From the NCBI GenBank assembly GCA_903835235.1, contig CAILMF010000055.1, forward strand, positions 186,001 to 250,000: a stretch of 64,000 nucleotides of DNA, read 5' to 3'. The stretch comes from an uncultured Rhodospirillales bacterium. Lineage in GTDB: Bacteria; Pseudomonadota; Alphaproteobacteria; Acetobacterales; Acetobacteraceae. Below, piece by piece: positions 1-64,000 of the stretch. Every line of letters starts with the position of its first letter. Within the stretch, counting starts at the first letter, position 1. The position numbers and the translations under genes were made by a program. A model generated the notes under the pieces. That model ran no database searches and had not been told where the DNA came from. It was given only the letters and a program-made list of their open reading frames with translations.

Positions 1-457
1 CGCCCGGGGTGCATTCCGGGTTCCACGGGTTGCGGGTGATGCCGGTCAGCGGGCTGTCGGTCACGCCCTTCCAGCCGAATTCCGGCGTGGCGGTCTTGCC
101 CAGCAGCACGGCGCCGGCTTCGCGCAGCCGGGCGACGCAGGGCGCGTCATCCTCCCACGGGCCGTCGGGGCTGGTGGTCAGTGACCCGCGCCGCGTCGGC
201 ATGCCCTTGGTCAGCAGCAGGTCCTTGATCCCCACCGGCACCCCGTCCAGCGCCGAGAGCGGCATGCCCGCGCGGTGCCGTGCCTCGCTGGCCCGGGCGG
301 CGGCCAGGGCCTGCTCGGTGGCCACATGGCAAAAGGCGTTCAGCGCCGCCCCGGCCTCGACCTGGTGCAGCACCGCCCGCGTCGCTTCCACCGGCGAAAG
401 CGCACCGGAGCGGAAGGCGGCGCCGAGTGCCACCGCGTCAAGCTGGGTCGGGTCCAT
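1..457 (-). CDS. Amidase signature family protein (N-terminal part)
   Basis: Reading leftwards from ATG at 457, the first 152 residues of an amidase-signature hydrolase are visible; the rest lies outside the window. Seen: DPTQLDAVALGAAFRSG start typical of GatA/amidase proteins, then GVPVGIKDLL, whose Lys is the first member of the family's Ser-cisSer-Lys triad, and a following block ending TATPEFGWKG. The Ser residues would lie beyond the edge. Family enzymes hydrolyse amide bonds in the cytoplasm; the substrate cannot be told from this part. The sequence upstream (458-713) contains no gene I can support. It could also be a GatA-like amidotransferase subunit, but no gatB/gatC is present. Confidence 0.85.
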   Translation of the reverse strand, partial: MDPTQLDAVALGAAFRSGALSPVEATRAVLHQVEAGAALNAFCHVATEQALAAARASEARHRAGMPLSALDGVPVGIKDLLLTKGMPTRRGSLTTSPDGPWEDDAPCVARLREAGAVLLGKTATPEFGWKGVTDSPLTGITRNPWNPECTPG

Positions 458-713
458 CGCGCTCTCCTGAGGCCGGCGTCACAGGCTTCCGACGAGGCTC
501 GCCAGCGGATCAACCTTGCTGGCCAAGGGTGGCTCAGCGCTGCGCAACGGGCAAGCGCGAAGGGGGCGGCTGAAGGTAGGGGGCGAGTTGCCCGTATTTG
601 CTCCCGTTGCCGAAAGCCGACCGCGACGCCGACGCAGAGGTTCATGCTCGGTAGCGCGGACGTGGCTGCGCATGATGTCGGCGAGCTCGAGGCGTTGCCC
701 GATCTCGCGCCGC

Positions 714-2399
714 TCAGTCCGGCTCCCGCGGCGCGGCCAGTTCCTCCGGCGTGGCCGCGAGCCGCATCGCCCGCAGCCAGGCGGAAACCGCGGGCGATGC
801 GGTGACGACGCAGAACGGGATCGCCAGCAGCAGCCCGCCGGCCAGGGGCAGCGCCCAGGCCAGGGCTGCTGGCGCCGCCAGCGCCAACGCCCCGAACACC
901 AAAAGGCCGAAGCCGGTATGCGGCCACAGCAACCGGGCGGCGTCGGCCCAGGAAACGCCCCGGTCGGCCCGGTTCTGCGGTGCCCAGCCGGCGCCCCGGC
1001 CACCGAACGGCAGCGCCAGCAGGAACATCGCCTTGTTGAACACGCTGACCGGTTCCAGCAACGTGGTGAAGCCAAGCTCGGCCAGCGCCCCGCACAGGAA
1101 GACCCGGCGCCCGCCATAGCGCGCGGCCAGCGCCGGCTTCAGCAGCACTTCGACATAGCCCGCCAGCTTGGCCGCGTGCAGCATGCTCCAGCTGGCCAGC
1201 ACCAGCGCCAGCATCCAGCCCCCGGGCACGGCCGCCGCATCGCCGCTCACCGCGTTCAGCACCCCGCACAACAGCACGCCGACCCAGAGCGGCGCGCCGA
1301 AGAACAACAGGATCGCCTGGACCAATTGCCAGCGCCCCATTGCGCTCTGCCCCGGCAGCCACAGCAGGTCCCAGTACTGCATGTTGCCCGCCGCCCAGCG
1401 CAGGTCGCGCGCCATGAACTCGGGCAGGGCGGGTGGATTGCCCTCCATGCTGCCTTCCTCGGCCGGCAGGCAGCACACCTTCCAGCCGGCGGCGTGCAGC
1501 CGCACCGCCTCCACCTGGTCGTGCGAGAGGATCGGCCGGCCGTCGCGCAGCGGCTCCAGCCGGCAGTGGCGGCGGAACGGCGCTATCCGCAGCACCGCGT
1601 TGTGGCCCCAGTACGGCCCCTGCGGCCCCTGCCACCAGGCCTGGCCGGTCGCCCAGCTGCGCATGCCCGCGCGCATGCCGAACTGGAACAGCCGCGGGAA
1701 GGCCGCCGTGGCCGGCCGCCCGACCACCAGATGCTGCAGGATGGCCAGGCGCGGGTCGGCCGCCATGCAGCCGACCAGGCGCAGCACCGCTGCCGCCGTC
1801 ATCTCGCTGTCGGCATCCAGGCACAGCATCAGCTCGGCCTCGTCGCCATGGCGGTCGAGGAAGTCCATCACGTTGCCGGCCTTGAAGCCGGTATTCTCAG
1901 CCCGTCGCCGGTAGCACACCGCAATGGCGCCGCGCCGCGCCGTGCGGAACGCCACGATCGCCGCCTCCTCCGCGGTGACGGCCTGGGGGTCGGCGGTATC
2001 GGAGAGGAGCCAGAGCACGAACCGCTCGCCGGCGCCGGCCGCCTCCAGCCCATCCAGCAACCGGCCGAGCGGCGGCAGCACCTGGCCCATCTCCTCGTTG
2101 CGGATGCACACGGCAATGGCGGTGCGCAGCGTCGGCACGCCCGGCCCGACCTGGCGCAGCGCCGGCAGGACAAAGGCCGGGGGGTCCTCGGCGCCGAGCA
2201 GGATCGCCAGCCCGACCACGGCATTGGCGGCGCTGAGCGCGGTCCAGGGCGCGGTGCCGGCGAAGCAGGCCAACAACAGCAGCTTGCACGCCGTCCAACC
2301 GCCCGGCGCCAGCACTTCCGTGGCCAGCCAGAGCAGCACGACGGTCAGCGACAGGGCCAGCAGGACGAAGCCGAGGCGGCGTTGGTGCAAGATGGACAC
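714..2399 (-). CDS. mdoH: Glucans biosynthesis glucosyltransferase H (OpgH/MdoH)
   Basis: 561-residue inner-membrane glycosyltransferase family 2 protein. Two N-terminal membrane segments (about residues 8-30 and 36-66) precede the cytoplasmic GT2 domain. Its landmarks are CIRNEEMGQ, the nucleotide-binding DADS motif, HNAVLR, a catalytic-acid region SHDQVEA, and RDLRWAAGNMQYW (the QxxRW-type motif). Several C-terminal membrane spans follow (from about residue 365). Family role: polymerises UDP-glucose into the backbone of osmoregulated periplasmic glucans and exports it. It is shorter than the E. coli enzyme (847 aa), lacking the long N-terminal extension, as in many alphaproteobacteria. No mdoG/opgG partner lies in the window. 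The ATG at 2399 is followed upstream by a palindromic repeat doublet. Confidence 0.85.
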   Translation of the reverse strand: MSILHQRRLGFVLLALSLTVVLLWLATEVLAPGGWTACKLLLLACFAGTAPWTALSAANAVVGLAILLGAEDPPAFVLPALRQVGPGVPTLRTAIAVCIRNEEMGQVLPPLGRLLDGLEAAGAGERFVLWLLSDTADPQAVTAEEAAIVAFRTARRGAIAVCYRRRAENTGFKAGNVMDFLDRHGDEAELMLCLDADSEMTAAAVLRLVGCMAADPRLAILQHLVVGRPATAAFPRLFQFGMRAGMRSWATGQAWWQGPQGPYWGHNAVLRIAPFRRHCRLEPLRDGRPILSHDQVEAVRLHAAGWKVCCLPAEEGSMEGNPPALPEFMARDLRWAAGNMQYWDLLWLPGQSAMGRWQLVQAILLFFGAPLWVGVLLCGVLNAVSGDAAAVPGGWMLALVLASWSMLHAAKLAGYVEVLLKPALAARYGGRRVFLCGALAELGFTTLLEPVSVFNKAMFLLALPFGGRGAGWAPQNRADRGVSWADAARLLWPHTGFGLLVFGALALAAPAALAWALPLAGGLLLAIPFCVVTASPAVSAWLRAMRLAATPEELAAPREPD

Positions 2400-2510
2400 G
2401 GCAATGAGTTCCCTGAAATTCTGGCGATGGTGCGCGGCTCACGCCGCCCGGACCCGCAGCCGATACCCAGGCACCGCCGGCGCCGCGCCGCAAGGCGGGT
2501 TGCGCGCGAT

Positions 2511-2615
2511 ATAGAGCACTATGCGCCCTGTCGGGTGCATTTCGTGCTCTATAACTTGTTGAAACTAGAGCAAGAAATCCGTTCTGATGATTCCATCAGA
2601 ACGGATATTGCTCTA
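2511..2615. repeat. Paired palindromic repeat (copy R1)
   Basis: Two palindromes 13 bases apart. The first has 9-bp arms atagagcac/gtgctctat (2511-2519 and 2544-2552). The second, 2566-2615, begins tagagcaa and ends ttgctcta, with inner arms atccgttctgatg/catcagaacggat. The 48-bp core of the second one recurs at 40774-40821 in inverse orientation with a single base difference. The site is intergenic, upstream of mdoH. Confidence 0.85.
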
Positions 2616-2843
2616 GCCCAGCCGGTCGAAGCGCTGCCCGCCGCAGGGCAGCGTCCGCGTCAACCCGGCGACCAGGATGGCGTCCGGCGGCGCGGCGGTG
2701 CAACGCAGGATGGTGGTCCGGCCGAACTGCCCCGCATCCGCCAGCCAGCGACACGCGACCTTCAGCACCGCCGAGATGTCACCGTGGCATGGCGGGGTCG
2801 GAAGCATCGCCAGCCCTAGGCCGGCCGGCAGCAAGGACCACAC
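2613..2843 (-). CDS. Hypothetical small exported protein
   Basis: 76-codon reading frame with GC-rich third positions and a possible signal peptide at its N-terminus (hydrophobic [12 protein letters not shown], then a Cys-containing stretch). The remaining 55 residues contain three Cys (VACRWL, LRCTAA, LPCGG). I recognise no family. It diverges from the hybrid kinase gene at 3135 and its end abuts the palindromic repeat at 2566-2615. No strong ribosome-binding site precedes the ATG. It could be a chance frame in GC-rich DNA. Confidence 0.35.
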
Positions 2844-3134
2844 CGGAACAGCGGCTGCATCATGTCCGCGACGCTACGAAACCTTGCCCGGCTTGGGAAG
2901 TCACTCGCGCCGGGCCTTGGCATCCCGGCAACCCTCCCCGACACGCGGGCGCCTGGTGTCCGTCGGCGCAAGCCTTGGGGCGATTGCGGGGGTTGGCGAA
3001 CGGAGGCCCTGGCCCATCCAGCAACAAGGCTGCCGCCCAGGCACAGCCAATCTTAAGCTATCCATTGCAACACTTCCCGCCCCGGCGCCGTGGCCTCGCA
3101 GCCAGGCCATCGGCATGTGCAGGAAGACCAGAGC

Positions 3135-5426
<2,292 letters not shown>

Positions 5427-5427
5427 T

Positions 5428-5667
5428 GCGAGCCACGCCTTCGACCTGACAACCGCCCTGCGCCAGGTGCAGGCGCCCACGCTGGTGCTGGAATTGCTGA
5501 CCGAGCAGGAAGCGCATTTCGGCCGTCAGGCCGAGCGCATCTGCGCCCTGATGCCAAACGCCCGTCCCGCCTGGCTGCACAACGCGGATGGCGGCGTGGT
5601 GGAAACGCGCCCGCAGCAGGTGGTGGCGGCCATCCTGCCATTCCTCGGCAGCGCGGTGGCGGGATAG
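5428..5667 (+). pseudogene. 3' remnant of an alpha/beta-hydrolase gene
   Basis: The frame opens inside the end of the kinase gene and reads about 80 residues without a plausible start. It matches the C-terminal third of alpha/beta hydrolases: a strand APTLVLELL preceded by an LRQVQ linker, then a His in WLHNADG at the position of the catalytic His, then RPQQVVAAILPFLG, the usual final helix. Nucleophile and oxyanion regions are missing. Most likely the 3' end of a gene truncated by the rearrangement that placed the kinase gene here. Confidence 0.6.
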
Positions 5668-5683
5668 CCAGCCGCCCGCTGGA

Positions 5684-5775
5684 GTGTGATCGTCGCAGGC
5701 GGCATCGCCGGAGACGTGAATCGCACGACAAGACAAGGAGCCGGAGGCTGCCAGGCGCTGCCGTCGGCGCCTGGC
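5684..5775. repeat. Paired palindromic repeat (copy R2)
   Basis: First element about 5684-5728 with core gtgatcgtcgcaggcgg...gccggagacgtgaatcgcac. It shares aggcgg-atcgccgga and gtgaatc with the element at 28785. Second element 5750-5775 has exact 9-bp arms gccaggcgc/gcgcctggc. The remaining intergenic DNA to 6002 shows no gene or further signal that I can support. Confidence 0.6.
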
Positions 5776-6002
5776 GGGCTCTGGCGGAATGGCGCAGCGT
5801 GCCGGCCGGTTCATCGGCGGGCATGGCCGCAACCCGCGGCGGCGCGCACCAAAATGCCGCCACTGATCGCAGAACACGATCAATCGTTCGGCGAAACTCG
5901 CTTGTGGTTGCCGGGCATTGCGCGCTTCGCTCCACACCGGGTCGCGGTTCCGACGGCCGGGGACGGAAATGTCATGGCGGAAAGCCCAGCCTTGGCGGGC
6001 AG

Positions 6003-6899
6003 CTACGGTGCAGGCCGCAGCTTGCCGCGCAGCAAGCCCTGCATGGCCAATGCGGCCGGCGAGGGCCTGGCGCCGCGCAGCTGCACGATACCGACCTCCC
6101 GCAGCAACGGCGGGTCGGCGATCCGCAGCACCTTCAGCCTGGCCAGCTGCCGCCGCGGCAGCGCCAATTCCGGGATGATGGCAACCCCCAGCCCCTCGGC
6201 GGCCAGGGCCATGGCGGTGCCGGGCATCTGCACCTCGCAGCGCACCTGCAGCGTCACGCCGATGCTGGCCGCGGCTTCCTCCAGCATCTCCCGCAGGCTG
6301 TTGGTGCCTGACGTGATGATGACCGGCATGGCGCCGAGCGCCGCCAGCGGCATGCTGGTCGCGCCGCGTGGCACCAGGCGTGGCGGGGCGACGGCCAGGA
6401 TGGCTTCCTCCAGCAGCGGCGTGAAGGTCAGGCTGGGCGCACTGGCCGGGCGCGGGCCGATGCCGAAATCCAGCTCCTGCCGGCGCACCGCCTCCAGCAC
6501 CTCCGCCTGCAGCATGTCGTGGATGCGTAGCGCCACGCCGGGATGCGCCGCACTGAATTCCGCCAGCAAGGGCGGCAGCACGTATTCCCCGACATGCGGC
6601 GGGCAGCCCAGCGCCAGCTTGCCGCCCTGCATGCTGCTGGCGGCCCGCACCCGGCGCAGCCCGGCCTCCATTTCCGCCATGGCGCGGCGGGCATGCGGCA
6701 GCAGCGCCTCGCCTTCGCGCGTCAGGCTGACCTTGCGCGTGGTGCGGTGGAACAACGAGGCGCCGAGCTGGCCCTCCAGCTCCCGCAGTTGCAGCGACAG
6801 CGCGGATTGCGACCGGCGCGCCAGCTCCGCCGCGCGGCGAAAGCTGCCGTGCTCGGCCACCAGCAGGAAGGCGTTGAGCAGCTTGAGATTGACGGACAT
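6003..6899 (-). CDS. LysR-family transcriptional regulator
   Basis: 298 residues, normal for the family. The N-terminal helix-turn-helix starts LKLLNAFLLVAEHGSFRRA and continues with RRSQSALSLQLRELE and LFHRTTRKVSLT. The C-terminal part is a two-lobed substrate-binding domain. It starts only 15 bp from the divergently oriented CoA-ester lyase gene at 6915, so it is the obvious candidate regulator of that cluster. LysR proteins usually bind the shared intergenic region with a pathway intermediate as co-inducer; here that region is nearly absent, so operators must overlap coding sequence. Confidence 0.92.
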   Translation of the reverse strand: MSVNLKLLNAFLLVAEHGSFRRAAELARRSQSALSLQLRELEGQLGASLFHRTTRKVSLTREGEALLPHARRAMAEMEAGLRRVRAASSMQGGKLALGCPPHVGEYVLPPLLAEFSAAHPGVALRIHDMLQAEVLEAVRRQELDFGIGPRPASAPSLTFTPLLEEAILAVAPPRLVPRGATSMPLAALGAMPVIITSGTNSLREMLEEAAASIGVTLQVRCEVQMPGTAMALAAEGLGVAIIPELALPRRQLARLKVLRIADPPLLREVGIVQLRGARPSPAALAMQGLLRGKLRPAP

Positions 6900-6914
6900 G
6901 GCAAGGAGCGGATC

Positions 6915-7859
6915 GTGACAGCACAGGCCACGACAGTCGAGGCGGATCGTCGCGCCGCGCCGCAGCGCAGCGAGCTTTCGGTGCCGGCCAGCTCCGAGCG
7001 CTTCTTCGCCAAGGCGGCGGCCAGCCCGGCGGATGCCGTGGTGCTGGACCTGGAGGATGGCGTGGCCGAGGACCGCAAGGACGCGGCGCGCCTGGCCGCC
7101 ATCGGCGCGCTGAACGGCGTGGACTGGGGCCGCAAGATCGTCTCCATCCGGGTCAACGGCATCGGCACGCCCTGGTGCCACCGCGACATCGTGGAGGTCG
7201 CCGGCGCCTGCCCGCGGCTGGACCGCATCGTGCTGCCCAAATCGGGCGAAGCCTTCGACATCCGCTTCGTCGCGGCCCTGCTGGATGGCATCGAGGCAGC
7301 GCGCGGCGGCGGCCGGCACATCGGCATCGCCGCCCTGGTGGAAACGCCGAAGGGCGTCGGCCGGGTGGAGGAGATCGCCGCCGCGCATCCGCGGCTGGAG
7401 GCCGTGATCTTCGGCCTGGGCGACTACATGGCGGAGATGCGCACGCCGGACAGCGTGGTCGGCCTGCCCAACCCGGACTACGCCATGCCGGCCGAGCCGG
7501 TGCCGCACGGCAACGACCAATGGCACTACGCGCTGGCGCGCATCGCCAATGCCTGCCGCGCCGCCGGCGTGCGGCCGATCGACGCGGTCTACGCCGATTT
7601 CCGCGACATGGCGGGGCTGCGCGCCTCCGCCACGCGGTCTCGTGCGCTGGGCTACGAGGGCAAGTGGGCCATCCACCCCGACCAGGTGGCGCCGATCAAC
7701 GATGTGTTCTCCCCCAGCCCGGCCCGGGTGGCCTGGGCGCGCCAGGTGCTGGCGCTGCTGGCCGGCCAGGGCGCCGTCGCCCAGGGCGGGGTGATGGTGG
7801 ACGCGGTGCATGCGCGCATGGCGCAGGAAATCCTCAGACAGGCAGGTGCAAGCGAATGA
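6915..7859 (+). CDS. HpcH/HpaI aldolase / citrate lyase beta-like CoA-ester lyase
   Basis: 314 residues from GTG 6915, chosen because AAGGAG sits 7 bases upstream and because an earlier start would run through the LysR gene. Family landmarks: LSVPASSERFFAKA, the acidic VVLDLEDGVAEDRK (metal/substrate Asp-Glu), SIRVNGIGTPW (Arg for CoA-ester carboxylate), IAALVETPKG (metal Glu), FGLGDYMAE, and KWAIHPDQV near the C-terminus. Members cleave or condense malyl-, beta-methylmalyl- or citramalyl-CoA-like thioesters. Its stop overlaps the CoA-transferase start (ATGA), giving a coherent pair: activation of an acid to CoA ester, then C-C cleavage. The exact substrate is unknown. Confidence 0.88.
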   Translation: MTAQATTVEADRRAAPQRSELSVPASSERFFAKAAASPADAVVLDLEDGVAEDRKDAARLAAIGALNGVDWGRKIVSIRVNGIGTPWCHRDIVEVAGACPRLDRIVLPKSGEAFDIRFVAALLDGIEAARGGGRHIGIAALVETPKGVGRVEEIAAAHPRLEAVIFGLGDYMAEMRTPDSVVGLPNPDYAMPAEPVPHGNDQWHYALARIANACRAAGVRPIDAVYADFRDMAGLRASATRSRALGYEGKWAIHPDQVAPINDVFSPSPARVAWARQVLALLAGQGAVAQGGVMVDAVHARMAQEILRQAGASE

Positions 7860-9058
7860 GCAAGCCGCAACCCATGGCGGGCGTGAAGGTGCTGGACGTG
7901 GCGACCTTCCTCGCCGCACCCTTCGCCGGCACCATCCTGGCGGATTTCGGCGCCACGGTGCTGAAGATCGAGCATCCGAAGCTCGGCGACCCCATGCGCG
8001 CCTTCGGCACCCAGACCGAATGCGGCGACACGCTGGCCTGGCTCAGCGAGGCGCGCAACAAGCAGTGCATGACGCTGGACCTGCGCCACAGCGAGGGCGC
8101 CGAAGTGTTCCGCCGCCTGATCGCGCAGAGCGACGTGCTGCTGGAGAATTTCCGCCCGGGCACGCTGGAGAAATGGGGCCTGGCGCCGGACAAGCTGCGC
8201 GAGATCAATCCGCGCCTGGTGGTGCTGCGGGTCAGCGCCTATGGCCAGACCGGGCCGAAGCGCGGGCTGCCCGGCTTCGCCCGCGTGGCGCATGGCTTCG
8301 GTGGGCTGTCCTACCTGGCCGGCGAGGCCGATGGACCGCCGGTGGTGCCGGGCAGCACCTCGCTGGCGGACTACCTCTCGGGCATCTGGGGCGCCGTCGG
8401 CGTGCTGATGGCGCTGCGTGTGGCCGAGCGCACCGGTCAGGGCCAGGACGTGGATATCGGCCTGTACGAAAGCATTTTTCGTTTGTTGGACGAGACAGCG
8501 CCAGCCTATGCGCGCAACGGCACCATCCGCGAGCGCATGGGGGCGGATGTGCCGACCGTGGTGCCGCATGGCCATTGGCAGACCAAAGAAGGTCGCTGGG
8601 TCGCCATCGCCTGCACCAGCGACAAGATCTTTGCGAGATTGGCGGAAGCCATGGGCAAGCCGGAGCTGACGGCGCAGGACCGCTTTGCCACCACGGCGCA
8701 GCGCATCGCCGGGCGCGCCGAGGTGAACGGGCTGGTGGCCGCCTGGGCCGGCAGCATGACCATGGCGGAACTGGGCGCCGCCTGCGACGCCGGGGAAGTG
8801 CCCTGGGGGCCGATCAACAGCATCGCCGACATCTTCGCCGACGAGCATATCGCGGCGCGCGGCAACCTGATCAAGCTGATGGACGAGCGCGCAGGCGAGC
8901 TGGTGCTGCCGGCGCCGGTCCCGCGGCTGACCGAAACGCCGGCGACGCTGCGCCATGCCGGCCGCGCCCGCGGCGCCGACACCGACGCGGTGCTGGGCGA
9001 ATGGCTGGGCATGGCGCTGACCGAGATCAACGAACTGCGCCGAAACGGCGCGCTGTAG
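7856..9058 (+). CDS. Class III (CaiB/BaiF) CoA-transferase
   Basis: 400 residues. Landmarks: GVKVLDVATFLAAPFAG, ADFGATVLKIEHP, LLENFRPGTLEKWGL, RVSAYGQTGP, and the catalytic Asp near residue 172 in TSLADYLSGIWGA, whose carboxylate forms the acyl-anhydride intermediate. Family members move CoA between carboxylic acids, often with succinyl-CoA as donor. The ATG overlaps the lyase stop codon, so translation is probably coupled. The donor and acceptor acids are not evident from sequence. Confidence 0.92.
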   Translation: MSKPQPMAGVKVLDVATFLAAPFAGTILADFGATVLKIEHPKLGDPMRAFGTQTECGDTLAWLSEARNKQCMTLDLRHSEGAEVFRRLIAQSDVLLENFRPGTLEKWGLAPDKLREINPRLVVLRVSAYGQTGPKRGLPGFARVAHGFGGLSYLAGEADGPPVVPGSTSLADYLSGIWGAVGVLMALRVAERTGQGQDVDIGLYESIFRLLDETAPAYARNGTIRERMGADVPTVVPHGHWQTKEGRWVAIACTSDKIFARLAEAMGKPELTAQDRFATTAQRIAGRAEVNGLVAAWAGSMTMAELGAACDAGEVPWGPINSIADIFADEHIAARGNLIKLMDERAGELVLPAPVPRLTETPATLRHAGRARGADTDAVLGEWLGMALTEINELRRNGAL

Positions 9059-9070
9059 GGAGTGGGCGTC

Positions 9071-10423
9071 ATGCGGCAGATAAAAATGGTGGGCTTTCTG
9101 CAGGCGCAGAACTGCTCCATCGCGCCGGGGTCGTGGCGGCATCCCGCGGCGGCGACCGACTTCCTCGGCCCGGACTACTTCACCCGCACCGCGCGCGTGC
9201 TGGAGGAAGGCAAGTTCCACCTGGCCTTCTTCGACGACCGCCTGGCCATGCCGGACATCTACCAGCGCGACCATCGCGCCGCGGTGGAGAACGGCATCCG
9301 CGTGGTGAAGATGGACCCGGCGACGATCCTGGCGGTGATGTTGGGCGTCACCTCCCGCCTCGGCCTGGGCGGCACCTATTCGACGACCTATCACGAGCCG
9401 TTCCATGTCGCGCGGCTGTTCGGCACGCTGGACCTGATGTCCCGCGGGCGCGCCGCGTGGAATGTGGTGACCTCGCTGAACGACAGCGAGGCCGCGAATT
9501 TCGGCCGCACCGAGCACCTGGAGCACGACCTTCGCTACGACCGCGCCGACGAGTTCATGGAAGCCGTGCTGGGCCATTGGGACAGCTGGGACGACGACGC
9601 CATCATCATGGACAAGGCGACGGGTCGCTTCGCCGATGGCGACAAGGTCCGCGCGCTGAAATACGAGGGCAAGTTCTTCCGCACCCACGGCCCGCTGCCG
9701 GTGCCGCGCAGTGCGCAGGGCCACCCGGTGCTGATCCAGGCCGGGCAGAGCGGCCGTGGCCGCCGCTTCGCCGGCCGCTGGGGCGAACTGATATTTGTGG
9801 TCTACCCCAACCTGGCCGCGGGCCAGAAGCAGTACGCGGAACTGAAGGCGGCGGTGACGGCGGCCGGGCGCGACCCGGACCAGGTGACGGTGGCGCCGGC
9901 CTGCTACGTCAACGTCGCGGAGACCGAGGCGCTGGCTGAAGAAAAGCGCGCCTATACCCAGGCGCTGGCCAACCCGACGGATGGCCTGGTGCTGCTGAGC
10001 GAGGCGCTGAACTTCGACTTCGGCAGCAAGGACATGGACGCGCCTTTCACCGATGCCGAATTGGAAAACCTCTCCTGGGGTGGCTTCAAGGATCGCATCG
10101 TGCAGCTGAGCGGGAAGGCCAATCCGACGGTGCGCGACTTCGTCACCTTCTCCGGCCGCGGCACCACCAAGGAGTTCCCCAACTTCACCGGCACGCCGAA
10201 GCAGGTGGTGGACCAGATGCAGGTCTGGTTCGACGGCCGCGCCTGCGACGGCTTCGTGCTCGTCGCCTCGCAGAACCCCGGATCGTTCGAGGACTTCACC
10301 CGCCTGGTGGTGCCGGAAATGCAGCGCCGCGGCCTGTACCACAAGGACTATGCCGGCAGCACGCTGCGCGAGAATCTCGGGCTGGCACGGCCCCCCATCG
10401 GTGAGTGGAAGAAGGCACGCTGA
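9071..10423 (+). CDS. LLM-class flavin-dependent monooxygenase (NtaA/SnaA/DszA group)
   Basis: 450 residues from ATG 9071 with GGGAG 8 bases upstream (a GTG at 9062 is possible). Seen: QIKMVGFLQAQNCSIAPGSW, FFDDRLAMPDIY, TYSTTYHEPFHVAR, RAAWNVVTSLNDSEAANFG and VLIQAGQSGRGR, all characteristic of bacterial luciferase-like monooxygenases of the NTA / alkanesulfonate / dibenzothiophene-sulfone type. They use reduced FMN supplied by a separate reductase, which is not in this cluster. It begins 12 bp after the CoA-transferase and is presumably co-transcribed. The role is oxidation of an unknown organic substrate before CoA-dependent breakdown. Confidence 0.9.
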   Translation: MRQIKMVGFLQAQNCSIAPGSWRHPAAATDFLGPDYFTRTARVLEEGKFHLAFFDDRLAMPDIYQRDHRAAVENGIRVVKMDPATILAVMLGVTSRLGLGGTYSTTYHEPFHVARLFGTLDLMSRGRAAWNVVTSLNDSEAANFGRTEHLEHDLRYDRADEFMEAVLGHWDSWDDDAIIMDKATGRFADGDKVRALKYEGKFFRTHGPLPVPRSAQGHPVLIQAGQSGRGRRFAGRWGELIFVVYPNLAAGQKQYAELKAAVTAAGRDPDQVTVAPACYVNVAETEALAEEKRAYTQALANPTDGLVLLSEALNFDFGSKDMDAPFTDAELENLSWGGFKDRIVQLSGKANPTVRDFVTFSGRGTTKEFPNFTGTPKQVVDQMQVWFDGRACDGFVLVASQNPGSFEDFTRLVVPEMQRRGLYHKDYAGSTLRENLGLARPPIGEWKKAR

Positions 10424-10424
10424 G

Positions 10425-11390
10425 ATGACCCGCATCAATCGCCGTACGCTTGCCGCCCTGCCGCTGGCGCTGTTCGCGCCCGCGCTGCGCGCGCAGTCAG
10501 CCTGGCCCAGCCGGCCCGTCAAGATCGTTGTCGCCTACGCGCCGGGTGGTGGCACCGACATCACCAGCCGCGCCTTCGCCGAACAATTCTCGCTGCGCTT
10601 CGGCCAGAACTTCGTGGTGGAGAACCGGCCCGGCGCCAATGGCGTGGTCGGCACCGAGGGTGTCTCCCGCGCGCCGGCGGATGGCTACACGCTGCTGGCG
10701 GTGACCAGCACGCATGTGATGAACCGCCAGATGGTGCATCCCTTGCCGTTCGACCCCGCGACCGACTTCACCGCGCTGGGCCTGATGGCGCGCTACCCGC
10801 TGGTGTTGATGGCGAATGTCGAAGCGCCCTTCAGCACGGTGCAGCAGGTGGTCGCTTATGCCCGTGCGCATCCCGGCGAATTGGCGCATGCCACGTCAGA
10901 CGCGCAGTCCTCCTACACCGCCAATCGCTTCGCGCGCGCCGCGGGGTTGCAGATGACGGAGGTGCCCTATCGCGGCAGCGGCGCCTATCTCGGCGACCTC
11001 ACCGGCGGACACTTGAAGCTCGCCTGGGGCAGCCCGGCCACGGCGATGGGGCTGATCCCCGGCGGGCGCGTGCGCGTCATCGCCGTCAGCTCGCCGCAGC
11101 GTTCCAGCACCCTGCCGGAGGTGCCGACGCTGCGCGAGGCCGGCGTGCCGGAGGTGGAGTTCGACGGCTGGTTCGGGCTGTACGCGCCAGCCAACCTGCC
11201 GCGCGACATCACGCAGAAGCTTAACCTGGCGATCCGCGAGATCAGCGCCCTGCCGGTGATGCAGGCCCGCCTGCGCAGCCTGGCGATCGACCCGGCACCG
11301 CTGGACCTGGAGGAACTGGCGGCGACGCTGAAGCGCGAGGAGGAAGTCTGGGCCGCTGCCGCCCGCGCCGGCCTGTTGCCCAAGCCATGA
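10425..11390 (+). CDS. Bug-family tripartite tricarboxylate transporter substrate-binding protein
   Basis: 321 residues with an N-terminal export signal (RINRRTLAALPLALFAPALRAQ; the twin Arg suggests a Tat or Tat-like signal). The mature receptor begins WPSRPVKIVVAYAPGGGTD, a hallmark of Bug proteins, followed by VVENRPGANG and the family C-terminal EVPTLREAGVPEVEF. It binds a small carboxylate in the periplasm. No TctA/TctB membrane partners are in the window, as is common for orphan Bug proteins. It starts 1 base after the monooxygenase stop and its own stop overlaps the next gene. Confidence 0.93.
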   Translation: MTRINRRTLAALPLALFAPALRAQSAWPSRPVKIVVAYAPGGGTDITSRAFAEQFSLRFGQNFVVENRPGANGVVGTEGVSRAPADGYTLLAVTSTHVMNRQMVHPLPFDPATDFTALGLMARYPLVLMANVEAPFSTVQQVVAYARAHPGELAHATSDAQSSYTANRFARAAGLQMTEVPYRGSGAYLGDLTGGHLKLAWGSPATAMGLIPGGRVRVIAVSSPQRSSTLPEVPTLREAGVPEVEFDGWFGLYAPANLPRDITQKLNLAIREISALPVMQARLRSLAIDPAPLDLEELAATLKREEEVWAAAARAGLLPKP

Positions 11391-12757
11391 GTGCGCCCCT
11401 CAGCTACACCATGCTCTCCACCAGCGGCATCCTCGGCTACGGCTTCGCCGAGGAATCGCTGCGCGCGGGCATGACGCGCAACCCCAGCATCATCGGCTGC
11501 GATGGCGGCAGCACCGACCCGGGGCCCTACTACCTCGGTGCGGGGAAGGCGTTCTGCTCGCGGCTCTCCATCAAGCGCGACCTGCGGCTGATGCTGCAGG
11601 CGGCGGTCGCGGCCGGCATTCCCTGCATCATCGGTACGTCCGGTGGCGCGGGTGGAGAGCCGCATCTGCAGGACACCGCCGCCCTGGTACGGGAGATTGC
11701 GCGCGAGGAGAAGCTCAGCTTCCGCATGGCGCTGATCCATGCCGAAGTGGACCGCGCGCTGCTGACCCGCCGGGTCGGCGAAGGCCGCACCCGCGCGCTG
11801 GCGAAGCAGCCGGCGCTGGATGCCGGGACCATCGAGCGCGCGACGCGCATCGTCGGCATGATGGGGCCGGAGCCGATTGCCCGCGCGCTGGACCAGGGCG
11901 CCCAGGTGATCCTGGCCGGCCGCAGCAGCGACCCCGCGCAATGGGCCGCGCCGGCCATGCGCGCCGGCATGCAACCGGCCCCCAGCTGGTACGCCGGCAA
12001 GATGCTGGAATGCGGCGCCGAGCCGACCACGCCGAAGGAGCCGGACTGCCTGCTGGTGACGATTGAGGGCGACCACCTTTATTGCGAGCCGCCCAACCCG
12101 ATCCGCCGCTGCACGCCGCTTTCGGTGGCGAACTTCTCGCTGCATGAAAACAGCAGCCCGATCCATCATGTGGAACCCGGTGGCCTGCTGGATACCTCGG
12201 ACGTGCTGTTCGAGGCGGTGACCGACCGCGTGGTGCGCGTCTCCGGCATGCGCTGGACCCCGGCCGAGACCTACACGGTGAAGCTGGAAGGCGTGGAACT
12301 CGCGGGCTACCGCGCCATCACCATCTGCGCCACGCGCGACCCGGTGCTGATCGCTCAGGTGGATGCCTACCTGGCCACGCACAAGGCCAAGGTGCAGGCC
12401 AAGGCGGCGGCCTTCGGCGTGCCGGCGGAGACCTGGCGCATGGCGGTCCGCACCATCGGGCGCGACGCGGTCATGGGCGAGCGCGAGCTGTTCCGCGGCC
12501 CGGCGCCGCATGAACTCGGCTTTGTCGTGGAAGTGCTGGCGGAAACCCAGGACGTGGCCAATGCCGTGCTGGCGATGGCCCGCACCAGCCTGCTGCATGC
12601 CGACTTCGAAGGGCGCCTGTGCAAGGAGGGCAACATGGCCTTCCCGTTCTCGCCATCGGATATCGAACTCGGTGCGCTGTACCGCTTCAGCGTCTTCCAC
12701 ACCGTGGCGCCGGACGACCCCTACGAGATGTTCCCCATCGAGCATGAGAAGGTCTGA
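11387..12757 (+). CDS. AtuA-like acyclic terpene utilisation family protein (DUF1446)
   Basis: 456 residues. The opening LSTSGILGYGFAEESL and IGCDGGSTDPGPYYLG, with SGGAGGEPHL, identify the AtuA/DUF1446 family. Named after AtuA of citronellol/geraniol utilisation, its biochemical activity is not firmly established. ATGA overlap with the Bug gene upstream, and the DUF4387 gene follows 2 bp downstream; the DUF1446-DUF4387 pair is a recurrent association. Here it sits with a CoA-transferase and lyase rather than with the acyl-CoA carboxylase genes of the Atu pathway. Confidence 0.85.
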   Translation: MSAPLSYTMLSTSGILGYGFAEESLRAGMTRNPSIIGCDGGSTDPGPYYLGAGKAFCSRLSIKRDLRLMLQAAVAAGIPCIIGTSGGAGGEPHLQDTAALVREIAREEKLSFRMALIHAEVDRALLTRRVGEGRTRALAKQPALDAGTIERATRIVGMMGPEPIARALDQGAQVILAGRSSDPAQWAAPAMRAGMQPAPSWYAGKMLECGAEPTTPKEPDCLLVTIEGDHLYCEPPNPIRRCTPLSVANFSLHENSSPIHHVEPGGLLDTSDVLFEAVTDRVVRVSGMRWTPAETYTVKLEGVELAGYRAITICATRDPVLIAQVDAYLATHKAKVQAKAAAFGVPAETWRMAVRTIGRDAVMGERELFRGPAPHELGFVVEVLAETQDVANAVLAMARTSLLHADFEGRLCKEGNMAFPFSPSDIELGALYRFSVFHTVAPDDPYEMFPIEHEKV

Positions 12758-12759
12758 CC

Positions 12760-13080
12760 ATGGCGCTGCTGCGGGATATCGCCCAGATCATCAAGAGCAA
12801 GAACGCCGGGCCGTTCATGCTCACCATCGACGTGCTGTTTGAGGATGCGTCGATCTATCGCCAGGTGAAGGCGACCGGCGTGCTGAACGCCGCGCTGTTC
12901 GCCCGGCTGTACAACGTGGCGGAAGCGGATGTGCTGTTCACCCCCTACGACACCGCGCTGGCCTTCAAGGCCACGCTGCCGCGCCTGGTGCCGGCCGGGG
13001 ATTTCGGCGACACGGACGTGTACGGCGCCCAGCAGCACGCGCCGCTGCTGGACGTGGAAGTGCCGCTGAACCTGCGCTGA
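12760..13080 (+). CDS. DUF4387 domain protein (AtuA partner)
   Basis: 106 residues covering the whole DUF4387 domain: LRDIAQIIKSKNAGPFMLT, DVLFEDASIYRQVK, then LPRLVPAGDFGDTDVYGAQQ. Function unknown; it is nearly always encoded next to, or fused to, AtuA-like proteins, suggesting a complex. Last gene of the plus-strand cluster; immediately after it come two broken transporter gene ends. Confidence 0.85.
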   Translation: MALLRDIAQIIKSKNAGPFMLTIDVLFEDASIYRQVKATGVLNAALFARLYNVAEADVLFTPYDTALAFKATLPRLVPAGDFGDTDVYGAQQHAPLLDVEVPLNLR

Positions 13081-13108
13081 CACGGCGCAGGACGCTCGGC
13101 GGAACGCG

Positions 13109-13240
13109 CTACTCGATGACCAGGTCAGCGCGGGCCAGCAGGGTCTGCGGCACGGCGATATCCAGCGCCTTGGCGGTCGCCAGGTTGATCGCCAGCTCGA
13201 ACCGGCTCGGGCGTTCCACCGGCAGTTCCGCCGGGCGCCG
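13109..13240 (-). pseudogene. 3' fragment of an ABC transporter substrate-binding protein gene
   Basis: Only the last 43 codons remain: [20 protein letters not shown], then a continuation ending [10 protein letters not shown] and a TAG stop. This matches the C-terminus of the ABC_sub_bind family (compare PADLPIERPTVFEFVVNQ in the intact gene at 18426). The homology stops abruptly near 13240, where a second fragment in the opposite direction begins. Confidence 0.75.
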
Positions 13241-13510
13241 GCCGAGATGGCACGCGAGGCCGGGCTGCCGACGATCTGCGAATGGCCCCTGATGGCCTGC
13301 GCCGGCTGCCTGCCGGGCTTCGGGCCGGATTTCGACGATATGACCCGGCGCGCATCCTGCGCGGCGCCAGGCCGGGCGACATTCCCATCGAGCAGCCGAC
13401 GCGGTTTTCGTTGGGGGTCAACCTCGGCACCGCCCAGGCCCTGGGGGTGGTGTTGCCGCCGGCGGTGCTGGCCCAGGCGGACGAGGTGTTCGGACGAGGT
13501 GTTCGAGTGA
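13241..13510 (+). pseudogene. Frameshifted 3' fragment of a second ABC substrate-binding protein gene
   Basis: Starts abruptly as [19 protein letters not shown], matches the family to about 13340, then the frame shifts and continues as [20 protein letters not shown] and [20 protein letters not shown] 13-bp tandem duplication (ggacgaggtgttc at 13479-13491 and 13492-13504) shifts it again just before the expected DEVFE stop. The 5' two thirds are absent. Back-to-back with the fragment at 13109-13240, so the pair marks an inversion or deletion junction between paralogues. Confidence 0.75.
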
Positions 13511-13588
13511 GCCGGCCGCGGTTTCCCTTCGCCCTGTCCAGGGGGTAGCCTGTAGGCGCGCCGGTTCCGAGCGGGCCAGCAGCCGGAG

Positions 13589-16719
<3,131 letters not shown>

Positions 16720-16723
<4 letters not shown>

Positions 16724-17142
16724 TGCTGCGCATCCTGGTGGTGGATGACGAGCCGGATGTGGAAGCGCTGTTCCGCCAGCAATTCCGGCGCGAGCTGCGC
16801 GACGGGCAATGCGTGATGGACTTCGCGCTCTCGGCCGAAGCCGCGCTGCTGAAGCTGGACGAAGCGGTGGCCGGCGAGATCATCCTGCTGGTGTCGGACA
16901 TCAACATGCCCGGCATGAGCGGGCTGGACCTGCTGCCACTGGTAAAGGCGCGCCGGCCGGACCTGCCGGTGTTCATGATCAGCGCCTATGGCGATGGCGC
17001 GACCATGGCGCAGGCGGCGGCCCGCGGCGCCAGCAAGTTCCTCACCAAGCCGGTGGATTTTCCCGGGCTGAAGCGCGAGGTCGGCGCCGTGCTGGCCTCG
17101 GTCCGCGGCATGGCACCGCCGCCCGCCCCAGGCGTGACATGA
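16720..17142 (+). CDS. Single-domain response regulator
   Basis: 140 residues, a bare receiver: acidic pocket VVDDEPD at 8-14, phospho-accepting Asp60 in [16 protein letters not shown], switch Ser in MISAYGD, and Lys in FLTKPVDF. It has no output domain, so it acts as a phosphate sink, relay or by protein contact. It overlaps the kinase gene by 4 bp upstream and the cyclase gene by 4 bp downstream. The two receivers of this operon are similar to each other, suggesting a duplication. Confidence 0.93.
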
Positions 17143-18389
17143 CCGCCCGCATCCTGGTGGTGGATGACGAGCCTGACCTGGAGGCGCTGATCGTGCAGCG
17201 CTTCCGCCGCCAGGTGCGCGCCGGCGAACTCAGCTTCTGCTTCGCCGCCGATGGCGTGGCGGCGCTGGCGCTGCTGGCCGAGGATGCCGCCATCGACATG
17301 GTGCTGACCGACATCAACATGCCGCGCATGGACGGGCTGACGCTGCTGCAGAACATGCAGGCGGCGGCGGACCAGCGCGCCACGGTCATCGTCTCGGCCT
17401 ATGGCGACATGTCCAATATCCGCACCGCGATGAACTGCGGCGCCTTCGACTTCCTGACCAAGCCGATCGACTTCGCCGACCTGGAACTGACCATCGCCAA
17501 GACGCTGCGCAGCCTGGCGCAGACCCGCGAATTGCAGCGCCGCCAGCAGGAGGCCGAGCGCGCCCGCGGCCAGCTGGCCCGCTACTTCTCGCCCGCCGTG
17601 GCCGCCAGCCTTGCCGCCGCCGAGGACCCCGCTTTGCTGGCGCCGCAGCGGCGCGAGGTGACGGCGCTGTTCACCGACATTGCCGGCTTCACCAGCCTGG
17701 CGGAAGGCCTGCCGCCGGCAGAGATCGCCGCCCTGCTGAACGACTACCTGGGCGCGCTGACCGAAGTGGTCTTCGCCCAGGGCGGCACCCTGATAAAAAT
17801 CATCGGCGACGCGCTGCACGTGCTGTTCGGCGCCCCGGCCGACCAGCCGGACCACGCCGCGCGCGCCGTGGCCTGCGCCCTGGCGCTGGATGCGCGGGCC
17901 GAGGCGGTGCGCGCCAGCTGGGCCGCACGCGGCGTGGCGTTGGGCGCCACGCGCATCGGGCTGCACAGCGGGCCGGCGCTGGTCGGCAGCTTCGGCGGCA
18001 GCGGCTTCTTCGACTACACGGCCTATGGCGACACCATCAACACCGCGTCCAGGCTGGAGGCGGCGAACAAGCTGCTGGGCACGCGCATCTGCGCCAGCGC
18101 CGCGGTGGCGGGGGAGGTGCCGGGCTTCCGCGGCCGCCCCGTCGGCCGGCTGCGGCTGCGCGGCCGCAGCGAGCCACTGGCCGCCTTCGAGCCGTTGACC
18201 GAGGCGCGCGCCGCCGAGCCGGTGATGGCCGCCTATGCCGAGGCCTTCCGCCTTGCCGATACCGGCGATGCCGCCGCCGTCGGCGCCTTCGCGGCGTTAT
18301 TGGGCCAGGCGCGGGGGGACGGGCTGGTGGGCTTCCACCTGAAACGCCTGCTGGACGGCCAGCAGGGTATGCTGATCGAATTGGGCTGA
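17139..18389 (+). CDS. Response regulator fused to class III adenylate/guanylate cyclase
   Basis: 416 residues. The receiver (1-120) carries Asp58 in [12 protein letters not shown] and Lys in FLTKPIDF; a coiled segment about 122-148 connects to the cyclase domain from about 170. Seen: metal-binding Asp180 in [15 protein letters not shown], Asp224 in [13 protein letters not shown], Lys220 at the purine-selecting position of adenylate cyclases, and the transition-state block [12 protein letters not shown]. All catalytic residues appear present, so phosphorylation probably controls cAMP production. Last gene of the kinase-regulator-cyclase operon. Confidence 0.92.
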
Positions 18390-18425
18390 ACCGCAAGCCG
18401 AAGCCCACCACAAGGGAGCGATGGG

Positions 18426-19418
18426 ATGCAGCGCCGTAGCCTGATGCTGGCCGCCCTGGCGGGCCAATCGACCCTGGCCTTGCCGGCCATCGCGCAGCCC
18501 GCCGCGCGCCAGGTGCGCATCGGCTGGCTGACCGGCCAGCGCCAGGCCAGCATCGCCCCCTACCTGGCCACCTTCCGCGAAGGCATGGCCGCTGCCGGCT
18601 ATGTCGAAGGCCGCAACCTCACCATCGAATACCGCTATGGCGACGAGGACATCTCCCGCGTGCCCGCCCTGGCGCAGGAGTTGGCCAGCCTGCCGGTCTC
18701 CGTCCTGATGGTGCAGGGGGTCGCGACCCAGGTGGCCCAGCTGGGGCTGAAGATTCCGGTGGCCTATGTGATGAGCGCCGACCCCGTGATCGCCGGCCTG
18801 GCCACCTCGCTGGCCCACCCGTCCCGCAACATGACCGGCCTGACCTTCATGGCGGCCGAACTCAACTCCAAGCGGCTGGAGATGCTGCGCGACATCGTGC
18901 CGGGGCTGCGCCAGGTCGCGGTGATCGGCAATCCCGAACACGCCGGCGAGGAGCTGGAACGCGCCGCCTCGCGCGAGACCGGGCAGCGACTGGGCCTGGA
19001 GGTTACCTTCAACGCCACCCGCAGCATCGCCGAGCTGGAACGCGCCCTGCGCGGCATCGCGGCCTCCCGCAGCCAGGCCGTCAGCGTCTTTGCCGACGGC
19101 TTCGCGTTGCAGCACCGGCAGTTGCTGGCCGACTTCGCGCTGCAGCACCGGCTGCCGCTGATCTCCGGCTGGTCGCTGTTCGCCGAAGCCGGCGCGCTCT
19201 GCATCTATGGCCCCAGGCTGCGCGAATCCTACCGGCGCCTGGCCTATTACGTCGACCGGATGCTGCGCGGCGCGCAGCCGGCGGACCTGCCCATCGAGCG
19301 ACCGACGGTGTTCGAGTTCGTGGTCAACCAGAAAACCGCCAACGCCATCGGCGCCACCATCCCGCAGCACCTCATGGCGCTGGCCGACCGGGTGATAGAG
19401 GGCGAGGGCGGCCGGTAG
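18426..19418 (+). CDS. ABC transporter substrate-binding protein (ABC_sub_bind family)
   Basis: 330 residues with a signal peptide ending near ALPAIAQPA. The mature protein shows RIGWLTGQRQASIAPYLATF, AAGYVEGRNLTIEYRYGD, the AYVMSADPVIAGLA block and the C-terminal PADLPIERPTVFEFVVNQ. An AAGGAG lies just upstream of ATG 18426. No permease or ATPase genes are adjacent, so it is an orphan receptor. It is the intact relative of the two truncated genes at 13109-13510. Confidence 0.9.
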   Translation: MQRRSLMLAALAGQSTLALPAIAQPAARQVRIGWLTGQRQASIAPYLATFREGMAAAGYVEGRNLTIEYRYGDEDISRVPALAQELASLPVSVLMVQGVATQVAQLGLKIPVAYVMSADPVIAGLATSLAHPSRNMTGLTFMAAELNSKRLEMLRDIVPGLRQVAVIGNPEHAGEELERAASRETGQRLGLEVTFNATRSIAELERALRGIAASRSQAVSVFADGFALQHRQLLADFALQHRLPLISGWSLFAEAGALCIYGPRLRESYRRLAYYVDRMLRGAQPADLPIERPTVFEFVVNQKTANAIGATIPQHLMALADRVIEGEGGR

Positions 19419-19433
19419 GCGCCGGCCGCAGGC

Positions 19434-20288
19434 TCAGGGCGCCAGCAGGCGCAGCAGCCGCTGGATGTCGCTGGCGGGGTCCAGGTACTGGTCCAGTATG
19501 TCGAAGTGGTGGAACCCTGGCGCCACCAGCACGCCCGGCTTCAGCCCGTGCCGCCGAAGGTGCTGGGCGTAGCGCAGCGAATGGTCGATCCAGCGCACCG
19601 GCTCCTCGCCGCCCACCATCACCCAGCAGGGGCAGGCGCAGCGCGGCGCCAGCGCCTCGTAGTCGTGCCGCGCGGCAATCTCCGGCGTCAGGTGCAGGTC
19701 GGCGTTGACCGTGGTCAGCATGGCCGAAGCGGGGTTGTAGATGCCGCTGGTCAGCAGCGCGCCGCTGAACGGATTGGCCGGCAGGCCGCGCGCCGCCCAG
19801 TCCGTGGCCAGCGCCGCCGCCACCAGGTGCGCCCCGGCGGAGTGGCCGGACAGCGTGAAGCGCGAGAGGTCGCCACCATGCGCCGGCGCATGGCGCAGCA
19901 GCCATTCCAGGCCACCCAGCGCCGAGGCCACCGTGCCATCCAGCGTCACCGCCGGGCAGAGGTCGTAGTTCAGCACCGCCACCAGGATGCCGCGCTTGTT
20001 CAGCTCGGTGGCGGTGAAGGCGAAGTTGCGCTTGTCCTGCGCCCGCCAGTAGCCGCCATGGATGAAGGCATGCACCGGCCAGGGGCCGCTGCCCTCGGGC
20101 GGGTAGAGGTCCAGGCTGTTCAGCCCCTGTGGCGCCCAGGCCAGGTCGGCCACGCGGCGCGGATGCGCCAGCGCGCGCTCATTCACCGGGGCGCGGCGGG
20201 CGCCGTACTCGGCACTGTTCGGCACGCTGCGCTGCGGGTTGAACTGCGCCTCGGCTTCGTCCGGCGTCAGGCTGTCGCTGCTGGTCAT
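19434..20288 (-). CDS. Alpha/beta hydrolase, arylformamidase-like
   Basis: 284 residues. HAFIHGGYWRAQDK supplies the oxyanion-hole HGG, Ser150 in LSGHSAGAHLV is the nucleophile, and GFHHFDILD near the C-terminus carries the likely catalytic His. The HGGYW/GHSAGAH pair is typical of kynurenine formamidase-like and related small-ester hydrolases. It is the last gene of the long minus-strand operon and overlaps the cupin-like gene by 4 bp. Substrate unknown; hydrolysis of an amide or ester imported by the operon's ABC transporter is plausible. Confidence 0.85.
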   Translation of the reverse strand: MTSSDSLTPDEAEAQFNPQRSVPNSAEYGARRAPVNERALAHPRRVADLAWAPQGLNSLDLYPPEGSGPWPVHAFIHGGYWRAQDKRNFAFTATELNKRGILVAVLNYDLCPAVTLDGTVASALGGLEWLLRHAPAHGGDLSRFTLSGHSAGAHLVAAALATDWAARGLPANPFSGALLTSGIYNPASAMLTTVNADLHLTPEIAARHDYEALAPRCACPCWVMVGGEEPVRWIDHSLRYAQHLRRHGLKPGVLVAPGFHHFDILDQYLDPASDIQRLLRLLAP

Positions 20289-20896
20289 GTGGTCTCCAAC
20301 TGGCAGATGCGGTCGAGGAAAAGCCGGTAGCCGACGCCGCGCGGCTTCACCGCTTCCTCCGGCGTCCAGGCGCGGAAGGTGGGCTGGCCCAGCAGCGCGG
20401 CGTCCAGCAGCATGGCGCGGATGAAGGCGGTGCCGGGCGCCAGCACGCGGCCCACCACCGGCTCGGCGCCGCTTTCGAACCAGGCCTGGCCGGGCAGGAT
20501 GCGGCGCTGCTCCTCGCCCAACTCGGCCAGCAGCAGGCCGGAGACCAGCCGGCGGATGCCCGGCCCGGCATGGCCATGCTTCGGCGTGACGCCGTTCTCG
20601 CTGAAATCCACCCGGTCCAGCCGCAGCACGAAGGGCTCGGCCGGGTCGCGCGGCAGCGTATGCGCCAGCACCAGGGTGGCGCGGTCCAGCGGCGCCGCGG
20701 CGCGGCAGGCGGTGAAGCACCAGGCCTCGCCATCGCCCTCCAGCCGCGCGCCGCCGGGCGCCAACACACCGTCATCCTCGGCCAGGGCCGCGCCCGCCAC
20801 GCGCAGCGCCCCGCGCCGCAGGTACAGGCCGTGCACGCCTTCCGGCAGCGTCGCCGCGCCGGCCACCGCCAGCTCATGCAGCGCCAGGCGCATCAT
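20285..20896 (-). CDS. Cupin-like protein of unknown function
   Basis: 203 residues. The middle contains ENGVTPKHGHAGPGIRRLV, resembling the first cupin motif with its HxH metal ligands, and the following half is beta-rich (PGQAWFESGAEPVVGRV). There is no signal peptide. It overlaps the upstream permease gene (ATGA) and the downstream hydrolase gene, so it belongs to the importer operon. Role as a small metal-dependent enzyme or ligand-binding protein is inference. Confidence 0.6.
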   Translation of the reverse strand: MMRLALHELAVAGAATLPEGVHGLYLRRGALRVAGAALAEDDGVLAPGGARLEGDGEAWCFTACRAAAPLDRATLVLAHTLPRDPAEPFVLRLDRVDFSENGVTPKHGHAGPGIRRLVSGLLLAELGEEQRRILPGQAWFESGAEPVVGRVLAPGTAFIRAMLLDAALLGQPTFRAWTPEEAVKPRGVGYRLFLDRICQLETT

Positions 20897-21681
20897 CGGC
20901 CCAGCCTGGCGCGCAGCCCGTGGCCCAGCAGCATCATCGCCAGCGCCGAGGCCAGCACGAACAACCCGGGCCATAGCGACATCCACCACGCCACCAGGAT
21001 GAAATTCTTGCCCTGCTCCAATATCGCCCCCCAATCCGGCATCGGCGGCAGCACGCCCAGGCCCAGGAAGCCAAGCGCGGCCTCGATCTGCAAGGCCAGC
21101 GGGAAGATGATGACGAAGTTCAGCACCAGCACCGGCAGCGTGTTGGGCAGCACCTGGCGCAGCAATATCGCGGGCTCGCTGAAGCCGGCGGCACGCGCGG
21201 CCTCCACATAGGTCAGCTGCGCCTCCGCCAGCGCGGCGGAACGGCCGATGCGGAAGAAGCTGGGCAGGTAGATGACGCTGAGCGCCAGCACCAGGTTGGT
21301 GGCGCCGGGGCCGAGCACGCCGGTGATCATCACCCCCGCGATGATCGGCGGGAAGGTCTGCACCATGTCCGCCAGCCGCGCCAACGCCAGATCAAACCAG
21401 CCGCCGGCGAAGCCCGCGACCACGCCCAGCCCGCCGCCGACCAGCAGCGCCAGCAGCAGCGAGAGCGTGACCAGTCCGAGCGTGATGCGCGTGCCATGCA
21501 CGACGCGGGCGAATACATCGCGCCCCACGTCATCCGTGCCGAACCAATGCGCCGCGCTGGGCGCCTGCAACGCCCGCGCCGGGTCCAGCGCCAGCGGCGA
21601 TTGCGGCGCCACCAGCCCCGGCGCCAGCAGCAGCACGGCGAAGATCAAGGCCAGCACCAGGCCAAGCCGGAAGGCGGTCAT
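20893..21681 (-). CDS. ABC transporter permease, DppC/OppC type
   Basis: 262 residues with about five to six membrane spans. The N-terminal sequence APQSPLALDP...HWFGTDDVGRDVFARV is the family signature, and the EAA loop reads VEAARAAGFSEPAILLRQVL. With the DppB-like gene upstream it forms the membrane channel of a dipeptide/oligopeptide-type importer. Overlaps both neighbours by 4 bp. Confidence 0.93.
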   Translation of the reverse strand: MTAFRLGLVLALIFAVLLLAPGLVAPQSPLALDPARALQAPSAAHWFGTDDVGRDVFARVVHGTRITLGLVTLSLLLALLVGGGLGVVAGFAGGWFDLALARLADMVQTFPPIIAGVMITGVLGPGATNLVLALSVIYLPSFFRIGRSAALAEAQLTYVEAARAAGFSEPAILLRQVLPNTLPVLVLNFVIIFPLALQIEAALGFLGLGVLPPMPDWGAILEQGKNFILVAWWMSLWPGLFVLASALAMMLLGHGLRARLGR

Positions 21682-22622
21682 GGCTTCAGCCTCGGGTCCA
21701 GCAGGCCGTACAGCAGGTCCACCACCAGGTTCACCGTGGTGGCGATCAGCACCACGAAGAACAGCGCGCCCTGCACCACCGGATAGTCCCGCCCCTGGAT
21801 GCCCGAAAGGATCAGCCGCCCAAGGCCGGGCAGCGAGAACAGGCTCTCGATGATCACCACGCCGCCGAGGATCTGGATCAGCACCAACCCCATGAAGGTG
21901 ACCAGCGGCACCATCACATTGGCCAGGGCGTGGCGGAAATGGATGTCGAAGGGCGTCATGCCCTTGGCCCGCGCGGCGCGGATGTAGTCGCGGCCCAGCT
22001 CCTCCACCATCAGCCCGCGGACGAACTGACTGTAGGCGGCGGTCTGCAGCAGCGCCAGGGACAGCACCGGCAGCACCAGGATGCTGAGGTTGTCACCCAA
22101 ATCCTCGGTCGGACCGGACCAGGCGAAGGGCGGCGACCAGTCCAGCACCGCGCTGGCGCCGACCAGCAGCATCAGCCCCAGCCAGAATACCGGCGCCGAT
22201 AGCCCGATGAGGTTGAAGCCCTGGATCGCCGCATCAAGCCGGGACCCATGCACGATGCCAGCGACCACGCCCAGCGGCACGCCGACCAGCGTGGCCAGCG
22301 CCAGCGTGGCGCCGGCAACCTCCGCGGTGACCAGAAAGGCTTCCCACACCATGGTCCACACCGCGCGGCCCTGATACCAGCTGCGGCCGAGGTCGCCGGT
22401 CAGCGTGGCGCCGACCCAGTCCCCGAACTGCCGCCACAGCGGGCGGTCCAGCCCGAAGAAGCCGCGCAGCGCCTGCTCGGCCGCACGGTCCGTGCCGGTT
22501 TGCCCCAGCATCTGCCCGACGATGTCGCCGGGCACCGCGCGCAGCAGCAGGAAGACCGCCAGGCTGGAAAGCAGCGCCGCAATCAGCGCCGCGCCCAGCC
22601 TGCGTGCCAGGAAGAGCGCCAG
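21678..22622 (-). CDS. ABC transporter permease, DppB/OppB type
   Basis: About 314 residues if started at CTG 22622; a GTG at 22535 is the first conventional start but would remove the first transmembrane helix (ALFLARRLGAALIAALLSS). GGAGGG lies 9 bases upstream of the CTG, overlapping the end of the receptor gene. The rest is typical: AVPGDIVGQML, YIRAARAKGMTPFDIHFRHA (EAA loop), and PGLGRLILSGIQGRDYPVVQ. Either a rare CTG start or a sequence error explains the missing ATG. Confidence 0.88.
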   Translation of the reverse strand: MALFLARRLGAALIAALLSSLAVFLLLRAVPGDIVGQMLGQTGTDRAAEQALRGFFGLDRPLWRQFGDWVGATLTGDLGRSWYQGRAVWTMVWEAFLVTAEVAGATLALATLVGVPLGVVAGIVHGSRLDAAIQGFNLIGLSAPVFWLGLMLLVGASAVLDWSPPFAWSGPTEDLGDNLSILVLPVLSLALLQTAAYSQFVRGLMVEELGRDYIRAARAKGMTPFDIHFRHALANVMVPLVTFMGLVLIQILGGVVIIESLFSLPGLGRLILSGIQGRDYPVVQGALFFVVLIATTVNLVVDLLYGLLDPRLKP

Positions 22623-22626
22623 GGCG

Positions 22627-24219
22627 TCAGCCCTCCACCCATGCTTTCGCCAGGCCGAAATACCAGCCGGTGCCGTGCTGCACGTAGTTCTTCAGCCGGG
22701 TGCGGTTGGCGGTCAGCTTGTCGGCCGAAAACAGCATGATGGTCGGCACCTCCTCCGCCAGCAGCTTCTGGAACTCGGCGTAGATCGCGCGGCGCTGGGC
22801 GGGGTCGGCGGTTTCCTGCCCGCGGTCCAGCAGCGCGTCGGCGCGGGCGTTGTTCCAGTTGCGGAAGTCGGCGCCGGCGGGCACCGAATGGAAGTGGCGG
22901 AAGAACAGCAGGCTGGGGTCCGGCACCGTTCCCCAGTCGTTGAAGGTGAAGCCCATGTCCCGCGCCCGCAGGTTGCGGACCCAGACGCCCAGGTCCAGCT
23001 TGCGGATGCTGACCCGCACGCCGATCCGCTTCAGCTGCTCGCTGATGGTCACCGCCGCGGCGTCCATCCAGTCGTAGCCGATGATGGTGGTCAGCTCGAT
23101 ATCCAGGCCATCCGGGTGGCCGGCGGCGCGCAGCAGGCCGCGGGCCTTCTCCAGGTCCGGGTGCTGGAAGGCCAGCTGGTCCAGCGGCACGCCCCAGGCG
23201 GATTCCATGCCCGCCACCATGGTGCCGATGACCTTGCCATAGCCGGCGATGGAGGCGTCCATCACCTGCTTCTTGTCGATCGCCAGCGCCAGCGCCTGGC
23301 GCACCCGCACATCCTTGATCGGCGCGTAGTTGCAGTCGAGGTCGAGCGACTTCTGGTCCAGCGAGGGCCAGCGATGCACTTCCACCCCCGGCGCATTCGC
23401 CAGCGCCTGGGTGTCCTGCGGGCGGGAGAAGACGCCGAGGTCGATGCGGCGCGATTGCAGCCCCACCACCATGGCCGCGCTGTTCGGCATGGCGGCGAAG
23501 GTGATCTCGTCCAGATAGGGCAGGCCCGGCTGCCAATAGTCGGCAAAGCGCTCCATGACGATGACGCTGTTGGGGCGGAACTGCTTCAGCTTGAACGGCC
23601 CGGTACCGACGGATATCTCGTTCATCCGCGGGCCGGAATTGGCGTCGTCCAAAAAGCCCTTGGGCACCACCGCGCCGTACTTGTTGGTCAGCGTCATCGG
23701 CAGCGCCGAGTTCGGCTTGGCCAGGTGGAACACCACCGTGTGGTCGTCCGGCGCCTCGATGCTCGCCACCGAGGACAGGTCGCCGGCGCCGGGCGAGCCA
23801 TTGGCCGGGTTGCGCATGAAGTCGTAGCTGTACTTCACATCGGCCGAAGTCATCGGCGCCCCGGTGTGGAACTTGACGCCGCGCCGCAGCCGGAAAGTCC
23901 AGCTCTTGCCATCGGCGGCCGGCGTGGCGCTCTCGGCCAGCAGCGGCCGGGCGATGCCGGCCTGATCCTCAAAGAACAGGCCCTGGTACATCAGCACGGA
24001 GACGCGCACCCGCGCATCCGCGGCCTGGCGGAACGGGTCCATCGCCGGCGGTTCCACCAGGTTGCCCACGGTGATCCTGCCGCCGCGCCTGGCGTTGGGG
24101 TCGGTCGGGCCATACAGCAGCGGGTCGATGCCCGCGGCCGGCTGCGCCGAAGCCGGCAACGCCATGCCGGCGAGCGCCAGCGAGAGCGCCGCGCGGCGCG
24201 AGATGTCGAACTCGGTCAT
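22627..24219 (-). CDS. ABC transporter substrate-binding protein, DppA/OppA family
   Basis: 530 residues from ATG 24219, with GGAGGG upstream. Twin-arginine-like signal FDISRRAALSLALAGM, cleaved near ASAQ. SBP_bac_5 features: NLVEPPAMDPFRQA, LLAESATPAADGKSWTFRLR, FHTGAPMTSADVKYSYDFM and VRQALALAIDKKQV. It delivers a peptide-like or sugar-acid-like ligand to the DppB/C channel. It precedes the permeases by only a few bases. Confidence 0.93.
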   Translation of the reverse strand: MTEFDISRRAALSLALAGMALPASAQPAAGIDPLLYGPTDPNARRGGRITVGNLVEPPAMDPFRQAADARVRVSVLMYQGLFFEDQAGIARPLLAESATPAADGKSWTFRLRRGVKFHTGAPMTSADVKYSYDFMRNPANGSPGAGDLSSVASIEAPDDHTVVFHLAKPNSALPMTLTNKYGAVVPKGFLDDANSGPRMNEISVGTGPFKLKQFRPNSVIVMERFADYWQPGLPYLDEITFAAMPNSAAMVVGLQSRRIDLGVFSRPQDTQALANAPGVEVHRWPSLDQKSLDLDCNYAPIKDVRVRQALALAIDKKQVMDASIAGYGKVIGTMVAGMESAWGVPLDQLAFQHPDLEKARGLLRAAGHPDGLDIELTTIIGYDWMDAAAVTISEQLKRIGVRVSIRKLDLGVWVRNLRARDMGFTFNDWGTVPDPSLLFFRHFHSVPAGADFRNWNNARADALLDRGQETADPAQRRAIYAEFQKLLAEEVPTIMLFSADKLTANRTRLKNYVQHGTGWYFGLAKAWVEG

Positions 24220-24232
24220 CCCAGTCCCTCCT

Positions 24233-24694
24233 TCAGCCGCGGATGGCGGCAACGAATTCCACTTCCACCGGCACGTCGCGCGGCAGCGCGGCCACGCCGA
24301 CGGCCGAGCGCGCATGGCGCCCGGCTTCCCCGAACAATTCGGTCAGCAAATGCGAGGCGCCGTCCACCACCGCCGGCTGGTCGTAGAAGCCTGGCGCCGA
24401 GCTGACGAAGCCGACAACCTTGACGATCCGCTGCACCCGGTCCAGCGAGCCCAGCGCTTCCTGCAGCACGGCCAGGCCATTCAGCAGGCAGCAGCGGGCC
24501 ACGGCGCGGCCGGTCGCCACATCCACCTCGGCGCCCAGGCGCCCCTTGGCCAGCAGCGCGTCGCCGGCCCAGGGCAGTTGCCCGGAAACCCAGGCCAGCC
24601 CGCCCTCCACCGCCACCGGCACATAACCGAAGACCGGCGCGCGCGGCGGCGGCAGGGTGATGCCGAGGTCGGCCAGGCGTTGCTGGATGCTCAT
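24233..24694 (-). CDS. RidA family (YjgF/YER057c/UK114) protein
   Basis: 153 residues from ATG 24694, with GGAGG 7 bases upstream (a TTG at 24700 would add two residues). Seen: GGLAWVSGQLPW, GAEVDVATGRAVARCCLLNG and the C-terminal LPRDVPVEVEFVAAIRG of the family. RidA proteins hydrolyse reactive enamines/imines, and relatives deaminate 2-aminomuconate. Its presence within a catabolic operon suggests an enamine intermediate. Confidence 0.9.
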   Translation of the reverse strand: MSIQQRLADLGITLPPPRAPVFGYVPVAVEGGLAWVSGQLPWAGDALLAKGRLGAEVDVATGRAVARCCLLNGLAVLQEALGSLDRVQRIVKVVGFVSSAPGFYDQPAVVDGASHLLTELFGEAGRHARSAVGVAALPRDVPVEVEFVAAIRG

Positions 24695-25569
24695 GCGCAA
24701 TCCTCCCTGAGGGCGCGCAGCGTGGCGCCGAGGTCGTGGGTGCAGGCAAAGCCGGTATCCTGTTCCAGCCGCGCCTGGCTGACGAGGGGCCAGGCGATGC
24801 CCGCCGGCGCCGGCTGCAATTCGGCGCCGCAGCGCGCGGCAATCTCGCGCCAGGTCGTCGTATAGCCGGCCAGGTGATACAGCGCCGCCAGCCCCGGCCG
24901 CGCCACCAGCAGGGCGAAAAGCCGCGCCACGTCGCGCACATCCGCGGCGTCGAACGGCAGGTCCGGCGCGCCGACCGCCGCCGGTTGCCCCGTCGCCAGC
25001 CGCTTCACCGCCGCCGCCGCGCCATCATACCAAAGCCCGGGGCCGAAGATCAGCGGCAGGCGGATGCCGGTGATATCCATGCCGTGCACCCGGCGGAAGA
25101 AACCCGCCACCTGCTCCGCCAGCAGTTTGGACAGTCCGTAGCTGGTCACGGGGGCGCAGGGCACGTCCTCGTCCTCCCGCGCATCCCGCGTCGCCGGGCC
25201 TATCGCCACCGTGGAGGAGGACCACAGCACGCGCCTGACGCCCGCCGCCTGCGCCGCCCGCAGCAGCGCGTGGAAGCCCAGCGCATTCACCTCCAGCGCG
25301 CGCTCGGGCGCCGCCTCGCCGGAACGCGCCAGACCGACCGGGCCGGCGGAGAACGCCGCAAAGTTCAGCACGCAATCCGGCCGCGCTGCCGCCAGCGCCT
25401 CCGCCGTATCGGCCAACCCGCCCGGCAGCAGCGTCGCGCCTTCCGGCACGGGGCGCGCCGGCTCCAGCGCGAAGACCTGGTGCCCCGCGGCCAGCAGGGC
25501 ACGCGTGCAGGCGGCGCCGACAAAGCCGCCGGCGCCGACGACGAGCAACCTAGAGCGCGAGGTCGTCAC
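24691..25569 (-). CDS. NAD-dependent epimerase/dehydratase (extended SDR)
   Basis: 292 residues. Nucleotide-binding motif VVGAGGFVGAACTRALL, acidic VLNFAAFSAG region, WSSSTVAIGP, and the catalytic YGLSK pair. Starts at GTG 25569, overlapping the preceding ATPase gene by 20 bp; its stop overlaps RidA. Probably oxidises or epimerises a sugar or sugar acid; the exact substrate cannot be assigned. Confidence 0.88.
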   Translation of the reverse strand: MTTSRSRLLVVGAGGFVGAACTRALLAAGHQVFALEPARPVPEGATLLPGGLADTAEALAAARPDCVLNFAAFSAGPVGLARSGEAAPERALEVNALGFHALLRAAQAAGVRRVLWSSSTVAIGPATRDAREDEDVPCAPVTSYGLSKLLAEQVAGFFRRVHGMDITGIRLPLIFGPGLWYDGAAAAVKRLATGQPAAVGAPDLPFDAADVRDVARLFALLVARPGLAALYHLAGYTTTWREIAARCGAELQPAPAGIAWPLVSQARLEQDTGFACTHDLGATLRALREDCA

Positions 25570-26500
25570 GGATGCAGGCTTTCTCGTGCTGCGGCGCCAC
25601 GGCGCGCGGCAGCGGCACGGCGGCGGCGCAGTCGGGCAGGGCGAAGGGGCAGCGGGTGCGGAAGACGCAGCCGCTCGGCGGGTCGGCGGGGCTGGGGATT
25701 TCGCCGCCCAGCGTCATCGCTGGCCGGCGGCTGCCGGGCGCGGCGGCCAGCAGGGCGGCGGTATAGGGGTGGCGCGGTTGCGCAAAGACCTGGCGCGCCG
25801 GCCCGCTTTCCATCACCCGGCCAAGGTAGAGCACCACGATCCGGTCGGCCATCGCCTCCACCACGCCCAGATCGTGCGAGATGAACAGCATGGCCAGGCC
25901 CAACTCGGCCCGCAGCCCCTGCAACAGCGCCAGGATGCCCGCCTGCACCGAGACATCCAGCGCACTCACCGGCTCATCCGCCACCAGCAGCCGCGGCTGC
26001 GTCGCCAGGGCGCGGGCAATGGCGATGCGCTGGCGCTGGCCGCCGCTGAACTGGCGCGGCCGGCGCGCGGCATCGCTGCCTTCCAGCCCGACGCGGCGCA
26101 GCGCCGCCGTCACCTCCGCCGTGCCATGCGGCAGCTTGTGCAGCGCCAGCACCTCGGCAATGGCACCGCCCACGCTGCGGCGCGGGTTCAGCGAGGCGAA
26201 GGGGTCCTGGAACACCATCTGCATCGCCCGCCGCCGGGCCCGCAGCGCGGCGCCGGGCAGGGCGCCGAGATCATCGCCCTCGAACAGCACCGTACCCTCG
26301 CTGGGCGCCAGCAGGCGCAGCGCCAGCCGCCCCAGCGTGGACTTGCCGGAGCCGCTTTCCCCGACCAGCCCCACGACTTCGCCGGGCTGCACCAGCAGCG
26401 AGACCTGCTGCACCGCGCGCAGCATCGGCGCCGGGGCAAAACCACGGCGCGGCTGCGCGAAGTGGCGGGAAACCCCGCGCAGTTCCAGCAGCGCGCTCAT
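25550..26500 (-). CDS. Oligopeptide/dipeptide ABC transporter ATP-binding protein (DppF type)
   Basis: 316 residues. Walker [11 protein letters not shown]-loop VFQDPFASLNPR, signature FSGGQRQRIAIARAL, Walker B LLVADEPVSALDVS, switch His FISHDLGVV, and the oligopeptide-type C-terminal extension HPYTAALLAA with FRTRCPFALPDCAAA, whose cysteines match the Fe-S-binding tail of this subfamily. Overlaps both neighbours. Confidence 0.95.
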   Translation of the reverse strand: MSALLELRGVSRHFAQPRRGFAPAPMLRAVQQVSLLVQPGEVVGLVGESGSGKSTLGRLALRLLAPSEGTVLFEGDDLGALPGAALRARRRAMQMVFQDPFASLNPRRSVGGAIAEVLALHKLPHGTAEVTAALRRVGLEGSDAARRPRQFSGGQRQRIAIARALATQPRLLVADEPVSALDVSVQAGILALLQGLRAELGLAMLFISHDLGVVEAMADRIVVLYLGRVMESGPARQVFAQPRHPYTAALLAAAPGSRRPAMTLGGEIPSPADPPSGCVFRTRCPFALPDCAAAVPLPRAVAPQHEKACIRDDLAL

Positions 26501-27465
26501 GCCAGCGCCTGCCAGCGGTGGCAGCGCGTGCCGCGCCCGGGCGCGGCTTCCAGCAGCGGCTGCGGCTGGTCGCAGCCCGCGGCGCGCAGGGCGCAGCGCG
26601 GCGCGAAGCGGCAACCGGCGGGGAAGCTGCCGCGCGGTGGCGTGCCGGGGATGGCGGCGAAATGCACCTGGCCATCGGTGCCGCGATGCGGCCGGCAGGC
26701 CAGCAGCGCGCGGGTATAGGGGTGGCGCGGATTGGCCAGCACCGCGGCGGCCGGCCCGCTTTCCACCACCTGGCCGGCATACATCACGGCGATCCGGTCG
26801 GCGATGTCGGCCACCAGCTCCAGGTCGTGGGTGATGAACAGCAGCGCCATGCCGTGCGCCGCCTGCAACGCCTTCAGCAGCCGCAGGATCTGCGCCTGGA
26901 TCGTCACGTCCAGCGCGGTGGTCGGCTCATCCGCAATCAGCAGCTGCGGCGCGCAGGCCAGCGCAATGGCGATCATCACCCGCTGCCGCATCCCGCCCGA
27001 GAGCTGGTGCGGGTAGCTGCGCAGCCGGGCCTCGGGGTCGCTGATGCCGACCTCGCGCAGCAGGCGCAGCGCCTCCGCCGCGGCTTCGGTGCGCCCCAGG
27101 CGCCGGTGGCGGCGCAGCACCTCGGTGATCTGGCGGCCGATCGAGAAGACCGGGTTCAGGCTGGCGCCGGGGTCCTGGAAGATGATGCCGATGTTCCGCC
27201 CGCGGCGTTCGCGCATCGCCGCTTCCGGCAGCGCCAGCAAATCCTCGCCCTGGAACAGGATGCGGCCGGCGGTGCGGACGTCGTCGTCGCGGGCGAACAG
27301 CCGCAGCGTCGCCAGCGCGGTCACGCTCTTGCCGCTGCCGCTCTCGCCCACAACCGCCAGCGTCTCCCCGGCGGCCAGCGCCAGGTCCACGCCATCCACC
27401 GCCTGGATGGCGCCGCCGCGGAAGGCGACCGAAAGCGCCTCCACCTGCAGCAGCGCTGCGCTCAT
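26497..27465 (-). CDS. Oligopeptide/dipeptide ABC transporter ATP-binding protein (DppD type)
   Basis: 322 residues. Walker [30 protein letters not shown], signature [15 protein letters not shown], Walker [24 protein letters not shown], and tail [15 protein letters not shown] plus [14 protein letters not shown]. Pairs with the DppF-type subunit encoded directly downstream to energise the importer. Confidence 0.95.
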
Positions 27466-28598
27466 GCCGGGGCAAAGCGGCGCAGCGCGGCCTCGTCCAG
27501 CGTAATCCCAAGTCCCGGGCCGCGCGGCACCGCCAGCATGCCCGCGGCGTAGCGCAGCGGTTCCGCCAGCACGCCGTCGCGCAGGGCATTGTCGCCCTGG
27601 TCGTATTCCAGCAGCGCCGGCAGCGGCACATGGTCGCCGGCGGGGTAGGCGGGCTGCGCCGCCATCAGCTGCAACGCCGCGGCCAGGCCCACGCCGCTGC
27701 CCCAGCAATGCGGCGAAAGCCGCAGGTGTTCGGCGTTCACCAGCGCGCCGATCACCTGCGCCACCGCGAAGCCGCCGCACAGCGTCAGGTCCGGTTGCAG
27801 CACGGCGGCCAGCCGGCCGTCGATCAGCCGGCGATGCTCGAACAGCGCGTAATGCGCCTCCCCGGCCGCCACCGGAATGGGCGCGCGGTCGCGCAGCTGG
27901 GCGTAGCCGGCCCAGTCCTGCGGCGCCACGGGTTCCTCGTACCAATGGATGTCGCTGTCGGCGATGGCCCGCATGCTGGCCAGCGCGCCCTCGGCGGTCA
28001 TGTTGCCGTTGCCGTCCACGGTCAGCAGCGCGTCCGGCCCGATGATGCGCCGCGCCAGCGCACAGCGCGCCGCATCCTGCCGGGTGTTGCGGCCGATCTT
28101 GATCTTGTGCGCAGTGTGGCCCTGTGCGGCGGCCCGCTCCACCTGGCGCGCCAGCGCGGCATCCTGGTCATCTTCCGCGGTGAAGTAGCCGCCGCTGGCA
28201 TAGACCGGTATCTGCTCGCGCAGCCGGCCGCCGATGAGCTCCGCCACGCTGACGCCGTAGCGCTTGCCCAGCGCGTCATGGGCTGCGATGTCGATGCCGC
28301 CCAGCAGCGCAATCAGGCCGTTCGCCGTGCCGAAATGGTAGTGGCTGGCCAGCACCTGCTGCGCCACGCCGCGATGCGCCGACAATTCCGCGCCGAGGAA
28401 GCGCGCCTTCACCGTCTCCAGATAGGCGGCGGTAACGGCGGGCGGCCCCCAGGCCTCGCCGATGCCCTCGATGCCATCCTCCGTCCGCAGCCGGATGATG
28501 CCGGCCTGGCGCTTCGGCACCAGCCCGCGCGAGGAGCCATAGGGCACCGCGACCGGCGCCTCGACCGCCACCACCTCAATGCTGCGAATGCGCGTCAT
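27462..28598 (-). CDS. Mandelate racemase / sugar-acid dehydratase family enzyme (enolase superfamily)
   Basis: 378 residues with GGAGG just upstream of ATG 28598. Catalytic landmarks fall at almost the mandelate-racemase positions: Lys165/Lys167 in HKIKIGRN, metal ligands Asp195 (LTVDGNGN), Glu221 (WYEEPVAP), Glu247 (AAGEAHY), and the His297-Asp270 dyad (SPHCWGSG; LQPDLTLCGG). This places it in the MR subgroup, which abstracts the proton alpha to a carboxylate to racemise or dehydrate hydroxy- or sugar-acids. First gene of the ten-gene operon, so the imported compound or its product is probably a 2-hydroxyacid or aldonate. Confidence 0.9.
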   Translation of the reverse strand: MTRIRSIEVVAVEAPVAVPYGSSRGLVPKRQAGIIRLRTEDGIEGIGEAWGPPAVTAAYLETVKARFLGAELSAHRGVAQQVLASHYHFGTANGLIALLGGIDIAAHDALGKRYGVSVAELIGGRLREQIPVYASGGYFTAEDDQDAALARQVERAAAQGHTAHKIKIGRNTRQDAARCALARRIIGPDALLTVDGNGNMTAEGALASMRAIADSDIHWYEEPVAPQDWAGYAQLRDRAPIPVAAGEAHYALFEHRRLIDGRLAAVLQPDLTLCGGFAVAQVIGALVNAEHLRLSPHCWGSGVGLAAALQLMAAQPAYPAGDHVPLPALLEYDQGDNALRDGVLAEPLRYAAGMLAVPRGPGLGITLDEAALRRFAPA

Positions 28599-28784
28599 CG
28601 GCTGCCTCCTCGGTGGCGGCAAGCTTAGGCAGCCCGGGCGGCCAGGGACAAGCCGGCGCTGGTCCCCAGGCCGCTCCCATCGCCGGCCCGGCCTCAATTT
28701 CGCGGCGCCGTGGCGCTCAACCAGGCAAGGGGCAGCTTGCCGCCCTGCCGGCCGAGGCGGTGCCGGCGCCATCGTCGCGGTGCT

Positions 28785-28876
28785 AGAGCCTGATCCGCGA
28801 AGGCGGAATCGCCGGAGCGGTGAATCAGCCTCTCAAACAAAGCCTGCAGCGTGATCAACCAAAGTGGATCACGCTG
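28785..28876. repeat. Paired palindromic repeat (copy R3)
   Basis: First element 28785-28833, agagcctgatccgc...gcggtgaatcagcctct, with an inner ggcggaatcgcc palindrome. After 13 bases comes the second, 28847-28876, with exact 10-bp arms cagcgtgatc/gatcacgctg. It lies in the 385-bp gap between the divergent racemase-family operon and the LigJ-type gene; the rest of that gap shows no gene. Confidence 0.8.
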
Positions 28877-28983
28877 TAGGCGGCGGCGCGCGTGCGGGAG
28901 ATTGACGGCGCCGCGGCAACCGAGAAGGCTCTGGCCAGGCGCCCGCACACCAAGCGCCGCTGCTGCTGAAGGGCGCCCCCGCG

Positions 28984-30006
28984 ATGATCATCGACTGCCA
29001 CGGCCACTACACCACCTCGCCGAAATCCCACGAGGCCTGGCGCCAGTCCCAGTTGCAGGCGCTGCTGGATGGCGCGCCGATGCCGGCCCGCCCGGTGATC
29101 AGCGACGACGAGATCCGCGACAGCATCACCAATGGCCAGCTGCGCATGCAGCGGGAACGCGGTACCGACCTGACCATCTTCTCCCCGCGCGCCGCCGGCA
29201 TGGGCCACCACGCCGGGGACGCCCGCGCCAACCAGGCCTGGGCCAGGGCCTGCAACGAGCTGATCCACCGCGTCTGCGCCCTGTTCCCGCGCAACTTCGT
29301 CGGCGTCTGCATGCTGCCCCAGGCCACCGGCGCCGGCGTGCAGCATTGCGTGGAGGAGCTGGAGCGCTGCGTCACGCAGGAAGGCTTCGTCGGCTGCAAC
29401 CTGAACCCGGACCCGTCCGGCGGCTTCTGGAACGGCCCGCCGCTGACCGACCGCGCCTGGTATCCGCTGTACGAGAAGCTGGTGGAGCTGGACGTGCCGG
29501 CGATGGTGCACGTCTCCTTCGCCTGCAACAGCTGCTTCCACACCACCGGCGCGCACTACATCAACGGCGATACCACCGCCTTCATGCAGCTGATCCAGGG
29601 CGACCTGTTCCGCGACTTCCCGACGCTGAAGCTGATCATCCCGCATGGCGGCGGCGCGGTGCCCTACCACTGGGGCCGCTACCGCGGGCTGGCGCAGGTG
29701 CTGAAGAAGCCGGAGCTGACCGAACACCTGATGCGCAACGTGTTCTTCGACACCTGCGTCTACCACCTGCCGGGGATCGAGCTGCTGGCCAAGGTGATCC
29801 CGAAGCAGAACATCCTGTTCGCGTCGGAGATGATCGGCGCGGTGCCGGGCATCGACCCCGACACCGGCCACAACTTCGACGACACCAAGCGCTATGTCGA
29901 CGCGCTGCCGCTGACCGAGGCCGAACGCGCGCTGATCTTCGAAGGCAATGCCCGGCGGGTCTATGCCCGGCTCTCGGCGCAGATCGAGCGGCAATTCGCC
30001 GCCTGA
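28984..30006 (+). CDS. ligJ: 4-oxalomesaconate hydratase, LigJ-type amidohydrolase-fold enzyme
   Basis: 340 residues. The start MIIDCHGHYTT has the HxH metal site (His6, His8). The whole length follows LigJ of the protocatechuate 4,5-cleavage pathway: ERGTDLTIFSPRAAGMGHH, FVGCNLNPDPSGGFW, DVPAMVHVSFACN, IIPHGGGAVPYHWGRY, VFFDTCVYHLPGIELL and SEMIGAVPGIDPDTGHNFDD. LigJ hydrates 4-oxalomesaconate to 4-carboxy-4-hydroxy-2-oxoadipate. No other lig genes are nearby, so it may serve gallate or another pathway, or be a paralogue. Isolated between repeat doublets. Confidence 0.82.
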   Translation: MIIDCHGHYTTSPKSHEAWRQSQLQALLDGAPMPARPVISDDEIRDSITNGQLRMQRERGTDLTIFSPRAAGMGHHAGDARANQAWARACNELIHRVCALFPRNFVGVCMLPQATGAGVQHCVEELERCVTQEGFVGCNLNPDPSGGFWNGPPLTDRAWYPLYEKLVELDVPAMVHVSFACNSCFHTTGAHYINGDTTAFMQLIQGDLFRDFPTLKLIIPHGGGAVPYHWGRYRGLAQVLKKPELTEHLMRNVFFDTCVYHLPGIELLAKVIPKQNILFASEMIGAVPGIDPDTGHNFDDTKRYVDALPLTEAERALIFEGNARRVYARLSAQIERQFAA

Positions 30007-30016
30007 GGCCGGGCGT

Positions 30017-30121
30017 CAGAAGTCCTGACTTCTGTCGAGCGGTATCAGGCGCGCAGGGTTGGTGTGGCGGCTGCGCGCGAAAGAAGACTCATACGGGTCA
30101 TCATTTTTGCTGGCCCGTATG
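30017..30121. repeat. Pair of hairpin-forming palindromes (copy R4)
   Basis: 30017-30034: cagaagtc/gacttctg, 8-bp arms with a 2-base loop, directly after the ligJ stop. 30090-30121: catacggg/cccgtatg, 8-bp arms with a 16-base loop containing ttttt. Both lie between convergent genes, so they may act as terminators or belong to the palindrome-doublet family; the sequence match to the other doublets is weak. Confidence 0.45.
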
Positions 30122-30152
30122 CGGCGCCGCTCCGCGCCCGGCTCTGCCTCCG

Positions 30153-30734
30153 CTACGCTTCGGGCGCCAGCTCGGCCGGCGTCACCACCCACACCGCGCT
30201 GCCATCGCTGGGCGGTTCGCAGCGGATCGGCAGCGCATTCGGCGTGCGCACATTCGGCTTGTGGCCGAAGGCCAGGCGCAGCGCGCGGAACAGCGCGCCA
30301 TGCGCCACAATCAGCACCGGGCCGGGCAGGGCGGTCGCCCGGTTCACCGCGGCCACCGCGCGCTCATACAACTGCGCAAAACTCTCGGCGCCCTTCGGCG
30401 TGTAGCTGCCCTCGATCCAGCTGTCGTACCAGTCGCCCATCGGCAGGCCTTCCTGCTCGCCGAACTCCACCTCGCGCAGGCCGGCGTCGATGCTGAACGG
30501 CAGCTTCAGCGCGGTCGCCGTCGCTTCCGCCGTCACCCGCGCCCGCACCAGCGGGGAGGCGACGATGGTGGTGACCTCGATGCCCGCGGCGAAGGTCATA
30601 GCCGCCCGTCGCGCCTGTTCCACCCCCACCTTGTTCAGCGGAATATCCGTGGTGCCTTGGGACAGCCCCTGGGCATTCCAGTCGGTCTCGCCATGGCGGA
30701 GGAACCAGAAGGGCACGGCGTTCAGCGGGGTCAT
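30153..30734 (-). CDS. Histidine phosphatase family protein
   Basis: 193 residues. The phosphohistidine motif is FLRHGETDWNAQG at the N-terminus (RHG), with the second conserved Arg in VASPLVRARVTAEAT, a Glu in REVEFGEQEGL, and the second His in LIVAHGALFRALR. Cofactor-independent phosphoglycerate-mutase-like fold; the substrate could be a small phosphoester. Stands alone, convergent with ligJ. Confidence 0.9.
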   Translation of the reverse strand: MTPLNAVPFWFLRHGETDWNAQGLSQGTTDIPLNKVGVEQARRAAMTFAAGIEVTTIVASPLVRARVTAEATATALKLPFSIDAGLREVEFGEQEGLPMGDWYDSWIEGSYTPKGAESFAQLYERAVAAVNRATALPGPVLIVAHGALFRALRLAFGHKPNVRTPNALPIRCEPPSDGSAVWVVTPAELAPEA

Positions 30735-30919
30735 GGCGGAATCCTCAGCGGGGGTTCCCGCCCATGGCCCAAGGGGGCCGGCCGGGTCAAGGCCCCACGG
30801 TGGTCTCGCAGCCGCGCAGCCCCGCTTCGCCCTAGGGGCTGGCGGCCTCCGCCCGCGGCGCCACCAGCGCCCCGGGCAGCCCCGCCAGCAAGAACCAACC
30901 CCGCACCGCCAGGTGGCGA

Positions 30920-31537
30920 CTACGCCAGCCCTTCCGCCTTCATCGTCCGCTGCACCGCCGGCCGCGCATTCATCCGCGCGTAATGCGCCGCCACATTGGC
31001 CGGCAGCGGCTTGTTCAGCCGCGCCGCCCACCAGAAGCACACGTAGAACACCGCGGTATCGGCAAAGCTGAACGCGCCGGTCACGTAGTCCTTGCCCGCC
31101 AGTTGCTTGTCCAGCCAGGCCAGGCCCTTCTCGAAGATCTCAACGCCGCGCGCCTTCACTGCCTCGGCATCCGCCTCGCTCGGGGCAAAGCCGCTGGGCC
31201 GGAAGATGCGGCCGAAGCCCTGCATGTGCATGGTGGCCACGCAGTAGTCGGTCACCTCCAGCGCCTTCGCCAGCGCATCGGCGCCCGCCGGCATCACCTT
31301 GGCATCCGGGTTGGTCGCGGCCAGCCACACCGCAATGGCCGGGTACTCGGTCAGCACCCCGCCATCATCCTTCTGCAGCGTCGGCACCTTGGACTTGGCG
31401 TTCACCGCGGTGAACTCGGGCTTGAACTGCGCGCCCTCCCGCAGGTTCACCAGCTCGGCCTCGTACGGCTTGCCGATCTCCTCCAGCAGCACATGGATGC
31501 CGATGGAACAGGCGCCGGGGGCATAGAACAGCTTCAT
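30920..31537 (-). CDS. Glutathione S-transferase family protein
   Basis: 205 residues. Thioredoxin-like N-terminal domain MKLFYAPGACSIGIHVLLEE carries the Cys/Ser pair of beta-class bacterial GSTs; SKVPTLQKDDGGVLTEYPAI is the cis-Pro and Glu/Ser gamma-glutamyl-binding region. An all-helical C-terminal domain follows, with GAFSFADTAVFYV (N-capping Asp). A cytoplasmic glutathione-dependent detoxification or reduction role is inferred from the family. Located 56 bp upstream of nothing regulatory that I can see; prs lies behind it in the same orientation. Confidence 0.9.
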   Translation of the reverse strand: MKLFYAPGACSIGIHVLLEEIGKPYEAELVNLREGAQFKPEFTAVNAKSKVPTLQKDDGGVLTEYPAIAVWLAATNPDAKVMPAGADALAKALEVTDYCVATMHMQGFGRIFRPSGFAPSEADAEAVKARGVEIFEKGLAWLDKQLAGKDYVTGAFSFADTAVFYVCFWWAARLNKPLPANVAAHYARMNARPAVQRTMKAEGLA

Positions 31538-31593
31538 GGCCACATCTCTCCCGTTGCGGCCCGCCAGCGGGGCCGGGGGCGGCGAGCCTAGCC

Positions 31594-32526
31594 TCAGTTG
31601 AACAGCGACGAAACCGAGCTCTCGTCGCTGATCCGGCGCATCGCCTCGGCCAGCAGCGGCGCGATGGTGAGCTGGCGGATATTGCTGGAAACCCGCACCG
31701 CTTCCGTCGCCTGGATGCTGTCGGTCACCGTCATCATCTCGATCGGGCTGGCGCCAACCCGCGCCACCGCCCCGCCCGAGAGCACGCCATGCGTCACGTA
31801 CACCGAAGCCCCGGCCGCGCCGTTCTTCAGCAGCGCCGCGGCGGCGTTGCACAGCGTGCCGCCGGAATCGACGATATCGTCGATCAGGATGCAGTGCCGG
31901 CCTTCCACATCGCCGATCACGTTCATCACCTCGGAAACGCCGGCCCGCTCGCGCCGCTTGTCGATGATGGCCAGCTCGGCCTTCAGCCGCGACGCCAGTT
32001 CGCGCGCCCGCACCACGCCGCCGACATCCGGCGAGACCACCATCAGGTCGCGGCCGGCATAGCGTTCCTGGATGTCGCGCGCGAACAGCGGCGCGGCGAA
32101 CAGGTTGTCCACGGGAATGTCGAAGAAGCCTTGGATCTGCGCGGCATGCAGGTCCATCGTCAGCACCCGGTTGGCGCCGGCGGCGGTGATCACATTGGCC
32201 ACCAGCTTGGCCGAGATCGGCGTGCGGGAGCCCGATTTCCGGTCCTGCCGGGCATAGCCGAAATACGGGATCACGGCGGTCACCCGCCTGGCGCTGGCGC
32301 GGCGCAGCGCGTCCAGCGTGATCAGCAGCTCCATCAGGTTGTCGTTCGCCGGGTAGCTGGTGCTCTGGATCACGAAGACATCCTCGCCGCGGACGTTCTC
32401 ATTGATCTCGACGAAGACCTCCATGTCGGCGAAGCGCCGGATGGAAGCGCTGGCCAGCGGCAAGCCCAGGCAGGCGGCGACCGCTTCGGCCAGGGGGCGG
32501 TTGCTGTTGCAGGCGACGATCTTCAT
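31594..32526 (-). CDS. prs: Ribose-phosphate pyrophosphokinase
   Basis: 310 residues, full length. Makes PRPP from ribose 5-phosphate and ATP. Landmarks: [33 protein letters not shown], the flexible [20 protein letters not shown] loop region, [17 protein letters not shown], and the PRPP-binding loop [13 protein letters not shown]. Single gene between GST and a lipoprotein gene in the same orientation. Confidence 0.97.
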
Positions 32527-32692
32527 GCCAACCCCTAGGAATGTGCGGCCGCGGCCGGCGGTGCATAGCATCGCCGCTGCAGGCAGGGGAGGCTTCATCG
32601 CCCCGCCGTGCGGTGCAGTATCAAGATGACGGTTTCGTGTAAATCGCAGGCCCCACGTATCGCCCTGTGCCGGGCGCATGGCGGCCAACGCC

Positions 32693-33769
32693 TCAACGGG
32701 AAGGCGGCGCCGCCAGCGGGTTTCCGGCACGGCCCGGCAGCCCCGCCGGCAGCGGCGGCGGCGCCCCATTCGGCCCCACCGTCCCCGGCGCCAGCGGCGG
32801 CAATCCCGGGGGCAGCACCGGCGGCACCGCGGAGGTGGCCGGTTCCGCCGTGGTGGCATTGACCAGCACCTGGCGAATCCCGCCCGCGGCTTCCTCCGCC
32901 ACCACATAGGCCACATCGCCCCAGGGCCGGTTGAGCGACCCCGCGGGCACCTCGTTCATCTGCACCACCTGGCCCAGCTCCTCGCCGTCCCGCCGGCTGA
33001 CGCGCCAGACGACCTCGACCCGTTGCTTGGCCCCGGTCACCGGCACCAGGCTCACGCGGCCTTCCAGCCCGAAGGTGGCGCCGTCGGAGACCTCCTGCAT
33101 CACGTAGCCATGGCGCGAGAGGAATTCCCGCATCCGCCCGGCCAGCGCGGTATTGCCATCGCCCGGCGCGCCGGTGACCTGGATGAAGCGAATCCGCGCC
33201 GGCCCGCCGGCCAGCGCCACCGGGTCCATCTGCTTGCGCGCGGCCTCCACCTGCAGCAGCAGCGTGCTCATCGCCCGCGCCGCCGGCGTCACCATGGGGC
33301 GGAAGGCGTCCGGCCCGGGATTGGTCCAGACCTGCGGCGGCAGCGGCTGGCCCGCCACCACGCCCTGCTCGCGGCCATCGGCGTCCAGCAGGCGGAACTT
33401 CGCCACCACGCCCCGCGGCGTCGACTCGGCGACGATGTCGATCTGCCAGTCCAGCGGCAGCGGCCGTTCGGTGGCGGTCGCCGGCACTTCCTCGGCCTGC
33501 AACGCCGTGGCCAGGGCTTCGGCCAACTGCTTGGCCGCGTCATCCGTCAGCAGCGCGTTGATCGGCGGCGGAATGGCCAGGCGCAGCGCCAGCGGTATGG
33601 CCAGCCTGGCCCCCGTGCGCCCGGGCCGGCCCCGATAGGGTTGCAAATCGCCGCACGCCGCCGGCAGCAGCAGTGCCAGCAGCAGCACCAGCCGAACCAG
33701 CCCGGCGCCCAATCGCGCAGCGGGGCCGCGCCGGCTGGCGCCGGCGGTTGTAGCGTCAGATGACAACAC
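32693..33769 (-). CDS. Hypothetical lipoprotein with Pro-rich tail
   Basis: 358 residues from GTG 33769. Hydrophobic [16 protein letters not shown] forms a lipobox, so Cys about 39 is probably lipidated. The middle holds beta-rich sequence ([40 protein letters not shown]) and the end is Pro/Gly-rich. I do not recognise a named domain. It overlaps a 22-codon hydrophobic reading frame at its start and follows pgeF in the same orientation, near lgt, the enzyme that would lipidate it. Confidence 0.8.
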
Positions 33770-33824
33770 AGCTCACCAACAAGGTCAGAAAGGTGAAGAA
33801 CACGAACATCCAGACATAGGGCAT
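33756..33824 (-). CDS. Possible 22-residue membrane peptide
   Basis: ATG 33824 to TGA 33756: [19 protein letters not shown] followed by VVI, nearly a single transmembrane helix. It begins 4 bases after the pgeF stop and its last 14 bases overlap the GTG start of the lipoprotein gene in another frame, an arrangement that would couple their translation. Codons such as TTT and TTG are less GC-rich than the surroundings, as expected for a very hydrophobic peptide. Could be chance. Confidence 0.35.
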   Translation of the reverse strand: MPYVWMFVFFTFLTLLVSCVVI

Positions 33825-33828
33825 GGCA

Positions 33829-34608
33829 TCACCCCGTCAGCGCAATGGCGGAAAGCTGGTGGCCGATCGGCAGCGTGCCGTCATGCGTCGCCCGCCGATA
33901 GCTGAAGAAGCGCCCGGCATCCGCATAGGTGTCCGCGCCCAGGCTGGCCACCGCGCGCAGCCCCAGCGCCCGCAGCCGCGCCAGGCTGTAGCCGGGCAGG
34001 TCGAACTGCCACTTCGCCGCGTGCACGCAGGGCGCGAAGAAGCACGCATCCGCGGCGTCCCGCGCCAGCACCTGGTCGCGCAGGTCGGCACCCACCTCGT
34101 AGCTGGGCTGATGGATGCACGGCCCCAGCACCGCCACCACCTGGTCTGTCCGGGCGCCAAGCATCGTCATGGCGTCCACGGTGGCTTCCAGCACCCCCAG
34201 CACCGCGCCGCGCCAGCCGGCATGGCAGGCGCCGATCACGCCCGCCGCGGCATCGGCGAACAGCACCGGCCCGCAATCCGCGGTGACGATGCCCAGCGCC
34301 ACGCCGCGGCGACGGGTGACGATGCCATCCGCCTGCGGCCGGTCAGCCTCGGGCCAGCCGGCCTCATCCAGCACCGCCACGGCGGCGCCATGCACCTGGT
34401 GCAGCCCGAACAGCGCCCCCGGCGCCACGCCCAGCGCACGCATCGCCCGCGCCCGGTTCTCGGCCACCAGCGCCGGCGCGTCCCGCCCGTTCAGCGAACA
34501 GTTCAGCGTGCCGAAGGCGCCGGCGGAAACGCCACCGCGCCGGGTGAAGAAGCCATGCGCCACGCCTGCCAGCGCATCATGGGTCAGGAACTCGGCGGTA
34601 TCGCTCAT
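33829..34608 (-). CDS. pgeF: Peptidoglycan editing factor PgeF (multicopper-oxidase-like fold)
   Basis: 259 residues. Landmarks: HGFFTRRGGVSAGAFGTLNC, LHQVHGAAVAVLDE, GIVTADCGPVLFAD (Cys), GACHAGWRGAVLGVLEATV (His), LGPCIHQPSYEVG and the RRATHDGTLPIGHQLSAIAL tail. Hydrolyses wrongly incorporated amino acids from muropeptide precursors in the cytoplasm. Overlaps the methyltransferase gene (ATGA); the lgt-midA-pgeF order is common in alphaproteobacteria. Confidence 0.93.
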   Translation of the reverse strand: MSDTAEFLTHDALAGVAHGFFTRRGGVSAGAFGTLNCSLNGRDAPALVAENRARAMRALGVAPGALFGLHQVHGAAVAVLDEAGWPEADRPQADGIVTRRRGVALGIVTADCGPVLFADAAAGVIGACHAGWRGAVLGVLEATVDAMTMLGARTDQVVAVLGPCIHQPSYEVGADLRDQVLARDAADACFFAPCVHAAKWQFDLPGYSLARLRALGLRAVASLGADTYADAGRFFSYRRATHDGTLPIGHQLSAIALTG

Positions 34609-35594
34609 GCGGCCTCGAAGCCCGGGGGCGTGGGCAAGCCGGCATGGCACAGGCACAGCGCCTTGAACAGTTGCCCCATCGCCTCCGGCGCCACCAGCCG
34701 CTGCGCCGCCGAAAGCACTTCTCCCGCCTGGCGCGGGTTGCTGCGCGCCAGCACCGCGGCACGCGAGATCAGCCCCAGCCGTTGCAGGAACACCCCCTGC
34801 GGCAACGGCCCATGCGCCGCCGCGCCGGCAGCCCGGGCGGCGCGCGCACAGGCGGCGAAATCGACATGCGCGGTCAGGTCCACGCTGCCTGGCTCGGCCA
34901 GCGGCTCCGCCCTGCCATGCGCACGCATCGCCTGCAGACTGTCGCCCAGCGCGCTCTCGGCCGGGCCATAGTCCAGAAACAGCGCCGCGCCGGGGTAGTG
35001 CCGGAAGCGCTCGGCCAGCCGGGCGCAGACCGCCAGCGCCGGCTCGCATACCTCCTGCACCGCGCCCTCGGGCGCTTGCGGGGGCAGGGCAGGGTGGTCG
35101 CCTGGCAACTCCACGAAGCCGCCATCCCGCACCCAGCGCTCCGCCCAGCCGCCGCCACGCCGGACGAATTGCCGGATCGGCAGCGCGTCCAGGAACTCAT
35201 TGGCCAGCACAATCGCCGGGCCGGGCGGCAAGGTCTCCGGCCCGTCATGCCAGGAAGCCTCTGGCACCCGCGCCGCCTGGGCCTGGCGCAGCACCGGGCT
35301 CTGCTCCACGAAGTGCACCTGCAGCGCCTGGCGAAACCCCGGCAGCATGGCCGCCGCCCGCAGCGCATCGGCCATCAACGTGCCGCGCCCCGGCCCCAGT
35401 TCCACCAGCAGCACGCGCGCCGGCTCGCCCAGCAACTGCCAGACCACCGCGGCCCACAGCCCCAGGCATTCGCCGAACACCTGGGAAATCTCCGGCGCGG
35501 TGGTGAAGTCGCCCTTGGCGCCGAACGGATCGCGCGACCCGTAATAGGCCGCCACCGCGCGGCCCATGAAGTGGTCCAGCCGCTCCGCCGTCAC
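34605..35594 (-). CDS. SAM-dependent methyltransferase, MidA/NDUFAF7 family (COG1565)
   Basis: 329 residues from GTG 35594. Features: DHFMGRAVAAYYGSRDPFG, GDFTTAPEISQVFGECLGLW, the SAM-binding LVELGPGRGTLMADALRA, VLANEFLDALPIRQF and DYGPAESALGDSLQAM. In mitochondria the orthologue methylates an Arg in complex I subunit NDUFS2; in bacteria the target is less clear. Overlaps lgt and pgeF at both ends, so co-transcribed. Confidence 0.9.
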   Translation of the reverse strand: MTAERLDHFMGRAVAAYYGSRDPFGAKGDFTTAPEISQVFGECLGLWAAVVWQLLGEPARVLLVELGPGRGTLMADALRAAAMLPGFRQALQVHFVEQSPVLRQAQAARVPEASWHDGPETLPPGPAIVLANEFLDALPIRQFVRRGGGWAERWVRDGGFVELPGDHPALPPQAPEGAVQEVCEPALAVCARLAERFRHYPGAALFLDYGPAESALGDSLQAMRAHGRAEPLAEPGSVDLTAHVDFAACARAARAAGAAAHGPLPQGVFLQRLGLISRAAVLARSNPRQAGEVLSAAQRLVAPEAMGQLFKALCLCHAGLPTPPGFEAA

Positions 35595-36394
35595 GCCGTC
35601 GCCTGGGTCCGGGACCGCAGGATCAGCCAGCCGCCCACCAGCAGCATCGGCACCGAGAGCAACTGCCCCAGCGTCGCGCCGGCGAACAGGAAGCCCAAAT
35701 GCGCATCCGGCTGGCGGAAGAACTCACCGACAATCCGCGCCATGCCGTAGCCGGCAATGAACACCCCGGCCAGGAAGCCCTTTCGTGCCCGCACCGCCGG
35801 CTGCCACACCAGCCATTGCAGCAGCACAAACAGCACCAGGCCCTCCATCCCCGCCTGGTACAGCTGGGAAGGGTGCCGCGGCTCCGGCCCGCCGGTCGGG
35901 AACACCATGGCCCAGGGCACGTCGGGCGCCACCCGGCCCCACAGCTCGCCATTCACGAAGTTGGCGCAGCGCCCGAGGAACAGCCCGATCGGCACCACCG
36001 TCACCAGCCGGTCGCCAAAGGCCACGAAGTCGATCTTCTGCTGCCGGCAATACAGCCACAGCGCGATGATCACGCCCAGCGCGCCACCATGGAAACTCAT
36101 GCCGCCGCCCCAGACCGCGAAGATCTCCATCGGATGGAACAGGTAGTAGCCGGGCCGATAGAACAGCACGTAGCCCAGCCGCCCACCCAGCACGATGCCG
36201 AGCGTCGCCCAGGTGACGAAGTCGTCCACCTGCTGCTTGGTCGCCACCACCGCCGACAGCGCCACCAGCCGCAGCATCAGCCGCCAGCCCAGCACGATGC
36301 CGGCGATATAGGCCAGCGCATACCAGCGGATGGCGATGGGCCCGATCTGCACCAGCGTCGGGTCGATCATCGGGAAGGGAATGGCAAACAGCAT
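35591..36394 (-). CDS. lgt: Prolipoprotein diacylglyceryl transferase
   Basis: 267-residue inner-membrane protein with about seven spans. Landmarks: IGPIAIRWYALAYIAGIVLG, GGRLGYVLFYRPGYYL, GGMSFHGGALGV, the Lgt signature GRCANFVNGELWGR, RHPSQLYQAGMEGL, and FFRQPDAHLGF. Transfers diacylglycerol from phosphatidylglycerol to the lipobox Cys of prelipoproteins. Several lipobox proteins occur in the window (33769, 47422). Confidence 0.97.
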   Translation of the reverse strand: MLFAIPFPMIDPTLVQIGPIAIRWYALAYIAGIVLGWRLMLRLVALSAVVATKQQVDDFVTWATLGIVLGGRLGYVLFYRPGYYLFHPMEIFAVWGGGMSFHGGALGVIIALWLYCRQQKIDFVAFGDRLVTVVPIGLFLGRCANFVNGELWGRVAPDVPWAMVFPTGGPEPRHPSQLYQAGMEGLVLFVLLQWLVWQPAVRARKGFLAGVFIAGYGMARIVGEFFRQPDAHLGFLFAGATLGQLLSVPMLLVGGWLILRSRTQATA

Positions 36395-36411
36395 GGCTCA
36401 GCGAGCCTCCT

Positions 36412-37392
36412 TCACCGGTAGGGGTCCGCCTGCATCAGGAAGTCCTGCACATAGCGCCGCACCCCCTCCTCCAGCGTCGTGGATTGCCCATTCCACCCCG
36501 CCGCGCGCAGCCGGTCGATGGGTGCTTCGGTGAAATACTGGTACTTGCCGCTGAGGTCGGCCGGCATGTCGACGAACTGGATATCCGGCGCCCGCCCCAT
36601 GGCGGCGAACATGGCGTTCACCAGGTCCAGGAAGCTGCGTGCCCGGCCGCTGCCGATATTGAACAGCCCCGACGCCTTGGGGTTGTCCAGCAGCCACAGC
36701 ATGGCATCGACGCAGTCATCGACATGCACGAAGTCGCGCATCTGCTGGCCGTCCGCCACATCGGCACGGTCGCTGCGGAACAGCGTGGCCGGCCCGCCCT
36801 GCATCACCTGCTGGAACTTGCCATAGACCACGCTGGCCATGCGGCCTTTGTGGTACTCGTTCGGCCCATAGACGTTGAAGAAGCGCAAGCCCGCCCATTG
36901 CGGCGGCGCCGGGGCGCGGCGGCGCACCAGCTCGCACACACGGCGGTCGAAGGCCAGCTTGGACCAGCCATACAGGTTGAGCGGCCGCAGCTTCGCCAGC
37001 GCCTCCGGCGTGAAGGCATCATCAAAACCCTGGTCGCCATCGCCATAGGTCGCGGCGGAGCTGGCGTAGATGAAGGGCAGCTTCCGCGTCGCGCATTCGC
37101 CCCACAGCCACAGCGGCAACATCAGGTTCTGCGCCACCACCTCGTCGGCATCCGTCGCCGTGGTCGCGCTGATCGCGCCCATGTGCAGCACCGCCTGCAC
37201 CGGCGGGTGGCGCGCCCAGAACGCTTCCAGCTCCTCCGGCGGGATCACCCCGGCCACCGGATGATGCGCCAGGTTGCGCCATTTGTCGTCGCAGCCCAGC
37301 CGGTCCACCACCACCACTTCCGCCCCGCGGGCACAAAGTGCGGCGACCAGGTTGGAGCCGATGAAACCAGCACCGCCGGTGACCAGATACAT
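36412..37392 (-). CDS. rfaD: ADP-glyceromanno-heptose 6-epimerase
   Basis: 326 residues. Extended SDR: VTGGAGFIGSNLVAALCARG, FIYASSAATYGDG, catalytic YGWSK in NLYGWSKLAFDRRV, NVYGPNEYHKGRMASV, FVHVDDCVDAMLWLLDN and FNIGSGRARSFLDL. Interconverts ADP-D- and ADP-L-glycero-D-manno-heptose for the LPS core. Lies 17 bp upstream of lgt in the same orientation; divergent from ubiK. Confidence 0.94.
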   Translation of the reverse strand: MYLVTGGAGFIGSNLVAALCARGAEVVVVDRLGCDDKWRNLAHHPVAGVIPPEELEAFWARHPPVQAVLHMGAISATTATDADEVVAQNLMLPLWLWGECATRKLPFIYASSAATYGDGDQGFDDAFTPEALAKLRPLNLYGWSKLAFDRRVCELVRRRAPAPPQWAGLRFFNVYGPNEYHKGRMASVVYGKFQQVMQGGPATLFRSDRADVADGQQMRDFVHVDDCVDAMLWLLDNPKASGLFNIGSGRARSFLDLVNAMFAAMGRAPDIQFVDMPADLSGKYQYFTEAPIDRLRAAGWNGQSTTLEEGVRRYVQDFLMQADPYR

Positions 37393-37517
37393 GGGGTTCG
37401 AGCCTCACAGGGGCGGCAGGCCGCGGCGCCAGATTGCGTCGGTGCGGCCGGCGGTATAGGCCGCGGGCGGACAGCGCGGCAAGGAACGGCTCACAAGCCG
37501 GGGCAAGGAGAGCGGTG

Positions 37518-37886
37518 ATGAGCGAATCCAATGGCGGTGGCAGCGGGCGCAAGCGTGGCGGCCTGTTCGACGACCTGGCCGGCGTGGCCGGCGGCGCCTT
37601 CTCGGCCCTGGCGGGGGTGCGGAACGAGGCCGAGGCCATGGCCCGCAGCCAGGCCGACCAGATGATCCAGCGCCTGGACCTGGTGAAGCGCGAGGAACTG
37701 GACGCCGCGATGGAGGTGGCCCGCCGCGCCAGCGAGGCGGTGGCGGCCTTGGAAGCCCGCGTGGCCGCGCTGGAGGCGCATATCGGCGCCGGCCCGCAGG
37801 CGGCGCCGGAGACCGGCTCGGCCGCCGCGCCGGAAACCCTGCCGCATGGCGAGACCCCGCCGGAGGACCCTGCGGCCAGCGCCTGA
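37518..37886 (+). CDS. Accessory factor UbiK family protein (BMFP)
   Basis: 122 residues from ATG 37518, with AAGGAG 7 bases upstream. N-terminal GGLFDDLAGVAGGAFSALAG and a coiled-coil REELDAAMEVARRASEAVAA...RVAALEAHIG match the YqiC/UbiK membrane-fusogenic family, which assists ubiquinone biosynthesis complexes. The tail is Ala/Pro/Glu-rich and low complexity. Divergent from rfaD-lgt, a conserved neighbourhood. The downstream gap to 38108 contains short palindromes gctgcatcgcagc (37892) and gtgacagcgtcac (37917). Confidence 0.8.
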   Translation: MSESNGGGSGRKRGGLFDDLAGVAGGAFSALAGVRNEAEAMARSQADQMIQRLDLVKREELDAAMEVARRASEAVAALEARVAALEAHIGAGPQAAPETGSAAAPETLPHGETPPEDPAASA

Positions 37887-38108
37887 GTTCCGCTGCATCG
37901 CAGCATGCCTGTGAATGTGACAGCGTCACGCGAACGAAACCTGATTCACAGTGGATTCAGGGGCTTGCGGCGCGGAGTTGGAGTTGCGTAGTCTACCCCT
38001 GGTGGTCGATTCGCGCAGGCGACGCAAGACTCGGTAGCGGGGCGCATCCCGCGGCTGCGGGCGGCGTTGTCGGCTGATGGGGCCACACCACGGAAGAGGA
38101 GGTGCCGC

Positions 38109-38612
38109 ATGTCCGGCTTGCTGGCCCTTGAGCGTGACCGCGCCGCCAACCCGCTCGACGTGATCGAGCAGATCATCGGCGCCAATGAATGGGCCTTCGA
38201 ACGCCGTTCGGATGGCGAGATGGCCGCCGAGGCCCCGGGCAAGTGGTGCGACTATGGCCTGTTCTTTTCCTGGAGCCAGGAAATCAGCGCCATGCACTTC
38301 TCCTGCGCCTTTGATCTCAAGGTGCCCGCGGGCAAGCGCGACAAGCTGTTCGAGCTGCTGTCCCTGGCCAATGAGAAGCTCTGGATCGGCCATTTCGGCC
38401 TGGAATCCGAAGAAGGCGTGCCGGTCTTCCGCCACTCCGTGCTGCTGCGCGGCGCCCCCGGCGCCAGCGCTGAAAGCCTGGAGGACATGGTCGATATCGC
38501 GCTGACCGAATGCGAGCGCTTCTTCCCCGCCTTCCAATTCGTGCTCTGGGGCGGCAAGCCCCCGGCCGAGGCGCTGCAGGCGGCCATGCTGGATTGCGTC
38601 GGCGAGGCCTGA
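38109..38612 (+). CDS. YbjN domain-containing protein
   Basis: 167 residues from ATG 38109, with GAGGAGG upstream. Sequence LDVIEQIIGANEWAFERRSD, GKWCDYGLFFSWSQEISAMH, FDLKVPAGKRDKLFELLSLA and LWIGHFGLESEEGVPVFRHS matches the alphaproteobacterial YbjN family, a type III secretion chaperone-like fold. Function is unclear. Followed 34 bp later by proC in the same direction, a frequently conserved pair. Confidence 0.88.
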   Translation: MSGLLALERDRAANPLDVIEQIIGANEWAFERRSDGEMAAEAPGKWCDYGLFFSWSQEISAMHFSCAFDLKVPAGKRDKLFELLSLANEKLWIGHFGLESEEGVPVFRHSVLLRGAPGASAESLEDMVDIALTECERFFPAFQFVLWGGKPPAEALQAAMLDCVGEA

Positions 38613-38646
38613 GGCGCTAACCCTGCCCGATCAAGGGGAGGCAACC

Positions 38647-39462
38647 ATGACCGACACCAAACTGCCGCCGCTGCTGCTGGTCGGCTGCGGCAAGATGGGC
38701 GGCGCCATGCTCGCCGGCTGGCTGGAACAGGGCCTCACCCAGGCCGTCGTCGTCGAGCCCCATGCCGCCTCGGCCGCCGTCTTCGCCAGCCGCGTCACCG
38801 TGGTTCCCAACGCGGATGCCATTCCCGCCGGCTTCACCCCCGGCGTCATCGTCCTGGCGATCAAACCGCAGGAAGCCGCGGCCACCCTGCCGCACTACGC
38901 CCGCTTCGCCGCCGCCGGCGCGCTCACCGTCTCCATCATGGCCGGGCGCAACGTGGCGGGCATGCAGGCGCTGCTGGGTGCCGGTGCCGCCGTGGTCCGC
39001 GCCATGCCCAACACCCCCGCCGCCGTGCGCCAGGGCTATACCTGTTGTCACGCCTCGCTGGGCGTGACGCCCGCACAGCGCGCCCTGGCGGACCGGCTGC
39101 TCACCGCCGTCGGCCTGGTGGACTGGGTGGAGGACGAAGCCCTGATCGACCCGGTCACCGCCGTCTCCGGCGGCGGTCCCGCCTATGTCTTCCTGCTCGC
39201 CGAGGTGCTGGAAGCCGCCGCCATCGAACAGGGCCTGCCGCCGGCGCTGGCCCGCCGCATGGCCCGCGCCACCGTCTCCGGCAGTGGCGCCCTGCTGGCC
39301 GCCAGCACCGAGGACAGCGCCCAACTGCGCAAGAACGTGACCAGCCCCAAGGGCACCACGGAACGCGCGCTGGGCGTGCTGATGGCGCCCGACGCCTGGC
39401 CGAAGCTGATGAGCGAAGCCATCGCCGCCGCCACCGCACGCTCACGCGAACTGGCGGGATAG
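38647..39462 (+). CDS. proC: Pyrroline-5-carboxylate reductase
   Basis: 271 residues. NADPH-binding LLVGCGKMGGAMLAGWLEQG, VLAIKPQEAAATL, SIMAGRNVAGMQALLG, VRAMPNTPAAVRQGYT, and the substrate-binding block DPVTAVSGGGPAYVFLLAEV with LRKNVTSPKGTTERAL. Last step of proline synthesis from glutamate. Likely co-transcribed with the YbjN gene upstream. Confidence 0.96.
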   Translation: MTDTKLPPLLLVGCGKMGGAMLAGWLEQGLTQAVVVEPHAASAAVFASRVTVVPNADAIPAGFTPGVIVLAIKPQEAAATLPHYARFAAAGALTVSIMAGRNVAGMQALLGAGAAVVRAMPNTPAAVRQGYTCCHASLGVTPAQRALADRLLTAVGLVDWVEDEALIDPVTAVSGGGPAYVFLLAEVLEAAAIEQGLPPALARRMARATVSGSGALLAASTEDSAQLRKNVTSPKGTTERALGVLMAPDAWPKLMSEAIAAATARSRELAG

Positions 39463-39486
39463 CCGCCGCGTCCCTACATTGCGGGC

Positions 39487-40092
39487 ATGGACACAGACAC
39501 CGAGACGAAGCTGGTCGCCGCCCTCTGGCAGGTCGTCGCCACCCATGGCTGGCAAGGCCTGACCATGCACCGCCTGGCCGTCGCCGCCGGGGTGCCGCTG
39601 GCAGACATCCGCCGCCAGGTGCCATCCCGCCTGCATCTGCTGAAGCTGCATGGCCGGGCGATGGACGCCACCGCCCTGGCCGGCGGCGCCATCGAACAAC
39701 ATGGCAGCCCGCGCGACCGCGTCTTCGACGTGCTGATGCGCCGGATCGACGCCATGCAGCCGCACCGCGCCGGCCTGCTGCGCCTGTTTCAGGACGTGAA
39801 GCGCGACCCGCTGCTGGGCCTGCTGCTGCTGGCGGAACTGCCCTGCTCCATGGCCTGGATGCTGGAATCCGCTGGCCTCTCCCCCGCCGGCCTGCCCGGG
39901 CTGCTGCGGGTGAACGGCACCACCGCGGTCTGGCTGGCCACCATCCGCGCCTGGGCGCAGGACGAGACCCAGGACCTGGCCCCCACCATGGCCGCGCTGG
40001 ACAAGGCGCTGGACCAGGCCGAGCGCGTCGCCCGCACCCTGCGGCTGCGCCCCGATGACGCTGCCGCGAGCGAAGACCCGATCACGGAGTGA
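39487..40092 (+). CDS. TetR/AcrR-family-like regulator
   Basis: 201 residues. The N-terminal 50 residues form a TetR-type helix-turn-helix: LVAALWQVVATHGWQGLTMH, RLAVAAGVPLADIRRQVPSR, LHLLKLHGR. The C-terminal part is helical with a COQ9/ubiquinone-like look in places. It starts 24 bp after proC and ends 88 bp before the phasin gene. It may regulate either neighbour; a COQ9-family assignment cannot be excluded. Confidence 0.7.
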   Translation: MDTDTETKLVAALWQVVATHGWQGLTMHRLAVAAGVPLADIRRQVPSRLHLLKLHGRAMDATALAGGAIEQHGSPRDRVFDVLMRRIDAMQPHRAGLLRLFQDVKRDPLLGLLLLAELPCSMAWMLESAGLSPAGLPGLLRVNGTTAVWLATIRAWAQDETQDLAPTMAALDKALDQAERVARTLRLRPDDAAASEDPITE

Positions 40093-40095
40093 TTA

Positions 40096-40145
40096 TGCTG
40101 CACTGCACAAAAAGCTTTGACCCTGGGGTGGCTACCACCTAACTT
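40096..40145 (+). promoter_or_regulatory. Phasin promoter with PhaR-type operator
   Basis: A sigma70-like promoter with -35 TTGACC (40117-40122), a 17-bp spacer and -10 TAACTT (40140-40145) precedes the phasin gene. Just upstream, tgctgcactgca (40096-40107) resembles the TGC/GCA-rich sites bound by PhaR, which represses phasin genes until PHB is present. The operator call rests on motif likeness and position. Confidence 0.5.
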
Positions 40146-40180
40146 GCCATTCCAGCGGGCAGATGCCCTGGAGAGAGACA

Positions 40181-40603
40181 ATGGCGCTTACCCCTGATTT
40201 CGACGTCATGAAGGCCCTGGCCGAGTTCAAGATGCCGGGCATGCCCGATGTCGAGGCCCTGGCCGCCGCGCAGCGCAAGAACCTGGAGGCGCTTTCCGCC
40301 GCCAACCGCATTGCGCTTGAAGGTGCCCAGGCCGTGGCCCGCCGCCACATGGAAATCCTGCAGCAGTCGGCCAGCGAGCTGACCGAGGCCTTCAAGTCCT
40401 TCGGCAGCCAGGAAGCGCCGCAGGCCAAGGCCGCCCGCCAGGCCGAGCTGCTGAAGTCCGGCTACGAGAAGGCCGTCTCCAACATGAAGGAGATCGCCGA
40501 CCTGATCCAGAAGTCCAATGCCGAAGCGCTGGGCCTGCTGAACAGCCGCTTCACCGAGGCGATGGACGAAGTGAAGACCATCGTCCACAAGCCCGGCACC
40601 TGA
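40181..40603 (+). CDS. Phasin (PHB granule-associated protein)
   Basis: 140 residues from ATG 40181, preceded by a GGAGAG Shine-Dalgarno. Helical, Ala-rich phasin_2 family: FDVMKALAEFKMPGMPDVEA, LAAAQRKNLEALSAANRIAL, GAQAVARRHMEILQQSASEL. Coats polyhydroxybutyrate granules and affects their size. Strong promoter-like elements and a downstream hairpin suggest a single-gene, well-expressed unit. Confidence 0.92.
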   Translation: MALTPDFDVMKALAEFKMPGMPDVEALAAAQRKNLEALSAANRIALEGAQAVARRHMEILQQSASELTEAFKSFGSQEAPQAKAARQAELLKSGYEKAVSNMKEIADLIQKSNAEALGLLNSRFTEAMDEVKTIVHKPGT

Positions 40604-40610
40604 ACCGCCC

Positions 40611-40641
40611 GGCCGGGGCAACCCCCCGGCCGCCAGGTTTT
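40611..40641 (+). terminator. Rho-independent terminator of the phasin gene
   Basis: Perfect 8-bp stem ggccgggg/ccccggcc (40611-40618 and 40624-40631) with a 5-base loop, followed after a few bases by tttt, 7 bp after the phasin stop. Confidence 0.6.
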
Positions 40642-40773
40642 GTCAGACGCCGGTCGGGTGGTTCACCCGCACCGCGTGCCGTGATGATCCCGGCCGCGCG
40701 GGGGGCTCAGGCGCCCGCGCCGCCTTGAGCCGCGTCATCGGGCGCCTCGGCCGGCCGCTCCGCCTTCAACATC

Positions 40774-40886
40774 AGAGCAATATCCGTTCTGAGGGAATCA
40801 TCAGAACGGATTTCTTGCTCTGCGACCTATTGAAGCTGCGGCTCTATCCACTCACGCTGATGCAGCGTGAGCGGATAGAGCCGCAG
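40774..40886. repeat. Paired palindromic repeat (copy R5)
   Basis: First element 40774-40821, agagcaatatccgttctg...cagaacggatttcttgctct, is the inverse of the element at 2566-2615 with one mismatch in 48. After 14 bases comes the second, 40836-40886, with 24-bp arms ctgcggctctatccactcac.../...gtgagcggatagagccgcag, one mismatch and a 3-base loop, the strongest hairpin in the window. Located in a 456-bp gap between phasin and the GlsB gene that holds no other gene. Confidence 0.9.
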
Positions 40887-41059
40887 CGCCACCGCCGCCA
40901 ACGTCAGCCCGCCCGCCAGGCCGCCCCTGTTCTCGCTCATCGCCGCCACTTCCTGAGCCCTGCGGCAGCAAACGCCGCAGTCCCGGGGCTGTTGCCTCGT
41001 CACGGAACCCGCCGGCCCGAAGGCGCTTATGCCTGCTCACTCAGGCAGGGAAGCAATCC

Positions 41060-41320
41060 ATGGGTTTGATCGGGACCATCATCATCGGGTTCCTGGCGGG
41101 GCTGGTCGCCAAGTTCCTGCACCCCGGGCGTGACCCCGGGGGCTTCATCATCACCACGCTGCTCGGCATCGTCGGTGCCGTGGTGGCCAGCTATCTGGGC
41201 CAGGCCGTCGGCTGGTACCGGGCCGGCGAGGGCGCCGGCTTCCTCGGCGCGGTGGTCGGCGCCGTCATCATCCTGGCGCTCTACAACGCCATGGCGCGAC
41301 GCAACGCCGGCCCGGTCTGA
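41060..41320 (+). CDS. GlsB/YeaQ/YmgE family stress-response membrane protein
   Basis: 86 residues, three hydrophobic spans: LIGTIIIGFLAGLVAKFLHP, GGFIITTLLGIVGAVVASYL and GFLGAVVGAVIILALYNAMA. The GLVAKFLHPG and GILGAVVA-like motifs identify the transglycosylase-associated protein family. Inner-membrane protein often induced by stress; biochemical role unknown. Confidence 0.93.
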   Translation: MGLIGTIIIGFLAGLVAKFLHPGRDPGGFIITTLLGIVGAVVASYLGQAVGWYRAGEGAGFLGAVVGAVIILALYNAMARRNAGPV

Positions 41321-41373
41321 CCCGGCCCGAAGCCGGAGCATGATCCCCGCCTTCTCAAGCGGCGCTTTTGCTC

Positions 41374-41436
41374 CAGCCGCTTTCCAGCGGCTGATGCCCG
41401 GCTGGCGGCAATGCCGCCTCGGCCGATCAGGCGCTA
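41374..41436. repeat. Paired palindromic repeat (copy R7)
   Basis: Hairpin cagccgct/agcggctg (41374-41381, 41386-41393, loop ttcc) followed by a 32-base element, 41405-41436, gcggcaatgccgcc...ccgatcaggcgcta. The latter is 29/32 identical to 43804-43835. Its final cta is the stop codon (TAG) of the minus-strand 41-residue gene. Confidence 0.75.
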
Positions 41437-41559
41437 CAGCCGCACGCCCACGGTGCTGAAGTGCTGCTCAGAATCCTGCTGGACCCGCAGGTCCAGTACC
41501 TGGGCAGCGACGAAGGCGATGACGATGGCGGCGGCGATACCGGTGAATACGGCCTTCAT
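41434..41559 (-). CDS. Small single-span membrane protein (41 residues)
   Basis: ATG 41559 overlaps the mobA stop codon (ATGA). The peptide [20 protein letters not shown] continues [21 protein letters not shown]: one transmembrane helix and a short polar tail. Its codons are GC3-rich and it is last in the fdhD-mobA-(this) run, all with 4-bp overlaps, which argues it is real. Function unknown. The stop codon lies inside a repeat element. Confidence 0.65.
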
Positions 41560-42218
41560 CGGGCGTTCTTTCCAGGGTTGGTTGCCGCCGGGATATGCGG
41601 TGCCGCCCCGCCGCGCGCAAGGATTTCCTCGGCCAGGGCCAGGTCCTCGGGCGCGTTGGCGTTGAAGAAGGGGTCATGCGGCTGCGCCGGCCAGTCCGCG
41701 CTGGCGCAGCCGTGCCGCCCGGTCCAGCGGTCGATCCGCCGCTCCCCCGCCAGCAGCGCCGCCCGCAGATCGTCCCGCAGCGCCACCGGCCACAGCCCCA
41801 CCGGCGGATGCGTCTGGCCCTCGCTGGCGGCGCAGGCCATGGGCGTTCCGGCCGCCGCCCGCGCCTGGTGCAGCCGCGCCACCAGGTCCAGCGGCAGCAG
41901 CGGGCAATCCCCGGCGGCCGAGACCAGCCAGGCCACGCCCGGCCGTTCCGCCGCCATCCAGTCCAGCGCCGCCAGCACCCCGGCCAGCGGCCCGGCATAG
42001 TCCGGGATGGAATCCGCCACCACCGGCAGACCCCAGGTGGCGAAGCGCGCCGGGTCGCCATTGGCGTTCAGCACCAGGCCCTGCACCTGCGGCCCCAGCC
42101 GTTCCAGCACATGCGCCAGCAGCGGCCGTCCGGCCAGCAGCCGCAGCGGCTTGTCGCCGCCGCCCATCCGCCGCGCCAGCCCGCCGGCCAGCACCACGCC
42201 CAGGGTCTCCACCGTCAC
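41556..42218 (-). CDS. mobA: Molybdenum cofactor guanylyltransferase
   Basis: 220 residues from GTG 42218, overlapping the fdhD stop. Nucleotide-binding start [20 protein letters not shown], then [35 protein letters not shown] and the Asp in [14 protein letters not shown]. Attaches GMP to molybdopterin to make the bis-MGD cofactor needed by formate dehydrogenases and other DMSO-reductase-family enzymes. Confidence 0.92.
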
Positions 42219-43096
42219 GCGCCCTCGGCCTCCCGGCTGTTCTTGCGCCAGTGCTTGGCGCTCTCCTCCTCCACGTAGCGCAGGTCGGCGTCGAAGATGA
42301 TCCGTTCCTCCCCCGCCAGCGCCAGGAAGCGCTTGCCCTTGCAGCGCCCCACCACGGTCAGCCCGGCCTGGCGCGCCAGTTCCACCCCCCAGGCGGTGAA
42401 GCCGCTGCGCGACACCAGGATGGGAATGCCCATCCGCACCGTCTTGATCACCATCTCCGAGGTCAGCCGCCCGGTGGTGTAGAAGATCTTGTCCGCGGGG
42501 TCGCAGTGTTCGCGGAACATCCAGCCGGCGATCTTGTCCACCGCATTGTGCCGGCCGACATCCTCCATATAGACCAGTGGCTGGTCCTGCCGGCACAGCG
42601 CGCAGCCATGAATGGCGCCGGCTTCCAGATACAGCGTGGGCAACTGGTTGATCCGGTGCAGCAGCCGGTACAGCCAGCTGGTCCGCAGCTCCGCCTTGGG
42701 CAGGTGCACACTCGCAAAACCTTCCAGCAGGTCGCCGAAGGCGGTGCCCTGGGCGCAGCCGCTGGTCAGCGTCTTCTTCTTCAGCTTCTCCTCGAAGTTG
42801 GTGCGCTCGGCGGTCCGCACCACCACCACGTCCAGGTCGTCGTCATACTCCACGCCGGTCACGCTATCGTCCGGCCGCAGCATGCCCTGGTTCAGCAGGT
42901 AGCCCAGCGCCAGCTCCTCCGGCCGGTCGAGGATCGTCATCATCGTCACGATCTCCTGCCCGTTCAGGTACAGGGTCAGCGGGCGTTCCACCGTGACGCT
43001 GGCTTCCACCGCGGCGCCGGTATGGTCAATGCCGGTGACGCGCCGGGTCAGGCGCGGGTCGGCGGGGTTGGGCTGCACCAGCAGGGCGTTTTCCAT
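42215..43096 (-). CDS. fdhD: Formate dehydrogenase accessory sulfurtransferase FdhD
   Basis: 293 residues from ATG 43096. Landmarks: [47 protein letters not shown] (the Cys of the sulfur-transfer loop; only one Cys here rather than the E. coli CxxC), [30 protein letters not shown] and [20 protein letters not shown]. Delivers sulfur to bis-MGD for formate dehydrogenase. The structural formate dehydrogenase genes are not in the window. Confidence 0.94.
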
Positions 43097-43192
43097 GGCT
43101 GGAGGGTGGGGGCTGCGGCGGCTTCCGGCAAGCCACGCGGCGGCAACCCAGCCGGGCGCCACACGTTACGGCCCCGTAGACAGGAGTGCGAG

Positions 43193-43729
43193 ATGACCAG
43201 CTACCGCTTCGACCCCGCCGCCGGCACCCGGCTGGCCGGCGAGCTCACCCCGCACGCCGCGCTGGCCGAGCTGGAGCGCCTGCACCTGCACCATGCCGGG
43301 TTGCGCCTGGACCATACGGGCGACCGCCTGGCGCTGCACGGCGAGGCCGCCGACACCGCCGCGCGGGAGCGCCTGATCCTGGCGCTGGGCAACCTGCAAG
43401 GTATTGCCGTGGTGGAGGACCTGATGGCCGCGGCGAAGCCGCCTGGCCTGCTCGACAGCCTGTCCAGCTTTGCCCACCTGCCGGCCGGCAGCGCCGACCT
43501 TGCCGCGGCGCGCCTGGCGATGGACGCGCTGCCGCCCGAACCCGGCAGCAGCTACGGCCCCGCCGGCAGCCTGTTCCACCCGGTCAGGCCCGACGAAACC
43601 CTGGCCGAGCTGGCCCGCCGCCACTACGGCGATGCCACTGAAGCCCCCCGCCTGATTGCCGCCAATACCCCGCCGCTGCCCCCGGGCGAACCACCAGTGG
43701 GCTGGGTCCTGCGCATTCCCCCACGCTGA
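43193..43729 (+). CDS. LysM domain protein, YgaU/BON-LysM-like
   Basis: 178 residues from ATG 43193, with CAGGAG 7 bases upstream. The C-terminal 50 residues read HPVRPDETLAELARRHYGDA, EAPRLIAANTPPLPPGEPP and GWVLRIPP, a LysM module. The middle (LALHGEAADTAARERLILAL...GIAVVEDL) resembles a BON domain. No signal peptide, like the cytoplasmic K+-binding Kbp/YgaU protein. Function by analogy only. Confidence 0.72.
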   Translation: MTSYRFDPAAGTRLAGELTPHAALAELERLHLHHAGLRLDHTGDRLALHGEAADTAARERLILALGNLQGIAVVEDLMAAAKPPGLLDSLSSFAHLPAGSADLAAARLAMDALPPEPGSSYGPAGSLFHPVRPDETLAELARRHYGDATEAPRLIAANTPPLPPGEPPVGWVLRIPPR

Positions 43730-43752
43730 GTGACGGCGCAGAAGCACTGCTT

Positions 43753-43835
43753 GCTGAAGGGGCGACCAAGCTTCAGCAGCCTCCGGGAGGCAGTATTCCG
43801 CTTGCGGCGATGCCGCGTCAGCCGATCAGGCGCTA
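43753..43835. repeat. Paired palindromic repeat (copy R8)
   Basis: Hairpin gctgaag/cttcagc (43753-43759, 43771-43777), then cctcc/ggagg, then the 32-base element 43804-43835 nearly identical to 41405-41436. As there, its final cta gives the TAG stop of the minus-strand gene next to it. Confidence 0.75.
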
Positions 43836-44276
43836 TCGGGTGAAGAAGGGCACTGTCAGCCGCGCGCCGGGGGCGGGCGCGTAGACGCGCTCCTCGCGCT
43901 GGTTGGAAACCCCTTCGGCGGTCATGCCGCGCCCGGGCATCTGGCGCCGGAACACCTCCGGCGTCAGCGTCGCCTCCATGGAGACGCGGCGGTTGGTTGG
44001 CGCCTCGATATCGCGGTTCGGCACCGGCGCGGCCTCGCCTGGCCGCCGCGGCGCCATCGTGCTGGCCTGGGCGCTGCCCATCAGGGAAACCGAGTCCATC
44101 ACCGGCAATTCCTCGATCCGGCGGCTGCGGCGCACCAGCTGCGGCCGGGCGGGCGCCGTCGCGGGCGCGGCCGCAGTGCCGGGCGGCGAAAGCACCAGCG
44201 GCGGCGCCGGCTGTGCCGCCACCGGCAGGGTCTGCGCCGCCAGCAGCAGCGCCAGGCTCAACCCGATGCGGATCAC
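43833..44276 (-). CDS. Hypothetical secreted protein
   Basis: 147 residues from GTG 44276, overlapping the NUDIX stop. Signal peptide IRIGLSLALLLAAQTLPVAA with cleavage after AAQ likely. The mature part is Pro/Ala/Arg-rich with RRSRRIEELPVMDSVSLMGS and ends LTVPFFTR. No recognised domain. Translation is probably coupled to the NUDIX gene. Confidence 0.65.
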   Translation of the reverse strand: MIRIGLSLALLLAAQTLPVAAQPAPPLVLSPPGTAAAPATAPARPQLVRRSRRIEELPVMDSVSLMGSAQASTMAPRRPGEAAPVPNRDIEAPTNRRVSMEATLTPEVFRRQMPGRGMTAEGVSNQREERVYAPAPGARLTVPFFTR

Positions 44277-44821
44277 AGCGCCCCCTCGACCGGCAAGGCA
44301 TGCACGCCGCGGCTGTCGCTGTCCGGGTTCAGCAGCGCCGGCCCCAGCTTGTCGCCGGCGGCGCGCCAGTCGTTCAGCGCCCAGACCACGGAAGGGAAGG
44401 CGATGCTGTCCCAGGGGATCTCGTCCCAGGCGAACAGCCGCACTTCCAGGCTCTCCGGCCCGGCGGCAAAGCCAGGTTCGGCCAGCCGCCCGCGAAAGAT
44501 CACCTGCACCTGGCCCAGCCGGGCGATGGAATAGACCGCCAGCACGCCATCCAGCGCGATGCGCGCCTGGGCTTCTTCCCAGGCTTCGCGCTGGGCGCCC
44601 TCGGCCACGGTCTCGTTCATTTCCATGTAGCCGGCCGGCAGCGTCCAATAGCCCAGGCGCGGCTGAATGGCCCGGCGGCACAGCAGAATCCGCCCGTCCT
44701 CGGCCGACACCACCGTGCCGACGACGATCTTCGGGTTCTCATAGGCGACATAGCCGCAATCGGCACATATCTGCCGTTCGCGGTCATCGCCCTGGGGTAC
44801 CTTGCGGATGAAGGTTGCCAT
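44273..44821 (-). CDS. NUDIX hydrolase with zinc-ribbon-like N-terminus
   Basis: 182 residues. N-terminal QICADCGYVAYENPKIVVGT holds a CxxC knuckle typical of NudC-like or ADP-ribose pyrophosphatase-like proteins. The Nudix box spans GYMEMNETVAEGAQREAWEE, with the catalytic EExxE-type glutamates. Probably hydrolyses a nucleoside diphosphate derivative; substrate undetermined. First gene of a two-gene unit with the secreted protein. Confidence 0.9.
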   Translation of the reverse strand: MATFIRKVPQGDDRERQICADCGYVAYENPKIVVGTVVSAEDGRILLCRRAIQPRLGYWTLPAGYMEMNETVAEGAQREAWEEAQARIALDGVLAVYSIARLGQVQVIFRGRLAEPGFAAGPESLEVRLFAWDEIPWDSIAFPSVVWALNDWRAAGDKLGPALLNPDSDSRGVHALPVEGAL

Positions 44822-45029
44822 GGACTGACCTTGCGACGCCGCAGGGCATCACGCAAGTCGCGAAGCAGCATTGCCTACGATATACTTATCGTTAACCGAA
44901 TCATGTGGCATCGGCGCAGCGCTGAGACCAACGGTACGAGGTTTCAGCTCGTGCCGAGCCGCCGCATGGCGGCAGCCGCCAATGCGGCGTCACGCCTCAG
45001 GCGTGCTGATCGCACGACGCAGTTGAGGG

Positions 45030-45109
45030 GCACGAAGGTGCATCCTTCGTGCGCTTGGCATCGGGGTCTGATTGGCCAAGGCGGAATCGCCGCAAACCGT
45101 GAACCAGCC
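45030..45109. repeat. Paired palindromic repeat (copy R6)
   Basis: Hairpin gcacgaagg/ccttcgtgc (45030-45038, 45044-45052), then a degenerate element about 45066-45109, gtctgattggccaaggcgga...ccgtgaaccagcc, sharing aaggcggaatcgccg with 28785-28833. It lies in the 361-bp gap 44822-45182, in which I see no gene. Confidence 0.7.
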
Positions 45110-45182
45110 GCGCGAAGGCGGCCTGAGCATGGCCGCACCCCATTGAATTCGGGCCGTCACGCGGCCCCGCGGCTCAGCCGCG

Positions 45183-45392
45183 TCAAACCTTCAGGTCGAG
45201 CAGCGACCCCCGCGGCAGCGGCCGGGCCGGCTGCGGCGGCACGGCTTCCAGCGTGCGTTGGCCCTGGCCTGGCGCCTGGGCGGCGCGGGGCTGGGCGCCG
45301 GCATCCGCCACCGGCGTGCCGCGCACCTGGCGCGGCCCCTGCACGGCGCTGATGTCCTGGGCGAAGGCGGCGAGGGAGTTGGTGGCGATCAT
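45183..45392 (-). CDS. Hypothetical small protein (69 residues)
   Basis: From ATG 45392: IATNSLAAFAQDISAVQGPR, then a Pro/Gln-rich middle and a C-terminal RPLPRGSLLDLKV. No signal peptide or membrane span. The conserved-looking ends around a disordered centre, with GC-rich third positions, suggest a real small protein. Family unknown. Upstream DNA to 45554 separates it from pgk. Confidence 0.5.
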   Translation of the reverse strand: MIATNSLAAFAQDISAVQGPRQVRGTPVADAGAQPRAAQAPGQGQRTLEAVPPQPARPLPRGSLLDLKV

Positions 45393-45554
45393 GCGGAAGA
45401 TCGTAGCCCGCAAACGTGAATCATCCCTTGCCCGGGACCCGGTTTTCCGCACGGCAGGGGTGGGGCGAATACGCATAGGGGCAAGGCTTGCGCCTCGCCC
45501 CGTTAGAAGTCCAGTAAGGTTTAGTCACCATTCTTAATAAATGGACAGGCGCCC

Positions 45555-46745
<1,191 letters not shown>

Positions 46746-46769
46746 TTTTGGTTCCTTGGAGTGGAAAGG

Positions 46770-46789
46770 CGGGGGAGAGAACTCCCCCG
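46770..46789 (-). other. GC-rich hairpin in the pgk leader
   Basis: cgggggag/ctcccccg, 8-bp perfect stem with a 4-base loop, 24 bases upstream of the pgk start and downstream of the lipoprotein stop. There is no T-run on the minus strand, so it may affect translation or mRNA processing rather than termination. Confidence 0.45.
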
Positions 46790-46837
46790 AACCCCCTCCT
46801 TTTTCTATGAGTTTGGGGGGGCGGCAAGGGGCAAGGG

Positions 46838-47422
46838 TCAGCGCCGGGCGGAAACCACTGCCGGAATTTCCTCCGAAATCAGCGGCCGTATCAGCATGTC
46901 CGTGATCTCAACCGAAAAGCAGTATGCTCCCGGTTCCGCCGCCTTCCCGTCCATCCCAAGCCACTTCAGCGGGCGCGGGTTCCGCCCGAACAAGTTGAAC
47001 TCTGCAAGGTACACGCCTGGCGGCAGGGCATGACCAAGTTTGTCCGTAGCGAAGGGTTCGCTCTGCACCATCGCCATGACGGATTGCGGCCCCTCGCGCT
47101 CGCCACAACGGTGCAGGATGAGGGCGGCACCACCACCGAAATCCTCCAGCGGGGGCCGCATGCGCAGCAGAACCCGGAGGAAGGGCGCTCCCGTTTCTTC
47201 CCGGCGCCGTGCCAGCGTGAACCCACGCCGCCGCCAAAGCGGCTCGAATGCCAGCCGCGTATCTGGCAGTTGTTCATAATACAGCAGAACTTCGACGGTC
47301 TCGGCCGACATCTGCTCGATGGCAAACTCCGGTGGAGACCGCAGCCAGACGCAGCCACCCATCGGCAGGGTGCCCAGCGCCAGGATGGCCAGGCGAAGCC
47401 ATGAAAACCGCGCCGTATGCAT
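46838..47422 (-). CDS. Hypothetical lipoprotein
   Basis: 194 residues. Signal [17 protein letters not shown] with lipobox (Cys24), then [20 protein letters not shown] and a beta-rich body ending [20 protein letters not shown]. No domain recognised. Codon use is a little less GC-biased than neighbours. Sits between gap and pgk in the same orientation but is preceded by a gap terminator, so may have its own promoter. Confidence 0.75.
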
Positions 47423-47456
47423 GGGTTAGCCTAGGCAGGGCTGGACCCATGTCGCA

Positions 47457-47492
47457 ACGAAAAACGGCGACGTCTCGCGACGGCGCCGTTCT
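47457..47492 (-). terminator. Rho-independent terminator after gap
   Basis: On the minus strand, downstream of the gap stop (47514): aacggcg...cgccgtt stem with inner cgtc/gacg pairing, followed by TTTTT. Ends the tkt-gap transcript. Confidence 0.7.
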
Positions 47493-47513
47493 GAAACAAA
47501 GGCTCAGCCAGAC

Positions 47514-48533
<1,020 letters not shown>

Positions 48534-48565
48534 GGGTCAGTCCCTTTTCCCGCTTGTTCGTTGTC

Positions 48566-50602
48566 TCAGATACGCTTTTTCACCGCGGCGACAACCGCTT
48601 CCGGCGTGATGCCGAAATGCTTGTACAGCACATCGGCGGGTGCCGAGGCGCCGAACCCGGTCATGCCGATGAACACACCGTCAGGCCCCAGCCAGCGGTC
48701 CCAGCCGAAGCCGACCGCCGCCTCGATGCCCACGCGCAGCCCGTCGCCCAGCACCTGGTCGCGGTAGCTGGCATCCTGCGCCGCAAACAGCTCCCAGCTG
48801 GGCAGGCTGACCACCGCCACCTGGATGCCCTCGGCCGCCAGCGCATCCCGTGCCGTCAGCGCCAGGCCCACCTCGGACCCGGTGGCGATCAAGGTCGCGG
48901 CGCGGCGGCCCTCGGCCTCCGCCACCACATAGCCGCCGCGGGCGCAACGGTTCTCGCCGCTATCGGTGCGGAAGGCCGCCAGGTTCTGCCGGGACAGCGC
49001 CAGCACCGAAGGTCCGTCCGCCCGCTTCACCGCCAGCTCCCAGCATTCCGCGGTCTCGATCGCATCGCCCGGACGGAACACGCACATGTTCGGCATGGCC
49101 CGCAGGCTGGCGATGGTCTCCACCGGCTGATGCGTCGGGCCGTCCTCGCCCAGGCCGATGCTGTCATGCGTCAGTACATGGATGACGCGCTGCCGCATCA
49201 GCGCCGCCAGCCGCAGGGCCGGGCGCAGATAGTCGGCAAAAACCAGAAAGGTGCCGCTGTAGGGGATGATGCCGCCATGCAGCGCCATGCCGTTCATCGC
49301 GCAGGCCATGCCGAATTCGCGCACGCCGTAATGGATGAAGCGCCCGGCGAAATTGGCCGGCGTGATCGCCGGAATGCCCTTCACATTGGTGTTGTTGGAC
49401 CCCGTCAGGTCGGCGCTGCCGCCGATCATCTCCGGCACCGCCGGCACCAGGGCTTCCAGCGCGCGTTGAGACGCCGCGCGGGTGGCGATCTTCGGCTTGG
49501 CCTCGGCCTGCTGCGCCCGCAGCGCGGCCAGCGGCTCGTGCCAGGCTTCCGGCAACTTGCCGGCCATGGCGCGCTCGAACTCGGCCTGCTGCGGGTGGCG
49601 CGCCAGCCGCTTCAGCCAGCTGCGCCGGGTGCCGGCACCGCGGCGCCCCGCCACTTCCCAGGGCTCGCGGATCTCGGCCGGCACCTCGAAGGGCGCATGG
49701 TCCCAGCCCATCGCCGCCTTGGCGCCGGCGGCCTCCGCCTTGCCCAGCGGGCTGCCATGCACGCCGCCGGTGCCGGCCTTGGAAGGCGCGGCAAAGCCAA
49801 TGATGGTCCGGCAGGCGATCAGCGTCGGCTTCTTGTTGCGCGTCGCCCAGGCCATGGCGGCGGCCACCTCGGCCGGGTCATGCCCGTTCACCCGCCGCAC
49901 GGCCCAGTTATAGGCCTGGAAGCGCTTCAGCGTGTCGTCGGTGAAGGAAAGGTCGGTCGAGCCATCGATGGTGATGCCATTGTCGTCCCACAGCACCACC
50001 AGCTTGCTCAGGCCCAGATGCCCGGCCAGCGAACACGCCTCATGGCTGACGCCTTCCTGCAGGCAGCCATCGCCGGCGATCACCCAGGTGCGGTGGTCCA
50101 CCAGGCTGGCGCCGAAGCGCGCGGCCAAATGCCGTTCGGCAATCGCCATGCCCACCGCCGTGGCCAGGCCCTGGCCCAGCGGCCCGGTGGTCATCTCAAT
50201 GGCCGGGTGCTCGCCGTATTCCGGGTGGCCGGCGCAGGCGCTGTGCAGCTGGCGGAAGTTGCGCAGCTGGTCGATCTCCATGCCGGCATGGCCGGTCAGG
50301 TTCAGCAGCGCGTACAGCAGCATGCTGCCATGGCCGGCGCTGAGCACGAAGCGGTCGCGGTCGGCCCAGCGCGGGTCGGCGGCGTCGTATTTCAGGTACT
50401 TGGTGAACAGCACCGTCGCCACGTCGGCCATGCCCATGGGCATGCCGGGGTGGCCGGAATTGGCCGCCTCCACCGCGTCGATCGCCAGCGCGCGGATGGC
50501 ATCGGCCATCCGGCGCTCCTCGGTCATCGGCCGGGCAAGCAGGGCCGCCTGGGCGGCAAGGGCAGGGTTGGGGCCGGAAGATTCGGCGGCGATGCTGGCC
50601 AA
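48566..50602 (-). CDS. tkt: Transketolase
   Basis: 678 residues from TTG 50602, with GGGAG 10 bases upstream (ATG 50527 is an alternative but lacks a ribosome-binding site). Landmarks: AIDAVEAANSGHPGMPMGMA, LSAGHGSMLLYALL, the TPP motif GDGCLQEGVSHEACSLAGHL, DDNGITIDGST, FEVPAEIREPWEVAGRRGAG, and the C-terminal FGASAPADVLYKHFGITPEA. Transfers two-carbon units in the pentose phosphate or Calvin pathway. Confidence 0.97.
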   Translation of the reverse strand: MASIAAESSGPNPALAAQAALLARPMTEERRMADAIRALAIDAVEAANSGHPGMPMGMADVATVLFTKYLKYDAADPRWADRDRFVLSAGHGSMLLYALLNLTGHAGMEIDQLRNFRQLHSACAGHPEYGEHPAIEMTTGPLGQGLATAVGMAIAERHLAARFGASLVDHRTWVIAGDGCLQEGVSHEACSLAGHLGLSKLVVLWDDNGITIDGSTDLSFTDDTLKRFQAYNWAVRRVNGHDPAEVAAAMAWATRNKKPTLIACRTIIGFAAPSKAGTGGVHGSPLGKAEAAGAKAAMGWDHAPFEVPAEIREPWEVAGRRGAGTRRSWLKRLARHPQQAEFERAMAGKLPEAWHEPLAALRAQQAEAKPKIATRAASQRALEALVPAVPEMIGGSADLTGSNNTNVKGIPAITPANFAGRFIHYGVREFGMACAMNGMALHGGIIPYSGTFLVFADYLRPALRLAALMRQRVIHVLTHDSIGLGEDGPTHQPVETIASLRAMPNMCVFRPGDAIETAECWELAVKRADGPSVLALSRQNLAAFRTDSGENRCARGGYVVAEAEGRRAATLIATGSEVGLALTARDALAAEGIQVAVVSLPSWELFAAQDASYRDQVLGDGLRVGIEAAVGFGWDRWLGPDGVFIGMTGFGASAPADVLYKHFGITPEAVVAAVKKRI

Positions 50603-50737
50603 GTTGCAAGTACTCCCACGTGCGGGCGCCTATAGAACCGCCGGCCGCGACGGGCAAATTCCCTGTCACGCCGCCGTCGTTGACAGCGGCAACCCCAGCT
50701 TCATCATCCCCCCGAAACTTCAACCCGGGATGATGCC

Positions 50738-51742
50738 ATGCTGAGACGCCAAATGTTGCGGGTGGCGCCGGTCGCCCTGGTTGCCGCCGCCGGCCCCGCC
50801 CTGGCCCAGCCCCGCCCGCCCCGGGCCGAGGAACTCCGGGCCCGCGCCCAGGCCGCGGCTGAGGAGCACCGTGCCAGGATGGCGGCGCGCCGCCAGCAGC
50901 TGGTGGCGTTCCGCGACCACCTGCGGGGGCTGCTGGACAACCTGCCCATGCTGGAACGCGCCCGCGGTTTCCGCGAACTGGAATACCGCAATCGCGGGCT
51001 GACCGGCCTGGCCGCGCTGCCGCCGCAGGGCGGCATCATCCCGGCCAGCCTGCGCACGCTGCCGCCGGCCCTGGGCAAGCCAGCCAAGCTGGCCGCCGAG
51101 GCCACGGCCCCCCCGGCCGCCTCCGGCCTGAAGATCGCGCCGGAGGCCAAGGACCTGATCATCGAATTCGAGGTCAGCAGCCCCAGCATCTATACCCAGC
51201 GCCACCAGTCGCCGACCTGGCCCGGCGGCAATTCCGGCGTCACCATCGGCGTCGGCTACGACCTCGGCTGGTCCTCCGCCGCCGCCTTCACCAAGGCCTG
51301 GAGCGGCATCCTGGCGGAGACCCAGACCGGCGTGCTGGCACCGGTCTGCCAGAAAAAGGCCGACGAGGCCCATTCGCAGGTCGGCCAACCCGCCATCAAG
51401 GCCGTCAGGGTCACCTGGGACCAGGCCTCGGCGCAGTTCGACCGCCACCTGCCGCAGTTCATCGGGGAAACCGCCGGCGCCTTCGCCAATTGCGACGGCC
51501 TGTCGGCGGAAAGCCTCGGGGCGCTGGTCTCGCTGGTCTACAACCGCGGCAGCGACCATTCCAACACGCCGCGCCGGGTGGAGATGTTCAACATCGCCAC
51601 CCTGATGGCGGCGAAGAACTATGCCGCCGTGCCCGCGCAGATCCGCGCGATGAAGCGGCTGTGGCAGGATGTCCAGGGCGCCGAGGGCCTGATCGAGCGG
51701 CGCGAGTTGGAAGCCAAGCTGTTCGAGGCCGGGTTGGACTGA
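50738..51742 (+). CDS. Secreted lysozyme-like (pesticin/GH24-type) protein
   Basis: 334 residues. Signal peptide VAPVALVAAAGPALAQ; an Arg/Ala-rich helical stretch to about 100; Pro/Ala linker; then a lysozyme-like domain from about 130: DLIIEFEVSSPSIYTQRHQS (candidate catalytic Glu), GGNSGVTIGVGYDLGWSSAA and GALVSLVYNRGSDHS. The SGVTIGVGYDLG motif is characteristic of pesticin-like muramidases of the T4-lysozyme clan. Probably cleaves or remodels peptidoglycan in the periplasm or outside. No immunity gene is evident beside it. Confidence 0.7.
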   Translation: MLRRQMLRVAPVALVAAAGPALAQPRPPRAEELRARAQAAAEEHRARMAARRQQLVAFRDHLRGLLDNLPMLERARGFRELEYRNRGLTGLAALPPQGGIIPASLRTLPPALGKPAKLAAEATAPPAASGLKIAPEAKDLIIEFEVSSPSIYTQRHQSPTWPGGNSGVTIGVGYDLGWSSAAAFTKAWSGILAETQTGVLAPVCQKKADEAHSQVGQPAIKAVRVTWDQASAQFDRHLPQFIGETAGAFANCDGLSAESLGALVSLVYNRGSDHSNTPRRVEMFNIATLMAAKNYAAVPAQIRAMKRLWQDVQGAEGLIERRELEAKLFEAGLD

Positions 51743-51765
51743 CTGAGGCGTCCAGGCCGCACCGG

Positions 51766-51792
51766 CCGGGCGGAAACGGCGACGCCGCCCGG
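51766..51792. terminator. Hairpin downstream of the lysozyme-like gene
   Basis: ccgggcgg/ccgcccgg, perfect 8-bp arms with an 11-base loop, 23 bp after the stop. No T-run, so termination is uncertain. Confidence 0.35.
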
Positions 51793-51842
51793 AGCATCCC
51801 TCCGTGCGGCGTCTGATCAACGCCCTCGTTGGGCAACATGTC

Positions 51843-51863
51843 GCGCCGCCCGAAGGCGGCCGC
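51843..51863 (-). terminator. Hairpin after the chemoreceptor stop
   Basis: gccgcc/ggcggc with a TTCG loop on the minus strand, starting 2 bp after the TAG. A stable tetraloop hairpin without a T-run; may end or stabilise the transcript. Confidence 0.35.
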
Positions 51864-51864
51864 G

Positions 51865-54312
51865 CTACGCGGCCCTGGCGCGCGCCAGGCGTTGCAGCAC
51901 GGCATCGAAGGCCGGCGAGATGTCCTCGGTGGTGAAGGCCAGGCGCACCTGCCCGGTGCCGGCCTCGCTCGCCAGCACCCGCCCCACCGCGCTGGCCCCG
52001 CCGTGGCCGTCCAGCACCAGGGTGGCCTGGCTGCCCGGCAGCAGCGGCGCCGCACAGGCCAGCAGCGCCCCGCCACGCGAGAGGTTGACCAGCCGTGCGG
52101 CATGCCGGGCATCCTTCGTCGCGACGGTGCAGGGTTCCTCCGTGGGGTAGCGGGTATTCATCCGGCGGTCGGCATCGGCGCTGGCGGTGCGCACCACCTG
52201 CACGATGTTGCGCTGCATGCCCGCCATCTGCTCGGCCATCGCGGCGGTCGCCTCCCGCATCGTGCCGGCCTGCTGGTTGGTGGTGGCGGCCTCCTGGGAA
52301 ACCGTGGCGATCCGCAGCGCCACCTCGCGCCCCGCATCCGTGGTGGTGGTGACGTTGCGGCTGATCTCCCGCGTGGCCGCCGCCTGCTGTTCCACCGCCG
52401 CGGCCACCGCCATGGTCACCTCGGCAATGTCGGCAATGGTGCGCCCGACCCCCTCGATCACCCCCACCGTGCCCTGGGTCTGCTGCTGGATCGCGCCGAT
52501 CTGCTGGCCGATCTCCTCGGTGGCGCGCGCGGTCTGCTGCGCCAGGGCCTTCACCTCGCTGGCCACCACGGCGAAGCCCTTGCCCGCCTCGCCGGCGCGC
52601 GCAGCCTCGATCGTCGCGTTCAGCGCCAGCAGGTTGGTCCGCTGGGCGATATCCTCGATCAGCCGCGCCACGTCGCCGATCCGCGCCGCCTGGTCCGAAA
52701 GCCCACGGATCGCCGCCGTCGCCCGGCCGCCTTCCTCCGCCGCGCGGGCGCTGACCTGGCTGGCATGCGTCACCTGGCCGGAGATTTCCCGGATGCTGGC
52801 GGAAAGCTGCTCGGCCGCCGCCGCCACCGCCTCGATATTGCCCTGGCTCTGCTCGGCCGCGGCGGCCACCGCGGCGGCATTCTCGCCCACCCGCTCGGCC
52901 GAGGCCGCCATGCCATCCGCCGCGGTCGCCATGCCGCCGGTGCTGGTGACAATGCCCTGGATCGCCTGGGTGGTGGCCTGCTCGATGTTGCTGGCCATCT
53001 CCAGCACCGCGTTGCGCCGCTCCACCGCGCCGCGGCGCTCGTCATCCGCGCGCTGATGCTGCGCGAAGGCCAGCCGCGCCCGCAGCATCCGCAGCATGGC
53101 GAAGCAGGGGTGGAACTCCTGCGCCGCGGGGTCGCGAATGGCGCCCAGCATCTGGCCGGCGGCAATCTCCGCCATATGCGCCTGCAACGCCGCCACCGGC
53201 CGCCCCACCGTGCGCCGCAGCAGCAGCCCACCGCCCACCGCCGCCAGCATGGCCAGCCCGGTGATGCCCACCGCCAGCCACAGCCGCCGGGCGAAATTGG
53301 CCTCCGCCGCGTCGAACTCCTCCTTCGCCACGCGCAGCTGCAAGGCCACCAGCTGCTCGCCCACTTCCAGCATCTTCAGGTACAGCGGCACTTCCACGTC
53401 GCGCAGGTGCACCTGCAGCGTCGCCATGTCACCGGCCGCAATCAGCTCCATCGACCGCGCGCGGCCGCCGCTGCGATAGGTCGCCTGCGCCGCTTCGAAC
53501 CGGGTTGCCAGCACGGCCTCCTCGGGCGTCAGGTAGGTGGCCTTGTACTCCCGCCAGATCGCGTTGATCCGCTGGCTGTTGGCGTTGATCTGCGCCAGCC
53601 GCGCCGCCACGTCCGGCGCGCCGTTGGCAATGCTGCTGCGGTGCAGCTGGTTGGTCTGGGTCAGCCGCATCACCTCGCTGATCTGGTCCAGGCAGACCGT
53701 GCGGTCCAGGTACACCGTGCTCAGCGCCGCATTGGTGTCCGCCATGCCGGCAAGCCCAAGCCAGCCGACCAGCCCCAGCAGCGCCACCATGGCCGCGAAG
53801 ACGCCGTAGACCCGGCCGGTGAAGCTTGCCGCCACCGCGCGCAGCCGCGCCAGCACCCCGGTGCGCTGCACCGCGCCATGATACAGCTTCAGCCCGGCCG
53901 CCTTGCCCTCGCGCATCGCCGCATAGGCCGTCTCCGCCGCCGCGATTTCCTCGGCATCCGCCGCACTGCGGACCGAGATGTAGCCTGTCGTCTCGCCCTC
54001 CCGCTGGTCCGGCGAGACATTGGCCCTTACCCAGTAGTGGTCGCCGGACTTGGTGCGGTTCTTCACCAGCCCGTCCCAGGGCAGCCCCGCCTTCAGCGTG
54101 GCCCACATGTCGGCGAAGGCGGCTTCCGGCATGTCCGGGTGGCGGACGATGTTGTGCGGCTGGCCGATCAGCTCGGCTTCGGTGAAGCCGCTGGTCGCGA
54201 CGAAGGCGGGATTGACGAAGCCGATCCTGCCGCCGGTGTCGGTCCGTGAGACGAGCGCTTCGCCATCAGGTACGGGAATGGCGCGGTTGGAGACGGGAAG
54301 GTTCTGGCGCAT
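51865..54312 (-). CDS. Methyl-accepting chemotaxis protein with N-terminal PAS and C-terminal PilZ domain
   Basis: 815 residues. PAS domain about 10-120 ([33 protein letters not shown], resembling the Aer redox sensor); span about 166-190; periplasmic or linker helical region; second span about 345-368; HAMP-like region; MCP signalling domain with tip [20 protein letters not shown]; and a C-terminal PilZ-like domain ([31 protein letters not shown]). PAS plus PilZ suggests that redox or energy taxis is joined to c-di-GMP. No che genes are nearby. The orthodox RxxxR of PilZ is less clear in the RMNTRYP region, so c-di-GMP binding needs testing. Confidence 0.88.
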
Positions 54313-54366
54313 CGAAAGCTCCGGCGAAGGTCGCCGAAACTTTGCCCCAGTGCGGTTACGTGCGGG

Positions 54367-55398
54367 TTAAGTGGCCCGCATCTCGTCCAGCGGCCAGCGC
54401 GGCCGTGGCGCATGGTCCAGCGGGTCGGCCAGCCCGCGCCGCAACCGCTCGATCCCGGCCCAGGCGATCATCACCGCGTTGTCGGTGCACAGCCTGAGCG
54501 GCGGCGCCACCAACGGCAGCGCACACGCGCCGGCCAGCGCCGCCCGCACCGCCTGGTTGGCGGCCACGCCGCCGGCCACCACCAGCGCCGTCGCGCCCGG
54601 CAGCATGGCCGCCGCATGCCGCGCCCGGTCCGCCAGCGTCACGGCCACCGCGGCCTGGAACCCCGCCGCCAGGTCGGCGCGGTCCTGTTCCGTCAGCGTG
54701 CCCAGCTTGGCCACCTGGTGCGCCACCGCGGTCTTCAGCCCGCTCCAGGAAAAATCGCACCCCGCCCGCCCCAGCAAGGGCCGGGGCAGCGCGAAGCGCC
54801 TGGGGTCGCCCGCCTTGGCCAGTTGCTCCAGCGCCGGCCCGCCCGGCCAGGGCAGCCCCAGCAGCTTGGCCGCCTTGTCGAAGGCTTCGCCCACCGCGTC
54901 GTCCAGCGTGGTGCCCAGGCGGCGGTACTGGCCCACCCCCTCCACCGCCACGCATTGGCAATGCCCGCCGGAAAGCAACAGCAGCAGGTAGGGAAAGGCC
55001 ACGGGGCTGGTCACCGCGCCGGGTAGGGTCGCAGTCAGCGCATGCCCCTCCAGATGGTTTACCGCCACGAAGGGCAGCCCATGCGCCAGCGCCAACCCCT
55101 TGCCGAAGCTTGCCGCCACGATCAGCCCGCCGATCAGCCCCGGGCCGGAGGTCGCCGCCACCCCGCCCAGCTCATGCGGCGCCACGCCGGCCTCGGCCAG
55201 CACCTGGCGGGCCAGGCCGGGCAGGTGGGTCAGGTGGGCGCGGGCCGCAATCTCCGGCACCACGCCGCCGAAGCGGGCGTGCTCGGCGGTCTGGCTCAGC
55301 ACCACCTCGGCCAGAATCCGCCCATCCGGCGCCAGCACGGCCGCCGCCGTCTCATCGCAACTGGCCTCCAGCCCCAGAACCGGCGCCCGTAATGTCAA
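54367..55398 (-). CDS. tsaD: tRNA N6-adenosine threonylcarbamoyltransferase
   Basis: 343 residues from TTG 55398, with AAGGAAG upstream and an in-frame stop just before. Landmarks: [40 protein letters not shown] (metal-binding His), [48 protein letters not shown] and [17 protein letters not shown]. Makes t6A37 in ANN-decoding tRNAs with TsaB/E/C. Its 5' end lies beside the divergent hemC. Confidence 0.97.
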
Positions 55399-55430
55399 AC
55401 CCTGGCTTCCTTCAATTGCGTGACGGCTCT

Positions 55431-56438
55431 ATGAGGCCCGGCATGCCGGCCCACCCGCCCCTGATCCACAAGCACAGCCACGCCCTGCCCATGAGGGTGG
55501 GCACCCGCGGCTCGCCCCTGGCGCTGTGGCAGACCCGGCACTTCCTGTCGACCATCTCGGCGGTCTGCCCTGTCATGGCACCAGGGGGAATGGGTGGCCC
55601 GGTCTTCGAGGAACACGTCATCGCCACCTCCGGCGACCAGGTGCAGGACCGCCGGCTGGCGGATATCGGCGGCAAGGGCCTGTTCGCCAAGGAAATCCAC
55701 GAGGCCTTGCTGGATGGCCGGGTCGATTTCGCCGTCCATAGCCTGAAGGACCTGGAGACCGAGCTGCCCCCCGGCATCGTGCTGGCCTGCACCCTGAAGC
55801 GGGAGGATGCGCGCGACGCGCTGATCCTCGGCCCCCATTGCGGCCAGGCCAGTTCTTCCAGCCCGTTCGACTGCCTGCCCGCCGGCGCCATTGTCGGCAC
55901 CGCCAGCGTCCGCCGCCAGTCCCAGCTGCTGGCCGCCCGTCCGGACCTGAAGGTCACCACCATCCGCGGCAATGTGCAGACCCGGCTGGCCCGGCTGCGC
56001 TCCGGCGAGTTCGCCGCCACGCTGCTGGCGCTGGCCGGGCTGCGGCGCCTCGGCCTGGAGCCGCAGGCCGATGTGGTGCTGGACCCCGAGGCGATGGTCC
56101 CCTCGGCCGGCCAGGGCATTGTCGGCATCACCGTCCGCGCCGCCGATGAAGACCTGCGCGAGTTGCTCGCCGCCATCGAGGATGCCGAGGCCAAGGCCGT
56201 CTCCACCGCGGAACGCGCGCTGCTGGCGGCGCTGGATGGCTCCTGCCGCACGCCCATCGGCGGCCATGCCCGGCTGCTGCCGACCGGGGATTTGCAGCTG
56301 ACCGGCCTGGTGGCCCGCGCCGATGGCAGCTTCCTGCTGAAGCGCAGCCTGCATGGTGCCAGCGCCGATGCCGAGCGGCTGGGCCGCGACCTCGGCGACA
56401 GCCTGCGCGCCGACAGCCCCGCCGACATCTTCGCCTGA
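55431..56438 (+). CDS. hemC: Porphobilinogen deaminase (hydroxymethylbilane synthase)
   Basis: 335 residues from ATG 55431; ATG 55392 and ATG 55443 are in frame, and the first overlaps the tsaD start. Landmarks: MRVGTRGSPLALWQTRHFLS, DRRLADIGGKGLFAKEIHEA, VDFAVHSLKDLETELPPGIV, GTASVRRQSQLLAARPDL, TTIRGNVQTRLARL and DGSCRTPIGGHARL, with the Cys that carries the dipyrromethane cofactor. Third step of tetrapyrrole synthesis. First gene of the heme run. Confidence 0.96.
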   Translation: MRPGMPAHPPLIHKHSHALPMRVGTRGSPLALWQTRHFLSTISAVCPVMAPGGMGGPVFEEHVIATSGDQVQDRRLADIGGKGLFAKEIHEALLDGRVDFAVHSLKDLETELPPGIVLACTLKREDARDALILGPHCGQASSSSPFDCLPAGAIVGTASVRRQSQLLAARPDLKVTTIRGNVQTRLARLRSGEFAATLLALAGLRRLGLEPQADVVLDPEAMVPSAGQGIVGITVRAADEDLRELLAAIEDAEAKAVSTAERALLAALDGSCRTPIGGHARLLPTGDLQLTGLVARADGSFLLKRSLHGASADAERLGRDLGDSLRADSPADIFA

Positions 56439-56445
56439 GCCGGCG

Positions 56446-56706
56446 GTGCTGGAAACCGTCGCCACCATCCTCGGCTATGCCGGCGCGGCGGTCATCGCCG
56501 GGGCTTACTTCGCCAACCAGCGCGGCACCCTGCGGTCCGACGACTGGCGCTTCCCGGCGCTGAACCTGGCGGGGTCGCTCGGCGTGCTGGTCTCCCTGGC
56601 GGTGGAGCCGAACCTGCCTTCGATCCTCATCGAGCTGTTCTGGGCCGGCATCAGCATCTATGGCCTGGCGCGCAGCCTGAGGTCCCGCCGCCAGCAGGGC
56701 CGCTGA
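56446..56706 (+). CDS. CBU_0592-family small membrane protein
   Basis: 86 residues from GTG 56446. Three hydrophobic segments: VATILGYAGAAVIAGAYFAN, ALNLAGSLGVLVSLA and SILIELFWAGISIYGLARSL, with NQRGTLRSDDWRFP between the first two. This matches the family of small bacterial membrane proteins typified by CBU_0592; function unknown. Lies between hemC and hemD, 7 bp after hemC and overlapping hemD. Confidence 0.8.
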   Translation: MLETVATILGYAGAAVIAGAYFANQRGTLRSDDWRFPALNLAGSLGVLVSLAVEPNLPSILIELFWAGISIYGLARSLRSRRQQGR

Positions 56707-57449
56707 TGCCGACGCCGATGCCGGCCTTGGGCATGCTGGGCGTGCTGGTCACCCGGCCGGAACCCGGCGCCAGCGAAACCGCCCGCCGCCTGGCCGCGCT
56801 GGGCTGGCGCCCGGTGCTGGCCCCGGCGCTGGTGCTGGCGCCGCGGCCCCTGGCCGCCATGCCCCGCGCCCAGGCGATACTGCTGACCAGCCGCGCCGCC
56901 GCCCGCGCCCTGCCGCGCGACTGGTTTCCCGCGTCGCTGCCGGTACTGGCGGTGGGGGAGGCCACCGCCGCCGAGGCCCGCGCCCGCGGCTTCGCCGATG
57001 TCCGCCCCGCCAGCGGCGATGCCCAGGCCCTGGCCGCCCTGGCCGCCGCCACGCTGGACCCGGCGGCCGGCCCGCTGCTGTTGGCGGTGGGCGTCGGCTA
57101 CGGCCTGGACCTCGCCGCCAGCCTGCGCGCCCGGGGCTTCCGGGTGATCCGCCGCATCGCCTATGCCGCCGCCCCCGCCGCGGCCCTGCCGCCCGAGGCC
57201 ATTGCCGCAGTGCACCAAGGCGTCATCGCCGCGGCGCTGTTCTTCTCGCCCAAGTCGGCGCAGTCTGCGCTGGCGCTGCTGCGGACGGCCGGGCTGGCGG
57301 CAACGGCCCCGGGCATCCGGGCGTTGGCGATCAGCCCCCGGGTCGCCCAGCTCCTCGCCGCGCTGCCCTGGCGCCAGGTGCAGGTCGCGGCGCGTCCGGA
57401 CCAGGACAGCCTGTTGGAATTGCTAGGCCCCGCGGTGACCCATGAGTGA
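56706..57449 (+). CDS. hemD: Uroporphyrinogen-III synthase
   Basis: 247 residues. LGVLVTRPEPGASETARRLA at the N-terminus, AILLTSRAAARALPRDWFPA, LPVLAVGEATAAEARARGF, and AALFFSPKSAQSALALLRTA toward the end follow the two-domain HemD fold. Sequence conservation in this family is low, so the call also rests on position after hemC. Cyclises hydroxymethylbilane. Shares one base with the preceding stop and overlaps mic60 by 8 bp. Confidence 0.88.
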   Translation: MPTPMPALGMLGVLVTRPEPGASETARRLAALGWRPVLAPALVLAPRPLAAMPRAQAILLTSRAAARALPRDWFPASLPVLAVGEATAAEARARGFADVRPASGDAQALAALAAATLDPAAGPLLLAVGVGYGLDLAASLRARGFRVIRRIAYAAAPAAALPPEAIAAVHQGVIAAALFFSPKSAQSALALLRTAGLAATAPGIRALAISPRVAQLLAALPWRQVQVAARPDQDSLLELLGPAVTHE

Positions 57450-58533
57450 CACCTCCCCACCCTCCACCGCCCCCCGGCGCTTCCACCTGCAGGTGGAGCC
57501 GGTGCTGATCGGCATCGGCCTGCTGGTGCTGCTGATGGTCGGCTACTGGCTGCTGGTCACCCCGCGCACCACCAGCGCCGGCACCCCCGCCGACCCGCAA
57601 CGCCTGGCCACGCTGGAACAGCGCCTGGCCGCGCTGGAACCGCTGCGCGCCAGCACCGCCGACCTGGCCGAGCGCGCCCGGCAGATCGCCCCGCTGGAAA
57701 GCCGCCTGCGCGCGCTGGAAACCCGCCCGGCCGCGGCCGACCCCGCCGCCCGCCTGGCCCCGCTGGAACAGCGCCTCCCCCTGCTGGAACAGCGCCTGGG
57801 CGCGCTGGAACAGCGCCCGGCCAGCGCCGATGCCGCCCGGCTGGACGCGCTTTCGGCCCGCATGGACACGCAATCCACCCGCCTGCAGGACCTGGCCAAG
57901 CTGGAAGCCGACCACTTCGCCCAGCTCGCCGCCCAGCTGCAGGCCGCCACTGGCGCCGCCGCCGCCCAGCTGCAGGCCGCCCAGCAGGACCTCACCAGCC
58001 GGCTTGAAGCGCTGGAACGCGCCCAGCGCGAGGTTCTGGCCATGGAAGGCCGCATGGCCCGCCTGGCCAGCCTGGACCAACTCCGCGCCGCGCTCGCCGC
58101 CGGCCAGCCACTCGGCGCCGCGCTGGCCCGCCTGCCGGACCCGGACCCGGCCCTGACCCGCTTCGCCACCACCCCGCCGCCCACCGAATCCGCGCTGCGC
58201 CTGGGCTTCGAGGAAGCCGCCGCCCAGGCCCGCGCCGCCGCCGAACCGGCCCAGCGCGCCGATGGCAGCCGCCCCGGCGTGGTCGATTCCGCGCTGTCCC
58301 GCCTCTCCGGCCTGGTCACCATCCGCCGCGGCGAAACCGTGGTCTGGGGCGATGTCGCGGAAGCCGAGATCGAACGCGCACACCGCGCCCTGGAAGCCGG
58401 CGACCTCGACGCCGCCCTGGCCCAGCTGGACAAGCTGCCGCCGGCCGCCCGCAGCGCGATGCAGGGCTGGACCGGCCAGGCCCGCGCCCTGCTGGCCGCC
58501 CGCGCCGCGCTGCGCCGCCTGGCCGCGGGCTGA
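57442..58533 (+). CDS. Mic60/mitofilin-like inner-membrane protein
   Basis: 363 residues. One membrane span (VLIGIGLLVLLMVGYWLLV, about 20-42), a long periplasmic coiled coil with heptads LEQRLAALEPL, LESRLRALETR, LLEQRLGALEQR, and a C-terminal mitofilin-type region (DGSRPGVVDSALSRLSGLVT; AEAEIERAHRALEAGDLDAA). Alphaproteobacterial Mic60 sits in the hemD-hemY neighbourhood and shapes intracytoplasmic membranes. Overlaps hemD; hemY follows 7 bp later. Confidence 0.82.
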   Translation: MSDTSPPSTAPRRFHLQVEPVLIGIGLLVLLMVGYWLLVTPRTTSAGTPADPQRLATLEQRLAALEPLRASTADLAERARQIAPLESRLRALETRPAAADPAARLAPLEQRLPLLEQRLGALEQRPASADAARLDALSARMDTQSTRLQDLAKLEADHFAQLAAQLQAATGAAAAQLQAAQQDLTSRLEALERAQREVLAMEGRMARLASLDQLRAALAAGQPLGAALARLPDPDPALTRFATTPPPTESALRLGFEEAAAQARAAAEPAQRADGSRPGVVDSALSRLSGLVTIRRGETVVWGDVAEAEIERAHRALEAGDLDAALAQLDKLPPAARSAMQGWTGQARALLAARAALRRLAAG

Positions 58534-58540
58534 ACCGCCG

Positions 58541-59833
58541 ATGCGCAACGCCATCGCCATCCTGATCGCCCTGGCCCTGGTGGTCGGCGCCGCCCTTGGC
58601 CTGGCCCAGCTGGGCGGCACGGTGGAGGTCAAGGTCGGCGAGACCTGGATCGGCATCAGCTTCCCCATCGCCGTGCTGCTGCTGGTGCTGGTCTTCCTGG
58701 CCGGGCACTTCCTGCTCTCCGCCTGGGCCGCGCTGCGCCGCTGGCCCGCCCGCCGCCGCGCCGCGCAGGAGGCCAAGCGCCGCACCCAGGGCGAGGCCAC
58801 CCTGACCCGCGCCCTGGTCTCGCTGGCCGCCGGCCATGCCGAAGCCGCCCGGCTGGAGATGCGCCGCGCCCGCGCCCTGCTGGGCGAAACCCCCAACCTG
58901 CTGCTGCTCTCGGCCGAAGCCGACCGCCTGGCCGGCCGCGAGGCCGATGCGGCCACCGAATTCCAGGCCCTGGCCAAGCTCCCGGATGCCCGCTTCCTCG
59001 GCCTGCGCGGCCTGTTGCGCCAGGCCATGCAGCGGCAGGACTGGGACGCCGCCCTGGCCCTGGCGCGCGAGGCCGAAGCCGCCCAACCCGGCGCCGCCTG
59101 GCTGCGGGAGGAACGCGCCCAGCTCGCCGTCCGCACCGGCAATTGGCGCGAAGCCCTGGCCCTGGCGGCGCCCGAAGCGCCCCGCGCCGGCCTGGCCCTG
59201 GCCGCCGCCGCGCAGGAACCCGACCCCGCCAAGGCCACCGAGCTGGAACGCCAGGCCTTCGAGAGCGACCCCAGCTTCGCCCCGGCCACCCTGGCCTACG
59301 CGCTGCGCCTGCGGGAAAACGGCAGCCCGCGGCGCGCCCGCGCCGTGCTGGAACAGGGCTGGCAGGCCGGCCCGCACCCGGACCTGGCCGCGCCCTGGCT
59401 GGCCGAGGAACCCGACCCGCTGCACCAGGTGAAGCTGGCCGAGGAGCTGGTCCGCCGCAACCCGACCCACCCGGAAAGCCGCCTGCTGCTGGCCCGCGTG
59501 GCGCTGCATGCCGGCCTGACCGGCCGCGCCCGGGCCGAGCTGGAAGCCCTGGTCCAGGCCGACGGACCGGATCGTCACGCCGCCGGCGCGCCCGACCGCC
59601 GCGCCTGGTTGCTGCTGGCCGAGCTGGAGGAAGCCGAGCAGGGCGAAACCGTCGCCGGCCGCGCCGCCCAGGGCCGCTGGCTGCGCGAAGCCGCCCGCGC
59701 CGCGCCGGAACCCAGCTGGCGCTGCGGCCATTGCGGCACCTCCCACGCCGCCTGGGCGCCGGTCTGCGACCATTGCGGCGCCGCCGGCGAGATCGCCTGG
59801 ACCAGCCTCACCACCCTGCCCATGGCCGGCTGA
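58541..59833 (+). CDS. hemY: HemY-like TPR membrane protein
   Basis: 430 residues. Two N-terminal spans (AIAILIALALVVGAALGLAQ; FPIAVLLLVLVFLAGHFLLS) flank VEVKVGETWIGIS, the HemY_N pattern, followed by tetratricopeptide-like helices (RALVSLAAGHAEAARLEMRR; LLLARVALHAGLTGRARAEL). The end has two CxxC knuckles, WRCGHCGTSHAAWAPVCDHC, a zinc-ribbon also seen in alphaproteobacterial relatives. Not the oxidase called hemY in Bacillus; role in heme export or assembly is unproven. Confidence 0.85.
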   Translation: MRNAIAILIALALVVGAALGLAQLGGTVEVKVGETWIGISFPIAVLLLVLVFLAGHFLLSAWAALRRWPARRRAAQEAKRRTQGEATLTRALVSLAAGHAEAARLEMRRARALLGETPNLLLLSAEADRLAGREADAATEFQALAKLPDARFLGLRGLLRQAMQRQDWDAALALAREAEAAQPGAAWLREERAQLAVRTGNWREALALAAPEAPRAGLALAAAAQEPDPAKATELERQAFESDPSFAPATLAYALRLRENGSPRRARAVLEQGWQAGPHPDLAAPWLAEEPDPLHQVKLAEELVRRNPTHPESRLLLARVALHAGLTGRARAELEALVQADGPDRHAAGAPDRRAWLLLAELEEAEQGETVAGRAAQGRWLREAARAAPEPSWRCGHCGTSHAAWAPVCDHCGAAGEIAWTSLTTLPMAG

Positions 59834-59984
59834 CCGGGCCTGGCCGTCGCCATCGGCGGCTGGTACCGGCCGCCGCTGCCGGGGCGGCAATTGCGGGCCC
59901 ACACTATCGCGGCAATAGAGACGGCGTGATACGCGGCGGGCTGGATCGATGCCATGCTCAGCCTGTCGCGCCGGAGTTCCCGCC

Positions 59985-60320
59985 ATGTCCATGCCCCGTC
60001 CCGTTGCCGCCCTGCTGGCCCTGGCCTGCCTGGTGCTGCCGACCTTTGCCGCGGCGCAGCCGGCCACCCCGTCCACCCGGCCCTCGACCAGCCCGAGCCC
60101 CTCGGCCGCGGTCCCGCCCATGCCCGGCGCCAGCACGCCGGAGGAGATCAACCGGCTGCGCGGTGCCCCCACCGGCCGCAGCGGCGCCGCCACCCGCGGC
60201 CTGGGCGTGCCGCACGACACCCAGCTGCCCGCCGGCACGGTGAATGCGCCGCCCGGCGGCGCCGCGACGCCGCCGCTGGCGCCGCCGACGACGCCGTCGA
60301 TCCCCACCCCCGGCCGCTGA
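59985..60320 (+). CDS. Hypothetical secreted Pro/Ala-rich protein
   Basis: 111 residues from ATG 59985, preceded by CCGGAG. Signal peptide VAALLALACLVLPTFAAAQ, then a disordered Pro/Ser/Thr/Ala-rich chain with GASTPEEINRLRGAPTGRSG. No domain recognised. Located just upstream of the 69-bp repeat array. Confidence 0.55.
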   Translation: MSMPRPVAALLALACLVLPTFAAAQPATPSTRPSTSPSPSAAVPPMPGASTPEEINRLRGAPTGRSGAATRGLGVPHDTQLPAGTVNAPPGGAATPPLAPPTTPSIPTPGR

Positions 60321-60554
60321 CCGGCCGGGCGGCGCGGCCTGGCAACCGGCCGGACGGCAGCCGGGCTTGATGCCCCAAACGCCGCTGCTGCGCTTCGCCC
60401 GGCTGGCTGACGCCGCCGGCCTGGGCCGAAGATGCTGGCTTTTGAGATAATAATCCTATACGGTGGCATCCCCCTTGGACGCCACCCGCAGGAGACCGAT
60501 GCCATCTCGCCCCGCCCCCTCTGGTTTTCCTGCCCGGGACGGGGCGAGCGGTGG

Positions 60555-61393
60555 ATTTGTCCGAATCCGGTCAGGGGCCGGGTGCCGCGGCAAGCCTGGC
60601 GCCGGGCGACCCTGGCCGCGGGATTTGTCCGAAACCCGCGCTGACCGGGCGTGCCACGGCGAACCCGGCATCCGGCGACCGCGGCCCAGGGGTTTGTCCG
60701 AAACTCGCGCTTATGCCGCGCGCCGCGCCTACCCCGGCTCCCGGCGACCGTGGCTCGGACATTTGTCCGAAACCCGCGCTGACCGGGCGTGCCCCGGCGA
60801 ACCCGGTATCCAGCGACCGCGGCCGGGGCCGGGGAATTTGCCCGAAACCCGCGCTTACGCCGCGCGCCGCGCCAAACCCGGCATCCAGCAACCCCGGTTC
60901 GGGCATTTGTCCGAAACCCGCGCTTACGCCGCGCGCCGCGCCAAACCCGGCGTCCAGCAACCCCGGTTCGGGCATTTGTCCGAAACCCGCGCTTTCTCCG
61001 CGCGCCGTGCCGAACCAGGCCCCCGGCGACCGTGGCCCGGACATTTGTCCGAAACTCGCGCTGACCGGGCGTGCCCCGGCGAACCCGGCATCCGGCGACC
61101 GAGGCCGGGGCCGGGGAATTTGCCCGAAACCCGCGCTTACGCTGCGCGCCGCGCCGAACCCGGCATCCAGCAATCCCGGTTCGGGCATTTGTCCGAAACT
61201 CGCGCTTACGCCGCGCGCCGCGCCGAACCCGGCCTCCAGCCACCCCGCCCCAGGGGTTTGTCCGAAACTCGCGCTTACGCCGCGCGCCGCGCCAAACCCG
61301 GCCCCCAGCAGCCCCGGCCCGGGCATTCGTCCGAAACCCGCGATCTTCCCGCGCCACGGCCGCAGCCCGCCGGCCAGCAGCGCCGCACGGGCT
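60555..61393. repeat. Tandem array of 69/75-bp units (about 12 copies)
   Basis: The word atttgtccgaaaccc (variants gtttg, tttgcccg) recurs at 60555, 60623, 60692, 60761, 60836, 60905, 60974, 61043, 61118, 61187, 61256 and 61325. Spacings are 68, 69, 69, 75, 69, 69, 69, 75, 69, 69 and 69. Two unit types alternate: one with ctgaccgggcgtgcc, another with cttacgccgcgcgccgcgcc; the 75-bp units carry an extra ggggcc-type hexamer. Units 3-6 and 7-10 are a 282-bp duplication. Almost all spacings are multiples of three and the array is open in several frames on both strands; a minus-strand 23-residue repeat (FGQMPEPGLLDAGFGAARG, then VSAG) or its plus-strand counterparts are possible. No start or domain decides it. 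60321-60554 holds nothing I recognise. Confidence 0.92.
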
Positions 61394-62814
61394 CAGGCCG
61401 GCAGCACCTGGCCCAGCACCCGGGCGAAATTGCCGCCCAGCAACTGCCCCACCTCGGCCTGGCCGAAGCCTGTCGCCAGCAGCTCCGCCGCCAGCTCCGG
61501 CGTCTGCCGGTAGCTGCTGTAGGCCGCCGTCCCCAGCAGCCCCAGCATGTCGCTGCCAATGCCGACATGCGCCACGCCAACCACCTCGGCCAGCCGGGCC
61601 ATGCCCTCGGCATAGCGCCGCAGCGTCGGGAAGATCGTGCTCGGCGGCCATACCCCGATCACCCCGCCGGTCTCGGCGATGGCCCGGGCATGGTCGCTGG
61701 GGATGGTCCGCGTCCGCCCCGGCGGATTGTTGTTCAGCGAGGTATGCGACAGCACGATCGGGTGGCGGCTCACCTCGGCGGCGCCACGCACCGTGGCCAG
61801 CGTGGCATGCGCCAGGTCCACCACCACGCCCAGGGCATTGCATTCCCGCACCACCGCGGCGCCGGCCGCGCTCAGCCCGTTATGCTCGGGCCGGTCGGTC
61901 TGGATGTCGCCCAGCTCGTTCACCCGGTAATGCACCAGTTGCAGGTGGCGCAGCCGATGCTGGGCGAAGGCCGCAGCCAGCCGCTCGGGCCGGCCCTCCA
62001 GGAAATCCGCGCCCTCGGCCGCCACCAGCACCGCCGGGGCTGCGCCGGGGGCCATGGCCGTGCGCAGGCTGGCCTGGTCGGTCACCACCGCCAGCCCCTG
62101 GGTCTGCACCACCTCGGCCAGCCGGGCGAAGGCGGCCTCGGCATGGCGCGCCAGCTCGCCCGGCTCGGGGTCCCGCACCGCCTGAATGCGGGTGCCGTTG
62201 ACCACCTGGGTCACCGGCGTATCCGCCACCATGGCCAGCGCGATCAGGCGCATGCCGCCTTCCTGCATCGGCGCCGCCACCGGGGTGAAGGGCCGGGCGC
62301 CGGTGCGGCTGATGATGACCCGCCCGGCATGGCTGTGCAGGTCCATCGGCGTGGCGGCGGCCACCAGCCGGCGGGCCTGGTCCAGCGCCCCCTCGGCCAG
62401 CGGCGGTGGCGCGGCGCAGCCGGCGGTGGCGGCCACGCAGGCCAGCGGCAGGCCGGACAGCGCGGCGCGCCGGCTCAGCCCCGGGCGCCTGGCCCAGGGA
62501 CCAGGCGGGCTGACCCGCCCGAGCGGCGTTGCCTCGGCCAATTGCCAGCGCCAGCCGGCGGCGTCATCCGGCGGCAGCGGCGCCCAGCGCCCGGCGATGC
62601 GGATGGCGCCGCCGCTGGGCGCCGGCAGCGCGGCTGCCGCCATGACCTCAACGGTATGGGCAGGGTTGGGCGGGCAGCCCAGGCAGCACTCCGGCTGCGG
62701 CACCAGCAGGCCATAGCCCGGCGAGGGCGGCGCCTCCAACGGCGCCAACCAGCCTTCCAGCTCCACCCATTGGCCCGGGGCGGCGGTGGGCAGGCTGGCC
62801 CAGGAAAGGCGCAT
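61393..62814 (-). CDS. Membrane dipeptidase (peptidase M19) with N-terminal beta domain and internal Tat/lipobox signal
   Basis: 473 residues. Residues 1-100 form a separate domain (WVELEGWLAPLEAPPSPGYG; PQPECCLGCPPNP) resembling DUF3299-type lipoprotein domains. Near 105-133 comes a Tat-like signal with lipobox, RRPGLSRRAALSGLPLA then TAGC. The M19 domain follows: DLHSHAGR, LVAAEGADFLEG, LVHYRVNELGDIQTD, VVVDLAHATLATV, PIVLSHTSLNN, VGIGSDMLGLLG, with metal-ligand His/Asp/Glu. M19 enzymes cleave dipeptides, often D-configured. No start codon lies between domain and signal, so the internal signal is odd. It might be two fused genes. Downstream is the 69-bp array. Confidence 0.85.
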   Translation of the reverse strand: MRLSWASLPTAAPGQWVELEGWLAPLEAPPSPGYGLLVPQPECCLGCPPNPAHTVEVMAAAALPAPSGGAIRIAGRWAPLPPDDAAGWRWQLAEATPLGRVSPPGPWARRPGLSRRAALSGLPLACVAATAGCAAPPPLAEGALDQARRLVAAATPMDLHSHAGRVIISRTGARPFTPVAAPMQEGGMRLIALAMVADTPVTQVVNGTRIQAVRDPEPGELARHAEAAFARLAEVVQTQGLAVVTDQASLRTAMAPGAAPAVLVAAEGADFLEGRPERLAAAFAQHRLRHLQLVHYRVNELGDIQTDRPEHNGLSAAGAAVVRECNALGVVVDLAHATLATVRGAAEVSRHPIVLSHTSLNNNPPGRTRTIPSDHARAIAETGGVIGVWPPSTIFPTLRRYAEGMARLAEVVGVAHVGIGSDMLGLLGTAAYSSYRQTPELAAELLATGFGQAEVGQLLGGNFARVLGQVLPA

Positions 62815-62941
62815 GCGAGGAGGTCCGTGGTTGCCGTGAACCCCAGGCTGACCCGCCGCCAGCCGCCACGCAAGATTCGCCCGTTGCCGCGCGGCGCCGG
62901 TGCGGCTATCAAGCGCGCCACCCAGCGCCCCGTGCGCGTGT

Positions 62942-63016
<75 letters not shown>

Positions 63017-63100
63017 TTCTTTTCAATGCCTTAGAGGCGACTAAGCTAGGCTCTTTCAGCCGCTTAGGCTCTCCATAGGCTCCAAGACTCGGCCGGTAGG

Positions 63101-63127
63101 AAAAAAGAAAGCCCCCTTGCGAGGGCT
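63101..63127 (-). terminator. Rho-independent terminator of the 63135-63566 gene
   Basis: Minus strand: AGCCCTC-GCAA-GGGGGCT, a 7-bp stem (one G-T pair) with a GCAA tetraloop, followed by TTCTTTTTT. It begins 8 bp after the stop. Confidence 0.8.
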
Positions 63128-63134
63128 CCTTGGT

Positions 63135-63566
63135 TCACTTCGCCTTCCGAGTCCTGCCCGTGAGCGACTTGCTGCGGGCTTCCTGGAGCGTGCGAATCGG
63201 CGCGTCCATCTCCCCTTTCTGCACCGCCGCGATAACGGCATCGTAGAAAGGAACTAGGTCGTCCGCTTTCTCCCCCACGAAGATAGCAAAGTCGTTCTTC
63301 TCGTTGAGGGGAATTGGGAGCTGCCCGTAGCGGAGCGTCGTCCACCACCCATCCATGTTCTGATAGAACCAGGTGGACGTGGAGCGGGTTTTGCCTTCCG
63401 CTTTCGGGATAGGCTTGCCGTCAATGGTCAGTTGGGCATAGCCCTTCTGAACACCGATAGCTTCGAGCACCTTGCCCTTGGCAATGTCGAGCGGGTTGCC
63501 CTTCTTCGTACCAGTGGTCTTGGTGAGTGGAGCGGTCTTGCGACCCTTTAGGAAACTCAGAGCCAT
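63135..63566 (-). CDS. Hypothetical protein, prophage/island-like
   Basis: 143 residues, with an AAGGAGG ribosome-binding site 5 bases before ATG 63566. Lys/Arg-rich N-terminus (ALSFLKGRKTAPLTKTTGT) and a core YAQLTIDGKPIPKAEGKTRS, WFYQNMDGWWTTLRYGQLPI, then FAIFVGEKADDLVPFYDAVI. No domain recognised. The codons are clearly less GC-biased than everything left of the tRNA, pointing to recent acquisition. Confidence 0.75.
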   Translation of the reverse strand: MALSFLKGRKTAPLTKTTGTKKGNPLDIAKGKVLEAIGVQKGYAQLTIDGKPIPKAEGKTRSTSTWFYQNMDGWWTTLRYGQLPIPLNEKNDFAIFVGEKADDLVPFYDAVIAAVQKGEMDAPIRTLQEARSKSLTGRTRKAK

Positions 63567-63594
63567 GCTGTCCTCCTTGGAGCTAGTCTACCAT

Positions 63595-63603
63595 ATCATA
63601 CCA
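63595..63603 (-). promoter_or_regulatory. Extended -10 promoter for the 63135-63566 gene
   Basis: Minus strand TGGTATGAT: a TATGAT -10 hexamer with the extended TG motif, 29 bases upstream of the ATG. No good -35 is present, as is usual for extended -10 promoters. Confidence 0.35.
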
Positions 63604-63688
63604 CAGGCTACAGGATCACAGTGAGTGAAAAGTAGTGTGTATTGCACTGCGAACCAATCAGCATGTTTCATCATGTGGTATACCGAAT

Positions 63689-63943
63689 CTAGGATTGTAA
63701 GCGGTGGTATGAGAATCCGTATGGATCGCGCTCTTCTGGGCTTTCAGTGAGGAAGCCGCTGCGACGTAGCTCGGATAGCCTTCCATTGCACTCAGATATA
63801 TACATGACGTGCTTGAAGTATCGGGCACTCACATAGTCTCCGTCGCTATCTTTTTTGAGGTACAGCTTTGGGACCTTTGACGCTCCCACCTGGAGACGTT
63901 GCAGCACGTCCAGGATTATTTGCCCCTGCGTTAGTTTTTTCAT
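63689..63943 (-). CDS. Hypothetical protein, phage-like (possible winged helix)
   Basis: 84 residues from ATG 63943. MKKLTQGQIILDVLQRLQVG at the start and YISECNGRLSELRRSGFLTE near the end have the look of a small winged-helix DNA-binding protein of phages (recognition helix RLSELRR, wing GFLTE). AT-richer than the core genome. No strong ribosome-binding site is seen. The gene it serves is probably beyond the window. Confidence 0.6.
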   Translation of the reverse strand: MKKLTQGQIILDVLQRLQVGASKVPKLYLKKDSDGDYVSARYFKHVMYISECNGRLSELRRSGFLTESPEERDPYGFSYHRLQS

Positions 63944-64000
63944 CTTTGATGGCGCTAGCTGCTAAACGGCGATCTGTCGCCCATATCTCAAACACCTGGT

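Follow-up and report, generated by a model that had tools for sequence, protein, structure and literature searches.

A dispersed family of short-motif repeat arrays in some Acetobacteraceae, with putative links to LexA-type promoters and an orphan transposase-like DUF4096 protein family

The window, that is, the whole stretch of 64,000 nucleotides analysed here, comes from an uncultured Rhodospirillales bacterium of the family Acetobacteraceae and carries a tandem array in the gap between two convergent genes. The genes are calls from a codon model, not annotations. The features of the locus are as follows:

59985..60320, plus strand: ORF of 111 amino acids without a Pfam match, flanking the array
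60321..61392, no strand assigned: intergenic gap of 1072 bp that contains the array, with convergent genes on either side
60440..60463, plus strand: AT-rich promoter-like segment TTTTGAGATAATAATCCTATACGG with TCCTATA, of putative function
60490..60501, plus strand: start resembling a ribosome-binding site, AGGAGA with ATG (60499), also found in the three orthologous array leaders examined
60555..61338, plus strand: tandem array of 12 copies of the motif ATTTGTCCGAAACC with at most 2 mismatches, in steps of 68, 69 or 75 bp
61393..62814, minus strand: membrane dipeptidase gene (Peptidase_M19, PF01244), flanking the array, with its stop at 61393

The motif copies start at positions 60555, 60623, 60692, 60761, 60836, 60905, 60974, 61043, 61118, 61187, 61256 and 61325, which corresponds to motif-anchored steps of 68, 69, 69, 75, 69, 69, 69, 75, 69, 69 and 69 bp; TRF reports the segment 60606-61342 with a period of 69, 10.5 copies and a score of 755. 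The 69/75-bp in-step array of the preliminary description is thus real, with 12 units and every step after the first one (68 bp) being a multiple of three. Mean pairwise identity within the array is 0.94 for the 11 core bases, compared to 0.61 for the 20 bases before them and 0.70 for positions +14 to +45. A CRISPR array, which is defined by identical repeats and unique spacers, was considered and rejected, as it had been at the outset: there are no unique spacers, and the whole array consists of copies of one sequence that have diverged from each other.

The preliminary description also proposed that each strand stays open through the array, which could accordingly encode proteins made of 23-residue repeats. 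Over 60555-61338, the plus frames contain 3, 0 and 0 stops and the minus frames 1, 7 and 0, so that both strands indeed have an open frame but only three of the six frames are stop-free. Few simulated arrays reach this number: at least three open frames were obtained in 22 of 2000 random 69/75-bp arrays and in 17 of 2000 70-bp arrays in a crude simulation with independently diverging copies, and the openness is therefore somewhat unusual under such a simulation, and the multiple-of-three steps do not account for it. A gene for a repeat protein would account for the open frames, for the AGGAGA and ATG at 60490-60501, which three orthologues have in similar form, and for the excess of steps divisible by three (51 of 113, binomial P 0.006, orthologous loci not removed), an uneven split that has no explanation if the arrays are non-coding. 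Nevertheless, such a gene appears highly improbable. In the four arrays compared at this locus (window, G001, G002 and the MAG L112), the start (AGGA, then ATGCC) is common to all but the motif frame after the shared ATG differs, so that the check for a frame conserved in relatives returned none kept across the window and its three orthologues; furthermore, 62 of the 113 distinct within-cluster steps from all fetched loci (a count that omits steps of at least 160 bp) are not multiples of three, and the spacers are poorly conserved. The minus-strand ORF with FGQMPEPGLLDAGFGAARG that had been pointed out is present (60571-61326, 251 amino acids) but has no match in a Pfam search, and the codon-based gene model makes no coding call over the array. 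The synonymous share of the codon differences between units, a descriptive figure, is 0.33 in one plus frame (ICPK) and 0.24-0.29 in each of the remaining five frames. At the window locus, a leader may be translated. The other suggestion made at the outset, a satellite kept in frame by duplication, is nearer the truth but overlooks that what is conserved is a dispersed motif of 11-14 bp, associated with a promoter class of its own and with a protein family that occurs alongside it.

The window array belongs to a wider family, in which short repeats of a motif are dispersed between genes in some Acetobacteraceae. The 11-bp core TTTGTCCGAAA occurs at 61 sites of the window's own 5.97-Mb genome (31 and 30 on the two strands) versus 0 for the reversed control, and the 14-mer ATTTGTCCGAAACC with at most 2 mismatches at 94 sites versus 5; 54 of the exact copies are intergenic and 7 lie in genes. 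The clusters have steps of 15 to 148 bp, with unit lengths and spacers that vary by locus, and share little sequence beyond the motif: a BLAST search with the window array retrieved one other cluster at an E value of 8e-19 (68% identity), the rest being at 1e-4 or weaker. Nineteen array loci were followed in this genome, with single weak matches elsewhere (at most 2 mismatches) left out. The sites occupy a single strand in all 53 gaps that bear them, and 24 of these 53 gaps are convergent versus 9 of 71 gaps without sites, both sets being drawn from the fetched stretches. The motif is present in all five other genomes of the same genus, in 3 to 38 copies, and a survey at the class level found a close motif pair in 3 of 385 genomes, namely the window's own and two from other families. 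In predicted RNA folds, the motif is less often unpaired than its shuffled versions by a small margin (0.559 vs 0.587, P 0.024), which speaks against the explanation preferred below.

Several additional observations pertain to the surroundings and range of the clusters. In the 53 gaps with sites, the median distance from the 3'-most copy to the next gene is 97 bases in the window's own genome and 64 elsewhere; the upstream side is longer (medians of 191 and 205, respectively) regardless of gene direction. An octamer-like run directly follows the last motif copy in L083, L085 and L087-L090 (G307) and in L101 and L102 (G079), reading TAAAGCGG TAAAGTGC CAAAGCGG and GTAAGATA GTAAGGTG, a local repeat tied to array ends. 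In L091-L100 (G094), AAAGC...GGCTTT, which may form a hairpin, follows many of the copies, and in L072 (G262), two single copies come immediately after terminator-like sequences (hairpin plus T) that belong to similar, consecutive genes. Clusters were also seen in two genomes outside Acetobacteraceae, L157 (G507) and L156 (G748), one of them with 28- and 21-bp steps; G507 has four motif copies within about 200 bp.

Related genomes carry the motif at the same positions in different copy numbers. At the window locus, there are 12 copies in the own genome, 5 in G002, 8 in the MAG L112 and 4 in G001, with no copy after the dipeptidase gene in the MAG L113. A motif-bearing orthologue in G002 was found for 14 of the 17 G000 gaps examined, among stretches fetched for holding the motif. 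Identity pooled over 17 gap pairs is 0.85 in motif columns and 0.61 in spacer columns, both figures being biased upward because the orthologous stretches of G001, G002 and G005 were fetched for carrying the motif. Only L111-L114 were fetched irrespective of it, with arrays in L112 and in L111, whose contig is that of L125 (G002), and none in L113 and L114, the match of L114 spanning 33 residues only. Judged from these comparisons, the cluster positions are older than the spacers, and the core is better conserved between species than the spacers are. Copy number would shift through local tandem duplication. Locus-specific spacers and copy numbers that shift between species at fixed positions, as described for the STAR repeats in parts of PMC3532100, would also be expected of passive repeats, that is, an old motif that spread, multiplied by local replication slippage and has no partner, and whose association with regulatory sites reflects a preference for strong regulated leaders.

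The regulatory sites in question are chiefly LexA boxes. In the window's own genome, 16 of the 19 loci lie downstream, in the sense orientation, of the alphaproteobacterial box GTTCN7GTTC, which corresponds to the Caulobacter LexA motif published in PMC12700426, as given in the passages considered; the box is located in the array's own leader at 12 loci and belongs to a boxed gene in front at four (lexA, an imuA-like gene, a radical-SAM/rnhB operon (rSAM-rnhB) and an RraA-like gene). Across 12 genome groups, the box is present in 33 of 85 gaps; upstream parts contain 33 boxes on the same strand as the motif and 1 in reverse (19.1 kb), with 0 in arrays and 0 downstream, whereas 132 control gaps (27.5 kb, either strand) contain 10. 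These counts, like those of boxA-like elements below, skip any gap with copies on both strands. The narrower pattern GTTCNNNNTAYGTTC has 23 sites in the window's own genome vs 0 for the reversed control; sorted by eye, 12 are located in front of arrays and 5 in front of DUF4096 genes, 1 is the box of the imuA-like gene, and the remaining 5 lie before other genes or no clear gene. Outside the genus, the LexA link is weaker (G307, 3 of 9 gaps; g36, 1 of 5; G094, 1 of 7; G262, 0 of 10; G079, 0 of 2). All 16 lexA genes located by script have GAACN7GAAC upstream; lexA was not located in G300 (L194), and G079 yielded no lexA match.

The three loci without a LexA box are the window (TCCTATA), L053 (AGGAN6TCCT), where the array precedes a YifB/ComM-type gene, and L058 (TACAGGAA). 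The window's own gap has no GTTCN7GTTC in its own genome; its G001 orthologue (L145) has a LexA box, as GTTCTGGTAATGTTC, and TTCCTATA lies upstream of the orthologous arrays L112 and L125. SOS control of the window's own array is thus inferred from the G001 orthologue only. As a side observation, the promoter-region dyad AGGAN6TCCT occurs 9 times in upstream parts and twice in control gaps, and TTCCTATA 7 times and twice, respectively; one or the other lies upstream of the arrays L053, L064, L073, L074, L079, L083, L087, L128 and L154, as well as at L041. These elements are perhaps the operator of another repressor able to replace LexA.

A boxA-like element is present in 6 of the 19 leaders of the window's own genome. 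Upstream of arrays, GCTCTTT occurs 22 times on the same strand and once in reverse in 19.5 kb, in a minority of the gaps (21 of 86), and is found 0 times in arrays or downstream; counted on both strands, it occurs twice in 753 kb of gene sequence and twice in 55 kb of control gaps. In the 13 leaders that have both elements, the distance from the start of the LexA box to that of GCTCTTT is 35-47 bases. The extended pattern GCTCTTTN6-9GCATC has 6 sites genome-wide, all 6 in array leaders, compared to 2 for the reversed control. According to parts of PMC5725501 and PMC4807359, boxA together with Nus factors counters Rho-dependent termination of untranslated rRNA; given this role, the boxA-like leaders suggest that the arrays are possibly made as untranslated RNA. 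The shared GCTCTTT is the point of likeness to the boxA sites of PMC5725501, whereas the bases that follow it are unlike the gamma-proteobacterial consensus quoted there, GYTCTTTAANA.

The motif is also attached to predicted genes of the SOS response itself. It lies downstream of lexA in G000, G001, G002 and G005, with no copy behind lexA in G004, a genome of the same genus. The imuA-like gene, a name that derives from NCBIfam matches below the cut-off, is followed by an array in G000 and by one copy in G002, and in G262 and G155 two exact copies lie inside its ORF; a LexA-type box precedes the gene in all four genomes. These two placements in the same message, behind the ORF and inside it, would favour a role of the motif at the RNA level. 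Two in-ORF copies were also seen in parC (topoisomerase IV A; L245:4784 and 5081), with no LexA box in that stretch.

Many of the in-gene motif sites in other genera and five box-bearing genes of the window's own genome belong to a single orphan transposase-like family, DUF4096, whose members have about 195-265 amino acids. Pfam reports an N-terminal DUF4096 in 29 of 29 members and no other domain, and the predicted structure of a family protein is helical (pLDDT 88.6). A full-length IS5 transposase including the DDE part was tried and rejected: two members match NCBIfam NF033580 only at positions 5-84 and 22-84 of 258, below the cut-off. Within these genes, the motif encodes D-L-S-E near the C-terminus. 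Among 29 genes picked by protein profile as the best match per genome (without two spurious second-domain rows and without L234, in which no DLS was found; 7 of the 12 rows of the profile, A1, come from genes first met through the motif), 25 have GAT TTG TCC, and 9 have GTTCN7GTTC upstream. The codon columns in 28 genes are GAT in 26 of 26, TTG in 25 of 28, TCC in 27 of 27 and GAA in 18 of 19. Because these columns are nearly fixed although TTG accounts for only 6% of the leucine codons in the window, the nucleotides seem to be held beyond the residues they encode; some other columns are fixed too, mostly with common codons such as CGC.

The family is present in 93 of 397 Acetobacteraceae genomes, including 24 of 24 genomes with at least 8 motif copies (P about 6e-17, phylogeny ignored; read off by eye) and 18 of 18 with at least 10 (P about 1e-12, phylogeny likewise ignored); by genus, the comparison is 10 of 10 versus 22 of 102. 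Part of this co-occurrence is inherent in the counting: a DUF4096 gene usually contains a copy of the motif, and gene-internal copies are included in the motif counts. The 18 genomes with at least 10 copies have 1 to 7 DUF4096 genes each, G092 has 10 such genes and 8 motif copies, and 69 genomes have a DUF4096 protein without reaching 8 copies. Passive repeats akin to STAR would predict neither this co-occurrence nor the fixed nonpreferred codons in the DUF4096 ORF, nor the 33:1 orientation to LexA boxes, and we regard them as unlikely.

The same data bear on a second alternative, a DNA-level system resembling REP/RAYT, in which the DUF4096 protein would be an IS5-type DNA-binding domain that has become domesticated, with the motif as its DNA site; each array would be a non-autonomous copy, with the parent gene's promoter inherited at one end and the motif at the other. 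This would fit the solitary DUF4096 domain of all 29 members, the association of the motif with DUF4096 genes, and the promoter types (GTTCNNNNTAYGTTC and TTCCTATA) and promoter-then-motif order that arrays and DUF4096 genes share. However, inspection reveals nothing in common between promoter and motif except for the boxA-like leader, the motif is found in other genes too (in the imuA-like ORF and behind lexA), and the inverted repeats seen at four IS5 relatives, clearly at one and weakly at three, are unlike it, so that such an origin, although worth considering, is rather doubtful.

Under the explanation we prefer, and to which we assign about an even chance as a whole, the arrays are transcribed, damage-linked sites whose motif is probably recognised by the DUF4096 protein. 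They would be transcribed after DNA damage, mostly as non-coding RNAs, and the motif would be a candidate recognition site of this protein. RNA would be a likelier target than DNA, because the motif has the orientation of the promoter and is found both within coding sequence and in the 3' part of SOS messages. Extra copies might titrate the protein or co-regulate the lexA and imuA messages. A more elaborate version, which we put forward tentatively as possible but the less expected outcome, is a DNA-damage RNA regulon in which the 11-nt element marks LexA-controlled messages (lexA, the imuA-like gene, the rnhB operon and the DUF4096 gene itself), with the stand-alone non-coding arrays, partly boxA-led, acting as expandable sponges for DUF4096 proteins; the result would be a post-transcriptional SOS layer the strength of which evolves by array length.

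No described element of this kind was known to the preliminary description, and none was found in Rfam or in the open-licence literature, where searches retrieved nothing on the array motif or on the DUF4096 partner, the nearest kinds being STAR and REP/RAYT. As described in parts of PMC3532100, the STAR elements of Staphylococcus are similarly composed of a short (14 bp) motif in intergenic direct repeats, with spacers distinct for each locus, variable copy number, uneven abundance among related species and no known function. The arrays described here likewise consist of direct repeats between genes, each locus having its own spacers and a copy number that varies, as compared between species rather than strains. 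Identity with STAR was rejected given that the consensus T(G/A/T)TGTTG(G/T)GGCCC(C/A) in PMC3532100 is unrelated to ATTTGTCCGAAACC; in addition, unlike STAR, the present motif is oriented with LexA-type promoters, has boxA-like leaders in some cases, enters ORFs and co-occurs with one protein family.

The REP/REPIN elements and their RAYT (TnpA-REP), as far as the sources considered describe them, also combine dispersed intergenic short repeats with a stand-alone transposase-like gene. REP elements are palindromic, and RAYT is an HUH/Y1 transposase. By contrast, TTTGTCCGAAA differs from its reverse complement and keeps to one strand within each of the 53 gaps, and the candidate partner here has an IS5-type DUF4096 in place of HUH/Y1 and contains the motif inside its own ORF. 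With the alphaproteobacterial LexA regulon, as covered in parts of PMC12700426, the present system shares the box, which precedes lexA, the imuA-like gene and most of the array loci of the window's own genome, the window's own array being among the exceptions; the literature searches yielded no repeat arrays for this regulon, and the passages of PMC12700426 considered do not contain 'small RNA' or 'non-coding'. According to parts of PMC3532100, dispersed direct-repeat families such as STAR have no known function or means of spread. In the present case, a repeat family is accompanied by a candidate partner protein and by a promoter class (LexA), and DNA damage offers a clear test, so that the question of repeat function becomes directly testable. 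If the RNA reading is true, SOS control in these bacteria gains a post-transcriptional layer built from expandable arrays.
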